The notes below the pieces were generated by a model. The model was not told the DNA's origin, ran no database searches, and saw only the letters and a program-made list of their open reading frames with translations. DNA of 37,476 bases from Phycisphaerae bacterium (GTDB taxonomy: Bacteria > Planctomycetota > Phycisphaerae > Sedimentisphaerales > UBA12454), in contig JAPLMW010000063.1 of NCBI GenBank assembly GCA_026386845.1, forward strand, positions 68,315-105,790. Reading direction: 5' to 3'. Positions 1 to 37,476 of this stretch are shown here, piece after piece. The first letter of the stretch is position 1. Every line of letters begins with the position of its first letter. The translations under genes were made by a program, and so were the position numbers.

Positions 1-137
1 TCGGCAAGCTTATCAAGCAGCTCATCATCAATATCCCTGCCAAGCGTTAAAACCGCCTGAAAAGAAGATTTAATCTTATCGCGCGTCCTGCCGAGATGGT
101 CTCTAATATAATCAAGCGTTTTTGTGAAAATTCCCAT
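1..137 (-). CDS. ftsY: FtsY, signal recognition particle receptor (N-terminal fragment)
   Basis: The first 45 residues of a minus-strand protein that leaves the window at position 1. It starts MGIFTKTLDYIRDHLGRTRD and continues with a DIDDELLDKL segment. This is the helical N domain typical of FtsY, which docks SRP-ribosome complexes at the membrane and hydrolyses GTP with Ffh. The GTPase (NG) domain lies outside the window, so no G motif can be checked. FtsY is preferred over Ffh because of the KTRDKI...LGRDIDDELL pattern, which follows the usual FtsY N-domain wording. The gene is divergent from dnaA, with about 450 bp between them holding two inverted-repeat insertions. Confidence 0.75.
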   Translation of the reverse strand, partial: MGIFTKTLDYIRDHLGRTRDKIKSSFQAVLTLGRDIDDELLDKLA

Positions 138-185
138 AAAATCTTTCCAAAACTGTCATTATATCAGACAAAACATAAAGGTAAA

Positions 186-254
186 CCCCGTTAGAAAGAA
201 TATATCATAACTGAATACCTGACAGCCATTAAAGGCAACCTCTTTCTAACGGGG
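186..254. mobile_element. Inverted-repeat insertion, CCCGTTAG family, copy a
   Basis: The ends are CCCCGTTAGAAAGA and its reverse complement TCTTTCTAACGGGG. The element is flanked by TAAA at 182-185 and TAAA at 255-258, which reads as a 4-bp target duplication. The interior shares AATACCTGACAG with copy e at 36.6 kb. It has no coding capacity, so it would be a MITE-like or REP-like non-autonomous element. Confidence 0.75.
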
Positions 255-428
255 TAAAGACTCAGGCAGGGTAGTTAAAATAAAGAGTTTAAAAAAATTA
301 AAAATGTTTTTGATAATTAGAACGGATATACCGCATTTTTCCTTTGACAAAATCGCCGGGGGGCTGTAGATTTTTGTAGTCGTCAGGGACGATGTATCAA
401 TCCAATCATACTCAACGGCGTGAGTAAA

Positions 429-537
429 TCCCGTTAGAGAACGAAGTTCTCTAATAAATGGAAATGGTGGCATAAGGCCACTGTCTTTGCTATTGATTTA
501 TACGCCGGACTAATGCCCGGGGCTTTCTCTAACGGGA
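429..537. mobile_element. Inverted-repeat insertion, CCCGTTAG family, copy b (long form)
   Basis: The ends are CCCGTTAGAGA and TCTCTAACGGG. TAAA at 425-428 and TAAA at 538-541 flank the element. It is longer than the other copies (about 109 bp) and has a secondary hairpin near its left end (AGAGAACGAAGTTCTCT). It lies about 50 bp upstream of the dnaA start, so it may sit in the 5' untranslated region. Confidence 0.75.
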
Positions 538-588
538 TAAATCTTTTATAGTATATTAACAGGGATGTATTTCCTTTGAGACGGCGCT

Positions 589-1914
589 TTGTATGAACAG
601 ACAGTGAGGAAGAAATTGGCACAGGATGCAAAAGAAATATTTGAAGCGATTGTGGAACGGGTCAAGGTGCTTGACCCCGCAAACAGCCGCAGATGGTTTG
701 ACGACCTTGTTATAAAGAACTTCGGCGGCGGATTGCTCGAAATAAACTGTCCTGATATGGAAAGCGCAGGCTTTCTGCAGGATAATTGCATCGGCAGTTT
801 CACCCATGCTGCTCAGCAGATTACAGGACACCTTGTAAGTATAAAGTTCAGCGCCGATGGAAAGGTCGTAAAAAGTAAACTCTCCGAAATAACAGCGGAG
901 CCTCGTCTTCATCCGGATTATACGTTCGATAATTTTGTCGTAGGACCGTGCAACCGGCTGGCACATGCAAGTTGTATCGCGGTAAGCAATTCGCTCGGCA
1001 CAACATATAACCCCCTGTTCATCTACGGCAGCGCCGGTCTGGGTAAAACTCATCTTCTCCACGCAATCTGCCGGGAAACACGCAACAACCTGCCGAAGGC
1101 TAAAATACAGTTTTTAAGCTGCGAAGAGTTTGTCAACCGCTTTATCAGTGCAATTGAGACCGGTTCACTTGCCGAGTTCAAGAGCCTGTATCGAACGGTC
1201 GATTTGCTCATAATAGACGATGTGCAGTTCCTCAGAGAGCGCGAACAAAGTCAGGAAGAATTCTTCCACACCTTCAACGCGCTTTATGACAACCGCAGGC
1301 AGATTGTGTTAAGCGCCGATGAGGCGCCGGGACAGATACCGTCCCTGCCGGAAAGGCTGACGAGCAGATTCAGATGCGGTCTGGTTACAAGAATCGACGC
1401 CCCGACATACGAAACGAGAGTGGCAATCGTGCAAAAGAAGGCGAGACTTCGCGGAATGAAAATTTCAGATGAGGTCGCCGAATGCATCGCGGGAATGGTC
1501 AAGGCAAATATACGCGAACTGGAAGGAGCGCTGACCACGCTCTATGCTATGACAGGCACGACAGGCGAGGAAATCGGTCTTGATATCGCCAAAAAAGCTT
1601 TAGGCGAAAGAGAAACTACCGGCAAAAATGTCTCCATCACCGATATAATAAAAGTCGTAACCGCATATTATGATGTCCGGCCGGCAGATTTACAAAGCAA
1701 AAAACGCAGCCAGAGCATTACAACACCCAGACAGATTTGTATGTACCTTGCCAGAAAACTGACAAGTCATAGTCTTGAGGAAATCGGCGGACACCTCGGC
1801 GGAAGAGACCATACCACCGTTATGCACGCCTGCGACAAAATCGGGGGGCTGCAGCAAACCGACGATAAAATTCAGTCGCAGCTTGTGGAACTTACAAAAC
1901 GAATCAGCAGATAA
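589..1914 (+). CDS. dnaA: Chromosomal replication initiator protein DnaA
   Basis: DnaA of 441 residues, the usual family length. Domain I occupies about residues 1-85, followed by a short linker and the AAA+ ATPase domain. Walker A is GSAGLGKT at 147-154 and Walker B is LLIIDD ending at 211, with LTSRFRCGLV as an arginine-finger region. The C-terminal DNA-binding helix-turn-helix carries GGHLGGRDHTTVMHA. The family binds DnaA boxes and opens the origin. The start is TTG at 589, because an in-frame stop (TGA, 577-579) lies just upstream; GTG at 604 is the alternative. The ATG at 593 is out of frame. The gene stands apart from dnaN, recF and gyrB, and is convergent with the next gene with 10 bp between them. 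Confidence 0.95.
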   Translation: MYEQTVRKKLAQDAKEIFEAIVERVKVLDPANSRRWFDDLVIKNFGGGLLEINCPDMESAGFLQDNCIGSFTHAAQQITGHLVSIKFSADGKVVKSKLSEITAEPRLHPDYTFDNFVVGPCNRLAHASCIAVSNSLGTTYNPLFIYGSAGLGKTHLLHAICRETRNNLPKAKIQFLSCEEFVNRFISAIETGSLAEFKSLYRTVDLLIIDDVQFLREREQSQEEFFHTFNALYDNRRQIVLSADEAPGQIPSLPERLTSRFRCGLVTRIDAPTYETRVAIVQKKARLRGMKISDEVAECIAGMVKANIRELEGALTTLYAMTGTTGEEIGLDIAKKALGERETTGKNVSITDIIKVVTAYYDVRPADLQSKKRSQSITTPRQICMYLARKLTSHSLEEIGGHLGGRDHTTVMHACDKIGGLQQTDDKIQSQLVELTKRISR

Positions 1915-1924
1915 GCTCGGCTTG

Positions 1925-3526
1925 CTATACAGGACATTCAACCTTCTTTTTCTGTGAGAGCGGCCAGGCGTCACAATTTTCGGCATAGACACTTCTGAAC
2001 GCCTTTGCCACTTCCGGGTCGAATTGAGCGCCGGCAAGGCTGACAATTTCATCGACTGCTTCATCGGCTGATTTGAGATTGTGAATGCACCAGTGCTCCG
2101 AGGTCATAGCATCAAAACAATTTGCGACGGCAAGGATTCTTGAGCCGATTGGAATATTTCTGCCGACAAGACCATTGGGATAACCTGTGCCGTCAAAATT
2201 TTCGTGATGGTGACGGATGATTACTATTTCCTGACTGAATAAACCTATCGGCGCGAGAATTTCAGCGCTTAGAACCGGATGACGCTCAATAATCCTGCGC
2301 TCATCATCGGTCAGCGGCGCCTGTTTGTGAAGAATATCGTTTGGAATTACGATTTTGCCGAGGTCGTGCAGCATTGCCGCCGTCTGAAGCTGCTCCGTCA
2401 GAGCCTGCGATACCGCCATCTGCCTTGCAATTGCGGTCGCATAAGTCTTAACATTTTCGGCGTGGTCGACAAGATAAGCGTCCTTGGCGGCAATCGCCTT
2501 TGCAAACGCCGTTATAGTGCCGAGCGTTTGCGCTTTTATCTGCTGGGCGAGCATTGAAATTTTAGCCTGCAGTTCGCGGAAGTCCTCGTTTTGATGTTTT
2601 TGCAGCTGCTCATCAGGATTAATCTGGTCATACAAAACAGTGCAGTTTCTGCCGCGATACTTGGCGGTATAAAGAGCGTCATCGGCTTTTCTTATAATCT
2701 CATACGAGTCGGCGGCATTAGTTCCGTCAAAAACAGAGATACCCACACTGCACGTAACCGATACGGACTCGCCGGCCGCTTCCCAGCGATATTTGTCAAT
2801 TATCAGACGGAGCTTATCTGCTCTTTGTGCCGCGATTTCTACGGGCATTCCCGGCATAACAACAATAAATTCCTCTCCGCCATAACGGGCGGCCATATCA
2901 AGCGGATAAATATTTTCTTTCAGGATTTTGCCGAACTGCTGCAGGATTTGGTCGCCGATGAGATGGCCGAAGGCATCGTTAATATTCTTGAAATGGTCGA
3001 TATCAAACATCATCACGGCAATTGAACCGCCGCGAAGCTTGGCCTGCAGCATTTCACGCTCAAGAATTTCAAAAAAGTGCCGTCTGTTCGCAAGACCGGT
3101 AAGCTCATCGGTATTCGCAAGCAAAAGCAGCCTTTCCTGAAGCTCAATCATCTGAAGCACTATGCTGATTCGCGCCTGAAGCTCGCCCCTGTTGAAAGGC
3201 TTGGTTACATAATCAATCGCGCCAAGCTTCAAGCCGGAAATTTTGTCCTCGCTTTGGTCTTTGGCGGAAACGAAAATGACAGGAATCGAAGCTGTCCGCA
3301 CATCGGTCTTGAGCCGTCTGCAGGTTTCAAAACCGTCAACTTCCGGCATCATCACATCAAGCAGAATAACATCCGGCTGCTGCTCTAACGCTATTTTTAT
3401 GCCGTCAGCGGCATTTTCAGCGAGAAGCGGAACAAGTCCCATACTGCTAAGGTGAGCCTTTAGAAGGACAAGATTCGCTTGACTGTCGTCAATAACCAGA
3501 ATTTTTCGCTGTTTTTTGGTATTCAT
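1925..3526 (-). CDS. Response regulator with GGDEF and HD-GYP domains
   Basis: A 533-residue cytoplasmic cyclic-di-GMP regulator with three domains. The receiver domain (about 7-122) has phospho-acceptor Asp57 in DVILLDVMMP. The GGDEF domain (about 137-300) has an intact GGEEF at 216-220, so diguanylate cyclase activity is possible. I see no RxxD inhibitory site just before it. The HD-GYP domain (about 335-500) has HD at 387-388 and HHENFDGTGYP at 440-450, the phosphodiesterase signature. A protein with both synthesis and degradation motifs behind one receiver may switch direction on phosphorylation; that is inference. No histidine kinase partner is adjacent. Confidence 0.93.
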   Translation of the reverse strand: MNTKKQRKILVIDDSQANLVLLKAHLSSMGLVPLLAENAADGIKIALEQQPDVILLDVMMPEVDGFETCRRLKTDVRTASIPVIFVSAKDQSEDKISGLKLGAIDYVTKPFNRGELQARISIVLQMIELQERLLLLANTDELTGLANRRHFFEILEREMLQAKLRGGSIAVMMFDIDHFKNINDAFGHLIGDQILQQFGKILKENIYPLDMAARYGGEEFIVVMPGMPVEIAAQRADKLRLIIDKYRWEAAGESVSVTCSVGISVFDGTNAADSYEIIRKADDALYTAKYRGRNCTVLYDQINPDEQLQKHQNEDFRELQAKISMLAQQIKAQTLGTITAFAKAIAAKDAYLVDHAENVKTYATAIARQMAVSQALTEQLQTAAMLHDLGKIVIPNDILHKQAPLTDDERRIIERHPVLSAEILAPIGLFSQEIVIIRHHHENFDGTGYPNGLVGRNIPIGSRILAVANCFDAMTSEHWCIHNLKSADEAVDEIVSLAGAQFDPEVAKAFRSVYAENCDAWPLSQKKKVECPV

Positions 3527-3631
3527 CTGTCAGAAATTATCGACTTGTTTTGCCTGCGTGTTAATCTGAAGACCTTATTTTAGAGCGATAAACAATCTTT
3601 TTTAAGACAAGGACTTATAATAACCGGATTT

Positions 3632-4153
3632 TCAGGCATTGTCATTTTTGACTTGTGCCTCAGTTTTTGCCTTTGCGATTGCTGCGTCCTGAGCTTGTCG
3701 AAGGGCAGCCTGGACTTCTTCTTCTGTATAATGCGAAGGCCAGAGTGTTCGCCAGCCAGCAATATAAGACCCTACCGGCAAAAGCGTAAGCAATCCCGCA
3801 AGCAGCCAGCCGGGCTGTTGAATTGTGCCTATCGCCATCATCCTGTCCTGTTCCGCCTGTCTTATTGACAAATCCAAAAGGCCGATTACCTGCTGATACT
3901 TTTCCTTGTTGAGATTAGCCAGATAATCGAGCCGCAATTGTTCGCCGGTATAGATATCCACTATTTCATTACGCAAATTTCTGGCGGTATGAATGTTACT
4001 GTTAAGCAAATTGATGCCGTTTGGGTCTTTGCCGACATATTTAACCGCCAGAGGCGATATGTCCGCAGGCCAGAAATCATAAATAAACTGACAGCCTGTC
4101 GTGAATACAACCGCAGAGACAATAATAATTGATAAAATTGCTTTCCAATTCAT
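3632..4153 (-). CDS. Small lipoprotein/membrane protein, last gene of the phage-type block
   Basis: A protein of 173 residues. The start at 4153 is chosen because AAAGGA precedes it by six bases and it gives a clean signal peptide, MNWKAILSIIIVSAVVFTTGC, with the lipobox cysteine at residue 21. A second hydrophobic stretch (PGWLLAGLLTLLPVGSYIAGW) lies about two thirds of the way along. The C-terminal part includes LRQAQDA, encoded by a small interspersed repeat (GAGCTTGTCGAAGG type). It shares the strand of the virion block but is cut off from it by the AT-rich pair at 4.25-6.2 kb. No family was recognised; a role in particle release or membrane association is only a guess. Confidence 0.6.
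   Translation of the reverse strand: MNWKAILSIIIVSAVVFTTGCQFIYDFWPADISPLAVKYVGKDPNGINLLNSNIHTARNLRNEIVDIYTGEQLRLDYLANLNKEKYQQVIGLLDLSIRQAEQDRMMAIGTIQQPGWLLAGLLTLLPVGSYIAGWRTLWPSHYTEEEVQAALRQAQDAAIAKAKTEAQVKNDNA
3689..3709. repeat. Small interspersed repeat (CCTGAGCTTGTCGAAGG type)
   Basis: CCTGAGCTTGTCGAAGGGC lies inside the lipoprotein gene at 3632-4153 and encodes LRQAQD there. A related sequence (CCTGAGCCTGTCGAA) is at 29.5 kb inside the thermonuclease gene. These are in-frame insertions of a short palindromic unit. Confidence 0.55.
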
Positions 4154-4252
4154 AAAAAATCCTTTCATCTTAGATTCAAATTTATTTATTCATAACCTAA
4201 AAAGTGTTAAAATACGTACGAACCTTATTATCAAAATTACAAAGGAAAGATT

Positions 4253-5338
4253 TTGGACACAGCAAAGAACTTCAAGCCAGACATAATCCTGCTCTGGGAT
4301 AAAGCCGCTGACAATCTCGAATCGCAGAGAATAATAAATTTATTTAAAGATATTGAAGTAACAATTATTAAAAACCAAAAACTAAACTATTCCAGCTCTC
4401 TGTCTATGTCGGAAGCCTTGCGTAACAGCAAAAAAATTTTAATGATTGGAAAAACATCTTCATTTATAAATCTCTTTAACGGTAATATCGGGAAAAACAT
4501 GCGATGCTTTCCTTATCATAAACTCATTCCCCTTTCAAATGGATGTCCTTATAGTTGCGTCTATTGTTATCTCGCTTACGTTTACAGAAAATACGGCGCT
4601 TTCATAAAAATCAATGTAAACTACGATAAAATGCTCAAGCAGATAAATAATATTGCCTCATCTAATCTGCATAAAGTCTGTTTTAACTTTGGTGAAATGC
4701 TCGACAGTCTTGCTCTTGACCACATTACAAATCTCACCACGCTACTCGTCCCGCTATTTAAAAATTTAAATAATGCATATCTAATGATGCTTACAAAAAG
4801 CTGCAACATAGACAATCTTTTGAAAATAAAACCTAATCCACAGGTTGTCGTTTCCTGGAGTCTTAATCCTCAGACAATTATCGACAAATTTGAAATCGGA
4901 ACTGCCTCACTTGATGAAAGAATCAATGCCGCAAGACAATGTCAAAAATACGGTTACAGAATAAGATTCAGGATAGACCCCGGCATAATTTACGATAACT
5001 GGAAAACAGACTACGAATCTGCTCTGAAACAAACATTAACCAGCACAGAACCGGAAAATATAACGATTGGAATGTTAAGGCTTTTCAAAGGCCATATAAC
5101 CCTTTCAAAAAAAACTTATGACATTAAACCTGACTCGGATATATTTGGGTCATTGAAAGAACCCGCGGAAGATGGGAAACTACGATATAATCTCAAACAA
5201 CGCATAGAATTTTATAAATTTCTGATTGATATAATACTTAGCTGTAATAAAAAAGTCAGCATCGGAATCTGCAGAGAAAACAAGGAAATATATAACAATC
5301 TTAATTTCAAAACACAATTGTGTAATTGCATAGCATAA
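4253..5338 (+). CDS. Radical SAM protein of the spore photoproduct lyase (SPL) family
   Basis: A 361-residue radical SAM enzyme. The motif NGCPYSCVYCYL carries the CxxxCxxC cluster typical of SPL-family proteins (Cys at about 98, 102 and 105). The N-terminal region resembles the SPL lead domain, and an LCNC motif sits near the C-terminus. True SPL repairs the spore photoproduct in DNA; relatives in non-sporeformers have unknown substrates, so repair activity is not assumed. The start is TTG at 4253 behind AAGGAAAG. The gene is clearly more AT-rich than its neighbours and, with the convergent methyltransferase, interrupts the phage-type block, suggesting transferred cargo. It ends 13 bp from the methyltransferase stop. 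Confidence 0.82.
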   Translation: MDTAKNFKPDIILLWDKAADNLESQRIINLFKDIEVTIIKNQKLNYSSSLSMSEALRNSKKILMIGKTSSFINLFNGNIGKNMRCFPYHKLIPLSNGCPYSCVYCYLAYVYRKYGAFIKINVNYDKMLKQINNIASSNLHKVCFNFGEMLDSLALDHITNLTTLLVPLFKNLNNAYLMMLTKSCNIDNLLKIKPNPQVVVSWSLNPQTIIDKFEIGTASLDERINAARQCQKYGYRIRFRIDPGIIYDNWKTDYESALKQTLTSTEPENITIGMLRLFKGHITLSKKTYDIKPDSDIFGSLKEPAEDGKLRYNLKQRIEFYKFLIDIILSCNKKVSIGICRENKEIYNNLNFKTQLCNCIA

Positions 5339-5351
5339 TGGCAAAAGTCTA

Positions 5352-6191
5352 TCAACTTTCGCAAGGTACCAAAGAGCAATAATATTCATAAGAGTATGAA
5401 CTATTAATATTTTGTTCAGAATAAACCAAATGCGTAACGCTTCTTTTTTCTGCATCATTTTCAATCTGGCTTATTAACTCCTCATTATATTTGTCCTGGA
5501 CAATAAGAATTTGTCCGTTTTCAGTGCATATTTTCTTTAAATTCTTTATGCCTGAATTTATATCAACATCTTGTTCATCCAACGGTACAATCACATACGA
5601 AAAGACAATTATATTGAAGGGGTTTAAATTTTTTGCAATCCTTTTAAACTGCATAAGTGTTCTGGGAAATTGTCTATCAAGAAAAAAAGCTCTGTCCAAA
5701 GAAATATCATATAAACTTTTTATTTTCTTAAAATAATCAAATAACATTTCCTTTCCTAAGCCTAAACATATACTTGAAGTATCATTCAATACAAAATTTA
5801 AACGGACTTTTGAATTAATCTTTTGAATTTCGGCTAAAATTTCTGTAATACAACCTACTAAATCAGCAATTGCCAATGAAGCTACTGCCGGACCTGAACC
5901 TATATCCAGAATATTTATATAACCATTATAAATAGCTTCTAAAAACGGTTCCGAGACCATATAATCCAAAAGGCTGTCCTGAACTTGAAAATAATGTCTT
6001 GCAAAGAATTTATCAAGATAGGCACCCATTCCACTTTTTGTGGTAGGATATCGTTCTTCCGTTTCAGTAGTTTCCTTATTAGGGAATCGATAAATAGCAC
6101 CATTAAAAACGGCTTGCATTGGATCACTAAATCTCCAAACGCCATCGGGACAAAGCTTCTCCTTAACAAGTTCTTTTATGTCATCACTCAT
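5352..6191 (-). CDS. Class I SAM-dependent methyltransferase-like protein
   Basis: A 279-residue protein with the glycine-rich SAM-binding motif ILDIGSGPAVASLAIADL at about 95-112, then NFVLNDTSS (motif II-like acidic position) and a NIIVFSYVIVPL strand in the motif IV region. The overall pattern recalls Rsm22-like methyltransferases, but I cannot confirm that family and see no zinc-cysteine cluster. The substrate is unknown. The start is ATG at 6191 after AGAAGA. Base composition is AT-rich like the convergent radical SAM gene, so the two probably arrived together. It starts just 19 bp beyond the stop of the phage-type membrane gene at 6211-6498. Confidence 0.72.
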   Translation of the reverse strand: MSDDIKELVKEKLCPDGVWRFSDPMQAVFNGAIYRFPNKETTETEERYPTTKSGMGAYLDKFFARHYFQVQDSLLDYMVSEPFLEAIYNGYINILDIGSGPAVASLAIADLVGCITEILAEIQKINSKVRLNFVLNDTSSICLGLGKEMLFDYFKKIKSLYDISLDRAFFLDRQFPRTLMQFKRIAKNLNPFNIIVFSYVIVPLDEQDVDINSGIKNLKKICTENGQILIVQDKYNEELISQIENDAEKRSVTHLVYSEQNINSSYSYEYYCSLVPCES

Positions 6192-6210
6192 AATTTATCT
6201 TCTTCTATTT

Positions 6211-6498
6211 TCACATTTTTCCATCTTTGCCTATGTCAGCCTGCGGCAACTGCTTTTCAATCGCACGCAGGCGATACTCATAACAAATGCTGGTCTTGTT
6301 TAATTCCTCTATTCGCTGCTGAAATTGCCGCTGTGTTTCAAGCAGCATCGTTATATCGTGCTGCAATAATGAAAGCTGTTTTTGCAGATTGACCCACGTG
6401 CCGACAATCAACGCCGCAAGAAAGACAATCTGAACCAGCACTGAAAGGTCAATTTGTTTATTAAAATACCACTGTTTGATTTTCTTAGTATCAGTCAT
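6211..6498 (-). CDS. Small membrane protein with coiled coil (phage-type block)
   Basis: A 95-residue protein with one transmembrane segment near the N-terminus (LSVLVQIVFLAALIVGTWV, about 18-36) followed by a predicted coiled coil rich in Q, E, L and R. This architecture is frequent among small membrane proteins encoded at the ends of phage structural operons, including some holin or spanin-like candidates. No specific family was recognised, and the lysis role is conjecture. Confidence 0.55.
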   Translation of the reverse strand: MTDTKKIKQWYFNKQIDLSVLVQIVFLAALIVGTWVNLQKQLSLLQHDITMLLETQRQFQQRIEELNKTSICYEYRLRAIEKQLPQADIGKDGKM

Positions 6499-6617
6499 AA
6501 TTGAGCAATCATATAAAATATTAAAAATAAAATATAAAAAATGAGGAATGGCCTTCGGCCTGAATTTTTAATTTTTTATTTGTATTTTTTCATTTTTATT
6601 TTTGATATTTAATTTTC
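6499..6617. other. AT-rich low-complexity spacer
   Basis: The spacer is almost entirely A/T words (AAATATTAAAAATAAAATAT and T-rich runs) apart from a small GGCC-rich palindrome (GGCCTTCGGCC). Similar A/T word tracts occur at 26.23-26.30 kb. No gene was seen. Confidence 0.5.
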
Positions 6618-6950
6618 TTATACCGGTGCATAAAAACAATAGTATTCGCCGATTTTGAATATTATCACATAACTGCCTACCGGCAGATTTCCCTGCGACA
6701 GAAACGGCTCTGCGATATTTACCGCTTCGACTTGGCTGCCTACAACCACTGGAATTGACCCGGCGCCGTCAACTTCAACAGCCTTTACGTTATAGTGGTT
6801 GTAATCGAATTTGCTGATTACTTTGGCAGCGAAGCCTATGGTTCTTCCGCCGGCTGAAGTTACAAACGCGCTTTCATTCAGGCCGGTGCTTTGGCGCGAA
6901 AGCCGTTCAATAAACTGCTGCTGCTCACTCTGAGCGATATTATCCGACAT
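6618..6950 (-). CDS. Phage-type structural protein, unknown
   Basis: A 110-residue protein beginning MSDNIAQSEQQQFIERLSRQ. The start at 6950 is favoured over an upstream GTG at 6962, with GTGGGGGT as a weak ribosome-binding site. The C-terminal two thirds looks like a small beta domain (VGSQVEAVNIAEPFLSQGNL, then GSYVIIFKIGEYYCFYAPV), as in small phage tail-associated or DUF-type beta-barrel proteins. Its position directly after the hub-like gene supports a virion role. No family is named. Confidence 0.55.
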   Translation of the reverse strand: MSDNIAQSEQQQFIERLSRQSTGLNESAFVTSAGGRTIGFAAKVISKFDYNHYNVKAVEVDGAGSIPVVVGSQVEAVNIAEPFLSQGNLPVGSYVIIFKIGEYYCFYAPV

Positions 6951-7037
6951 CTTTACCCCCACACCAATGTTCTAAGTCTTGAATATTGCCTTTTCCAGGA
7001 TTTCATTTTCATTTCCTTCCATAAATTCTTTCCCCTG

Positions 7038-7076
7038 ACCCCCACTCTTGCTTTCGCCGCAAGAAAGCGTGGGGGT
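7038..7076. repeat. Imperfect hairpin repeat between tail genes
   Basis: ACCCCCAC pairs with GTGGGGGT, with an inner GCTTTC/GAAAGC stem. It sits just after the stop of the hub-like gene (minus strand). It may act as an mRNA hairpin, but it lacks a T-run on the minus strand and looks like another interspersed palindromic repeat. Confidence 0.5.
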
Positions 7077-7084
7077 GTGGGGGT

Positions 7085-8881
7085 TTATTTCCTTTTCTTT
7101 ACTGCCGTAAGAATTGTCTGCTGATTTACAAAATCCATCTCTATTTTCTCAAGCCGGCATACGCTTCTGTTATCGTATTTGACGCCGAGAATATCCCTGC
7201 TGTCCGGGCTTGTAATTATTTTGTCGCCGGGACTGAAGACAGACGATAAAACCATTGTCTTTATCTGCAGCTGCTCTGTCTGGCGTCCGCCTGAATCTGA
7301 AATACCGCGGGCATATTCGACAATCGATGCCGTATCATCTTTCTGGTTTGCGGAATCATTTACAAAAATGCTGTAAGGCGACACTTTCTGGTATTTGAAT
7401 CTTCGGGGCAAAGTTACGACTTTATCAACCACTTCAATAGTTGAATTGACCGGCCCATCGGCAACGGCGAAACTTATCCTTTCATCCGCACAAACACTGG
7501 CGGTTATCCTGAACTTCAGGAGTCCTTTGAGAATTGCAAACCACATATCGGTATCAAGCTGCTCCGCCGACAGCCAGATGCCGCACTGGTCGAGCAAAAT
7601 CTTAAATGAACCCATATAAGGCCACCAGCAGGTACCGCCGGTATATGAAACCTCAAGATAATAACCGATTGAACTGCCGTCTTTGCCGCAAGTCAGCGTT
7701 GGCAAAAACCGTCTCTTTTTGCGAACGTATGAACCATTCTCGAATATCTTGGAGAAATCAAACGCCGCGCCCTGATTGTATGGACTTGCGCTGTAATCGC
7801 CCGCCTCGTTCAGGCACCATTTGCGCCAAACATCCCTGACCTGGTTAAAATTCTCATTGGTAAGAGGCGAATATATGTCATAATCATTCGATTCCAGCGC
7901 CGGGTCCCACGCCTTTACCAACTCGAATGTCGCTTCATAAATTTTGTAATCGCCCTGCACGAGGAACCTATGCGTTACAGGCGAATAATTCTTTTTGCTT
8001 GTTATTTCAGTGATATTTGTTTTTGAAATATCAATTTTATCGCTCGGCCATTGACAGTTCAGCTCGACCTCTCTGCAAAGCTCCGGCCTGAAAAAAACAA
8101 TAGCTTCAGCCGGTGATGTTTGGGCAAGAGTCGGCACAAATTTAAATCTCAAGCCTGCCTGACTGCAGCATCGCCGCAAAGCCTCAATCAGATTAAGCCC
8201 TGTTACATCAACATCAATAATTTCGCACGCTCCTGACAGAGTTTCAAGCTGTTCCAGTGTCGGTATGGCAATCTCGCCGGACGGCATATAGCTGCACAAA
8301 AGATAATAAACAGCTTCGGCACAGGTGAAGTAATCGCTCTGGCTTTCATCTGCGCAAAAAACCTTAAAGCTCCTGCCGTTTTGCTGAATTTCCTGTTTTG
8401 AGGCATTTGGTTTTCCCTCCGGATTAAAAACAGTATCCGCGCTGCCGATGAAAATCCCCTGTCCCTGATTTGAAACTATTGCACCGTAAACTGTCTTTCT
8501 TGCCAGCTTTGCTGAAAAATCTTTCGCGATAACCGTTACTTTTTGCTGATTTGAAGATATATCAGTTTCAATTTGCTCTATGAAACCCGCGAATATCGGC
8601 AGTTCCTGGCCAGATGTAACGCCGATGCCGCCGTCGAATACGGATTTTAAAACAACTCTCTGTCCACATTTGACCAGTGAGCTTATCTCCTCAGGTAATT
8701 GACTGTTGTCTTTCAGGTAGTAGCTTAGCACGGCCTGATTGAAGTCAGGCTCCGCCGCGAGTGTTATTTTCTCAGGAACGAGAAAATCGCACCATTGCCC
8801 GTCAAGATAAACGCTTGCTGCGGCCGCACCGACAGCAAGTCCATTGCACTGAGGCAGAAATAAATCTATTCTGTTTGACAT
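7085..8881 (-). CDS. Tail/baseplate hub-like protein
   Basis: The largest protein of the virion block, 598 residues. The N-terminal half has the pattern seen in phage hub and late-control-D type proteins: a beta domain with FAGFIEQIETD and QKVTVIAKDFSAKLARK, then a helical part with GLNLIEALRRCCSQAGLRF. The C-terminal half includes SVFSPGDKI, and ends with a beta-rich EKIEMDFVNQQTILTAVKKR. No catalytic motif is evident. It is transcribed with the upstream 224-residue gene (2 bp apart). The hub assignment rests on fold-like patterns and context and is moderate. Confidence 0.55.
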   Translation of the reverse strand: MSNRIDLFLPQCNGLAVGAAAASVYLDGQWCDFLVPEKITLAAEPDFNQAVLSYYLKDNSQLPEEISSLVKCGQRVVLKSVFDGGIGVTSGQELPIFAGFIEQIETDISSNQQKVTVIAKDFSAKLARKTVYGAIVSNQGQGIFIGSADTVFNPEGKPNASKQEIQQNGRSFKVFCADESQSDYFTCAEAVYYLLCSYMPSGEIAIPTLEQLETLSGACEIIDVDVTGLNLIEALRRCCSQAGLRFKFVPTLAQTSPAEAIVFFRPELCREVELNCQWPSDKIDISKTNITEITSKKNYSPVTHRFLVQGDYKIYEATFELVKAWDPALESNDYDIYSPLTNENFNQVRDVWRKWCLNEAGDYSASPYNQGAAFDFSKIFENGSYVRKKRRFLPTLTCGKDGSSIGYYLEVSYTGGTCWWPYMGSFKILLDQCGIWLSAEQLDTDMWFAILKGLLKFRITASVCADERISFAVADGPVNSTIEVVDKVVTLPRRFKYQKVSPYSIFVNDSANQKDDTASIVEYARGISDSGGRQTEQLQIKTMVLSSVFSPGDKIITSPDSRDILGVKYDNRSVCRLEKIEMDFVNQQTILTAVKKRK

Positions 8882-8883
8882 AT

Positions 8884-9558
8884 CTAAATCACACTGCTTT
8901 GAAGTATTGAAATGCCGTCAGGCCTTTGCCTGTTAAGTTGAATAATTATCTGCCCTGTAAAATTGTCATCGGAGTTATCAGCAGCAGCAACTCTGATACA
9001 AAACTTATAGCTATCGCCTGAAAGTTCACCGGTAATAAACTGATAGAATTTCCGCCCGATGTAATTTACGCTGCCAATCGGGTTTTGATAATCAATAATC
9101 CCTGTAGAGTTATCGCTGTAAATCTTAAACTTGATTATTTTTTTTGCCTGATGTATCGGCTGATAAAACCACTTGAGCAAAATCCTGTCGCCATCAACCT
9201 GTTTAGCGGTAATAATGAAAACTTTATTACAGCTCCGCTCAATCAGACTGCCAAAACTGTCAAATTCAACTCTTACTGCCGCGCCGAGCGTTTTCTCCTC
9301 ATACCCGCTGCAATTGACCCTTCTGACAACATAAAGCCATTGAGTTAAAGGTTGGCCGCTGGATATTTCAAGAACATCCTCATTTATTTCTGATGCTGCG
9401 GTTATCCTGTCAAAATCAATATTATCATCTTGTCCCTGATATAATAGCTGAACGCCTGCAGGTCTTGCCCAGAAGTCACCTTCGGTCAGTCCCATACACA
9501 GCTTTGCGCCGTTGGCGGAATCGCCGCCGAACAAACTGTCGAAAAACTTCGTATCCAT
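8884..9558 (-). CDS. Phage-type tail protein, unknown
   Basis: A 224-residue beta-rich protein. The middle reads like a fibronectin-type or carbohydrate-module strand series (QWLYVVRRVNCSGYEEKTLG, then RILLKWFYQPIHQAKKIIKF), which is common in tail fibre and adsorption proteins. Its start overlaps the stop of the 147-residue gene upstream (TGATG), and it ends 2 bp before the hub-like gene, so the three are translationally coupled. No family was recognised. Confidence 0.55.
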   Translation of the reverse strand: MDTKFFDSLFGGDSANGAKLCMGLTEGDFWARPAGVQLLYQGQDDNIDFDRITAASEINEDVLEISSGQPLTQWLYVVRRVNCSGYEEKTLGAAVRVEFDSFGSLIERSCNKVFIITAKQVDGDRILLKWFYQPIHQAKKIIKFKIYSDNSTGIIDYQNPIGSVNYIGRKFYQFITGELSGDSYKFCIRVAAADNSDDNFTGQIIIQLNRQRPDGISILQSSVI

Positions 9559-10001
9559 CAGACTATTGCCGGCTCTCTGGTTACTTCACTTTCGCTATCT
9601 GTAATGTCGAGCTTCAATATCGTATTGCCGCCTGAATTTTTTATTTCCATATCGCCGGTAAGTTTATTCTGCGACATCTTACAAACGCTCCGCAGAAGGC
9701 TGTAAAAATCAAGCCTTACTTCAACAGGGATATATCTTTCCGCATTAGCAAGCAAATTGCTGCCGTTCTTGTCTGCATCTATTACACCTGCTAAATCACC
9801 CCCATCAAAAGGAGCGGTGCCGTAAGCAGCACTGAATTTGTACCAGCCGCCGCCAATCTCGCTGATTGCTGGAGCAGAGGCGACTTTGTCCGTTCCGCCA
9901 ATCGTTTTTAAAGACTCAAAACTCATTTCAGAAGCTGCGCCGCTCAGAGGCAACCCGTCTTTTGAAACATAAAATGGTATATCTATCGCTGTATTTGCCA
10001 T
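9558..10001 (-). CDS. Phage-type tail protein, unknown
   Basis: A 147-residue protein with an N-terminal beta segment (MANTAIDIPFYVSKDGLPLS; GGGWYKFSAAYGTAPFDGGD). This resembles small domains that phages place on tail-fibre or stopper proteins to display a ligand-binding face. The C-terminal stretch (NTILKLDITDSESEVTREPA) is typical of phage tail proteins carrying diffs of numeric units or coefficients, but no family is certain. The first gene of the block downstream of the inserted plus-strand gene. Confidence 0.5.
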   Translation of the reverse strand: MANTAIDIPFYVSKDGLPLSGAASEMSFESLKTIGGTDKVASAPAISEIGGGWYKFSAAYGTAPFDGGDLAGVIDADKNGSNLLANAERYIPVEVRLDFYSLLRSVCKMSQNKLTGDMEIKNSGGNTILKLDITDSESEVTREPAIV

Positions 10002-10119
10002 TATTAAACCTCCTATTTAAAAATAGTTAATTCTTGCGGATAAATTTTAAATTACTATAATTGGCCGTCAGTTGAGCGTAAACAATGTTGATATATTTAT
10101 TATTACAAAAGGAGTTTTT

Positions 10120-10455
10120 ATGAATAAAAAGAGCGTCGGAATCCTGATTGCAGTTCTGGTACTGGCAGTATCGCTTTCCATCGTATATGCGGCTGCGGAG
10201 TCAAAAGACCAGAACTCGCCGGCCGGTATTAAACAGGACCCTAACAGCCAGAAGCAAAAAGACCCTAACGCCAGCCAGGACCCCAACAGCCCAAAAAAGG
10301 TTGACCACTATGTCGGCTCAACGGAAAAAATGAAATTCCATACGCCGGACTGCAAATGGGTAGCGAAAATACCGGAAGCAAGCAAAAAGATATTCAAGAC
10401 CAAAGAAGAAGCCATCGCTGCCGGTATGACGGCATGCAAAACCTGTAACCCATAG
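10120..10455 (+). CDS. Secreted small protein with Ada-type Cys motif
   Basis: A 111-residue protein. The start at 10120 follows AAAAGGAG at good spacing and gives a signal peptide (MNKKSVGILIAVLVLAVSLS...YAAAES). A Pro-Asn-Asp-Ser-rich linker with repeated DPNS units follows. The C-terminal domain has VGSTEKMKFHTPDCKWVAKI, then F.T.EEAIAAGMTACKTCNP, the cysteine pattern of Ada-type metal-binding domains (His, Cys, then CxxC). The secreted thermonuclease at 29.3 kb ends in a similar domain. It is encoded opposite to the phage-type genes on both sides, which marks it as an insertion or moron gene. The function is unknown. Confidence 0.72.
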   Translation: MNKKSVGILIAVLVLAVSLSIVYAAAESKDQNSPAGIKQDPNSQKQKDPNASQDPNSPKKVDHYVGSTEKMKFHTPDCKWVAKIPEASKKIFKTKEEAIAAGMTACKTCNP

Positions 10456-10477
10456 AAATTTGCCGGCTTTGAACCTC

Positions 10478-11596
10478 CTATCTGAATATTGAAAGTCTGC
10501 CTATATTGGCGGCTCTGGCTTTTGATATAAACTGATATCTGCCCTTGACCGCTCCGATTTGAGTCGGATTGCCTGTTATGTCCGGCATACCACCTCGCAA
10601 AACCAAAGGATTCCGCGGCCGGAAATTGCCATTTGCCGCATCGGCAAACTGCGGGTCTATACCGCTTAAACTATGAAGACCTGTTAAGGTATGAATTACA
10701 GTATTTGTACAGTTATAGTCCTCATAGCTTATTCTTGGTGCCGAAATAGGAATATCAGACGCCGGCTGGGCAAGATAAATAATATTATTTGCAAGAACGG
10801 GCCCGACCAAATTATTGCAACTTATCGCCGTTACACCGCCTGTACCATTACAATAAAAGGTACAGTTCGTAACTATAGCTTCACCACGTTGCGATGGAGC
10901 ACCGTTTATCGTAATCGCTGTTCCGCTATTCTGGCCATATTTAAATAGACTGCCCTGCACTGATGCTCCGAATGAGGCATAAATCGCAGGACAAACTGAA
11001 TTAAAAAAATTGTCAAGCACAACAGGCGTATTCACAGCAGACCAAAAATCATAGGAGGTATTTCCAGAAAAAATACATCTGCTAACATATATGTTACGAT
11101 TGTTTATGTTGTTGACATATAGGCCATAGCTGCAATACGAGAATTTGCAGTTTATAAAATTAAAACCAAATCTTAAAACAGAAGTAGTAAGATAACATCC
11201 AGACTTGCCTGATGCTGAAGCTCTTGTGAAGTGAATGTTTTCTATGTGCACCATATGTATGTTGAAGATATTTACTATATGACCGGCAAGTAAATTTTCG
11301 CCGTCAAGCGTTACATACTGGCCATGAGGTAAAGGATTGCCGGTAATACTGTCACAGCCAATAATTCTTAGCCAATTGTTATTTGTATAATCACCGCCTG
11401 CGGTATCAATATCTATTGTATTGCCATAAGTGCCGACCGAAAAAGTGTTACGGACATAAATTATTGTATCACTGCCGTTGACAACATTATCGAGAGCGGT
11501 TTGCAGTCCGGCACAACCACGATAAGCATTCTCCCAGATTGTGCCATTATTCAGACCGGTTGCCAAAGTACCATCAACATAAACTATCGTAGCCAT
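10478..11596 (-). CDS. Right-handed beta-helix protein, tailspike-like candidate
   Basis: A 372-residue protein beginning MATIVYVDGTLATGLNNGTI with WENAYRGCAGLQTALDNV, the opening typical of pectate-lyase-like repeat proteins. Successive strands with Asn/Gly turns follow (HIENIHFTRASASGKSGCYL; FINCKFSYCSYGLYVNNINN; ISCNNLVGPVLANNIIYLAQ), fitting a parallel beta-helix. Within a phage-type block, that fold is usual for tailspikes or depolymerases, while in planctomycetes similar proteins are also exported. No signal peptide is present, so a particle-bound role is favoured. It starts 5 bp after the stop of the next upstream gene. Confidence 0.68.
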   Translation of the reverse strand: MATIVYVDGTLATGLNNGTIWENAYRGCAGLQTALDNVVNGSDTIIYVRNTFSVGTYGNTIDIDTAGGDYTNNNWLRIIGCDSITGNPLPHGQYVTLDGENLLAGHIVNIFNIHMVHIENIHFTRASASGKSGCYLTTSVLRFGFNFINCKFSYCSYGLYVNNINNRNIYVSRCIFSGNTSYDFWSAVNTPVVLDNFFNSVCPAIYASFGASVQGSLFKYGQNSGTAITINGAPSQRGEAIVTNCTFYCNGTGGVTAISCNNLVGPVLANNIIYLAQPASDIPISAPRISYEDYNCTNTVIHTLTGLHSLSGIDPQFADAANGNFRPRNPLVLRGGMPDITGNPTQIGAVKGRYQFISKARAANIGRLSIFR

Positions 11597-11601
11597 TTTC
11601 G

Positions 11602-12060
11602 TTATGCCCCCTGGACAGGAACGTAAAAGTTATGATGACCCCTTGCGTCTGTTATTAATGTTATATCACCGCTGCTTGTTGTTATAACTGCCAGACGCAA
11701 ATGCGGCGTAGTTTGCATATTTGGAAAACCGTTGTATTCATTTGCAACAAGGTTGCCTTGTGAATCAAGATAGATGTAGATATTTGCTTTGTCATCAGCC
11801 AGTGTGTTGCCGCTTGAGCCGGTATAATTTACAAGCGTCGTTCCAAGCCAGAATTTGCCGCTCTTTACACCAATGTCTAATCCGCCTTCATCGAAAACTC
11901 GTAAATCATTCGCACGCTTCATCGCCAGAAGCAGTCTGTAAAGCAGTTTGCGAAACTCAAGATAATAAGGCGCTTTGCCGGTAGTAATGTATTCAACGCC
12001 TGTTTCCATATCATTTGCAATATTCAAAAGCTCATTGTCTGATGGATAAACTTCAGCCAT
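11602..12060 (-). CDS. Phage-type structural protein, unknown
   Basis: A 152-residue protein with a helical N-terminus (PSDNELLNIANDMETGVEY; YYLEFRKLLYRLLLAMKRAN) and a beta-rich C-terminus (IYIYLDSQGNLVANEYNGFP; HLRLAVITTSSGDITLITDA). The pattern, a helical attachment part followed by a short fibre-like beta part, suits a tail-fibre adaptor that carries the downstream beta-helix protein. This is inference from shape and gene order. Confidence 0.5.
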   Translation of the reverse strand: MAEVYPSDNELLNIANDMETGVEYITTGKAPYYLEFRKLLYRLLLAMKRANDLRVFDEGGLDIGVKSGKFWLGTTLVNYTGSSGNTLADDKANIYIYLDSQGNLVANEYNGFPNMQTTPHLRLAVITTSSGDITLITDARGHHNFYVPVQGA

Positions 12061-12079
12061 TTTTAAACCTCTCTAAAAA

Positions 12080-12832
12080 CTATTTTATTTCCAAAACCAG
12101 TTTCCCGTTCTGCTTGTCAAACGATTTGACTTCAAGCCTTTCAGCAGGCCTGGCAGGAGGAATAAACGTTATCTGTTCCGTCTCAATCGTCTCCTGTGTT
12201 TTATTACCTGAACTATCCGTAACTTTAATATTGAATTTATAATTTCCAGTTTGAAACTGTTCGCTTTGCCAGCAGAGCATATCGGAATCAAAACCAAACC
12301 AGCCGATACCAAAATTGCCTTTGCCGAATCCTATTGCAGCGGAGCCGTCATAACCAAAATCGCTTCTGCCAAAACAACTCAAGCCAAACCCGCCTTTGTC
12401 CGCAGATTCCGGCTGGATTTTTATATCTCTCCTGTTCAGTCTGTCGCCCTGGAGGTAATAATCAACATTGCCATTCAGCGGAAGATTATCCGTTCGTGGA
12501 AATTCGAGTTTCACACGTCCTGCCTGAATCTGTTGGGTCTGGAACTCGTCTGAAAAATCAATATCAGCATATCCCGGTTCAACAGCATAAACTTCTATTC
12601 TAACAGCGGTTTCCTGAGAAAGCGGCACAGGCACAATCAATTGTTTTTGGCCAAGTTCAATAGTTACGCCCGCAAATCTGCCATTGACATAAACCTGATA
12701 CAGCATATCGCTATAAATCGAATACCATTTGACAACTGCCGCACCTGCGAGCTGATTTGCAGCTCCATTGCCGCTGACTCCCGCCGGCAATACAAACGCT
12801 CTAACTCTGCTTATTCCTTCACTTAGAATCAT
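12080..12832 (-). CDS. Phage-type structural protein with Fn3-like strands
   Basis: A 250-residue protein with two apparent beta-sandwich units: VVKWYSIYSDMLYQVYVNGR (about 33-52), reminiscent of fibronectin type III, and FQTGNYKFNIKVTDSSGNKT near the C-terminus. A glycine/phenylalanine-rich stretch (GFGLSCFGRSDFGYDGSAAI) lies between them. It is 4 bp downstream of the 122-residue gene. A tail or fibre component is likely, but no exact family is recognised. Confidence 0.52.
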   Translation of the reverse strand: MILSEGISRVRAFVLPAGVSGNGAANQLAGAAVVKWYSIYSDMLYQVYVNGRFAGVTIELGQKQLIVPVPLSQETAVRIEVYAVEPGYADIDFSDEFQTQQIQAGRVKLEFPRTDNLPLNGNVDYYLQGDRLNRRDIKIQPESADKGGFGLSCFGRSDFGYDGSAAIGFGKGNFGIGWFGFDSDMLCWQSEQFQTGNYKFNIKVTDSSGNKTQETIETEQITFIPPARPAERLEVKSFDKQNGKLVLEIK

Positions 12833-12836
12833 TAAC

Positions 12837-13205
12837 TCAATCCTGCTGCTTATATGTTATGTTATATTGGCAGCTTGTATGTGCCCCGCCGTTAATAAAT
12901 GGTTCTGTCTGAAATTCTTCAATCAGAAGATTCTCAAAAACATTCCCATCGGAACATTTTAAAATATGTAAATTGCCGTCTATAAGTTCGTTTATCGCAC
13001 CAATCTGCTGCTCAAGCTCAGTCTGATTTCTGGCACGTAATTGGCCTTTCTGTACGAGTTTTCTCCCTCGCGAACCAAGGTCAATATTTATCTGCCCGTC
13101 AAGACCTGCCGCCGACCTTTGAATAATACTCCTTTGAAGGCTTTTTACCTCAAGCTCAAAAGATTCTTCAGCAAAAAATATCTTATCGTCAATCGCTGTC
13201 TTCAT
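12837..13205 (-). CDS. Phage-type tail-associated protein, unknown
   Basis: A 122-residue protein ending in NVFENLLIEEFQTEPFINGG followed by a YNITYKQ strand. This kind of ending is common in small tail/baseplate proteins that measure or bind numeric channel data in siphophage tail operons. It is 3 bp after the connector candidate and 4 bp before the Fn3-like gene, so a single transcript is certain in practice. The family is unknown. Confidence 0.5.
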   Translation of the reverse strand: MKTAIDDKIFFAEESFELEVKSLQRSIIQRSAAGLDGQINIDLGSRGRKLVQKGQLRARNQTELEQQIGAINELIDGNLHILKCSDGNVFENLLIEEFQTEPFINGGAHTSCQYNITYKQQD

Positions 13206-13208
13206 TTT

Positions 13209-13871
13209 CTAATCCCTCAACAGCCTGGCACTGGCGCCGCTGCGAACTGAATCACTGATGCCATCATCGCCGCGGTCGATGCAAACTCTGCATCTCTGCA
13301 AAGCCTTTTCAAAAAGCTGCCTGTAATATTTGCTTTTCTGGCGGAAGTTTTCTTCGCTGTCTTTCGCCCTGCCCCAAAGAGTGGCAAAAATTATTGACAG
13401 AACCTCATACACTGAAACCTGTCTCAAAACCGATACATCAAGAATATCGTCGGCGCTATAATCTCCATCGGCAACGCCCGGCTTTAACCCAAAATGCTGT
13501 GTAAGCTGTAAAAATACTTCGCTGCCTTGCGGCTGATATGTGCAGATTCTATAAATTACATCATCAGCATCCTGCAAGGCAATTGCTTCATTTTGCCCAT
13601 CTGCCCTTAAAACAGAAATTATAAGCTGTGTTGCGGAATCCACCGACACTATCTCATACGCACCATCAACAACGCCGTCTGCGCTTTGCAGATATATAAC
13701 CATTCCTGCCGTGATTTTGGCGGCATTGAAATCCGCGTCTGGCGCATTGAAGGTTGTGTCTTCAATCGCTCCGCCTGTGCCATTTATCAAAACCTGACCG
13801 GCAAAATGCAAATCGCCGAACAAACTTGGCTCATATCTCAAAATATCAACATCATTTGAAAAACTGTTCAT
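13209..13871 (-). CDS. Head-tail connector candidate
   Basis: A 220-residue protein located directly after the major capsid gene, the usual place for head completion or connector proteins. The first half contains a short beta domain (AKITAGMVIYLQSADGVVDG, then YEIVSVDSATQLIISVLRAD) also seen in the capsid protein's inserted domain; the second half is helical (DILDVSVLRQVSVYEVLSII, then NFRQKSKYYRQLFEKALQRC), matching the helical core of gp6-type connectors. The call rests on order and pattern. Confidence 0.55.
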   Translation of the reverse strand: MNSFSNDVDILRYEPSLFGDLHFAGQVLINGTGGAIEDTTFNAPDADFNAAKITAGMVIYLQSADGVVDGAYEIVSVDSATQLIISVLRADGQNEAIALQDADDVIYRICTYQPQGSEVFLQLTQHFGLKPGVADGDYSADDILDVSVLRQVSVYEVLSIIFATLWGRAKDSEENFRQKSKYYRQLFEKALQRCRVCIDRGDDGISDSVRSGASARLLRD

Positions 13872-13975
13872 TGTTTTACCTCACTCTTGTCCGGCCGGGC
13901 CGGAATAATCTAACCTTTATTATTACTGCAACTGTTTTTTAGATATCCGCGCCCGGCCGAAAAAAGCAAAACTCC

Positions 13976-15130
13976 TTAACTTACAGCAAGGTCTCTGATA
14001 AGACCGTGCGCAGCCTCATTTCTGAATTCAAGTGTGTATTCACCGATTAACTGGCCGCATTCATAATCGCCGCTGCTTGCCAGAGGTTTGAATTGAAAAC
14101 TTCTGCCTGCAAGAGGAAGCACGTTTACCCGCGATGAATCAAGAAACAGCACAGCGTCCTGTGGAATCCACTTGCTTGTTATAATCCTGCACACACCAAA
14201 ATCGCTCTCATAGACGCTAACCATATCTGTGTATGCCGTATCAGTTGGGCCGAAACTTCTGCTTGCGCTCAAAAACGTGTTGATTTTGCGCTTCTGGAAG
14301 CCTCCGACAACAATCAGGTTGACATTGCCGCTGCTGTTTTCCCAAATCTGCCGCAATACATAGTTAATCTTTGCCTCATCGAGCCCGGTTCCCGATGGGA
14401 ATCCTGAATCGCCCGGCCGATAAATATGTGTTGCAACATTCTGGATAATCCCTTTCATACTCCTGCGAACAGAAGCTGAACCCTGCGGATTTGCCGAAGG
14501 CTGACCGCCGTTGATAACAGTATTCTCAAGGTCGCGAATAAGTTCACGCAGTCTTTCGCCCTTCTGGTAATCCATCTCGTCTGCAATGCCAAGATGACTT
14601 GCGGCAACATTTGTACCGCTGACCTCAACGCTGGAAGTGAAAATCTGCGTGTAGTTGCCGCATCGCACTCGATTCGTGAACCTCGCGGCAGGTTTGTCAT
14701 CACCTTCAAGCGCAGCGTTGCCGAGAATGTGAATTACCTGACCGTTGGCGATATTTTCAGGCGTTGTGCCTGCATACCCGCGAACAACGGTAATCGTATT
14801 ATCGCTTACACCTGTTACCAGTATCAACTCTTCGGAACCATCTACCTGAATCTGGTCGCCCGCTCTGAATCTATCGCTATTGGCAACATCAAAGCTTGTC
14901 TCGCCGTCAGGGTCGCTGATTGAACTGTCGCTGATTGTATCCTTGTTCGGCACAAGTGAATCTTCGAGCCATTCATGATAAGTGCTTTTCGCCTCGCGAA
15001 GCGGGTCGCCTATCGCATCCAGTAAAAACGTCTCAGTCGGCGAAATAATCCCGATGAGGTCTGATACATCTTCTGCGATTTCAGGCAGTGTAATCCCTGC
15101 CGAATATGTCGCTTTACCTGTAAAAGCCAT
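13976..15130 (-). CDS. Major capsid protein, SU10/DUF5309-like
   Basis: A 384-residue protein beginning MAFTGKATYSAGITLPEIAE with DVSDLIGIISPTETFLLDAI, the opening of SU10-type (DUF5309) major capsid proteins, which adopt the HK97 fold. An inserted beta domain (FRAGDQIQVDGSEELILVTG) lies at about 90-140. Further family-like parts are HLGIADEMDYQKGERLRELI and NVNLIVVGGFQKRKINTFLS. It follows the coiled-coil gene, and the ribosome-binding site is a strong AAAGGAG. This is the clearest virion marker in the window; no fused protease was seen. Confidence 0.85.
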   Translation of the reverse strand: MAFTGKATYSAGITLPEIAEDVSDLIGIISPTETFLLDAIGDPLREAKSTYHEWLEDSLVPNKDTISDSSISDPDGETSFDVANSDRFRAGDQIQVDGSEELILVTGVSDNTITVVRGYAGTTPENIANGQVIHILGNAALEGDDKPAARFTNRVRCGNYTQIFTSSVEVSGTNVAASHLGIADEMDYQKGERLRELIRDLENTVINGGQPSANPQGSASVRRSMKGIIQNVATHIYRPGDSGFPSGTGLDEAKINYVLRQIWENSSGNVNLIVVGGFQKRKINTFLSASRSFGPTDTAYTDMVSVYESDFGVCRIITSKWIPQDAVLFLDSSRVNVLPLAGRSFQFKPLASSGDYECGQLIGEYTLEFRNEAAHGLIRDLAVS

Positions 15131-15160
15131 TGTTATTCTCCTTTAAAATTGCAAAATTTT

Positions 15161-15676
15161 TTATACAAAGTTTCTTCTTGCCCGCAGGTACTCCTGCAGA
15201 TCTGCCCTTGAGCCGGTATTTACGGCCTTTTTGGCCGCACGCTCAAGAGCCCCTGTTGTGCCGGACAACCTGTCTTTGACTCCGCTCGTCTTTGCACTAA
15301 CTGCGGCAGATGAGATGCTGTCTGAAAACAGATAACTTTTTTCTTTTCTCAACTGTTCAACAACATCTGCTGCCGTAGCTTTTTTGTCGTCTCCGAGCCT
15401 TGCCCTGCCGATAATCACGGCAGCCTCCATATCTCGCACGCCTGCCGAAACAAGTTTGTCTATCAATTGCCGTTCAATTGTCATTTGCGAAAGATTTTTA
15501 TTTAGTCTTTCCGCTTCAGCCCTGCTTTCGGCAAGTTCCTGTTCAAGCAGCGTCTGCTTCTGCTCGGCACTCTGTGCCCTTTTGCGGTAGCGAATAGCCT
15601 CGCTTACATCTACAAGCCTTTCGCTCCGCTGCTGGCGTTCTTCTGAATCGTTAGTTTCTGCGTCAATCTGACTCAT
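15161..15676 (-). CDS. Coiled-coil protein, capsid scaffold candidate
   Basis: A 171-residue, highly charged protein lying between portal and capsid genes, where scaffolding proteins are encoded. Residues about 25-75 form a long helix or coiled coil (RYRKRAQSAEQKQTLLEQEL; SRAEAERLNKNLSQMTIERQ), and the C-terminus is basic (LQEYLRARRNFV), as expected for a scaffold that touches the capsid. No protease motif is present. AAAGGGG precedes the start at 15676. Confidence 0.65.
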   Translation of the reverse strand: MSQIDAETNDSEERQQRSERLVDVSEAIRYRKRAQSAEQKQTLLEQELAESRAEAERLNKNLSQMTIERQLIDKLVSAGVRDMEAAVIIGRARLGDDKKATAADVVEQLRKEKSYLFSDSISSAAVSAKTSGVKDRLSGTTGALERAAKKAVNTGSRADLQEYLRARRNFV

Positions 15677-15698
15677 TTTAAAAACCCCTTTTAAGAAT

Positions 15699-17294
15699 TT
15701 ATCCGCCTGTGGCGGGATTTATTTCATAACCAAGTTCCCGCAGTATCTGCTCTGCAGGCACTCCGAGCTCCTGTTTCAATTTTGCTTCATTGAGTTTCTC
15801 AAGCATGTTCACCGGCAGAGGACTTGGAAAAATAACATCGAATATTCTTTCATCTTTCGTATTGGGATAAATATTCGTAACATCCAGCAGATGCATTATC
15901 ATCGCCGCGATTTCTTTAAGGCCCTGACCATACACATAATGTTTTCGCTCGGTCTTTGCCAACATTCCCATCAGTGTCATACGCAGAGCAATGGCGCTGG
16001 TCAGGTTGCCGATTTTATCTTTTAGCACTCCCGCGACTACCGGCGTAACACCGCTGGTCTTGTCAATCGCCTCTCTTATCTCCGCGATATGTGCATCTTC
16101 GCTTGGCGTTGCATTGTCGCCGCCGAATTGTTCGATACTCGCATCAGGATTATCGGTGCACCACATCCTGCCCGGCGAAACAGCCCTGTTCTCAATACCT
16201 TCAATGCCTTTGGCAAGATACATCTTGAACGCCTGGAATGTTATCCTGCTTGCCCTGTCGCTCAGTCTCGTATTAAGCTCATCCTGAAGCGGTATCAAAG
16301 GTTCAACATCGCTTATCCCTTCGTAATAAAGCGGCTGTGCGATATTCTGAATATGCACAACAGGAATAATGCCCATAACATTCGGTCCTTCTGCGGCCAG
16401 TTGCTCATCTTCGTATCTCTGCCACCAGTCAGAGCCGATTATTTCCGTAACCGCAGCTGTTCGCCTTGCCGCACTGTTGCCTTTGCCGCCGAGCAGTCTG
16501 CGGAGAAAATTCCCTTCAGATGCCACATCATTTTTCTGTTCGACAAAATGCTGAATATAAAAGTTGATTTTGCGAAAATCTCTTTCATCGAGGACAGGCA
16601 GTGCTCTTGGGGCTTCAATCAGTTCAAGTGAACAGTCTGAAATAATTTCAAGTGTCTGTTCAAAGAACGTTTGAGAGGAGGAGGAAGAAGAAGTGTTGGA
16701 ATTTTTCGCTGACGGTCTCCGTGCATAATAATCAATAATTTTTTGCCCCGGCCGAACGACACAGTCCACAAATCCATAAACCGCCCCGAGCACTGCCATA
16801 TCCTGAAAGAACCTTACCCCGCCGTTGGTATTGAATATCTGTTTTAAGATTTTATCTATCTCGGCCCGCCTGTTTTTATCCTGTGCCCTGCTGACAATAT
16901 CAACGCCTTTGCCGAAAAGGAAATCCACCATAGCGTTGATTCGCCAGCTGATATCATTTTCTATGACAACCTCTTTTCTTTCGATATCTGCGACAGCTTT
17001 GCCGCCCAATATACCGCTCATTTCTGCCCGTTTTATGCCTGTAATTCTCGCAGGCAGCCCTATTTCCTGTGCCTGTATATAAGTTCGCGCGGATTCATTC
17101 AATTTTGCGTCGGCAGCGGATAAGCCGGTCGTCGAATACATTGGATTTTGATAATAGTCCCATAGCCTGCCAAAGTGTATTTGCATATTGACCCATTGTT
17201 CATCGACGAGCCAGTCAATAAAACCTGTCTTGAGCGAAGTCGAAAGATCGGGGGCCAGACCATCGCTTTCAAAATTTGTAAAATCAAATGACAT
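15699..17294 (-). CDS. Phage portal protein
   Basis: A 531-residue protein with the features of an SPP1/gp6-like portal: RRAEIDKILKQIFNTNGGVR early, GIIPVVHIQNIAQPLYYEGI, then SDVEPLIPLQDELNTRLSDR and ASRITFQAFKMYLAKGIEGI in the stem/crown region. Residues near 200 include a run of serines (NTSSSSSSQ). The start at 17294 is preferred to 17312 because AAAGGAAC lies at good spacing and the extra six residues look artificial. The last codons (NPATGG) overlap a small CCGCC...GGCGG repeat. No large terminase gene precedes it; instead, there is a 470-bp spacer with palindromes. Confidence 0.85.
   Translation of the reverse strand: MSFDFTNFESDGLAPDLSTSLKTGFIDWLVDEQWVNMQIHFGRLWDYYQNPMYSTTGLSAADAKLNESARTYIQAQEIGLPARITGIKRAEMSGILGGKAVADIERKEVVIENDISWRINAMVDFLFGKGVDIVSRAQDKNRRAEIDKILKQIFNTNGGVRFFQDMAVLGAVYGFVDCVVRPGQKIIDYYARRPSAKNSNTSSSSSSQTFFEQTLEIISDCSLELIEAPRALPVLDERDFRKINFYIQHFVEQKNDVASEGNFLRRLLGGKGNSAARRTAAVTEIIGSDWWQRYEDEQLAAEGPNVMGIIPVVHIQNIAQPLYYEGISDVEPLIPLQDELNTRLSDRASRITFQAFKMYLAKGIEGIENRAVSPGRMWCTDNPDASIEQFGGDNATPSEDAHIAEIREAIDKTSGVTPVVAGVLKDKIGNLTSAIALRMTLMGMLAKTERKHYVYGQGLKEIAAMIMHLLDVTNIYPNTKDERIFDVIFPSPLPVNMLEKLNEAKLKQELGVPAEQILRELGYEINPATGG
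15700..15716. repeat. Small palindrome TCCGCC-TGT-GGCGGG
   Basis: The palindrome lies over the stop region of the portal gene. A second copy (TCCGCCTGTGGCGGA) lies at about 17603-17617 upstream of the prenyltransferase gene. The two copies flank the portal gene and belong to the small palindromic repeats of this genome. Confidence 0.5.
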
Positions 17295-17424
17295 CAAATT
17301 GTTCCTTTGCAATCTTCAATTTCTTTAACTTTTCACTTTTAGTTTTTCACTTTTCATTTCTTCTGTTCACTTATCACTTTTCACTTTTTACTGTCCCTCC
17401 GTATTACCTGGGAAGTTGCGCGTT

Positions 17425-17444
17425 TTTGTCGAAATTTCGACAAA
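17425..17444. promoter_or_regulatory. Perfect palindrome TTTGTCGAAA/TTTCGACAAA, operator candidate
   Basis: A perfect 20-bp palindrome about 130 bp upstream of the portal start, directly after a GTTGCGCGTTTT sequence that recurs at 17525. An inverted repeat with the same outer half-site TTTGT...ACAAA, followed in both cases by TTTT, lies upstream of the ABC ATPase gene. A shared repressor is possible but unproven. Confidence 0.45.
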
Positions 17445-17510
17445 TTTTCAGAGGGTCGATTTTGTAAGTCCTTGTCAATACGAGAGAAAAATTTTTTTAT
17501 TTTTTCAAAG

Positions 17511-17537
17511 CGCGCAACTTTTTTGTTGCGCGTTTTT
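17511..17537 (+). terminator. Rho-independent terminator-like hairpin
   Basis: CGCGCAAC, a six-T loop, GTTGCGCG and a five-T tail on the plus strand. There is no intact plus-strand gene just upstream, so either a lost gene or a regulatory hairpin is possible. Confidence 0.5.
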
Positions 17538-17667
17538 GCTTATCTGGACAAAAAGAATGTGGAATTCTTAATCTAAAATCGGCAATCTAAAATTGACACT
17601 TCCGCCTGTGGCGGATTCTTAAAATCTTCATTCTTCAATCTACAATCTTTAATCTTTAATGTTTCCC

Positions 17668-17695
17668 TTGACATTCCCGACCTTTCCGGTATGTT
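17668..17695 (+). promoter_or_regulatory. Sigma70-type promoter for the prenyltransferase gene
   Basis: TTGACA at 17668-17673, 16-bp spacer, TATGTT at 17690-17695, about 70 bp before the start codon. Confidence 0.5.
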
Positions 17696-17766
17696 ATTTA
17701 TTAAACTTGCAAAGGTATTAAAAAATAAGTGAGTGAGAATCAGGTGTAATTAGAAAGTATTCCTCT

Positions 17767-18693
17767 ATGGCTGAACAATCTAAAATTCTTCTGTGGCTTT
17801 CGGAGTTAAGGGCGCCATTTTTTACCGCAAGCGCACTGCCTGTAATTGTCGGCACTGCTGCTGCATATTCGCAGACAGGACAGTTTAATGTAATTATTTT
17901 CATTCTCGCCGTCTTTGCAACTGTCGCTCTTCACGCGGGAGCCAATATCGCAAATGATTATTTCGACCATATCTCCAGAAACGACTGGCTCAACGATAAT
18001 AAAACGCCGTTCTCCGGCGGAAGCAGACTGATTCAGCAAAACCTTCTCACCGCCGGTGAAGTTATCGTAGGAGCCTGGATTGCCCTTTTTATCGGTGCAG
18101 GTATCGGTCTTCTTATAGTGATATTAACAAAAAGTTTCTTTGTGCTGCTGTTAGGCGTCATTGGCTTATTTGGCGGATATTTCTATACCGCAACTCCCTT
18201 TAAGCTGGGTTATCGCACAGCAGGTGAAATAACGATAGGTCTGCTTTTCGGCATTTTGCCGGTCTATGGCTCTTTCTATATCCAGACACTAAGTTTTAAC
18301 GCTTTGCCGACACCACCGGCAGCTATTGTTGCCGTCCTGATTTTCCTCGTAATTTTCGCAAATGAATTTCCCGATTTTAACGCTGACCGCGCAGCCGGCA
18401 AAAAAACGATTGTCGTTACCCTCGGCATAAAAAATGCTGCGAATTTCTATAGAGCAATACTTATAATGCTTTGTGTTTTGGCTGTTATTTATGCGATTGC
18501 AAATCTTAAAGCTCTTGCATCAGCAGTTCTGCTGATACCAACAATCAGTATCAGCGCAATATGTTTCAAAAACGCAGATGCAGAGAAACTCTCACAGAAA
18601 GGCTACACCGCTTTAAGTAAGTCAACCATCCTGCTGCATACTATCGGCTGTATCGCACTTGTCGCGGCAATATTACTTTCCAAGCCGGCTTAA
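17767..18693 (+). CDS. UbiA-family prenyltransferase, MenA-like
   Basis: A 308-residue integral membrane protein with about eight to nine transmembrane segments. It has the two aspartate-rich motifs of the family: NDYFDHISRND (about 63-73) and EFPDFNADRAAGKKT (about 200-214), which bind magnesium-prenyl diphosphate. The SGGSRLIQQ segment after the first motif is typical of 1,4-dihydroxy-2-naphthoate prenyltransferases, so it probably makes demethylmenaquinone. I do not assign menA firmly, because other UbiA enzymes share these motifs and no men genes are adjacent. The start is ATG at 17767. The last 21 bp overlap the convergent M48 gene. Confidence 0.85.
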   Translation: MAEQSKILLWLSELRAPFFTASALPVIVGTAAAYSQTGQFNVIIFILAVFATVALHAGANIANDYFDHISRNDWLNDNKTPFSGGSRLIQQNLLTAGEVIVGAWIALFIGAGIGLLIVILTKSFFVLLLGVIGLFGGYFYTATPFKLGYRTAGEITIGLLFGILPVYGSFYIQTLSFNALPTPPAAIVAVLIFLVIFANEFPDFNADRAAGKKTIVVTLGIKNAANFYRAILIMLCVLAVIYAIANLKALASAVLLIPTISISAICFKNADAEKLSQKGYTALSKSTILLHTIGCIALVAAILLSKPA

Positions 18694-19473
18694 AACATTC
18701 GTCGCATATTCACTCTGGCCTGTTTTCCCTTCGCCGCGATAACCTTTTTCATAAATCCGCTCCTGCAGATAGCCTATGCGGTTTTCAGGATTCGGATGTG
18801 TTGAGAAAAATTCTATAGTCCGAGAACCGCTCGCTCTTTGTAATATTTCCATCGTTTCAATCATACCGTAAGGCGTAAAACCGGCCTTGACAAGATAATC
18901 CAGACCGACCTCGTCAGCCTGTTTTTCCTGTTCTCTGGTAAAAGACATACTCTCAAGCTGTCTTACAATATTTGCAACCCTCATCGCTGACGATGCCGCC
19001 TGTGAACCGACAACACCCAAACCGGTATCAATCAGGATATCTCTCGTAATCTGCTGTGCGATATGTCTTGCCGTAACGTGTGCTGTTTCGTGCGCCAGCA
19101 CCGCTGCAAGCTGTGCTTCGCTGTTAAGCTCTTTGAGCAAACCTGTAGTGATATAAATATAACCGCCCGGCAGAGCAAAGGCGTTTACCGACTGATGGTC
19201 GATGGCTTTGTAGGAAAAACCTTCGTCCGGCGTATGACTTATCCGAGCAATACCCTGTCCTACTGAATTTATATAATTCTGAAGCTGCTGGTCCTTGACG
19301 CTCTGGCCGAGTTCTTTTTCAACTTGCGCTGCGGTATCGCGTCCCATTTGCTTTTCCTGCTCAGGACTTACAAGTATAAGCTGCTCTTCGCCAGTTACAG
19401 GATTTGTCTGGCAGCCGCCGCAAATAAGCCCTAATCCTGACGCAACTAACAATAATAACCATAAAGTTTTCAT
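18673..19473 (-). CDS. M48-family metalloprotease lipoprotein
   Basis: A 266-residue predicted lipoprotein. The start at 19473 follows AGAAGGG and gives a signal peptide with a cysteine at residue 21. The zinc site is HETAHVTARH, with the third ligand in the QADEVGLDYL segment. Near the C-terminus, FFSTHPNPENRIGYLQERI is typical of the BepA/LoiP/YfgC group, which degrades or helps assemble outer-membrane proteins. The upstream TNPVTGEEQLILVSPEQE stretch is also a family hallmark. This suggests an envelope quality-control role in a diderm cell. Confidence 0.9.
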   Translation of the reverse strand: MKTLWLLLLVASGLGLICGGCQTNPVTGEEQLILVSPEQEKQMGRDTAAQVEKELGQSVKDQQLQNYINSVGQGIARISHTPDEGFSYKAIDHQSVNAFALPGGYIYITTGLLKELNSEAQLAAVLAHETAHVTARHIAQQITRDILIDTGLGVVGSQAASSAMRVANIVRQLESMSFTREQEKQADEVGLDYLVKAGFTPYGMIETMEILQRASGSRTIEFFSTHPNPENRIGYLQERIYEKGYRGEGKTGQSEYATNVLSRLGK

Positions 19474-19639
19474 AACTTTTTCCCTTCTTAAACCCATTTA
19501 CATAAGACACTTACAGCTTGGCAGCCGCTTCTGCATCAAAGCGGCTCAATACAATAAATATGTCAAGAGTGTTTTTGTATTGCAATATCTTTTTCTTATT
19601 TTAGTATAACTTATACTATTTATCTATGGATTTAATTCA

Positions 19640-21037
19640 ATGAGTAAACGGATTTTCTCTTCAATACTTGTTTTTATCGTTGTAGTTTTGAGTCTGCCTT
19701 TCATCTGCGGCTGCAACGCCCCCAGAGAACAGCTAATCGCCTTCAACAAATATTTTGAAGCGTCAGATTTCAATTCAGCCGCAAATTATGCGGTAAAAAA
19801 CATCAAACAAAGAAAAAATCCCGATGGCGAAGACTTGCTCTGGACGCTTCAGGCCGCTGCCGCAAAAAGAATATTGCAGGATTATAACTCCAGCACTCGA
19901 CTTCTTGATAATGCCGAAAAACATCTTCAGTATTATGACACACGCTCCTCACTCGGCGATGAAATGTCTGCCATCGCCATCAACGATAATGTTATGCCTT
20001 ACAAAGGTGAAGAATACGATGGCGTGATGGCAAACACATACAAAGCTCTGAATTTTATGTCGGAAAACAAACCCGACCTGGCAAGAGTCGAATTTAACAG
20101 GGCTATCGACAGACAAAGAAGAACTAAAGAAAAATTTGAAAAGGAAATCAAAGAGACAAAAGATAAAATTGATAAAATGCCGTATGGCAACCTGATAAAT
20201 CAAACCGTCTCAGACCCGAATATGGGACAAACTCTGCACGACAAATATCCGGAACTCTATGAATACCAAGCTTATAAAGATTATACCAATCCTTTTGTAA
20301 CTTATCTGGCCTCCATATATTTTAATGCCGCAGGTGAACCTTCAACCGCAAGAGATTTGCTGAAAGAGACTTACGGCTTAGTGCCTGAAAATAAATATGT
20401 AGAGGAGGAATTTAAGGAAACAGAAAAAATACTTGGCGAGAATAGACAAGTCAAAAATATCATATGGCTTGTCTTCGAGAACGGTCTTGGACCGACCAAA
20501 GAAGAATTTCGAATTGACCTGCCGCTCTTTGTGGCAACCAGCAGAGTGCTGTATGCCGGAATCGCATTGCCAAAACTCCAATACAGAGATTCCGCATTCC
20601 CATATCTGCAAATTGAAGCCGATGGAACTCAGTATAACACCGCAGTTGTCAGCAATATGGACAGGGTTATAAACAGCGAATTCAAGAAAGACTTTGATGC
20701 TATCTTGATGAGAGCGATAATTTCAACAACCGGCAAGGTCGCCGCGCAATATGTCTTATCGAGCCAGGATTCAACTGCGGCAACTATCGGCTCCATAATG
20801 ATTGCCGCTTATTCGTTTGCAACCAATGCCGCGGATGTCAGAATCTGGACCGCACTGCCGAAAGAATTCCAAATCGCAAGATTTCCTAAGCCGCAGAATA
20901 AAATACTTAAAATTACACCCTTCAATGCTCAATCATTTGACATTGAACTGCCGGATTGCGATAATGTCCTGGTATATGTTAAAATTATAAACAGAAATTC
21001 CAGACCGGTTTATAGTATTATTACTTTGAAAAAATGA
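19640..21037 (+). CDS. COG3014-type lipoprotein
   Basis: A 465-residue predicted lipoprotein (signal segment to FICGC, lipid-modified Cys25). The first 150 residues look like TPR-type helices (ADFNS-like repeats: EASDFNSAANYAVKNI; NKPDLARVEFNRAIDRQRRT), and the rest is mixed alpha/beta. The order with YcfL, LpoB and CsgG-domain genes is the known context of COG3014, an uncharacterised family. It heads a plus-strand operon after a 140-bp divergent spacer. A role with the LpoB/CsgG lipoproteins at the outer membrane is inferred. Confidence 0.75.
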   Translation: MSKRIFSSILVFIVVVLSLPFICGCNAPREQLIAFNKYFEASDFNSAANYAVKNIKQRKNPDGEDLLWTLQAAAAKRILQDYNSSTRLLDNAEKHLQYYDTRSSLGDEMSAIAINDNVMPYKGEEYDGVMANTYKALNFMSENKPDLARVEFNRAIDRQRRTKEKFEKEIKETKDKIDKMPYGNLINQTVSDPNMGQTLHDKYPELYEYQAYKDYTNPFVTYLASIYFNAAGEPSTARDLLKETYGLVPENKYVEEEFKETEKILGENRQVKNIIWLVFENGLGPTKEEFRIDLPLFVATSRVLYAGIALPKLQYRDSAFPYLQIEADGTQYNTAVVSNMDRVINSEFKKDFDAILMRAIISTTGKVAAQYVLSSQDSTAATIGSIMIAAYSFATNAADVRIWTALPKEFQIARFPKPQNKILKITPFNAQSFDIELPDCDNVLVYVKIINRNSRPVYSIITLKK

Positions 21038-21143
21038 AGTTAGGATATTGTTATTGGTATGGGTATTGTCGAAAAACAACAATGGCTAACAAAAAATTAC
21101 CGTTACCAATTCCGTTACCGAACCACATAATAAGGAGATACCT

Positions 21144-21587
21144 ATGAAAAAGTTTTTTTTATTGTTGTTTTTTGTCGCAGCAGCCGTCCTTCTTAATGGC
21201 TGTAATAAGGAGTATAGCGACAATCGCGTCAATCTCGATACCGGGGTAAAAAGCGATAATGTAGTAAATAATGCCTTGACCCGACCTGTATATGGAGCGT
21301 TCAGCCTGCTGATAGGAGAGGGGATTGATTTAAAAGACGTGAAAGTTTTTAGAAATGACGCCGACTTTATGGAAATTCAGGTAACCGGTTACAATCGAGC
21401 TATATACACAAAAAGATTCGATTATAAAATAGATTGGCTCGATAAAAACGGTATTGGGGTCGACTCAAAAGCGAGCGTCTGGCGGCCAGTATCCGCAAAG
21501 TCAAGAACCACATTTAGTTTTAAAGCTGTTGCGCCTTCAAAAGATGTTGTTGATTTCAAAATGAATACAAGAAAAACTCCGGAATAA
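21144..21587 (+). CDS. YcfL-like lipoprotein (DUF1425)
   Basis: A 147-residue lipoprotein with LLNGC lipobox (Cys20). The body (VFRNDADFMEIQVTGYNRAI; FDYKIDWLDKNGIGVDSKAS; WRPVSAKSRTTFSFKAVAPS) is a beta-sandwich matching the DUF1425/YcfL pattern. In E. coli ycfL lies directly upstream of lpoB, as here. AAGGAG precedes the ATG. The function is unknown beyond the link to LpoB. Confidence 0.8.
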   Translation: MKKFFLLLFFVAAAVLLNGCNKEYSDNRVNLDTGVKSDNVVNNALTRPVYGAFSLLIGEGIDLKDVKVFRNDADFMEIQVTGYNRAIYTKRFDYKIDWLDKNGIGVDSKASVWRPVSAKSRTTFSFKAVAPSKDVVDFKMNTRKTPE

Positions 21588-21602
21588 TGAAAGGATAAAA
21601 CT

Positions 21603-22217
21603 ATGAAAAACCTGTCGATACTTTTATTTTTCTCAATGCTGTTCTTAATCGGCTGCGAGGAAGTTCAAAAAATTGACACTACCAATGACACCGGCAAACA
21701 AGTTATGTCGCTCGATTACAGAGACTTCGACCAGGCGGCAAGCCAGATGATTCAATCGCTTATAAGCTCAGGCTCACTGGCCAAAAAGGATGGAAGCAGG
21801 TATGTCGTCGCCACAAGCAAAGTCACAAACGACACTATGCAGAGGATTGATACCGACCTGCTTACCGCAAAAATCGAGCAGGACCTGATGAAAAGCGGAC
21901 AGGTGGTAATGACTTCCGCTGTCGGCGGAAAAGAAAGCAACCGTGACGACACAGTTTATAATATGAGAGAAACCAGAGATTCCTCAAAAGGCGAAGAATT
22001 CAAGCAGGAAACCCTGCCGCAAAAAGGCCAGATAATTTCTCCTGAACTGAGCCTGTCAGGCAAAATCTATCAGAGAAACTTGCGTTATGACAAGGATAAA
22101 CAGCAGGTGGAATACTACTTCCAGTTAAAAATGACGGATGTAAAGACCGGCCTGCGATTCTGGCAGGAAGAAGTGCTTATCGGTAAACGCGGCAGCAACA
22201 AATCTGTTGCGTGGTAA
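21603..22217 (+). CDS. LpoB-like penicillin-binding-protein activator lipoprotein
   Basis: A 204-residue lipoprotein, Cys18 after LFLIG. The LpoB-like part includes FDQAASQMIQSLISSG, VTNDTMQRIDTDLLTAKIEQ, PELSLSGKIYQRNLRYDKDK and QVEYYFQLKMTDVKTGLRFW. In gammaproteobacteria LpoB stimulates the bifunctional synthase PBP1b from the outer membrane. Whether this relative does so here is not known. It is 15 bp after the YcfL gene and overlaps the upstream region of the CsgG gene. Confidence 0.82.
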   Translation: MKNLSILLFFSMLFLIGCEEVQKIDTTNDTGKQVMSLDYRDFDQAASQMIQSLISSGSLAKKDGSRYVVATSKVTNDTMQRIDTDLLTAKIEQDLMKSGQVVMTSAVGGKESNRDDTVYNMRETRDSSKGEEFKQETLPQKGQIISPELSLSGKIYQRNLRYDKDKQQVEYYFQLKMTDVKTGLRFWQEEVLIGKRGSNKSVAW

Positions 22218-22243
22218 AAAATAACGGATTAAGGACAGATAAA

Positions 22244-23554
22244 ATGAAAAAGACAATAATATTATTGTTGATTCTCCCATTCTCTTTGCAGGCCATCGCC
22301 AAAGAACAAGTGATAATTCAGGAAGGCAAAGGAGTTGCCTCAACAAGAGAAGATGCCATTAAAAAAGCCATCTTTGAGGCCGTCGCTAAAGCAAAGGGAA
22401 TAGATGTAGGTTCAGGCAAATACCAGTTCGCTTTCGAATCCGCCTCAGCAGATATTGAAAGAAAGCCGGGCGGAAAAGAAATCGGTTTTGACGCGGTTTC
22501 GATATATGCCGAAGGCACGTCAACCAGCACGGCAATCAGGGCTTTGGTGAAAACCTATGAGGTTCTCGAAGAGAAAAAACCTGACCCCAACACGTGGGAA
22601 GTAAAACTTAAAGTCTGGATATACGACTATCAGCCTCCGGACAAGACCGGCAGATTAAGAATAGCTGTAATGGCACCAACAACTTTAAGCAAAGAGTATT
22701 ATTTCGGCAGCATCAAACTCAGCGACAAAGAGATTGAACAGAAAATTACACATATATTGAACACCAAGCTGGTAGAAACAAATAAATTCACTATTCTCGA
22801 CAGACACTATATTGATAAGGTTATGCAGGAGAAAGGGCTGGTATTGCTCGGCGATACTTCTCTTGAAGAAAAGGCAAAAATAGGTAATCTCCTGGGTGCG
22901 GACTATATCCTTACCTCAACGCTCAATGAGGCCTATCTCTCTGTAAAAGAAAAATATCTGGAAGCTATTGGACAAAAAACCTACGAACACGAGGCTAAGT
23001 TCAAAATGGATTATTCTCTTATCGGCGCAGCAACAAGCCAGATTAAATTTTCAGATTCTGTAAATTTGTGGCTCCAGTATGATAAAGATGTCAGAAAACT
23101 TGTTCCAAACTGGCAGGACGATAAGATTGATTACCGGCTGCTTGCCGACGAATTGATTAAGTTGGCGACTGCCCCGATAGCCGACAAAATCGCACAAGGC
23201 CTTTATCCGGTCAGAATAGCGAAAATCCTGCCGAATAATATGATTGTTATTAACAAAGGCGGCAAAGACGTTGCCGAATCGGATATTTATGATTGTTTAA
23301 AAGAAGGCCAGGAGCTTTTCGATTATGATACAAAAGAATCGCTTGGCAAAATTGAAGAGCCGGTCGCCACAATAAAAATTACAAAGGTTATGTCCAATTT
23401 TTCTTATGCCGTATTAATTGGAGGCAATGCTTCAAATTTATCCGAAGGACTGATTTGCAAAAAGCAGGGTAAGGAACCTCTAAAACCCATAGAACAACAA
23501 AGCGATACTCAGGTTACGCCAAGCGGCGGAGTCAAAATGCCGTTTGATAAATAA
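22244..23554 (+). CDS. CsgG/LpoB-domain secreted protein
   Basis: A 436-residue exported protein. The start at 22244 follows AAGGACAG and gives a signal peptide ending near AIAKEQ; the upstream frame from 22211 only adds 11 residues that overlap lpoB. After an N-terminal domain (REDAIKKAIFEAVAKAKGID), the CsgG-like part runs from GRLRIAVMAPTTLSKEYYFG through NKFTILDRHYIDKVMQEKGL to LGADYILTSTLNEAYLSV, the usual CsgG/LpoB nucleotide-less fold. There is no lipobox. It completes the COG3014-YcfL-LpoB-CsgG operon. Confidence 0.78.
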   Translation: MKKTIILLLILPFSLQAIAKEQVIIQEGKGVASTREDAIKKAIFEAVAKAKGIDVGSGKYQFAFESASADIERKPGGKEIGFDAVSIYAEGTSTSTAIRALVKTYEVLEEKKPDPNTWEVKLKVWIYDYQPPDKTGRLRIAVMAPTTLSKEYYFGSIKLSDKEIEQKITHILNTKLVETNKFTILDRHYIDKVMQEKGLVLLGDTSLEEKAKIGNLLGADYILTSTLNEAYLSVKEKYLEAIGQKTYEHEAKFKMDYSLIGAATSQIKFSDSVNLWLQYDKDVRKLVPNWQDDKIDYRLLADELIKLATAPIADKIAQGLYPVRIAKILPNNMIVINKGGKDVAESDIYDCLKEGQELFDYDTKESLGKIEEPVATIKITKVMSNFSYAVLIGGNASNLSEGLICKKQGKEPLKPIEQQSDTQVTPSGGVKMPFDK

Positions 23555-23569
23555 CAGGAATGGTCAGGA

Positions 23570-24826
23570 TTAAACCTGACAGATAATTTTTGACGCTCCG
23601 CAAAGGATATTGATTTTTGCGTTGTTGCCGTGTCTTTTCATCGCTTCAGCCAGAGCCTGTTGTGGACTGGCTGTCCAATCAAAGCCTATCGTTTGGGCTT
23701 CTTTTCTGGATATTCCACCGCTTACAATAATAACCTGACAATGTTGAGTAATTTCGTTTCCAGCCCACACATTGGCCGCAACTACTTTGCTCAGCCGCCC
23801 TGCGCCAGTAAGTTTTTCAATCTGCTCGAAGCCGCATTTATATCCGATGTCTATTATTTCAGGATGTTGCGAGCTTATTTTTTCCGGACTGGGCGTTGCG
23901 AATATCAAAGTTCCGCCTTTTTTGACCGCAAAGTGAGCCGAATACATCGCTTTAATAGACTGCCAAAGGTCAATATCAGCCGGATAGGAATCGGCAACGA
24001 CAATATCGGCCTGTTTAACTTTGACGCAGTATAATTCCGCGGCGAAACGGCAGGCTCCCCTGTGAGCTTCTATCGGGTCCCCTGCAAATGCTTTTGCGAT
24101 TGTGCCATCTTGTTTTGGTATTTCATTGACTATGAACTTCAGGCCGCTTTTAACGGCCACATCATCTACCAAAGCCCTGACTTTGTTTTCTCTGACTCCA
24201 AATCTTTTTTCTGTCGGAATAGTATGACTGAGCCAATGCATTTGGCCGATAGTCTGTTCTTCACAGCAGCCGGGGTTGATTATCTTTCCGCCCCCGCCGA
24301 AACCCGCATACATATGCGGCACTGCCTGTCCAAGTCCAATCACAAAATCAGCTTCAAGTATCGCCTTATGCACTTTGATTTCAAAACCGTCCGGGCTTTT
24401 TTCGACAACCTGATAATCCTGCTTTGTTTTCCAGTCAGGATTTATAATTTGATGATTTTCCGCGGCTTCCTGTGTGTATTTGAGCCTTATTTCCTGCTCG
24501 GTCATCTGCCGATGAGTCCCCAGCGCGATAAAAATTGAAATATCTTCATTTTCTATCTTTGCCCCTTTAAGCTGCTTTAAAACTAAAGGCAGCATAAGCT
24601 CTGTTTTTGTCGAGCGGGTAATATCGTCAACAACTATGACAATTTTCATACCGGCTTTTACAATTCTATCGAGCCGGTCTGTGCCTATGGGATTTGCCAG
24701 TGCTTTTTCGAAAATTTTGCTCTCGTCATCCTTCTGTGAGTATTCAGCAGGCTTATAAATACCGCCGATATTGCCGTCTGGCAGCTCAATTGGAGAAAAA
24801 TCTTTGTATGGAAATCTATGCAGCAT
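23570..24826 (-). CDS. LarA-family (nickel-pincer) racemase or epimerase
   Basis: A 418-residue LarA homologue. It keeps His105 (GTHR), His171 and Lys181 (PHMYAGFGGGGKIINPG) and His197 (GQMHWLS). These have the same spacing as the catalytic His108, His174, Lys184 and His200 of Lactobacillus plantarum LarA, where the lysine carries the nickel-pincer nucleotide. The substrate may be lactate or another 2-hydroxy acid; the LarA superfamily is varied. The cofactor-making larB, larC and larE genes are not in the window. It is 5 bp downstream of the phosphomannomutase gene. Confidence 0.85.
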   Translation of the reverse strand: MLHRFPYKDFSPIELPDGNIGGIYKPAEYSQKDDESKIFEKALANPIGTDRLDRIVKAGMKIVIVVDDITRSTKTELMLPLVLKQLKGAKIENEDISIFIALGTHRQMTEQEIRLKYTQEAAENHQIINPDWKTKQDYQVVEKSPDGFEIKVHKAILEADFVIGLGQAVPHMYAGFGGGGKIINPGCCEEQTIGQMHWLSHTIPTEKRFGVRENKVRALVDDVAVKSGLKFIVNEIPKQDGTIAKAFAGDPIEAHRGACRFAAELYCVKVKQADIVVADSYPADIDLWQSIKAMYSAHFAVKKGGTLIFATPSPEKISSQHPEIIDIGYKCGFEQIEKLTGAGRLSKVVAANVWAGNEITQHCQVIIVSGGISRKEAQTIGFDWTASPQQALAEAMKRHGNNAKINILCGASKIICQV

Positions 24827-24831
24827 AGAAT

Positions 24832-26208
24832 TTAGTGCTCAACCGGTTCGCCGAGAAGATTTTTTATCTCCGCAAACTGCTTTTCCAGCAGTTCTTTTGT
24901 CTTTGCTTCGACATTGAGCCGCAGCAGCGGTTCAGTATTGCTCGGCCTGCAGTTAAACCACCAGTCCTTGAACTGCACCGTTATCCCGTCAAGGTCGTCT
25001 GTCTCGCCCTGGCTGAACCTGCGGCGAAGCTCCTTCATCATTTCTTCCTTATCTTCAACTGCAAAATTTGTTTCCCCGCTTGCGAAATATCTTCGCAGAG
25101 GCTTTATAAGCTCACTGACAGGCTGCTGCGACTGACTTAAAATATTTATCATATGAACCAGTGTAATCATACCGGAATCCGCATAGAAATTGTCACGGTA
25201 ATAAAAATGTCCTGATAATTCTCCGCCGAAAATCGCGTGAGCCGCTCGCAGCGTCTTTTTCATAAACGCATGGCCTACTCTTTCGCGTCTCGGCACACCG
25301 CCATATTTTAAAATCTCTTCACGAACCACCCAGCTGCTCCGCAGGTCATAGAGAATCGCTGAATTCGGCGCCTTTTTCAAAAAATACGGCACCATAAGAG
25401 CTGTCAGCAAATCACAGCTTATAGTCTGTCCTTTTTCATCGACCATCATCAACCTGTCGGCATCGCCGTCAAAGCAGATACCCGCGTTAGCCTTGCGTTT
25501 TTTCACCATCTCTTTGAGCTGTAAAAGACTGCTCTCAATCAGTGGATTAGGGTCGTGCTTAAATACTCCCTTATGCTCAAAGTTCAGCTTGATAATATCC
25601 ATACCCAGCCCGTCAAAAATCAGCGGCACTACTTTGCCCGCCATACCGTTGGAGGCATCTATAACTATCTTTAATTTTTTTATCTTCGGGTCGAGAAACT
25701 TGAGCACATGCTCTTTATATGCTTCAGTCAGGTCTCGTTTTTCAACAGAGCCGTGCATAGTGCCAAGAGTATGAAGCAATGCCGTTGAAATATGTTTTAT
25801 CTCTTTCAGACCTGTATCCTGTCCGACAGGTTTTGCCTCAAGACCTGATATTTTAAATCCGTTGTATTGTGCGGGGTTGTGAGAAGCTGTTACCTGCACG
25901 CCGCCGCAGGTGCCAAGATGATTTATCGCGAAATAAACCTGCGGAGTATCAACCATACCTATATCAATAACATTTGCGCCGACAGCGTTCATACCTTTGA
26001 TAAGCGCTTCGGCCAGGCTTTTGCTGTGCTGCCGCATATCGTGACCTACGCACAGACTCTGGCGATTGGCAAGTCCGCGGTCATAGCCGCGGAGCAAAGA
26101 CCGCAGAAAAGCCGCCGTCGCATTGCCTATCTTCCAGGCCGCATCTTCATCCAGCTGGTCGGGGTAAACGCCTCGAATATCATAAGCCTTGAAAATTTTC
26201 GGGTCCAT
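24832..26208 (-). CDS. Phosphomannomutase/phosphoglucomutase
   Basis: A 458-residue alpha-D-phosphohexomutase with all four family signatures in order: the phosphoserine loop TASHNPAQYNG (about 102-112), the magnesium loop DGDADR (about 243-248), the sugar-binding loop GGELSGHFYYR (about 324) and the phosphate-binding loop RPSNTEPLLRLNVE (about 428). It interconverts hexose 6- and 1-phosphates for envelope sugar nucleotides. The first gene of a two-gene unit with the LarA homologue. Confidence 0.93.
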   Translation of the reverse strand: MDPKIFKAYDIRGVYPDQLDEDAAWKIGNATAAFLRSLLRGYDRGLANRQSLCVGHDMRQHSKSLAEALIKGMNAVGANVIDIGMVDTPQVYFAINHLGTCGGVQVTASHNPAQYNGFKISGLEAKPVGQDTGLKEIKHISTALLHTLGTMHGSVEKRDLTEAYKEHVLKFLDPKIKKLKIVIDASNGMAGKVVPLIFDGLGMDIIKLNFEHKGVFKHDPNPLIESSLLQLKEMVKKRKANAGICFDGDADRLMMVDEKGQTISCDLLTALMVPYFLKKAPNSAILYDLRSSWVVREEILKYGGVPRRERVGHAFMKKTLRAAHAIFGGELSGHFYYRDNFYADSGMITLVHMINILSQSQQPVSELIKPLRRYFASGETNFAVEDKEEMMKELRRRFSQGETDDLDGITVQFKDWWFNCRPSNTEPLLRLNVEAKTKELLEKQFAEIKNLLGEPVEH

Positions 26209-26306
26209 TTAACACAAACTCCTTGAAATTAAGAAGTTAAAACTTACAATAATGTTATATTAAATATTAAATATGAAATTTTCAATATTAAATTTTAAAT
26301 ATTAAA
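26209..26306. other. Divergent AT-rich spacer
   Basis: The spacer consists of nested words such as TATTAAATATTAAATATG. It must contain the promoters for the mutase and rlmN units, but the low complexity prevents a clear -10/-35 call. Confidence 0.4.
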
Positions 26307-27356
26307 ATGGACAAAGACCTGAAAAGTAAAACTCTAACAGAACTTCAGTCAATCATTGCTGATTACGGAGGCAAGGAATACCTGGCAAAATATATATTCA
26401 GCTTCCTGCACATCCAGAACATAAACAGTATTGACCTTATAACTCCCCTGCCGAAGGAATTCCGCGCCAAACTTGTCGATGACGGTTATTTCATTTCGCA
26501 GCTTAAAATCTTAGAAAAGCTCACCGACCCTGACGGCACGGTAAAATATCTTTTTGAAACTGCGGACGGACAGAAAATCGAATCTGTCCTTCTTGATGAA
26601 ACGGACAGAAAAACAATCTGCCTTTCAACACAAGTCGGTTGCCGATTAGGCTGCAAGTTCTGTGCGACAGGTTATCTCAAATTTGAGCGGAATCTTACCA
26701 CAGGCGAAATCGTCGACCAGGCCGGCACTATTTCAGCCGACAGCAACTGCAAAATAAACAATCTTGTATATATGGGTATGGGCGAGCCTTTGGACAATTA
26801 CGACAGCACTCTAAAGGCCGTGCGGATTCTTTCAGACCAGGCCGGCAGACAAATAGGTCTCCGCAGACAGACTATTTCAACAGTCGGCCTGCCGGATGGA
26901 ATAAGAAAACTTGCCGATGAAGATATTTATCCGCGTCTTGCGGTTTCTCTGCACGCCCCTAACGACAATTTAAGAAAACAAATTGTCCCCGCCGCCAGTA
27001 AATATCCCCTGCCGGCATTATTGTCCGCGATGAAATATTACACCCAGAAAACCGAACGCAGAATAACAATTGAATACTGTATGATAGATAATATCAATGA
27101 CAGTCTCGATTATGCTGAGAAACTTATTAAACTTCTGAGAGGCTTGCATGTTAGTTTTAATCTTATTGAATATAACCCTCATCCCGGCAGCGATTTCCAG
27201 GCTTCGCCGAAGGAGCGAATAAAGGCCTTTAAGGATTTTCTTATGCAATCGGGCTTTGAGGCGATTATAAGATACCGCCGCGGCAGAAGTATAAAGGCCG
27301 CCTGCGGCCAATTAGGCGCAGACAGAATAAAAAACGAAACAAGGGAGAAAGAATGA
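26307..27356 (+). CDS. rlmN: 23S rRNA/tRNA adenine-C2 methyltransferase RlmN
   Basis: A 349-residue RlmN. The radical SAM cluster CRLGCKFC has Cys112, Cys116 and Cys119, and the methyl-carrying C-terminal cysteine lies in KAACGQLGAD (about residue 333). Other family parts are NLVYMGMGEPLDNYD, LAVSLHAPNDNLR and RITIEYCMIDNIND. The enzyme methylates C2 of A2503 in 23S rRNA and A37 in some tRNAs. Its stop overlaps the start of the HAD gene (ATGA), so the two are translationally coupled. Confidence 0.95.
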   Translation: MDKDLKSKTLTELQSIIADYGGKEYLAKYIFSFLHIQNINSIDLITPLPKEFRAKLVDDGYFISQLKILEKLTDPDGTVKYLFETADGQKIESVLLDETDRKTICLSTQVGCRLGCKFCATGYLKFERNLTTGEIVDQAGTISADSNCKINNLVYMGMGEPLDNYDSTLKAVRILSDQAGRQIGLRRQTISTVGLPDGIRKLADEDIYPRLAVSLHAPNDNLRKQIVPAASKYPLPALLSAMKYYTQKTERRITIEYCMIDNINDSLDYAEKLIKLLRGLHVSFNLIEYNPHPGSDFQASPKERIKAFKDFLMQSGFEAIIRYRRGRSIKAACGQLGADRIKNETREKE

Positions 27357-28021
27357 ACAACATGCCGCAACTGCCTTACGGTGTGATATTTGATATGGAC
27401 GGCGTTTTGGTTGATTCAGAACCTTTTATAATTAAGGCGTCGATGCAGATGTTCGCCGAGCTTGGTTTGGAAATCGGCCGAGACGATTTTCACCCCTTTA
27501 CCGGAATGGGTGAGAACCGCTTCATCGGCGGCGTCGCTGAAAAATACAATTTTCCGGTTGATATCCAGCAGGCAAAAAAACGCACCTATGACATTTATCT
27601 TGAAATAATAAAGGGCAAATTAAAACCCCTGCCCGGCGCAAGAGAATTCGTCAATAATTGCCGAGCCCTCGGCAAAAAAACCGCCATAGCCTCAAGTGCG
27701 GATTGGCGAAAAGTCGAGGGAAACCTGGCTGAAATCAAACTGCCCGCGAAACTTTTTGATGCCGTTGTCGCAGGCGAAGATGTCGAACATAAAAAGCCGG
27801 CGCCTGATATATTTCTGCTCGCCGCTAAAAAAATTGTTATTGACCCAAAAGATTGTCTTGTAATTGAAGATGCTCTCAGTGGAATAAAGGCGGCAAAAGC
27901 CGCCGGCTGCAAATGCCTTGCGATAACTTCAAGCTTCACTCCTCAGCAACTGGCCGGCGCGGATTTCTACGCCCCCGATTTAGCTCACGTGCCAAAAGAA
28001 GCTATCAACTGGCAATTATAA
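27353..28021 (+). CDS. HAD-superfamily phosphatase, beta-phosphoglucomutase-like
   Basis: A 222-residue protein. Motif I is DMDGVLVD with nucleophile Asp14 and general acid Asp16, motif II is ASSAD, motif III is KKPAPDIFL and motif IV is VIEDALSGIKAA. The cap domain placement (subclass I, helical) matches beta-phosphoglucomutase and small-molecule phosphatases. The substrate cannot be read from the sequence. Coupling to rlmN is physical only. Confidence 0.85.
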   Translation: MNNMPQLPYGVIFDMDGVLVDSEPFIIKASMQMFAELGLEIGRDDFHPFTGMGENRFIGGVAEKYNFPVDIQQAKKRTYDIYLEIIKGKLKPLPGAREFVNNCRALGKKTAIASSADWRKVEGNLAEIKLPAKLFDAVVAGEDVEHKKPAPDIFLLAAKKIVIDPKDCLVIEDALSGIKAAKAAGCKCLAITSSFTPQQLAGADFYAPDLAHVPKEAINWQL

Positions 28022-28027
28022 AAAACA

Positions 28028-28053
28028 AAAAAGCTCCCCCTTAGGGGAGCTTT
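28028..28053. terminator. Bidirectional terminator after the rlmN-HAD unit
   Basis: AAAGCTCCCC, a short loop, GGGGAGCTTT. The T-run is strong on the minus strand (TTTTTTGTTTTT) and weak on the plus strand (TTT), so it can end both the HAD transcript and the convergent hemerythrin transcript. Confidence 0.7.
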
Positions 28054-28245
28054 AAACTGGAATCTTCCCGGCCTGCCGGTAAGGCCCTTTAAATTTATTT
28101 TCATCACCCTCCTGCAAGCCGGTTTATCAGCTATTTACCCCCACACCTATTTGCCTTGTTCAAAAAAGTTCTAAATTAGTCGGCAAAACTAACCCTATTC
28201 AGCCGTTATTTTCCCAACTATCATGCAAATAAGTGTGGAGGCTTA
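28054..28245. other. Spacer with no clear gene
   Basis: A GGCCTGCCGG-type hairpin follows the terminator, and a minus-strand GGAGGGTGATG start with only a very short frame is present. I see no known RNA motif. Confidence 0.4.
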
Positions 28246-29001
28246 CTAACTGCAGGGCTGTGCGTCAAATCCGCAATAGCCCATTTCATCACCGAGCTGT
28301 TTTATCCGCTGCCATATTTTATCATCTTCAATAACATCCAGCGCAACAGGATAAAGGATGTTATCTTCCTGAAAGATATGCTCCCTGACAATCGGCACAA
28401 TCGCACATGAAAGTGCGTTAATCTGAATCTTGAACTGCTCAGGCTCAAAATGCTTGAAGTTATTTACCGCCATTGTCAGGTTGCCGACCATATTTTTTAT
28501 CCGCCAGTGCGCCTTGGACATAACCACGCAGATGCCCTTGCACGGATAGTTTTCCAGTGCCGGGAAAATCAAATCGTCTTCCCGCTGGTTATGAATATCA
28601 ATTGCCTGCAGATGCCCCGCTATATGCTCCAGTTTGCGGTATTCACTGCTTAATTCAGTCAGCGTCTCTACTTCCTGCAGCTCAAGGTTCGCCTCGGCAA
28701 GGTCGGCAAGAAAACATTCAAACATCTCATGCTCCGCGAGTATCCTGCGCACAGGGTGGTTGGCAGAAAGATTTGCCCGTAAGAGCGCAAACTGGTCGCC
28801 CAAAATCGAGGCAAACGCGTAAACAAGTGTGCGGAGCTGCTCAAGCGACATACCTGAACCCAGCAGATACTTATGAGCCTTGCTGATATCGCTGAGCCTT
28901 AGAGTTGAAAGAAGCTGACGTGATTCATACCTGATTTTGGCCGGGTCCTCGCCGTCGCGAACGCGCCCAAGAATATCCGCAAGTTTTCTTGCCTTTTCCA
29001 T
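28246..29001 (-). CDS. DUF438 and hemerythrin HHE-domain protein
   Basis: A 251-residue cytoplasmic protein. The start at 29001 follows AAGGAGGC; the longer frame upstream has no support. Residues about 5-75 match DUF438 (ARKLADILGRVRDGEDPAKI; AHKYLLGSGMSLEQL). The rest is a four-helix hemerythrin domain with ligand-like residues in EHEMFECFL, HLQAIDIHNQREDDLIFPAL, KAHWRIKNM and REHIFQEDNILYPVA, which would bind a di-iron centre. Such proteins sense oxygen or nitric oxide; the exact role here is unknown. A C-terminal CGFDAQPCS tail is present. Confidence 0.85.
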   Translation of the reverse strand: MEKARKLADILGRVRDGEDPAKIRYESRQLLSTLRLSDISKAHKYLLGSGMSLEQLRTLVYAFASILGDQFALLRANLSANHPVRRILAEHEMFECFLADLAEANLELQEVETLTELSSEYRKLEHIAGHLQAIDIHNQREDDLIFPALENYPCKGICVVMSKAHWRIKNMVGNLTMAVNNFKHFEPEQFKIQINALSCAIVPIVREHIFQEDNILYPVALDVIEDDKIWQRIKQLGDEMGYCGFDAQPCS

Positions 29002-29257
29002 AGCCGTGCCTCCTTTTGCAAAGCGCCAATTGAAATACTCAATTGCCTTTAAACAGTAAACACGCACTCTAAATTGTAAATTAGCTATACTATTATACGT
29101 ATTAGTTCGACAAAGTTTCGTAAAAAAATAAAAAAAGCGCATAAAATTTCTAAAATCGTGCTAACGAATGTTAAGACAGGTAAGACAGGTGAACTGCACC
29201 TGCCGGTAAACGTTTACTGAAACTTGAATGCCCCGAACCCCCTGTCCCTGCCCCTAT
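29002..29257. other. Spacer upstream of the hemerythrin gene
   Basis: It contains TATAAT on the minus strand (ATTATA at 29092-29097), a plausible -10 for the hemerythrin gene, without a good -35. A 9-bp tandem AAGACAGGT pair and a CAGGTG...CACCTG hairpin lie at about 29175-29207. Confidence 0.4.
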
Positions 29258-30184
29258 CTACTGTGGCGGTTTGCAGACACCGCAGGGAGAATATTTGCCC
29301 TTTGCCTCTTTAAGCTTCATTGGTATTGAACTCTTACTCAGGAACCGGCAGCCCTGGCTGTGATATTTAGTGCCTGATTTGGTAACATAAACAATAACAT
29401 CGTCATTGCCCGGCTCTTTGGGATTATCACTTCTGACTGCCGGTGCAACAGCTGATAGCGGTTTGGCATCCTGTTTATTCGGTTCATTCGGCTCGACTGA
29501 GCTCGCCTGCCCTGAGCCTGTCGAATGGGTCGAAGTCTGCTTTTCTGATGGGATTGATTTATTAGATTTATCCGCCATAGCTTTCTTGTCCTCCGTAGCT
29601 TTAGCGAAGGAGGAAGCGTCGGCGGATGCCCATACCCCTTTTCCTGCCTGCCGGGCAAAAAGCTCAAGACGATGGAACTGGTTCATATACTTAAACAGGC
29701 TTTTCATCGCAGCAAGACCGTAACCCTGACGAATAATCTCAGCGTTAACAAACAAACCATCTGGCGAGCGATAAATATATGCTGCCATACAGTTATTCGG
29801 GTCGGTCTGTTTCTGTTGTTGGTCAGCTACGACATAGACACTTTCCCCTTTCAGCAGATTACCGACAAATCGGTCTGCGGCTCGACTGAGCTCGCCGAAG
29901 TCCAGGCCGGCGGAATTTGCCGACTGCACCGCCGATGCTTGCCCGCCGTAGCCCTGGCGAAGGCGGGGCCTTTCAACACCGGCAAGACAAATCGTTGCCT
30001 CATTACCATCCTGAACAATAACGATAGTATTGCTGTTAATCGTTTTTATAACAGGCGAAGGTTTAAGCTTCGACAAATCCGGCTTTTCAATCGCCGGAAC
30101 TTCAAAGTTTTGCACCGAAACAGCAACGCAGGCAATCCCCAACAGCAATAAACAGCCTGAAAACAGAAGTCGATATTTCTTCAT
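29258..30184 (-). CDS. Secreted thermonuclease-like protein with Ada-type C-terminus
   Basis: A 308-residue protein with an N-terminal signal or membrane segment (FSGCLLLLGIACVAVSVQNF). The middle (about 45-190) fits the staphylococcal nuclease family (INSNTIVIVQDGNEATICLA; NAEIIRQGYGLAAMK; ELFARQAGKGVWA), but the usual catalytic residues are hard to place because repeat-derived peptides interrupt it: RLRQGYGGQASA, SFAKATEDKKAMADKS and STGSGQASS. The C-terminus (VYVTKSGTKYHSQGCRFL, then YSPCGVCKPP) is an Ada-type Cys domain also found in the 10.1-kb secreted protein. Whether it is still an active nuclease is uncertain. Confidence 0.75.
   Translation of the reverse strand: MKKYRLLFSGCLLLLGIACVAVSVQNFEVPAIEKPDLSKLKPSPVIKTINSNTIVIVQDGNEATICLAGVERPRLRQGYGGQASAVQSANSAGLDFGELSRAADRFVGNLLKGESVYVVADQQQKQTDPNNCMAAYIYRSPDGLFVNAEIIRQGYGLAAMKSLFKYMNQFHRLELFARQAGKGVWASADASSFAKATEDKKAMADKSNKSIPSEKQTSTHSTGSGQASSVEPNEPNKQDAKPLSAVAPAVRSDNPKEPGNDDVIVYVTKSGTKYHSQGCRFLSKSSIPMKLKEAKGKYSPCGVCKPPQ
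29487..29535. repeat. Interspersed repeat cluster (CTCGACTGAGCTCG and CCTGAGCCTGTCGAA)
   Basis: Two short repeat types lie side by side inside the thermonuclease gene and encode its STGSGQASSVEP segment. The first (GGCTCGACTGAGCTCG) recurs at about 29880; the second is related to the repeat at 3689. Confidence 0.5.
29571..29626. repeat. Nested small palindromic repeats
   Basis: The outer TCCGCC...GGCGGA pair encloses a complete inner unit TCCTCC...GGAGGA at 29589-29614. All of it is in frame in the thermonuclease gene and encodes its FAKATEDKKAMADK linker. One unit appears to have inserted into another. Confidence 0.55.
29942..29967. repeat. 26-bp palindromic repeat CCCGCC...GGCGGG
   Basis: CCCGCCGTAGCCCTGGCGAA followed by GGCGGG, in frame in the thermonuclease gene (encodes part of RLRQGYGGQA). 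It has the same 26-bp form as the units at 29589 and 32776: a 6-bp inverted pair around a GTAGC..TGGCGAA core. Confidence 0.65.
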
Positions 30185-30260
30185 AATAAATCCTTTTCAA
30201 ATATTTTTATTTTATTAATCGCTGTAAAACAGCTTTCGTTTATTACTAATCAAGGAGTAT

Positions 30261-30305
30261 ATGAATAGTAAATCGAAAAGTTCAAAAATCAAGAAAAAAG
30301 GATAA
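30261..30305 (+). CDS. Possible 14-residue basic peptide
   Basis: ATG at 30261 with a well-placed AAGGAG encodes MNSKSKSSKIKKKG. It lies divergent from the thermonuclease gene. The good ribosome-binding site and lysine richness are the only support; it may be chance. Confidence 0.25.
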   Translation: MNSKSKSSKIKKKG

Positions 30306-30407
30306 ATCTGTTGACAAATAGCAATACTAAAAGACTGTATTATTTATTGAAAGGATTTATGGATATTCTGCGATAACCGACTGCTAAGCGAGCGGTTTTG
30401 ATAAAAC
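30306..30407 (+). ncRNA. Candidate short transcript ending at the 30.4-kb terminator
   Basis: TTGACA at 30311 with poorly spaced -10 candidates (TGTATT or TATTAT) is followed by AAAGGATTTATG opening a five-codon frame (MDILR), an imperfect AACCG...CGGTT hairpin and a strong terminator. No longer gene exists between promoter and terminator, so a small RNA or leader is conceivable. Confidence 0.25.
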
Positions 30408-30438
30408 AAAAAAGCCCTGTCAGAAAACAGGGCTTTTT
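30408..30438. terminator. Strong bidirectional terminator
   Basis: AAAAAAGCCCTG, an 8-nt loop, CAGGGCTTTTTT. The stem is 12 bp including the A/T end, so it can act on both strands: for a plus-strand short transcript and for the minus-strand PEP-CTERM remnant. Confidence 0.8.
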
Positions 30439-30456
30439 TAATGCACGATAAATAAA

Positions 30457-30579
30457 TTATCTTTTCCGCAGGGCAAGCAAGCCAAAAGATAATAAAGCCA
30501 TCATTACCGGCTCAGGAATTTCCACAATTACATCCTGCAGCGAACCATTGCTCAGCGAAACAAGCTATTTCCATCCCAT
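30457..30579 (-). pseudogene. PEP-CTERM protein remnant
   Basis: On the minus strand AAAGGAGGGTGT is followed by ATG GGA TGG AAA and then an in-frame TAG. The same frame continues for 35 more codons to SLQDVIVEIPEPVMMALLSF followed by GLLALRKR and a stop. That is a PEP-CTERM sorting tail (Pro-Glu-Pro, hydrophobic helix, basic end) recognised by exosortase systems. Only the ribosome-binding site, four codons and the sorting tail remain, so the body of the gene appears deleted. A standard terminator follows at 30.4 kb. Confidence 0.7.
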
Positions 30580-30636
30580 ACACCCTCCTTTAGCCAACAG
30601 TATTCTAAACCTTTTCTTGTTAAGTATTTATAAAAC

Positions 30637-30655
30637 TTTGTAAAAAATTTACAAA
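30637..30655. promoter_or_regulatory. Inverted repeat TTTGTAAA-AAA-TTTACAAA, operator candidate
   Basis: An inverted repeat 17 bp before the -35 box of the ABC ATPase gene, followed by TTTTGTGAAATTTTC. The outer half-sites match those of the palindrome upstream of the portal gene (TTTGT...ACAAATTTT). The background is AT-rich, so chance is possible. Confidence 0.4.
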
Positions 30656-30671
30656 TTTTGTGAAATTTTCC

Positions 30672-30699
30672 TTGCTTTCTTAATATTTTATGTTAAAAT
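30672..30699 (+). promoter_or_regulatory. Sigma70-type promoter for the ABC ATPase gene
   Basis: TTGCTT at 30672-30677, 16-bp spacer, TAAAAT at 30694-30699, 42 bp before the start codon. Confidence 0.5.
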
Positions 30700-30741
30700 A
30701 CCTCTATGTTTATTGAATATCTAACTTAATTTAAGCCTTTT

Positions 30742-31674
30742 ATGAAGAATAACAGCTCAAACAAACAAGAACTTTTACGACTTTTCGAGAGATTCTCGCC
30801 GAGAATCGACCTACTCAGCGAAGAGCAGAGGATGCTTGCAAGAATGTTCCTCAGCAATCACAGCTACAACTCCATAGCAAGAATCGCAGGTGTCAACAAG
30901 GCTACAGTCGCAAGAAAACTGAAAAAAATCGCTGACGGAATCAGCGACAACAATTTCTTCGCCGCCCTGTCGAAAAATAACAATCTGTCTGCTGAAAAAA
31001 TGGAAATACTGAAAGACCACTTTGTCAGCGGCCTGTCCGTAAAAACAATCGCTCAAAACAAAAACGTATCCATCTACCTGGTGAGAAAAGCGATGGTTTG
31101 CAGAGCCTTTGGAATAACGGTTCAAAGACTAAAAAACAACACCATTACACATCAATGCGATATTAAACTTTCGCCCGGCGAAATCTGCTACATAACAGGC
31201 CCTTCCGGCGGCGGAAAAAGCGTTCTGCTGAGGGAGTTTTACAATACATTCGACAGCGGCCTGAAAATCAATATTGACGACATCCCCCTGCCTGACGACA
31301 AAACCTGTGTTGACTGCCTCCAGGCCGGTTTTCTTGATACGCTTAGGAATCTAAGCAATGCGGGGCTGACAGATGTATTCTGCGTCCTTAATTCGCCTGC
31401 CAATTTGAGCGAAGGACAAAAGTATAGATACCGCATAGCAAAAGCTATCGCCAGCGATAAACAATTTATCTTCGCAGATGAGTTCTGTTCAAACCTCGAC
31501 AGGGTAACAGCGGCCTGTGTAAGCTACAACCTGCGGAAATTTGCGACAAAGACCGGCAAAATATTTATTCTCGCAAGCTCGCACGATGATTTGCTGGCCG
31601 ATTTGCTGCCTGAGGTAATCGTCATAAAACATTTGGCAGGTGATGCTGAGGTAATTTACAAGAATGAAAAATAA
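30742..31674 (+). CDS. HTH-ABC ATPase, ATPase half of a COG2401-type protein
   Basis: A 310-residue soluble protein. Residues 1-125 carry two helix-turn-helix-like segments (SYNSIARIAGVNKATVARKL and LSVKTIAQNKNVSIYLVRKA), resembling sigma-type DNA-binding helices. The ABC ATPase domain follows with Walker A GPSGGGKS (153-160), signature LSEGQ (222-226), Walker B QFIFADE (241-247), D-loop SNLD and H-loop His281. There are no membrane segments, so it is not a transporter. In COG2401 an ABC ATPase like this is fused to an acetyltransferase domain; here that domain is the next gene. No clear ribosome-binding site precedes the ATG. A DNA-directed role is inferred. Confidence 0.85.
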   Translation: MKNNSSNKQELLRLFERFSPRIDLLSEEQRMLARMFLSNHSYNSIARIAGVNKATVARKLKKIADGISDNNFFAALSKNNNLSAEKMEILKDHFVSGLSVKTIAQNKNVSIYLVRKAMVCRAFGITVQRLKNNTITHQCDIKLSPGEICYITGPSGGGKSVLLREFYNTFDSGLKINIDDIPLPDDKTCVDCLQAGFLDTLRNLSNAGLTDVFCVLNSPANLSEGQKYRYRIAKAIASDKQFIFADEFCSNLDRVTAACVSYNLRKFATKTGKIFILASSHDDLLADLLPEVIVIKHLAGDAEVIYKNEK

Positions 31675-31704
31675 CAAAACGAAAAAACTATTATCATACT
31701 CAGG

Positions 31705-31744
31705 CACTATGCTCGTATGCAGTATACTGCATACGAGCATAGTG
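31705..31744. promoter_or_regulatory. Perfect 40-bp palindrome
   Basis: The half-site CACTATGCTCGTATGCAGTA is followed directly by its exact reverse complement, with no spacer. It starts 30 bp after the ATPase stop and ends 11 bp before the original start of the GNAT gene. There is no T-run, so it is not a standard terminator. It could be an RNA hairpin, a protein-binding site or a cruciform. Confidence 0.85.
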
Positions 31745-31755
31745 GGTGGACTTAT

Positions 31756-31809
31756 ATGAACCCCGCACCTTCTAAATATTCATTCAGATTTTTTAAGGTG
31801 TGGGTTTGA
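31756..31809 (+). CDS. 17-codon frame opened by the insertion (original GNAT start)
   Basis: The ATG at 31756, probably the original start of the GNAT gene (GGTGGA lies before it), now reads MNPAPSKYSFRFFKVWV into the inserted element and stops. It may be translated as a leader peptide. The second copy of the element makes a similar frame (MYPAPSKYS...). Confidence 0.4.
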   Translation: MNPAPSKYSFRFFKVWV

Positions 31810-31871
31810 AATAGCGTAAGAATATAATTTATACAGATTCAAATTAGAATTGAACAGAAAGAAGGTGCGGG
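31762..31871. mobile_element. Start-codon insertion element, CCCGCACC family, copy 1
   Basis: A 110-bp element with ends CCCGCACCTTCT and AGAAGGTGCGGG. ATGAAC at 31756-31761 and GTGAAC at 31872-31877 flank it (five of six identical), reading as a 6-bp target duplication made of start codon plus second codon. The right end carries AGAAGG, placed as a ribosome-binding site for the new GTG start. The inside is AT-rich and alignable with copy 2. It encodes no transposase. Confidence 0.8.
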
Positions 31872-32612
31872 GTGAACTGCACAATAAAAAGATATTTAAA
31901 AATTGTTCCGGGAACTATCGCTGACTATAAGCCTTTGTCTCGTTTTCATTATCGAGACAGCAGAACAGGGGCGGTAGCGGCGGTTTATAAAATCATCGAT
32001 ACTCATCCGATGAGAGAACAAATTGAACCCGTCGTCGGCATAATCATTTATTCAATGCCGGCCTGCTCCGTGCAGCTTCGCAATATCGCGACAAAAGGCC
32101 TGTTTACGAAATTAGGCTCCGCGAATGCGAATATGCAGCTTATAAATCAAAACATCCGCACTATCGCAAGAGTGGTAATCGAACCGCGATACAGGGCTCT
32201 GGGACTTTCTTATGAACTCGTCCAAAAAACGATGCCGTTGCTGAATATGCCTTACATCGAGGCTCTGGCCGTGATGGGCAAGGTCAATCCATTCTTCGAA
32301 AAGGCTGGAATGATGAAATTCGAAGCTCCTCAGTCTTTGCGCAGCGTTAAACTCCGCCAGGCCCTGAGCACAATCGGTATTGAAGACACCGACCTCGTCG
32401 ATATCGAAAAGACGCACAATAAACTGCAAAGTCTCAATCGAAAGGCAAAAAGTTTTATCGAAAAGCATATAACGGATTTCCTCGCCGCCTACGGCAAAAA
32501 GGGCAGATTAATGCGGGACGGTTTGGCAAGAACAGAATTTTTTATCAGCAGGCTGTCTGAGAGGCCGGTTTACTATCTCTGGCGAAATACCGCCTGCGAT
32601 TTGAAGATATAA
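31872..32612 (+). CDS. GNAT-like acetyltransferase, second half of a COG2401-type protein
   Basis: A 246-residue protein. The N-terminal part (PGTIADYKPLSRFHYRDS) and the acetyl-CoA motif ARVVIEPRYRALGLSYELVQ (about 99-118), followed by YIEALAVMGKVNPFFEKAGM, match the acetyltransferase domain that COG2401 proteins carry after an ABC ATPase. The pyrophosphate-loop glycines are partly replaced (RALGLS), so activity is uncertain. The substrate is unknown; phage Mu Mom, a DNA-modifying enzyme, is also GNAT-like, but direct kinship is not claimed. The start is GTG at 31872, supplied by the element. The gene follows the ATPase gene by 197 bp. Confidence 0.78.
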   Translation: MNCTIKRYLKIVPGTIADYKPLSRFHYRDSRTGAVAAVYKIIDTHPMREQIEPVVGIIIYSMPACSVQLRNIATKGLFTKLGSANANMQLINQNIRTIARVVIEPRYRALGLSYELVQKTMPLLNMPYIEALAVMGKVNPFFEKAGMMKFEAPQSLRSVKLRQALSTIGIEDTDLVDIEKTHNKLQSLNRKAKSFIEKHITDFLAAYGKKGRLMRDGLARTEFFISRLSERPVYYLWRNTACDLKI

Positions 32613-32636
32613 TCCCGTTTTAACGGGACGTTTTTT
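32613..32636 (+). terminator. Terminator after the GNAT gene
   Basis: TCCCGTT, two T, AACGGGA, then CGTTTTTT, immediately after the stop codon. Confidence 0.65.
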
Positions 32637-32665
32637 GACAAGTTAATATGAGAATAAGACAAATA

Positions 32666-32692
32666 AAAAGGCCGGCGTATGGCCGGCCTTTT
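32666..32692. terminator. GC-rich bidirectional terminator hairpin
   Basis: AAAAGGCCGGC, GTATG loop, GCCGGCCTTTT. With the terminator 30 bp before it, it separates the ATPase/GNAT unit from the ParB unit. Confidence 0.7.
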
Positions 32693-32754
32693 ATACATTT
32701 TAAAAACTATGCCATTATTTTATTTAATAACCCAATACATCAGGAGTATCTAAA

Positions 32755-33429
32755 ATGAATAATCAAACCACTTTATCCGCCGTAGCCTTGGCGAAGGCGG
32801 AAATTATCAGGATACCGCTTGATAAACTTCTGCCGCATCCGGAAAACCCAAACAAAATGAGCAAACAGACGTTTGAAAAACTCAAACGCCATATCAAACA
32901 ATCACATAATTATGAGCCGCTGATTGTCCGCAAACATCCTGAAACTGAAAATCATTTTCAAATAATCAACGGCCATCACAGGGCGGATGCCCTCAAACAA
33001 ATTGGCGAAACATTCGCAGACTGCGTTATCTGGAACATTGATGACGACCAGGCAAGAATCCTGCTTGCGACATTAAACAGGCTCGGCGGAAAAGATGAAC
33101 TGAGCGTAAAAGCAGAACTGATAAAAAGCCTTTCTGAAAAATTCAGCGTCAAGGAACTTACAAAGCTGCTGCCTGACAGCAAACAGGCGATTGAAAGATT
33201 AAAAGACATAACAAAATCACTGCCGCAGTTCGAAGATGACGCAAAGGCATTTTTAAATACGCTGGTTTTCTTCCTGAATGATGAGCAGATAAAAATTGTC
33301 AATTCCGCTCTCGACGCAACGATAAAAACTCAACAGAGCCGCGATAGTATCAGAGCGGGCAAGTCAGAAAAATTGGCTAATGCAATAACAATTATCGCAA
33401 AAGATTATTTGAACCATTCACGGAGGTAA
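32755..33429 (+). CDS. ParB/Srx-domain protein
   Basis: A 224-residue protein. The ParB N-terminal (sulfiredoxin-like) domain runs from IPLDKLLPHPENPNKM (about 22) through EPLIVRKHPETENHFQIING to HHRADALKQIG (about 85). The GHHR box binds nucleotide in ParB relatives. The rest is helical and ends in a basic tail. Phage-linked ParB-like proteins of this kind differ from segregation ParB, which has a central HTH that is not clear here. Its first residues include LSAVALAKAE, encoded by a 26-bp palindromic repeat. CAGGAG precedes the ATG. It is coupled to the DUF1376 gene (2 bp apart). Confidence 0.85.
   Translation: MNNQTTLSAVALAKAEIIRIPLDKLLPHPENPNKMSKQTFEKLKRHIKQSHNYEPLIVRKHPETENHFQIINGHHRADALKQIGETFADCVIWNIDDDQARILLATLNRLGGKDELSVKAELIKSLSEKFSVKELTKLLPDSKQAIERLKDITKSLPQFEDDAKAFLNTLVFFLNDEQIKIVNSALDATIKTQQSRDSIRAGKSEKLANAITIIAKDYLNHSRR
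32776..32801. repeat. 26-bp palindromic repeat TCCGCC...GGCGGA in the ParB gene
   Basis: TCCGCCGTAGCCTTGGCGAA followed by GGCGGA, in frame at codons 8-16. It is the same unit type as in the thermonuclease gene at 29942 and 29589. Confidence 0.65.
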
Positions 33430-33431
33430 AT

Positions 33432-33767
33432 ATGAAACGCAAAAAAATAAAATATGTATCGCTCGAATCGGGGGCTTTTCTTTCCGATATGGTTTTTCAG
33501 GTAATGAACGCCGAGGAAAGAGGTGTTTACTGTTCGCTGATTTTTTATTTATATGAAAATAACGGGGGCCTTCCCTTAAATCCTGAATACCTTAAACATC
33601 TTTGTAACTGTGAAAACTTCGAGAAGGTATGGGAATTTATCAAACGAAAATTCATCATCAAGCGGGGACGAATTTATCATAAAAGAGTGACGGCTGAATT
33701 GGAAAGAGCAAGGCAGATTTTTCAAGTTCAGTCACAGAAAGCCGTTAAGAGGGCAATAAAGCGGTAA
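33432..33767 (+). CDS. DUF1376-like phage protein
   Basis: A 111-residue protein with the DUF1376 pattern: KYVSLESGAFLSDMVFQVMN, EERGVYCSLIFYLYENNGGL, LPLNPEYLKHLC and a final KRVTAELERARQIFQ. DUF1376 proteins are encoded by phages and prophages and are often compared with the N-terminal domain of replication initiators. The ribosome-binding site GGAGG overlaps the end of the ParB gene. Only this domain is present, so a C-terminal part may be missing. Confidence 0.75.
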   Translation: MKRKKIKYVSLESGAFLSDMVFQVMNAEERGVYCSLIFYLYENNGGLPLNPEYLKHLCNCENFEKVWEFIKRKFIIKRGRIYHKRVTAELERARQIFQVQSQKAVKRAIKR

Positions 33768-34020
33768 CGGCAAAAGAAGAACGCCGCGGGCCGTGTTTTT
33801 CGCACAGGTTAAAAGAGATTTGGGTTATAAAGATGAAACCTGAAACCGGTGATTTTGCTTCAAAAAAGCCTGTTTCAGCCCCATTAAAGAGATAGACTAC
33901 CGAGATTTTCCTTGATTTCACAAAGAAAACAGGTATAATAATCTTTGTATCTGTAAAGGACGACGGAGAAATAAAAGGCAGGAAGAATAACAAGCACAGT
34001 TTTGTTTTTAAGAGCAGGTT
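33768..34020. other. Spacer after the DUF1376 gene
   Basis: No gene was recognised in the spacer. It ends with the promoter at 33912-33939 for the secreted protein. Confidence 0.45.
33912..33939 (+). promoter_or_regulatory. Sigma70-type promoter
   Basis: TTGATT at 33912-33917, 16-bp spacer, TATAAT at 33934-33939, about 80 bp before the start at 34021. The best promoter match in the window. Confidence 0.6.
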
Positions 34021-34410
34021 ATGAAGAAGATTCTGTTATTTTCAGCGATTCCTGTTGTTCTCGTAATTTTTAGTTTTTACATCTTTGCGACTGCGGATTC
34101 CGGCATTCAGGAGAGGTCTTCGCCAAAATTGCTTAACATTGACATCATCGGCCCAAATTCCGTGCCGGAAAATACACAAAACGTTTTTCATGTCGCCGCA
34201 ATTTATGATAACGGCTCAATCGTAGAGGTTACTCCTGATGCAAACATTATGGTTACTCCTGAAAAGCATGCGGTGATAAACCTCGGCGGAATTATTGAGA
34301 CGTTTAAGCAAAATCAGCAGGAACAATTTACCATTCACGCCAACTATCGGGGCTTTGCGACGGAAAAACTGGTTATCATTTATCCTCTCCGCGACGGACA
34401 CGAAAAATAA
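34021..34410 (+). CDS. Secreted protein with Ig-like strands, unknown
   Basis: A 129-residue protein with a signal peptide or anchor (ILLFSAIPVVLVIFSFYIFA) and a single beta-sandwich-like domain (LLNIDIIGPNSVPENTQNVF; HVAAIYDNGSIVEVTPDANI; FTIHANYRGFATEKLVIIYP), resembling bacterial Ig-like (Big) domains. It has its own promoter and is probably not part of the phage-type operon, although it lies within it. Confidence 0.6.
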   Translation: MKKILLFSAIPVVLVIFSFYIFATADSGIQERSSPKLLNIDIIGPNSVPENTQNVFHVAAIYDNGSIVEVTPDANIMVTPEKHAVINLGGIIETFKQNQQEQFTIHANYRGFATEKLVIIYPLRDGHEK

Positions 34411-34471
34411 TTAGTTTCAGCCAATTCTTCTATCTACAATTTTCAACCTCCAATTTTAAAAGGGTCTTACT

Positions 34472-34762
34472 ATGTCATTAACAAAGAAACAATTAGAGAT
34501 TATCGACGATTTATTTGAGTCCGGCGGCGACGAAACAAGCGTTCTGCAAAAACACAATATTCCGCGCAAAGTCTGGGCCAAATGGCTTGCTGACAAGGAT
34601 TTCGCCGATGAGATTGCAGCCCGCGTTGAAGCGTCAAAAAGGCAGAGCCGGATTATCCTGTCAAAATATTTATCGGTTGCAGCGGTAAAGCTGGTTCAGC
34701 TTTGTAATAGTGAAAATCAGGAGACCAGCCGAACCCGCCGCAGAAATAAAAGTTTAAAATAG
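34472..34762 (+). CDS. HTH protein, small-terminase-like
   Basis: A 96-residue protein with an N-terminal helix-turn-helix (SLTKKQLEIIDDLFESGGDE, then VLQKHNIPRKVWAKWLADKD) and a helix with KRQSRIILSKYLSVAAVKLV, like the small terminase and related phage HTH proteins. It ends in an arginine-rich tail (SRTRRRNKSLK), which looks like an abrupt end, so the gene may be truncated. No large terminase follows. AAAGGG precedes the ATG. Confidence 0.6.
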   Translation: MSLTKKQLEIIDDLFESGGDETSVLQKHNIPRKVWAKWLADKDFADEIAARVEASKRQSRIILSKYLSVAAVKLVQLCNSENQETSRTRRRNKSLK

Positions 34763-34982
34763 GTAATTTGCCTAAAAAAATTCACTCTTCTGCAATATTT
34801 CAGCCTCTTTAAGCGTCCATAATATAGAAAAACGTGAATTTTACGTTACTTTGACTTAAAACCAACCACTGATAGACGGTAAAATATAAATTTGATACTC
34901 CGCATCCCGTTAGAGACAAGCCACTCATAGGCTGTCAAGCCTAAGGCTTTGTCTCTAACGGGACGCATACAGGTTAAAGAAT
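34763..34982. other. Spacer with insertion copy c
   Basis: No gene was seen apart from the CCCGTTAG-family element at 34905-34963. The sequence before it has A/T-rich promoter-like words. Confidence 0.4.
34905..34963. mobile_element. Inverted-repeat insertion, CCCGTTAG family, copy c
   Basis: The ends are CCCGTTAGAGACAAG and CTTTGTCTCTAACGGG; CGCA at 34901-34904 and 34964-34967 flank it. It lies in the spacer just upstream of the pseudopilin gene. Confidence 0.75.
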
Positions 34983-35738
34983 ATGAGAGATAGAAAAACA
35001 GGATTTATCCCGTTAGAGACAAGTCGGCAGGGGCGACCGTCTGGTATTTCAAATATCTCGTCTCTAACGGGATTTACCCCAACACCAATTTGCATTGCGA
35101 TTGGGCAGGTAAAAACAAAAGATACGCAGTTTTGCCGGCAAAATTCAAATTCTCTTGCCATACGCAAATTGGTGAGGGGATTTACGCTGGTTGAGCTTTT
35201 GGTAGTGATGGCGATAATCGCTATGCTGACCGGCATACTTATGCCGGCCTTGGCCGCCACTCGCAGGATTGCCTACAAAACCCTTTGCAAAGAAAATCTG
35301 CACGGCTGCGCCATCGGGTTTCGTATGTATCTCGACGACAACAAGAATGTTATGCCGACAATTACAAATATGCCCAATGCACATCTGGCTGATAATCCTA
35401 TCCCAATTTTCACCGCCATCGGCAAATATCTCGGCAACCCTGAAGTTCTCAAATGTCCCGCGGACAAAGGCACCGTCATAGGCACTTCATTTTTTGACAG
35501 GTCGCAGGCCGAAAAAGACGCAAACTGCTACTTCAGGGAACAAGGCTCAAGCTATGAATACAATACAAGGTTGGCAAACCAAGTTATTGAGAAAAGCCGG
35601 TCCGCCCAGCGTTTCAGCGTAAATGAGATATACCTGCTAAGAGATTACAGTGCATTTCACGGCACGCCGGGCAGGACAGGTTCGGTGATGTATCTTTACG
35701 CCGACTCATTAGTAGCTGACAGAGAAAGGGACAAATAA
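34983..35738 (+). CDS. Type II secretion-style pseudopilin
   Basis: A 251-residue protein with the prepilin motif RGFTLVELLVVMAIIAMLTG (cleavage after Gly at about 66, then Phe, Glu at +5), so it is processed by prepilin peptidase. The mature part (YLDDNKNVMPTI; EVLKCPADKG; GSSYEYNTRL) matches planctomycete pseudopilins with a calcium/cysteine-type head, here shortened. The leader of 66 residues is unusually long because an inverted-repeat element (copy d) inserted in frame and adds 23 codons. The stop TAA overlapped the original start of the next gene. Confidence 0.8.
   Translation: MRDRKTGFIPLETSRQGRPSGISNISSLTGFTPTPICIAIGQVKTKDTQFCRQNSNSLAIRKLVRGFTLVELLVVMAIIAMLTGILMPALAATRRIAYKTLCKENLHGCAIGFRMYLDDNKNVMPTITNMPNAHLADNPIPIFTAIGKYLGNPEVLKCPADKGTVIGTSFFDRSQAEKDANCYFREQGSSYEYNTRLANQVIEKSRSAQRFSVNEIYLLRDYSAFHGTPGRTGSVMYLYADSLVADRERDK
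35008..35072. mobile_element. Inverted-repeat insertion, CCCGTTAG family, copy d (in frame)
   Basis: The ends are CCCGTTAGAGACAAG and CTCGTCTCTAACGGG; TTTA at 35004-35007 and 35073-35076 flank it. The net gain of 69 bp keeps the pseudopilin frame open and adds IPLETSRQGRPSGISNISSL followed by TGF to the leader. Confidence 0.78.
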
Positions 35739-35815
35739 TGTATCCCGCACCTTCTAAATATTCATCACGCCGATGTGATATATTACGTATATCTTTTAAA
35801 AAATCGCAAGAATGA
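35738..35815 (+). CDS. 25-codon frame opened by the insertion (original start of the next gene)
   Basis: The ATG overlapping the pseudopilin stop (TAATG) reads MYPAPSKYSSRRCDILRISF into the element and stops at 35815. Before the insertion it would have been the coupled start of the downstream membrane protein gene. Confidence 0.4.
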   Translation: MYPAPSKYSSRRCDILRISFKKSQE

Positions 35816-35865
35816 TAGAATCACAATAAGTTCAAAGAAAAATTAAATAGAAAGGAAGGTGCGGG
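35744..35865. mobile_element. Start-codon insertion element, CCCGCACC family, copy 2
   Basis: A 122-bp element with ends CCCGCACCTTCT and AAGGAAGGTGCGGG. ATGTAT at 35738-35743 and ATGTAT at 35866-35871 flank it exactly. The right end provides AAGGAAGG at 6-7 bp from the new ATG. Interior words (AAATATTCAT, ATCGCAAGAATG, TTCAAAGAAAAATT) align with copy 1. Confidence 0.82.
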
Positions 35866-36540
35866 ATGTATTCCGGCACACTTAAACAACCGCCGTCAAA
35901 CAGAAAAAAAATAGTGATTATCGCTGTTATTGCAGTTGTCTTTTGTCTCTCAGCCTCCGGCGGACTGTATTATATGTTCAAAGGCAGTTCTGACCGCACA
36001 GATGAGTTCGGCAGACGAAGAAGAGATTGGCGGGACGCCAATCTTCCTAACCCAGACAAGCAAAAGCCGCAGGAAATTATGGCTTATATGGACAGCGCCG
36101 AGTTCAAGAAATTAGCGCCTCGCAAGCAGTTTGAGTATATGCGACAAGGCGGCCGGCAGGTTATGGAATATCAGATGGAAACATATTTCTCGCTTGGCGA
36201 CGAGAAGCAGAAAACCGCCTATCTTGACCAGATGATTGACAGGATGCAGGCCGAGCGAGCCAACTTCGAGCAGATGCGTGGGCAGATGCCAAGACGCCAG
36301 CGGGACGCAAATGAACCAAATGACCCGAACCGTCCTTCTCGCCGGCAAGCTCAGGCCGGCGGCAGAAGAACTCAGACTGCTTCCGGTATGCGGGCAAGGT
36401 CTGAAAGAGGCACAGCACTTCAGAGAGCACAGCGCGATGCGTTTATGACGGCTATGCGAAAAAGAATGCAGCAGCGCGGGATAACAACGCCCGGCCCAGG
36501 CGGCAGAGGCGGTCCCGGCGGGCCTCCGCCCGGAAGATGA
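35866..36540 (+). CDS. Single-pass membrane protein with disordered Arg/Gln/Pro-rich tail
   Basis: A 224-residue protein: a cytoplasmic N-terminus, one transmembrane helix (IVIIAVIAVVFCLSASGGLY, about 16-35), then a helical and charged region (AYMDSAEFKKLAPRKQFEYM; KQKTAYLDQMIDRMQAERAN), and a low-complexity end (RQRDANEPNDPNRPSRRQ, GPGGRGGPGGPPPGR). The Asn-Asp-Pro linkers are typical of planctomycete envelope proteins. The start codon and ribosome-binding site come from the element. It originally overlapped the pseudopilin stop, so the two genes were coupled. The function is unknown. Confidence 0.7.
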   Translation: MYSGTLKQPPSNRKKIVIIAVIAVVFCLSASGGLYYMFKGSSDRTDEFGRRRRDWRDANLPNPDKQKPQEIMAYMDSAEFKKLAPRKQFEYMRQGGRQVMEYQMETYFSLGDEKQKTAYLDQMIDRMQAERANFEQMRGQMPRRQRDANEPNDPNRPSRRQAQAGGRRTQTASGMRARSERGTALQRAQRDAFMTAMRKRMQQRGITTPGPGGRGGPGGPPPGR

Positions 36541-36588
36541 TAATTCCTTGACGAATCATATCTGCCGCGTTAAGTTCGGATAAATGAA

Positions 36589-36653
36589 TCCCGTTAGAGA
36601 CAAGACATCTTCAATACCTGACAGTCGCTGCAAGCGGCCTATCTCTAACGGGA
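36589..36653. mobile_element. Inverted-repeat insertion, CCCGTTAG family, copy e (at a start codon)
   Basis: The ends are CCCGTTAGAGACAAG and TATCTCTAACGGG; TGAA at 36585-36588 and 36654-36657 flank it. The last A of the element plus the duplicated TG recreates an ATG at 36653. The interior shares AATACCTGACAG with copy a. Confidence 0.78.
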
Positions 36654-37273
36654 TGAAGATACATAACCGTATTATACTTTTTGTTTTACCGGCTGTTCTC
36701 TTGCTGCTTTCCTGCGAAGATAATTGGGGCAATTCTTCTCTGTCAAAAATTGTAAAACGAGAGCTTGACAGATACCCCGGCCAGAGGCTTGTCGATATTT
36801 ACAAGACATTCTTTCAGGGCTTCTTCGGCCCTGCTCATTTAATCACTGACGCAAACGAGGCTGTCCAATATACAAAACAGGAATTGGCAGAGGCAAACGA
36901 TTTTGAAGATTACGATTTTTATCCCCTGCCGCCGGACGACAAATTTGTCCGTATGAATTTAAAGCTAATCAAAAACAACAAAATATCGCTCGATGATTTT
37001 ACTGAAATTTTTGTCAAAAGCGCAAAACCGGTCGGCAAGGCTGATATTGAAAAATGGAAGAAACGCTGGCCGAAAATCTTATCAGAGATTGAAAAACAAA
37101 AACCGGATATGCCGAATTTTCAGCGGGACAAGGCTTTCATTGAAGGTTTGCTCGCAAAAAATGAGTATGTCGTTGACCACAGCGAGGAATTTATCGCAAA
37201 GTATCATCCCCATTATCGCGTCATAAACACCGAGCAGCTAAAAAACATTTTGCAGAACAGAGCTACCAGGTAA
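36653..37273 (+). CDS. Conserved lipoprotein of unknown function
   Basis: A 206-residue predicted lipoprotein: MKIHNRIILFVLPAVLLLLS followed by Cys. The body has RELDRYPGQRLVDIYKTFFQ, GFFGPAHLITDANEA, FVRMNLKLIKNNKISLDDFT and WKKRWPKILSEIEK, a pattern of a soluble helical domain that I do not recognise. The start is placed at 36653, where the signal peptide begins. The earlier in-frame ATG at 36584 would add 23 residues from the inserted element (NPVRDKTSSIPDSRCKRPIS). The stop overlaps the end of the convergent barrel gene by 11 bp. Confidence 0.72.
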   Translation: MKIHNRIILFVLPAVLLLLSCEDNWGNSSLSKIVKRELDRYPGQRLVDIYKTFFQGFFGPAHLITDANEAVQYTKQELAEANDFEDYDFYPLPPDDKFVRMNLKLIKNNKISLDDFTEIFVKSAKPVGKADIEKWKKRWPKILSEIEKQKPDMPNFQRDKAFIEGLLAKNEYVVDHSEEFIAKYHPHYRVINTEQLKNILQNRATR

Positions 37274-37476
37274 AAATCAGGCTGTATCTGGCGAAGACAG
37301 CAGGGTCGTTTTTGTCATCGTTGTAGAAATCGCCCGGGCCGAACAATTCGCCTTCAAGCCTGTGCTCTATGTTTTCGCTGGCTTTGTATGAAAGCTGAAT
37401 CCTGGCTAATTGGCCTCTGAAGTTGCCGCTTTTGCTCATACCGCCTGAGCCGCCTTTATAGGTATTGTCGTCGGCA
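37263..37476 (-). CDS. Outer-membrane beta-barrel protein (C-terminal fragment)
   Basis: The last 70 codons of a minus-strand gene that enters from beyond the window. Alternating strands (GNFRGQLARIQLSYKASENI; EHRLEGELFGPGDF; FARYSLIFTW) end with an aromatic residue. This is the typical beta-barrel C-terminal signal read by the BAM complex, so the protein is a porin- or alginate-export-like barrel. A complete family cannot be named from the fragment. Confidence 0.65.
   Translation of the reverse strand, partial: ADDNTYKGGSGGMSKSGNFRGQLARIQLSYKASENIEHRLEGELFGPGDFYNDDKNDPAVFARYSLIFTW

Follow-up and report, generated by a model that had tools for sequence, protein, structure and literature searches.

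Results

A short inverted-repeat element between two formerly overlapping genes

The window, by which we mean the whole stretch of 37,476 nt that was analysed, belongs to a 2.4-Mb draft genome in 96 contigs. Two copies of a short element were found in it, each immediately before a gene. The features at the two sites are the following:

34983..35738, + strand: upstream pseudopilin-like gene (N_methyl, PF07963), the stop codon of which overlaps the native start of the next gene (TAATG)
35738..35815, + strand: leader frame from the captured native start, MYPAPSKYSSRRCDILRISFKKSQE followed by a stop, a remnant of the nuclease frame described below
35739..35742, + strand: left copy of the target-site duplication, TGTA, inside the captured native start ATGTA
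35743..35866, + strand: short non-autonomous element, 124 bp including its terminal T and A, the terminal A being base 1 of the rebuilt ATG
35743..35755, + strand: left terminal inverted repeat, TCCCGCACCTTCT, encoding (M)YPAPS from the captured ATG
35854..35866, + strand: right terminal inverted repeat, GGAAGGTGCGGGA, holding a Shine-Dalgarno-like GGAAGG for the host gene
35867..35870, + strand: right copy of the target-site duplication, TGTA
35866..36540, + strand: displaced host gene, encoding a 224-aa membrane protein, now starting at the rebuilt ATG
31756..31809, + strand: leader frame of the second copy, MNPAPSKYSFRFFKVWV followed by a stop
31761..31872, + strand: second copy, C...G-ended, with the target-site duplication TGAA at 31757-31760 and 31873-31876 and the host start changed from ATG to GTG
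31872..32612, + strand: host gene of the second copy, 246 aa, with a GTG start whose G is supplied by the last base of the element

The stretch from 35736 to 35871 reads TAATGTAT-CCCGCACCTTCT...GGAAGGTGCGGG-ATGTAT, and the inverted ends of the element are 13 bp long (TCCCGCACCTTCT/GGAAGGTGCGGGA). The pattern CCCGCACCTTCTN{60,90}GAAGGTGCGGG gave 17 forward matches in the genome and its reversed-pattern control gave 0, which excludes chance, in line with the suggestion in a preliminary description of this DNA that two such insertions are unlikely to arise by it. With one mismatch allowed per end and regional extraction, we delimited 40 copies in the genome, most of them 100-113 bp in size, and 82 further copies were taken from named genomes of Planctomycetota, Omnitrophota and Patescibacteria (one exact-match scan). 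Terminal inverted repeats of 12-13 bp were present in 122 copies, as is required of MITE ends, and the multiple dispersed copies together with empty sites (see below) likewise qualify the family as a MITE, or non-autonomous DNA transposon. Nearly identical copies were found at unrelated genes (L068 and L084, 93%; L075 and L088, 88%). Some of the copies are orthologous insertions (e.g. L073/L148/L187, L177/L194, L181/L196 and L157/L164), so the number of independent events is somewhat lower than 122.

The target duplication is 4 bp long

ATGTAT at 35738-35743 and 35866-35871 brackets CCCGCACCTTCT...GGAAGGTGCGGG (35744-35865) and had been described as an exact 6-bp duplication. The hexamer is present on both sides, but the true duplication is 4 bp (TGTA). 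Across copies the structure is A/TGAA/(T CCCG...CGGG A)/TGAA/x, and the upstream flank is nearly always ATGAAT, even where codon 2 of the host is AAA, AAG or AAC. The duplication must be 4 bp rather than 6, since the base at the outer edge does not vary upstream and changes between T-A and C-G in step with the opposite end. The two extra bases of the rejected 6-bp duplication are the terminal T and A of the element, and it is that A which rebuilds the ATG. For C...G-ended copies the rebuilt start is GTG, as at 31872 in the window, where the interior of the second copy (31762-31871) is flanked by ATGAAC and GTGAAC; the change from ATG to GTG was seen at 33 copies in other genomes. The outermost pair is complementary (T-A or C-G) in 116 of the 122 copies, so the ends stay complementary. 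Among the changes inside the 12-bp end, 15 were matched on both ends and 20 were unmatched, 11 of these 20 at the innermost position.

The 4-bp duplication was intact in 93 of the 122 copies, consistent with a target duplication of fixed length. The duplicated sequence was TGAA in 76 of these, TGAG in 4, TTGA in 3, and TGTA, TGGA, TCAA and TTTA in 2 each. A second, smaller class in the window's genome is mainly C...G-ended, with TTGA or TCAA targets away from starts. We also noted several unusual arrangements. At trpA (L081, 4237-4356) the element lies between AGGAA and TGAAAACA with no matching duplication, and relatives read AGGAAGTGAAAACA; this is a duplication-free or rearranged insertion, and G009 has CCCC in a similar position. 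Two tandem elements with one common 6-bp ATTCAT between them were seen at L064 (3873-4087; G000:C11:12872-13086), one apparently inserted into ATGAA beside the other. Minimal elements of 48 bp, hardly more than two ends, occur at L074 (3049-3096) and L100 (3109-3156), with TTGA targets and C...G outer bases.

Most copies lie exactly at start codons

In 96 of the 122 copies the rebuilt ATG or GTG opens a long frame, placing the element exactly at the start codon. This is the opposite of the outcome that would have refuted the preliminary description, namely that most copies lie at random intergenic sites. The host genes include trpB and trpA (both confirmed by Pfam) and, as judged from their N-termini, ispH-, murF-, ackA-, rpiB- and acpS-like genes. 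Five of the start-codon copies are hosted by native GTG or TTG starts, and several copies are at ATGTA, ATGGA, ATGAG or ATGAT starts, which keep the ATG and not the AA.

When all ATGAA sites in the same loci were considered, 16% were start-like, compared with 27 of 32 elements (p = 4e-17). For non-interior ATGAA sites, a background which assumes that insertions inside genes are lost, the start-like share was 59%, compared with 27 of the 32 elements of the window's own genome (p = 0.002). The latter p value is a conservative bound because the start-like criterion is generous and the 59% probably overcounts true starts. The non-interior background weakens the start-codon bias as a proof of targeting on its own, and part of this bias is due to ATGAA specificity and purifying selection. 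Copies of the T...A class that are not at starts were also found at ATGAA (C11, C13 and C83), so the sequence specificity is real. We conclude that ATGAA sequence specificity and selection shape the distribution, and that true starts are moderately preferred in addition.

Empty sites and remnants are found in relatives

A comparison with relatives lacking the element, as had been proposed at the outset, recovered the empty window site in four of them (loci L229, L230, L233 and L235; genomes G009, G011, G001 and G012). In these, the orthologues of 35866-36540 read ...AAATAATGGC... or ...AACTAATGG..., the pseudopilin stop overlapping the start without an element, and the earlier inference that two once-coupled genes are now separated is upheld by this element-free TAATG overlap. 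At trpB, the element is present in G000 and G011; G002 and others have an empty site. Only ...GAATAAAAAGAAGGTGCGGGATG is left directly before trpB in G009 and G008, the left half having been lost, which, on sequence grounds, suggests that the right end was retained as the ribosome-binding site of the gene. The retained right end in these two relatives and the census of copies both support the claim that the displaced gene receives a new AAGGAAGG.

Full-length forms encode a GIY-YIG nuclease

Full-length forms were sought by PF01541 searches of relatives. These forms are ~295-330 bp, have the same ends and target and encode one GIY-YIG nuclease, the only ORF of the elements matching PF01541 with E values of 4e-17, 2e-16 and 3e-12, as expected for a mobile element with a GIY-YIG enzyme. 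No transposase (DDE, DEDD, HUH, serine or tyrosine) was found between the ends of the 295-330 bp forms examined, only GIY-YIG. An autonomous relative with a recognised transposase, a further mark of a MITE, is therefore lacking among the full-length relatives, which encode only the GIY-YIG nuclease.

At L111 (G011), ATGAA and TGAA enclose an element with the ends TCCCGCACCTTCC...GGAAGGTGCGGGA and a 95-aa GIY-YIG ORF (MNPAPSQYSIYHVYLLKS...). Its start is the captured ATG, no other in-frame start preceding the domain. The same plan is seen at the Omnitrophota loci L205 (103 aa), L207 (frame-shifted) and L206. The cleanest example, L265, is TGAA[C...G]TGAA with a 100-aa ORF, MNPAPSLNSIMYHAYLLKSK...KKEGAG, read from the captured ATG (MNPAPS); the stop codon of this nuclease is the TGA of the host's GTGA, and the N-terminus of the host protein resembles NrdR. 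Since the nuclease frame begins at the captured ATG of the host, the first residues of the nuclease (MNPAPS) are specified by the inverted repeat. In three full-length forms, one with the family's ends, the frame has no stop of its own and is closed by the TGA of the rebuilt RTGA start; L209 (ends CCCGCCCTTCCT) and L022 of the window's own genome (ends TCCCGTTAGACCTC) combine the captured start and the RTGA stop with different ends. This nuclease frame, with its start taken from the captured ATG and its stop, in some forms, from the TGA of the rebuilt start, could not have been seen in two copies alone. An internal in-frame ATG (MYxxY) in L205, L207 and L265 is a possible start of the nuclease's own.

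L111 is ~70% identical to its Omnitrophota relatives, across phyla and in different genes, which suggests horizontal movement. An exact-end search of 384 Omnitrophota genomes gave one match only, L265, indicating that intact full-length forms are rare or that the ends have diverged. The window's own genome yielded no full-length copy with exact family ends; none of its 8 GIY-YIG genes is bounded by CCCGCACC, and the nearest candidate, L022, has the different ends CCCGTTAGACC. Spread by phages and plasmids was also considered and rejected: viral contigs gave 0 short-form matches and no nuclease relative, and for plasmids only distant Rhizobiales GIY-YIG genes (<40% identity) were detected. At L206 (1410-1820), extra copies of the end (CCCCGCAC) lie just outside the full-length Omnitrophota element, which looks nested or repeatedly targeted.

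Leaders of the short copies retain parts of the nuclease frame

The leaders of the short copies keep MNPAPSKYS in front and, when open, EGAG and the stop codon at the back. The GIY-YIG core is kept in some of them (HIGYTNDMNHRLEQ, YIGYINDTKRRLEQ), sometimes with YIGYTND..RRLEQ, and 7 of 48 tested leaders matched the nuclease at p <= 0.01 when compared with shuffles. An early stop was present in the leader of 56 of 86 short copies. The 30 leaders that are open to the end of the element (44 to 191 bp) are all in the frame of the rebuilt RTGA (30/30); 28 stop exactly on its TGA and the others at +1 and +10, with no fusion of an open leader into the host frame (0/30). If the three frames were used equally, this single-frame result would be vanishingly unlikely, with relatedness allowed for. 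Either the frame is ancestral and has been maintained, or the other frames have been purged because the captured start is truly used.

At the other end of the element, the right end gives the host gene a Shine-Dalgarno sequence (AGAAGG) and the rebuilt ATG or GTG. RNA folding (z = -3.84) predicts that the ends pair, with the Shine-Dalgarno sequence and start inside the stem.

A sister palindromic family and other flanked GIY-YIG genes

Four copies of a second palindromic family are present in the window:

186..254, + strand: C...G-ended copy with the duplication TAAA, intergenic
34905..34963, + strand: copy with the duplication CGCA, intergenic
35008..35072, + strand: copy with the duplication TTTA, close to the 5´ end of the pseudopilin frame and in frame with it
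36589..36653, + strand: copy (ends TCCCGTTAGAGAC) at a start codon, TGAA[T...A]TGAA, in frame (MNPVRDKTSSIPDSRCKRPISNGMK)

Most members of this sister family, CCCGTTAGAGAC...GTCTCTAACGGG, are 63 bp long. They often occupy ORFs in frame, either internally or at the start, and have varied 4-bp duplications and outer bases T...A or C...G. The GIY-YIG gene at L022 has TCCCGTTAGACCTC ends and thus probably belongs to the same element class. A further palindrome, CCCGTTAGAGA...TCTCTAACGGG, was noted at 428-537 of the window with TAAA on either side.

Tight flanking inverted repeats (score >= 14) were detected for 13 of 59 GIY-YIG ORFs compared with 0 of 334 control ORFs (Fisher p = 6e-12). Flanked GIY-YIG elements with other ends have the 4-bp targets TTGA (L208), TATG (L213) and TCAA (L215). 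These data point to a class of GIY-YIG elements and not one oddity. At L105, L106, L107, L126 and L218, GIY-YIG genes lie between inverted palindromes such as TGTCATTCCCGCG..., TGTCATTGCGAGG... and CGTCATTCTGAG..., which we take to be widespread bacterial repeats; GIY-YIG enzymes may mobilise repeats of these types too.

Discussion

We consider it likely that the insert in the window is a non-autonomous, MITE-like copy of a GIY-YIG-encoded element that inserts at ATGAA starts and gives the gene its translation start back. What we observed directly is that the copies are dispersed and lie at start codons, that there are 4-bp duplications and empty sites, that a nuclease frame occurs between identical ends at the identical target, and that the open leaders are biased to one frame. 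The full-length form consists of a single gene, for a GIY-YIG nuclease, with a short inverted repeat at either end. In the mechanism that we propose, the GIY-YIG protein, as we infer, would nick A/TGAA with a 4-nt stagger and then insert the element, such that insertion at this site or its variants (TGTA, TGGA, TGAG and TGAT) would duplicate 4 bp. ATGAA is a very common start-codon context, so the element would land on start codons. The host ATG and native upstream signals may then initiate the element's frame, the repeat providing codons 2-6 (NPAPS), with use of the captured start in vivo being inferred. The last base of the element (A or G) and the duplicated TGAA rebuild the host ATG or GTG, and the right repeat (AGAAGGTGCGGG) supplies the Shine-Dalgarno sequence of the displaced gene. 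The inverted repeats may pair in the mRNA and hide this sequence, and translation of the leader probably exposes it, though that the hairpin matters is an inference. Ribosomes translating the leader would presumably melt the stem, or else re-initiate after termination at RTGA, which would leave the host gene roughly under native control, and a frame ending on the rebuilt RTGA may couple host translation to that of the element. That the nuclease cuts or transposes is likewise inferred, and the lack of biochemical evidence for ATGAA cutting by this GIY-YIG protein counts against our explanation, as do the lack of a full-length copy with the family ends in the window's own genome, the possible internal nuclease start in L205, L207 and L265, the early stops in most short-copy leaders, and the fact that much of the start-codon bias follows from ATGAA specificity and the loss of interior insertions. 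GIY-YIG homing nucleases such as I-TevI leave 2-nt 3´ overhangs, which alone are insufficient for a 4-bp duplication.

The MITE-like size, the inverted repeats and the 4-bp duplications, which are typical of DDE elements, would also fit a conventional MITE moved by a DDE-type or HUH/Y1 (RAYT, IS200/IS605) transposase, with GIY-YIG as a passenger or hitchhiking selfish gene, and there are Y1_Tnp genes in the genome (5 matches). We think this improbable, given that every full-length copy holds the GIY-YIG frame alone, filling the whole element, that the family ends were found at 0 of the 5 Y1_Tnp loci, and that GIY-YIG genes with different ends and targets repeat the plan (13/59 versus 0/334 controls). 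Tyr-1 REP elements, to our knowledge, are normally without target duplications, which is a further point against the HUH/Y1 version. A REP/RAYT system was rejected because no Tyr-1 transposase flanked by the repeats was found, the 5 Y1_Tnp loci being without the family ends. If the repeats were static regulatory RNA elements (translational switches) and homologous recombination, not transposition, had spread them, this could account for a stable stem with the Shine-Dalgarno sequence inside and for ends that are conserved and compensated as the interior diverges; we give it very little weight, since precise 4-bp duplications, empty sites, near-identical copies at unrelated genes and nuclease-coding versions need a mobile element. 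The genome is a 96-contig draft, but chance or an assembly artefact is practically ruled out: many assemblies made independently, from three phyla, share these ends and this plan, and the reversed pattern gave 0 matches.

It is possible, if doubtful, that the start-codon location is a selection footprint only, with the element inserting at any ATGAA or TGAA, interior insertions being lost, the ends resembling a Shine-Dalgarno sequence by chance, and no adaptation of the element. The T...A copies at ATGAA sites that are not starts (C11, C13 and C83) and the 59% start-like share of non-interior ATGAA sites agree with this, whereas the 27 of 32 own-genome copies exceed that share (p = 0.002), and the five copies at native GTG or TTG starts and those at ATGTA, ATGGA, ATGAG and ATGAT are harder to reconcile with it. 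The RTGA frame coupling, the NPAPS-encoding repeat and the Shine-Dalgarno spacing also suit a start-codon element.

Beyond the GIY-YIG-encoded start-codon element itself, we lean, with limited conviction, towards a new class of prokaryotic transposable elements in which a ~100-aa GIY-YIG nuclease is the sole enzyme and subfamilies differ in ends and 4-bp target. One lineage would be specialised for start codons, taking its start and sometimes its stop from the target (ATG...RTGA), and the same class would mobilise unrelated palindromic families including CCCGTTAGA (L022). If true, this would be a mobile element that spares its host by rebuilding the translation start of the gene, and that owns no start codon and, in its tightest form, no stop codon. 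The GIY-YIG nuclease would become one of the few enzymes that mobilise prokaryotic elements unaided, and many orphan palindromic repeats would have a testable origin. Annotation is affected as well: a spurious MNPAPS leader, read from a false start upstream, is attached to dozens of genes per genome, including some with core functions, and a GTG start in Omnitrophota can be an insertion footprint. The right end left alone at trpB in two relatives suggests that the elements are a source of new ribosome-binding sites. We found nothing on prokaryotic GIY-YIG elements with inverted repeats or start-codon capture in the open full-text literature (preprints and most subscription journals were outside the scope), and the absence of such an element from the literature is not proven.

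Several known systems share features with these elements. Rickettsia palindromic elements and similar repeats are palindromes in or at coding frames that are tolerated by the host. The sister family CCCGTTAGAGAC, often in frame, is like them, whereas the start-codon family precedes the gene, rebuilds its start and is not translated into the host protein. A survey of the GIY-YIG superfamily covers homing genes, restriction enzymes and Penelope elements, and the phrase "inverted repeat" is absent from it (PMC1564403). Penelope-like retroelements resemble the elements described here as transposable elements using a GIY-YIG nuclease (PMC1564403), but carry a reverse transcriptase, of which there is none here. 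GIY-YIG homing and free-standing mobile endonuclease genes (PMC1564403) have in common with them a selfish GIY-YIG domain and small single-ORF units. Homing genes, however, copy into cognate alleles without inverted repeats or target duplications, whereas the elements described here occupy many ectopic sites, have inverted repeats and 4-bp duplications, and include MITE derivatives; with dozens of different genes hit per genome and 4-bp duplications, the elements do not meet the definition of homing (one cognate site, no duplication). REP/REPIN sequences with RAYT (Tyr-1) (PMC2817692, PMC3116915) are likewise short palindromes apparently moved by one small, domesticated-looking enzyme, but REPs are extragenic and RAYTs are HUH enzymes, unlike the present elements with their 4-bp duplications, start-codon sites and lack of a Y1_Tnp locus with the ends. 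Bacterial MITEs such as MITEAba12 (PMC6382973) and the pneumococcal repeats (PMC3049150) are similar in being ~100 bp, non-coding and multicopy, with inverted ends, target duplications and the need for an autonomous relative. Here, in contrast, the autonomous relative encodes a GIY-YIG nuclease and not a known transposase, insertion is at start codons, and the ends encode codons 2-6 of a frame together with a Shine-Dalgarno sequence.
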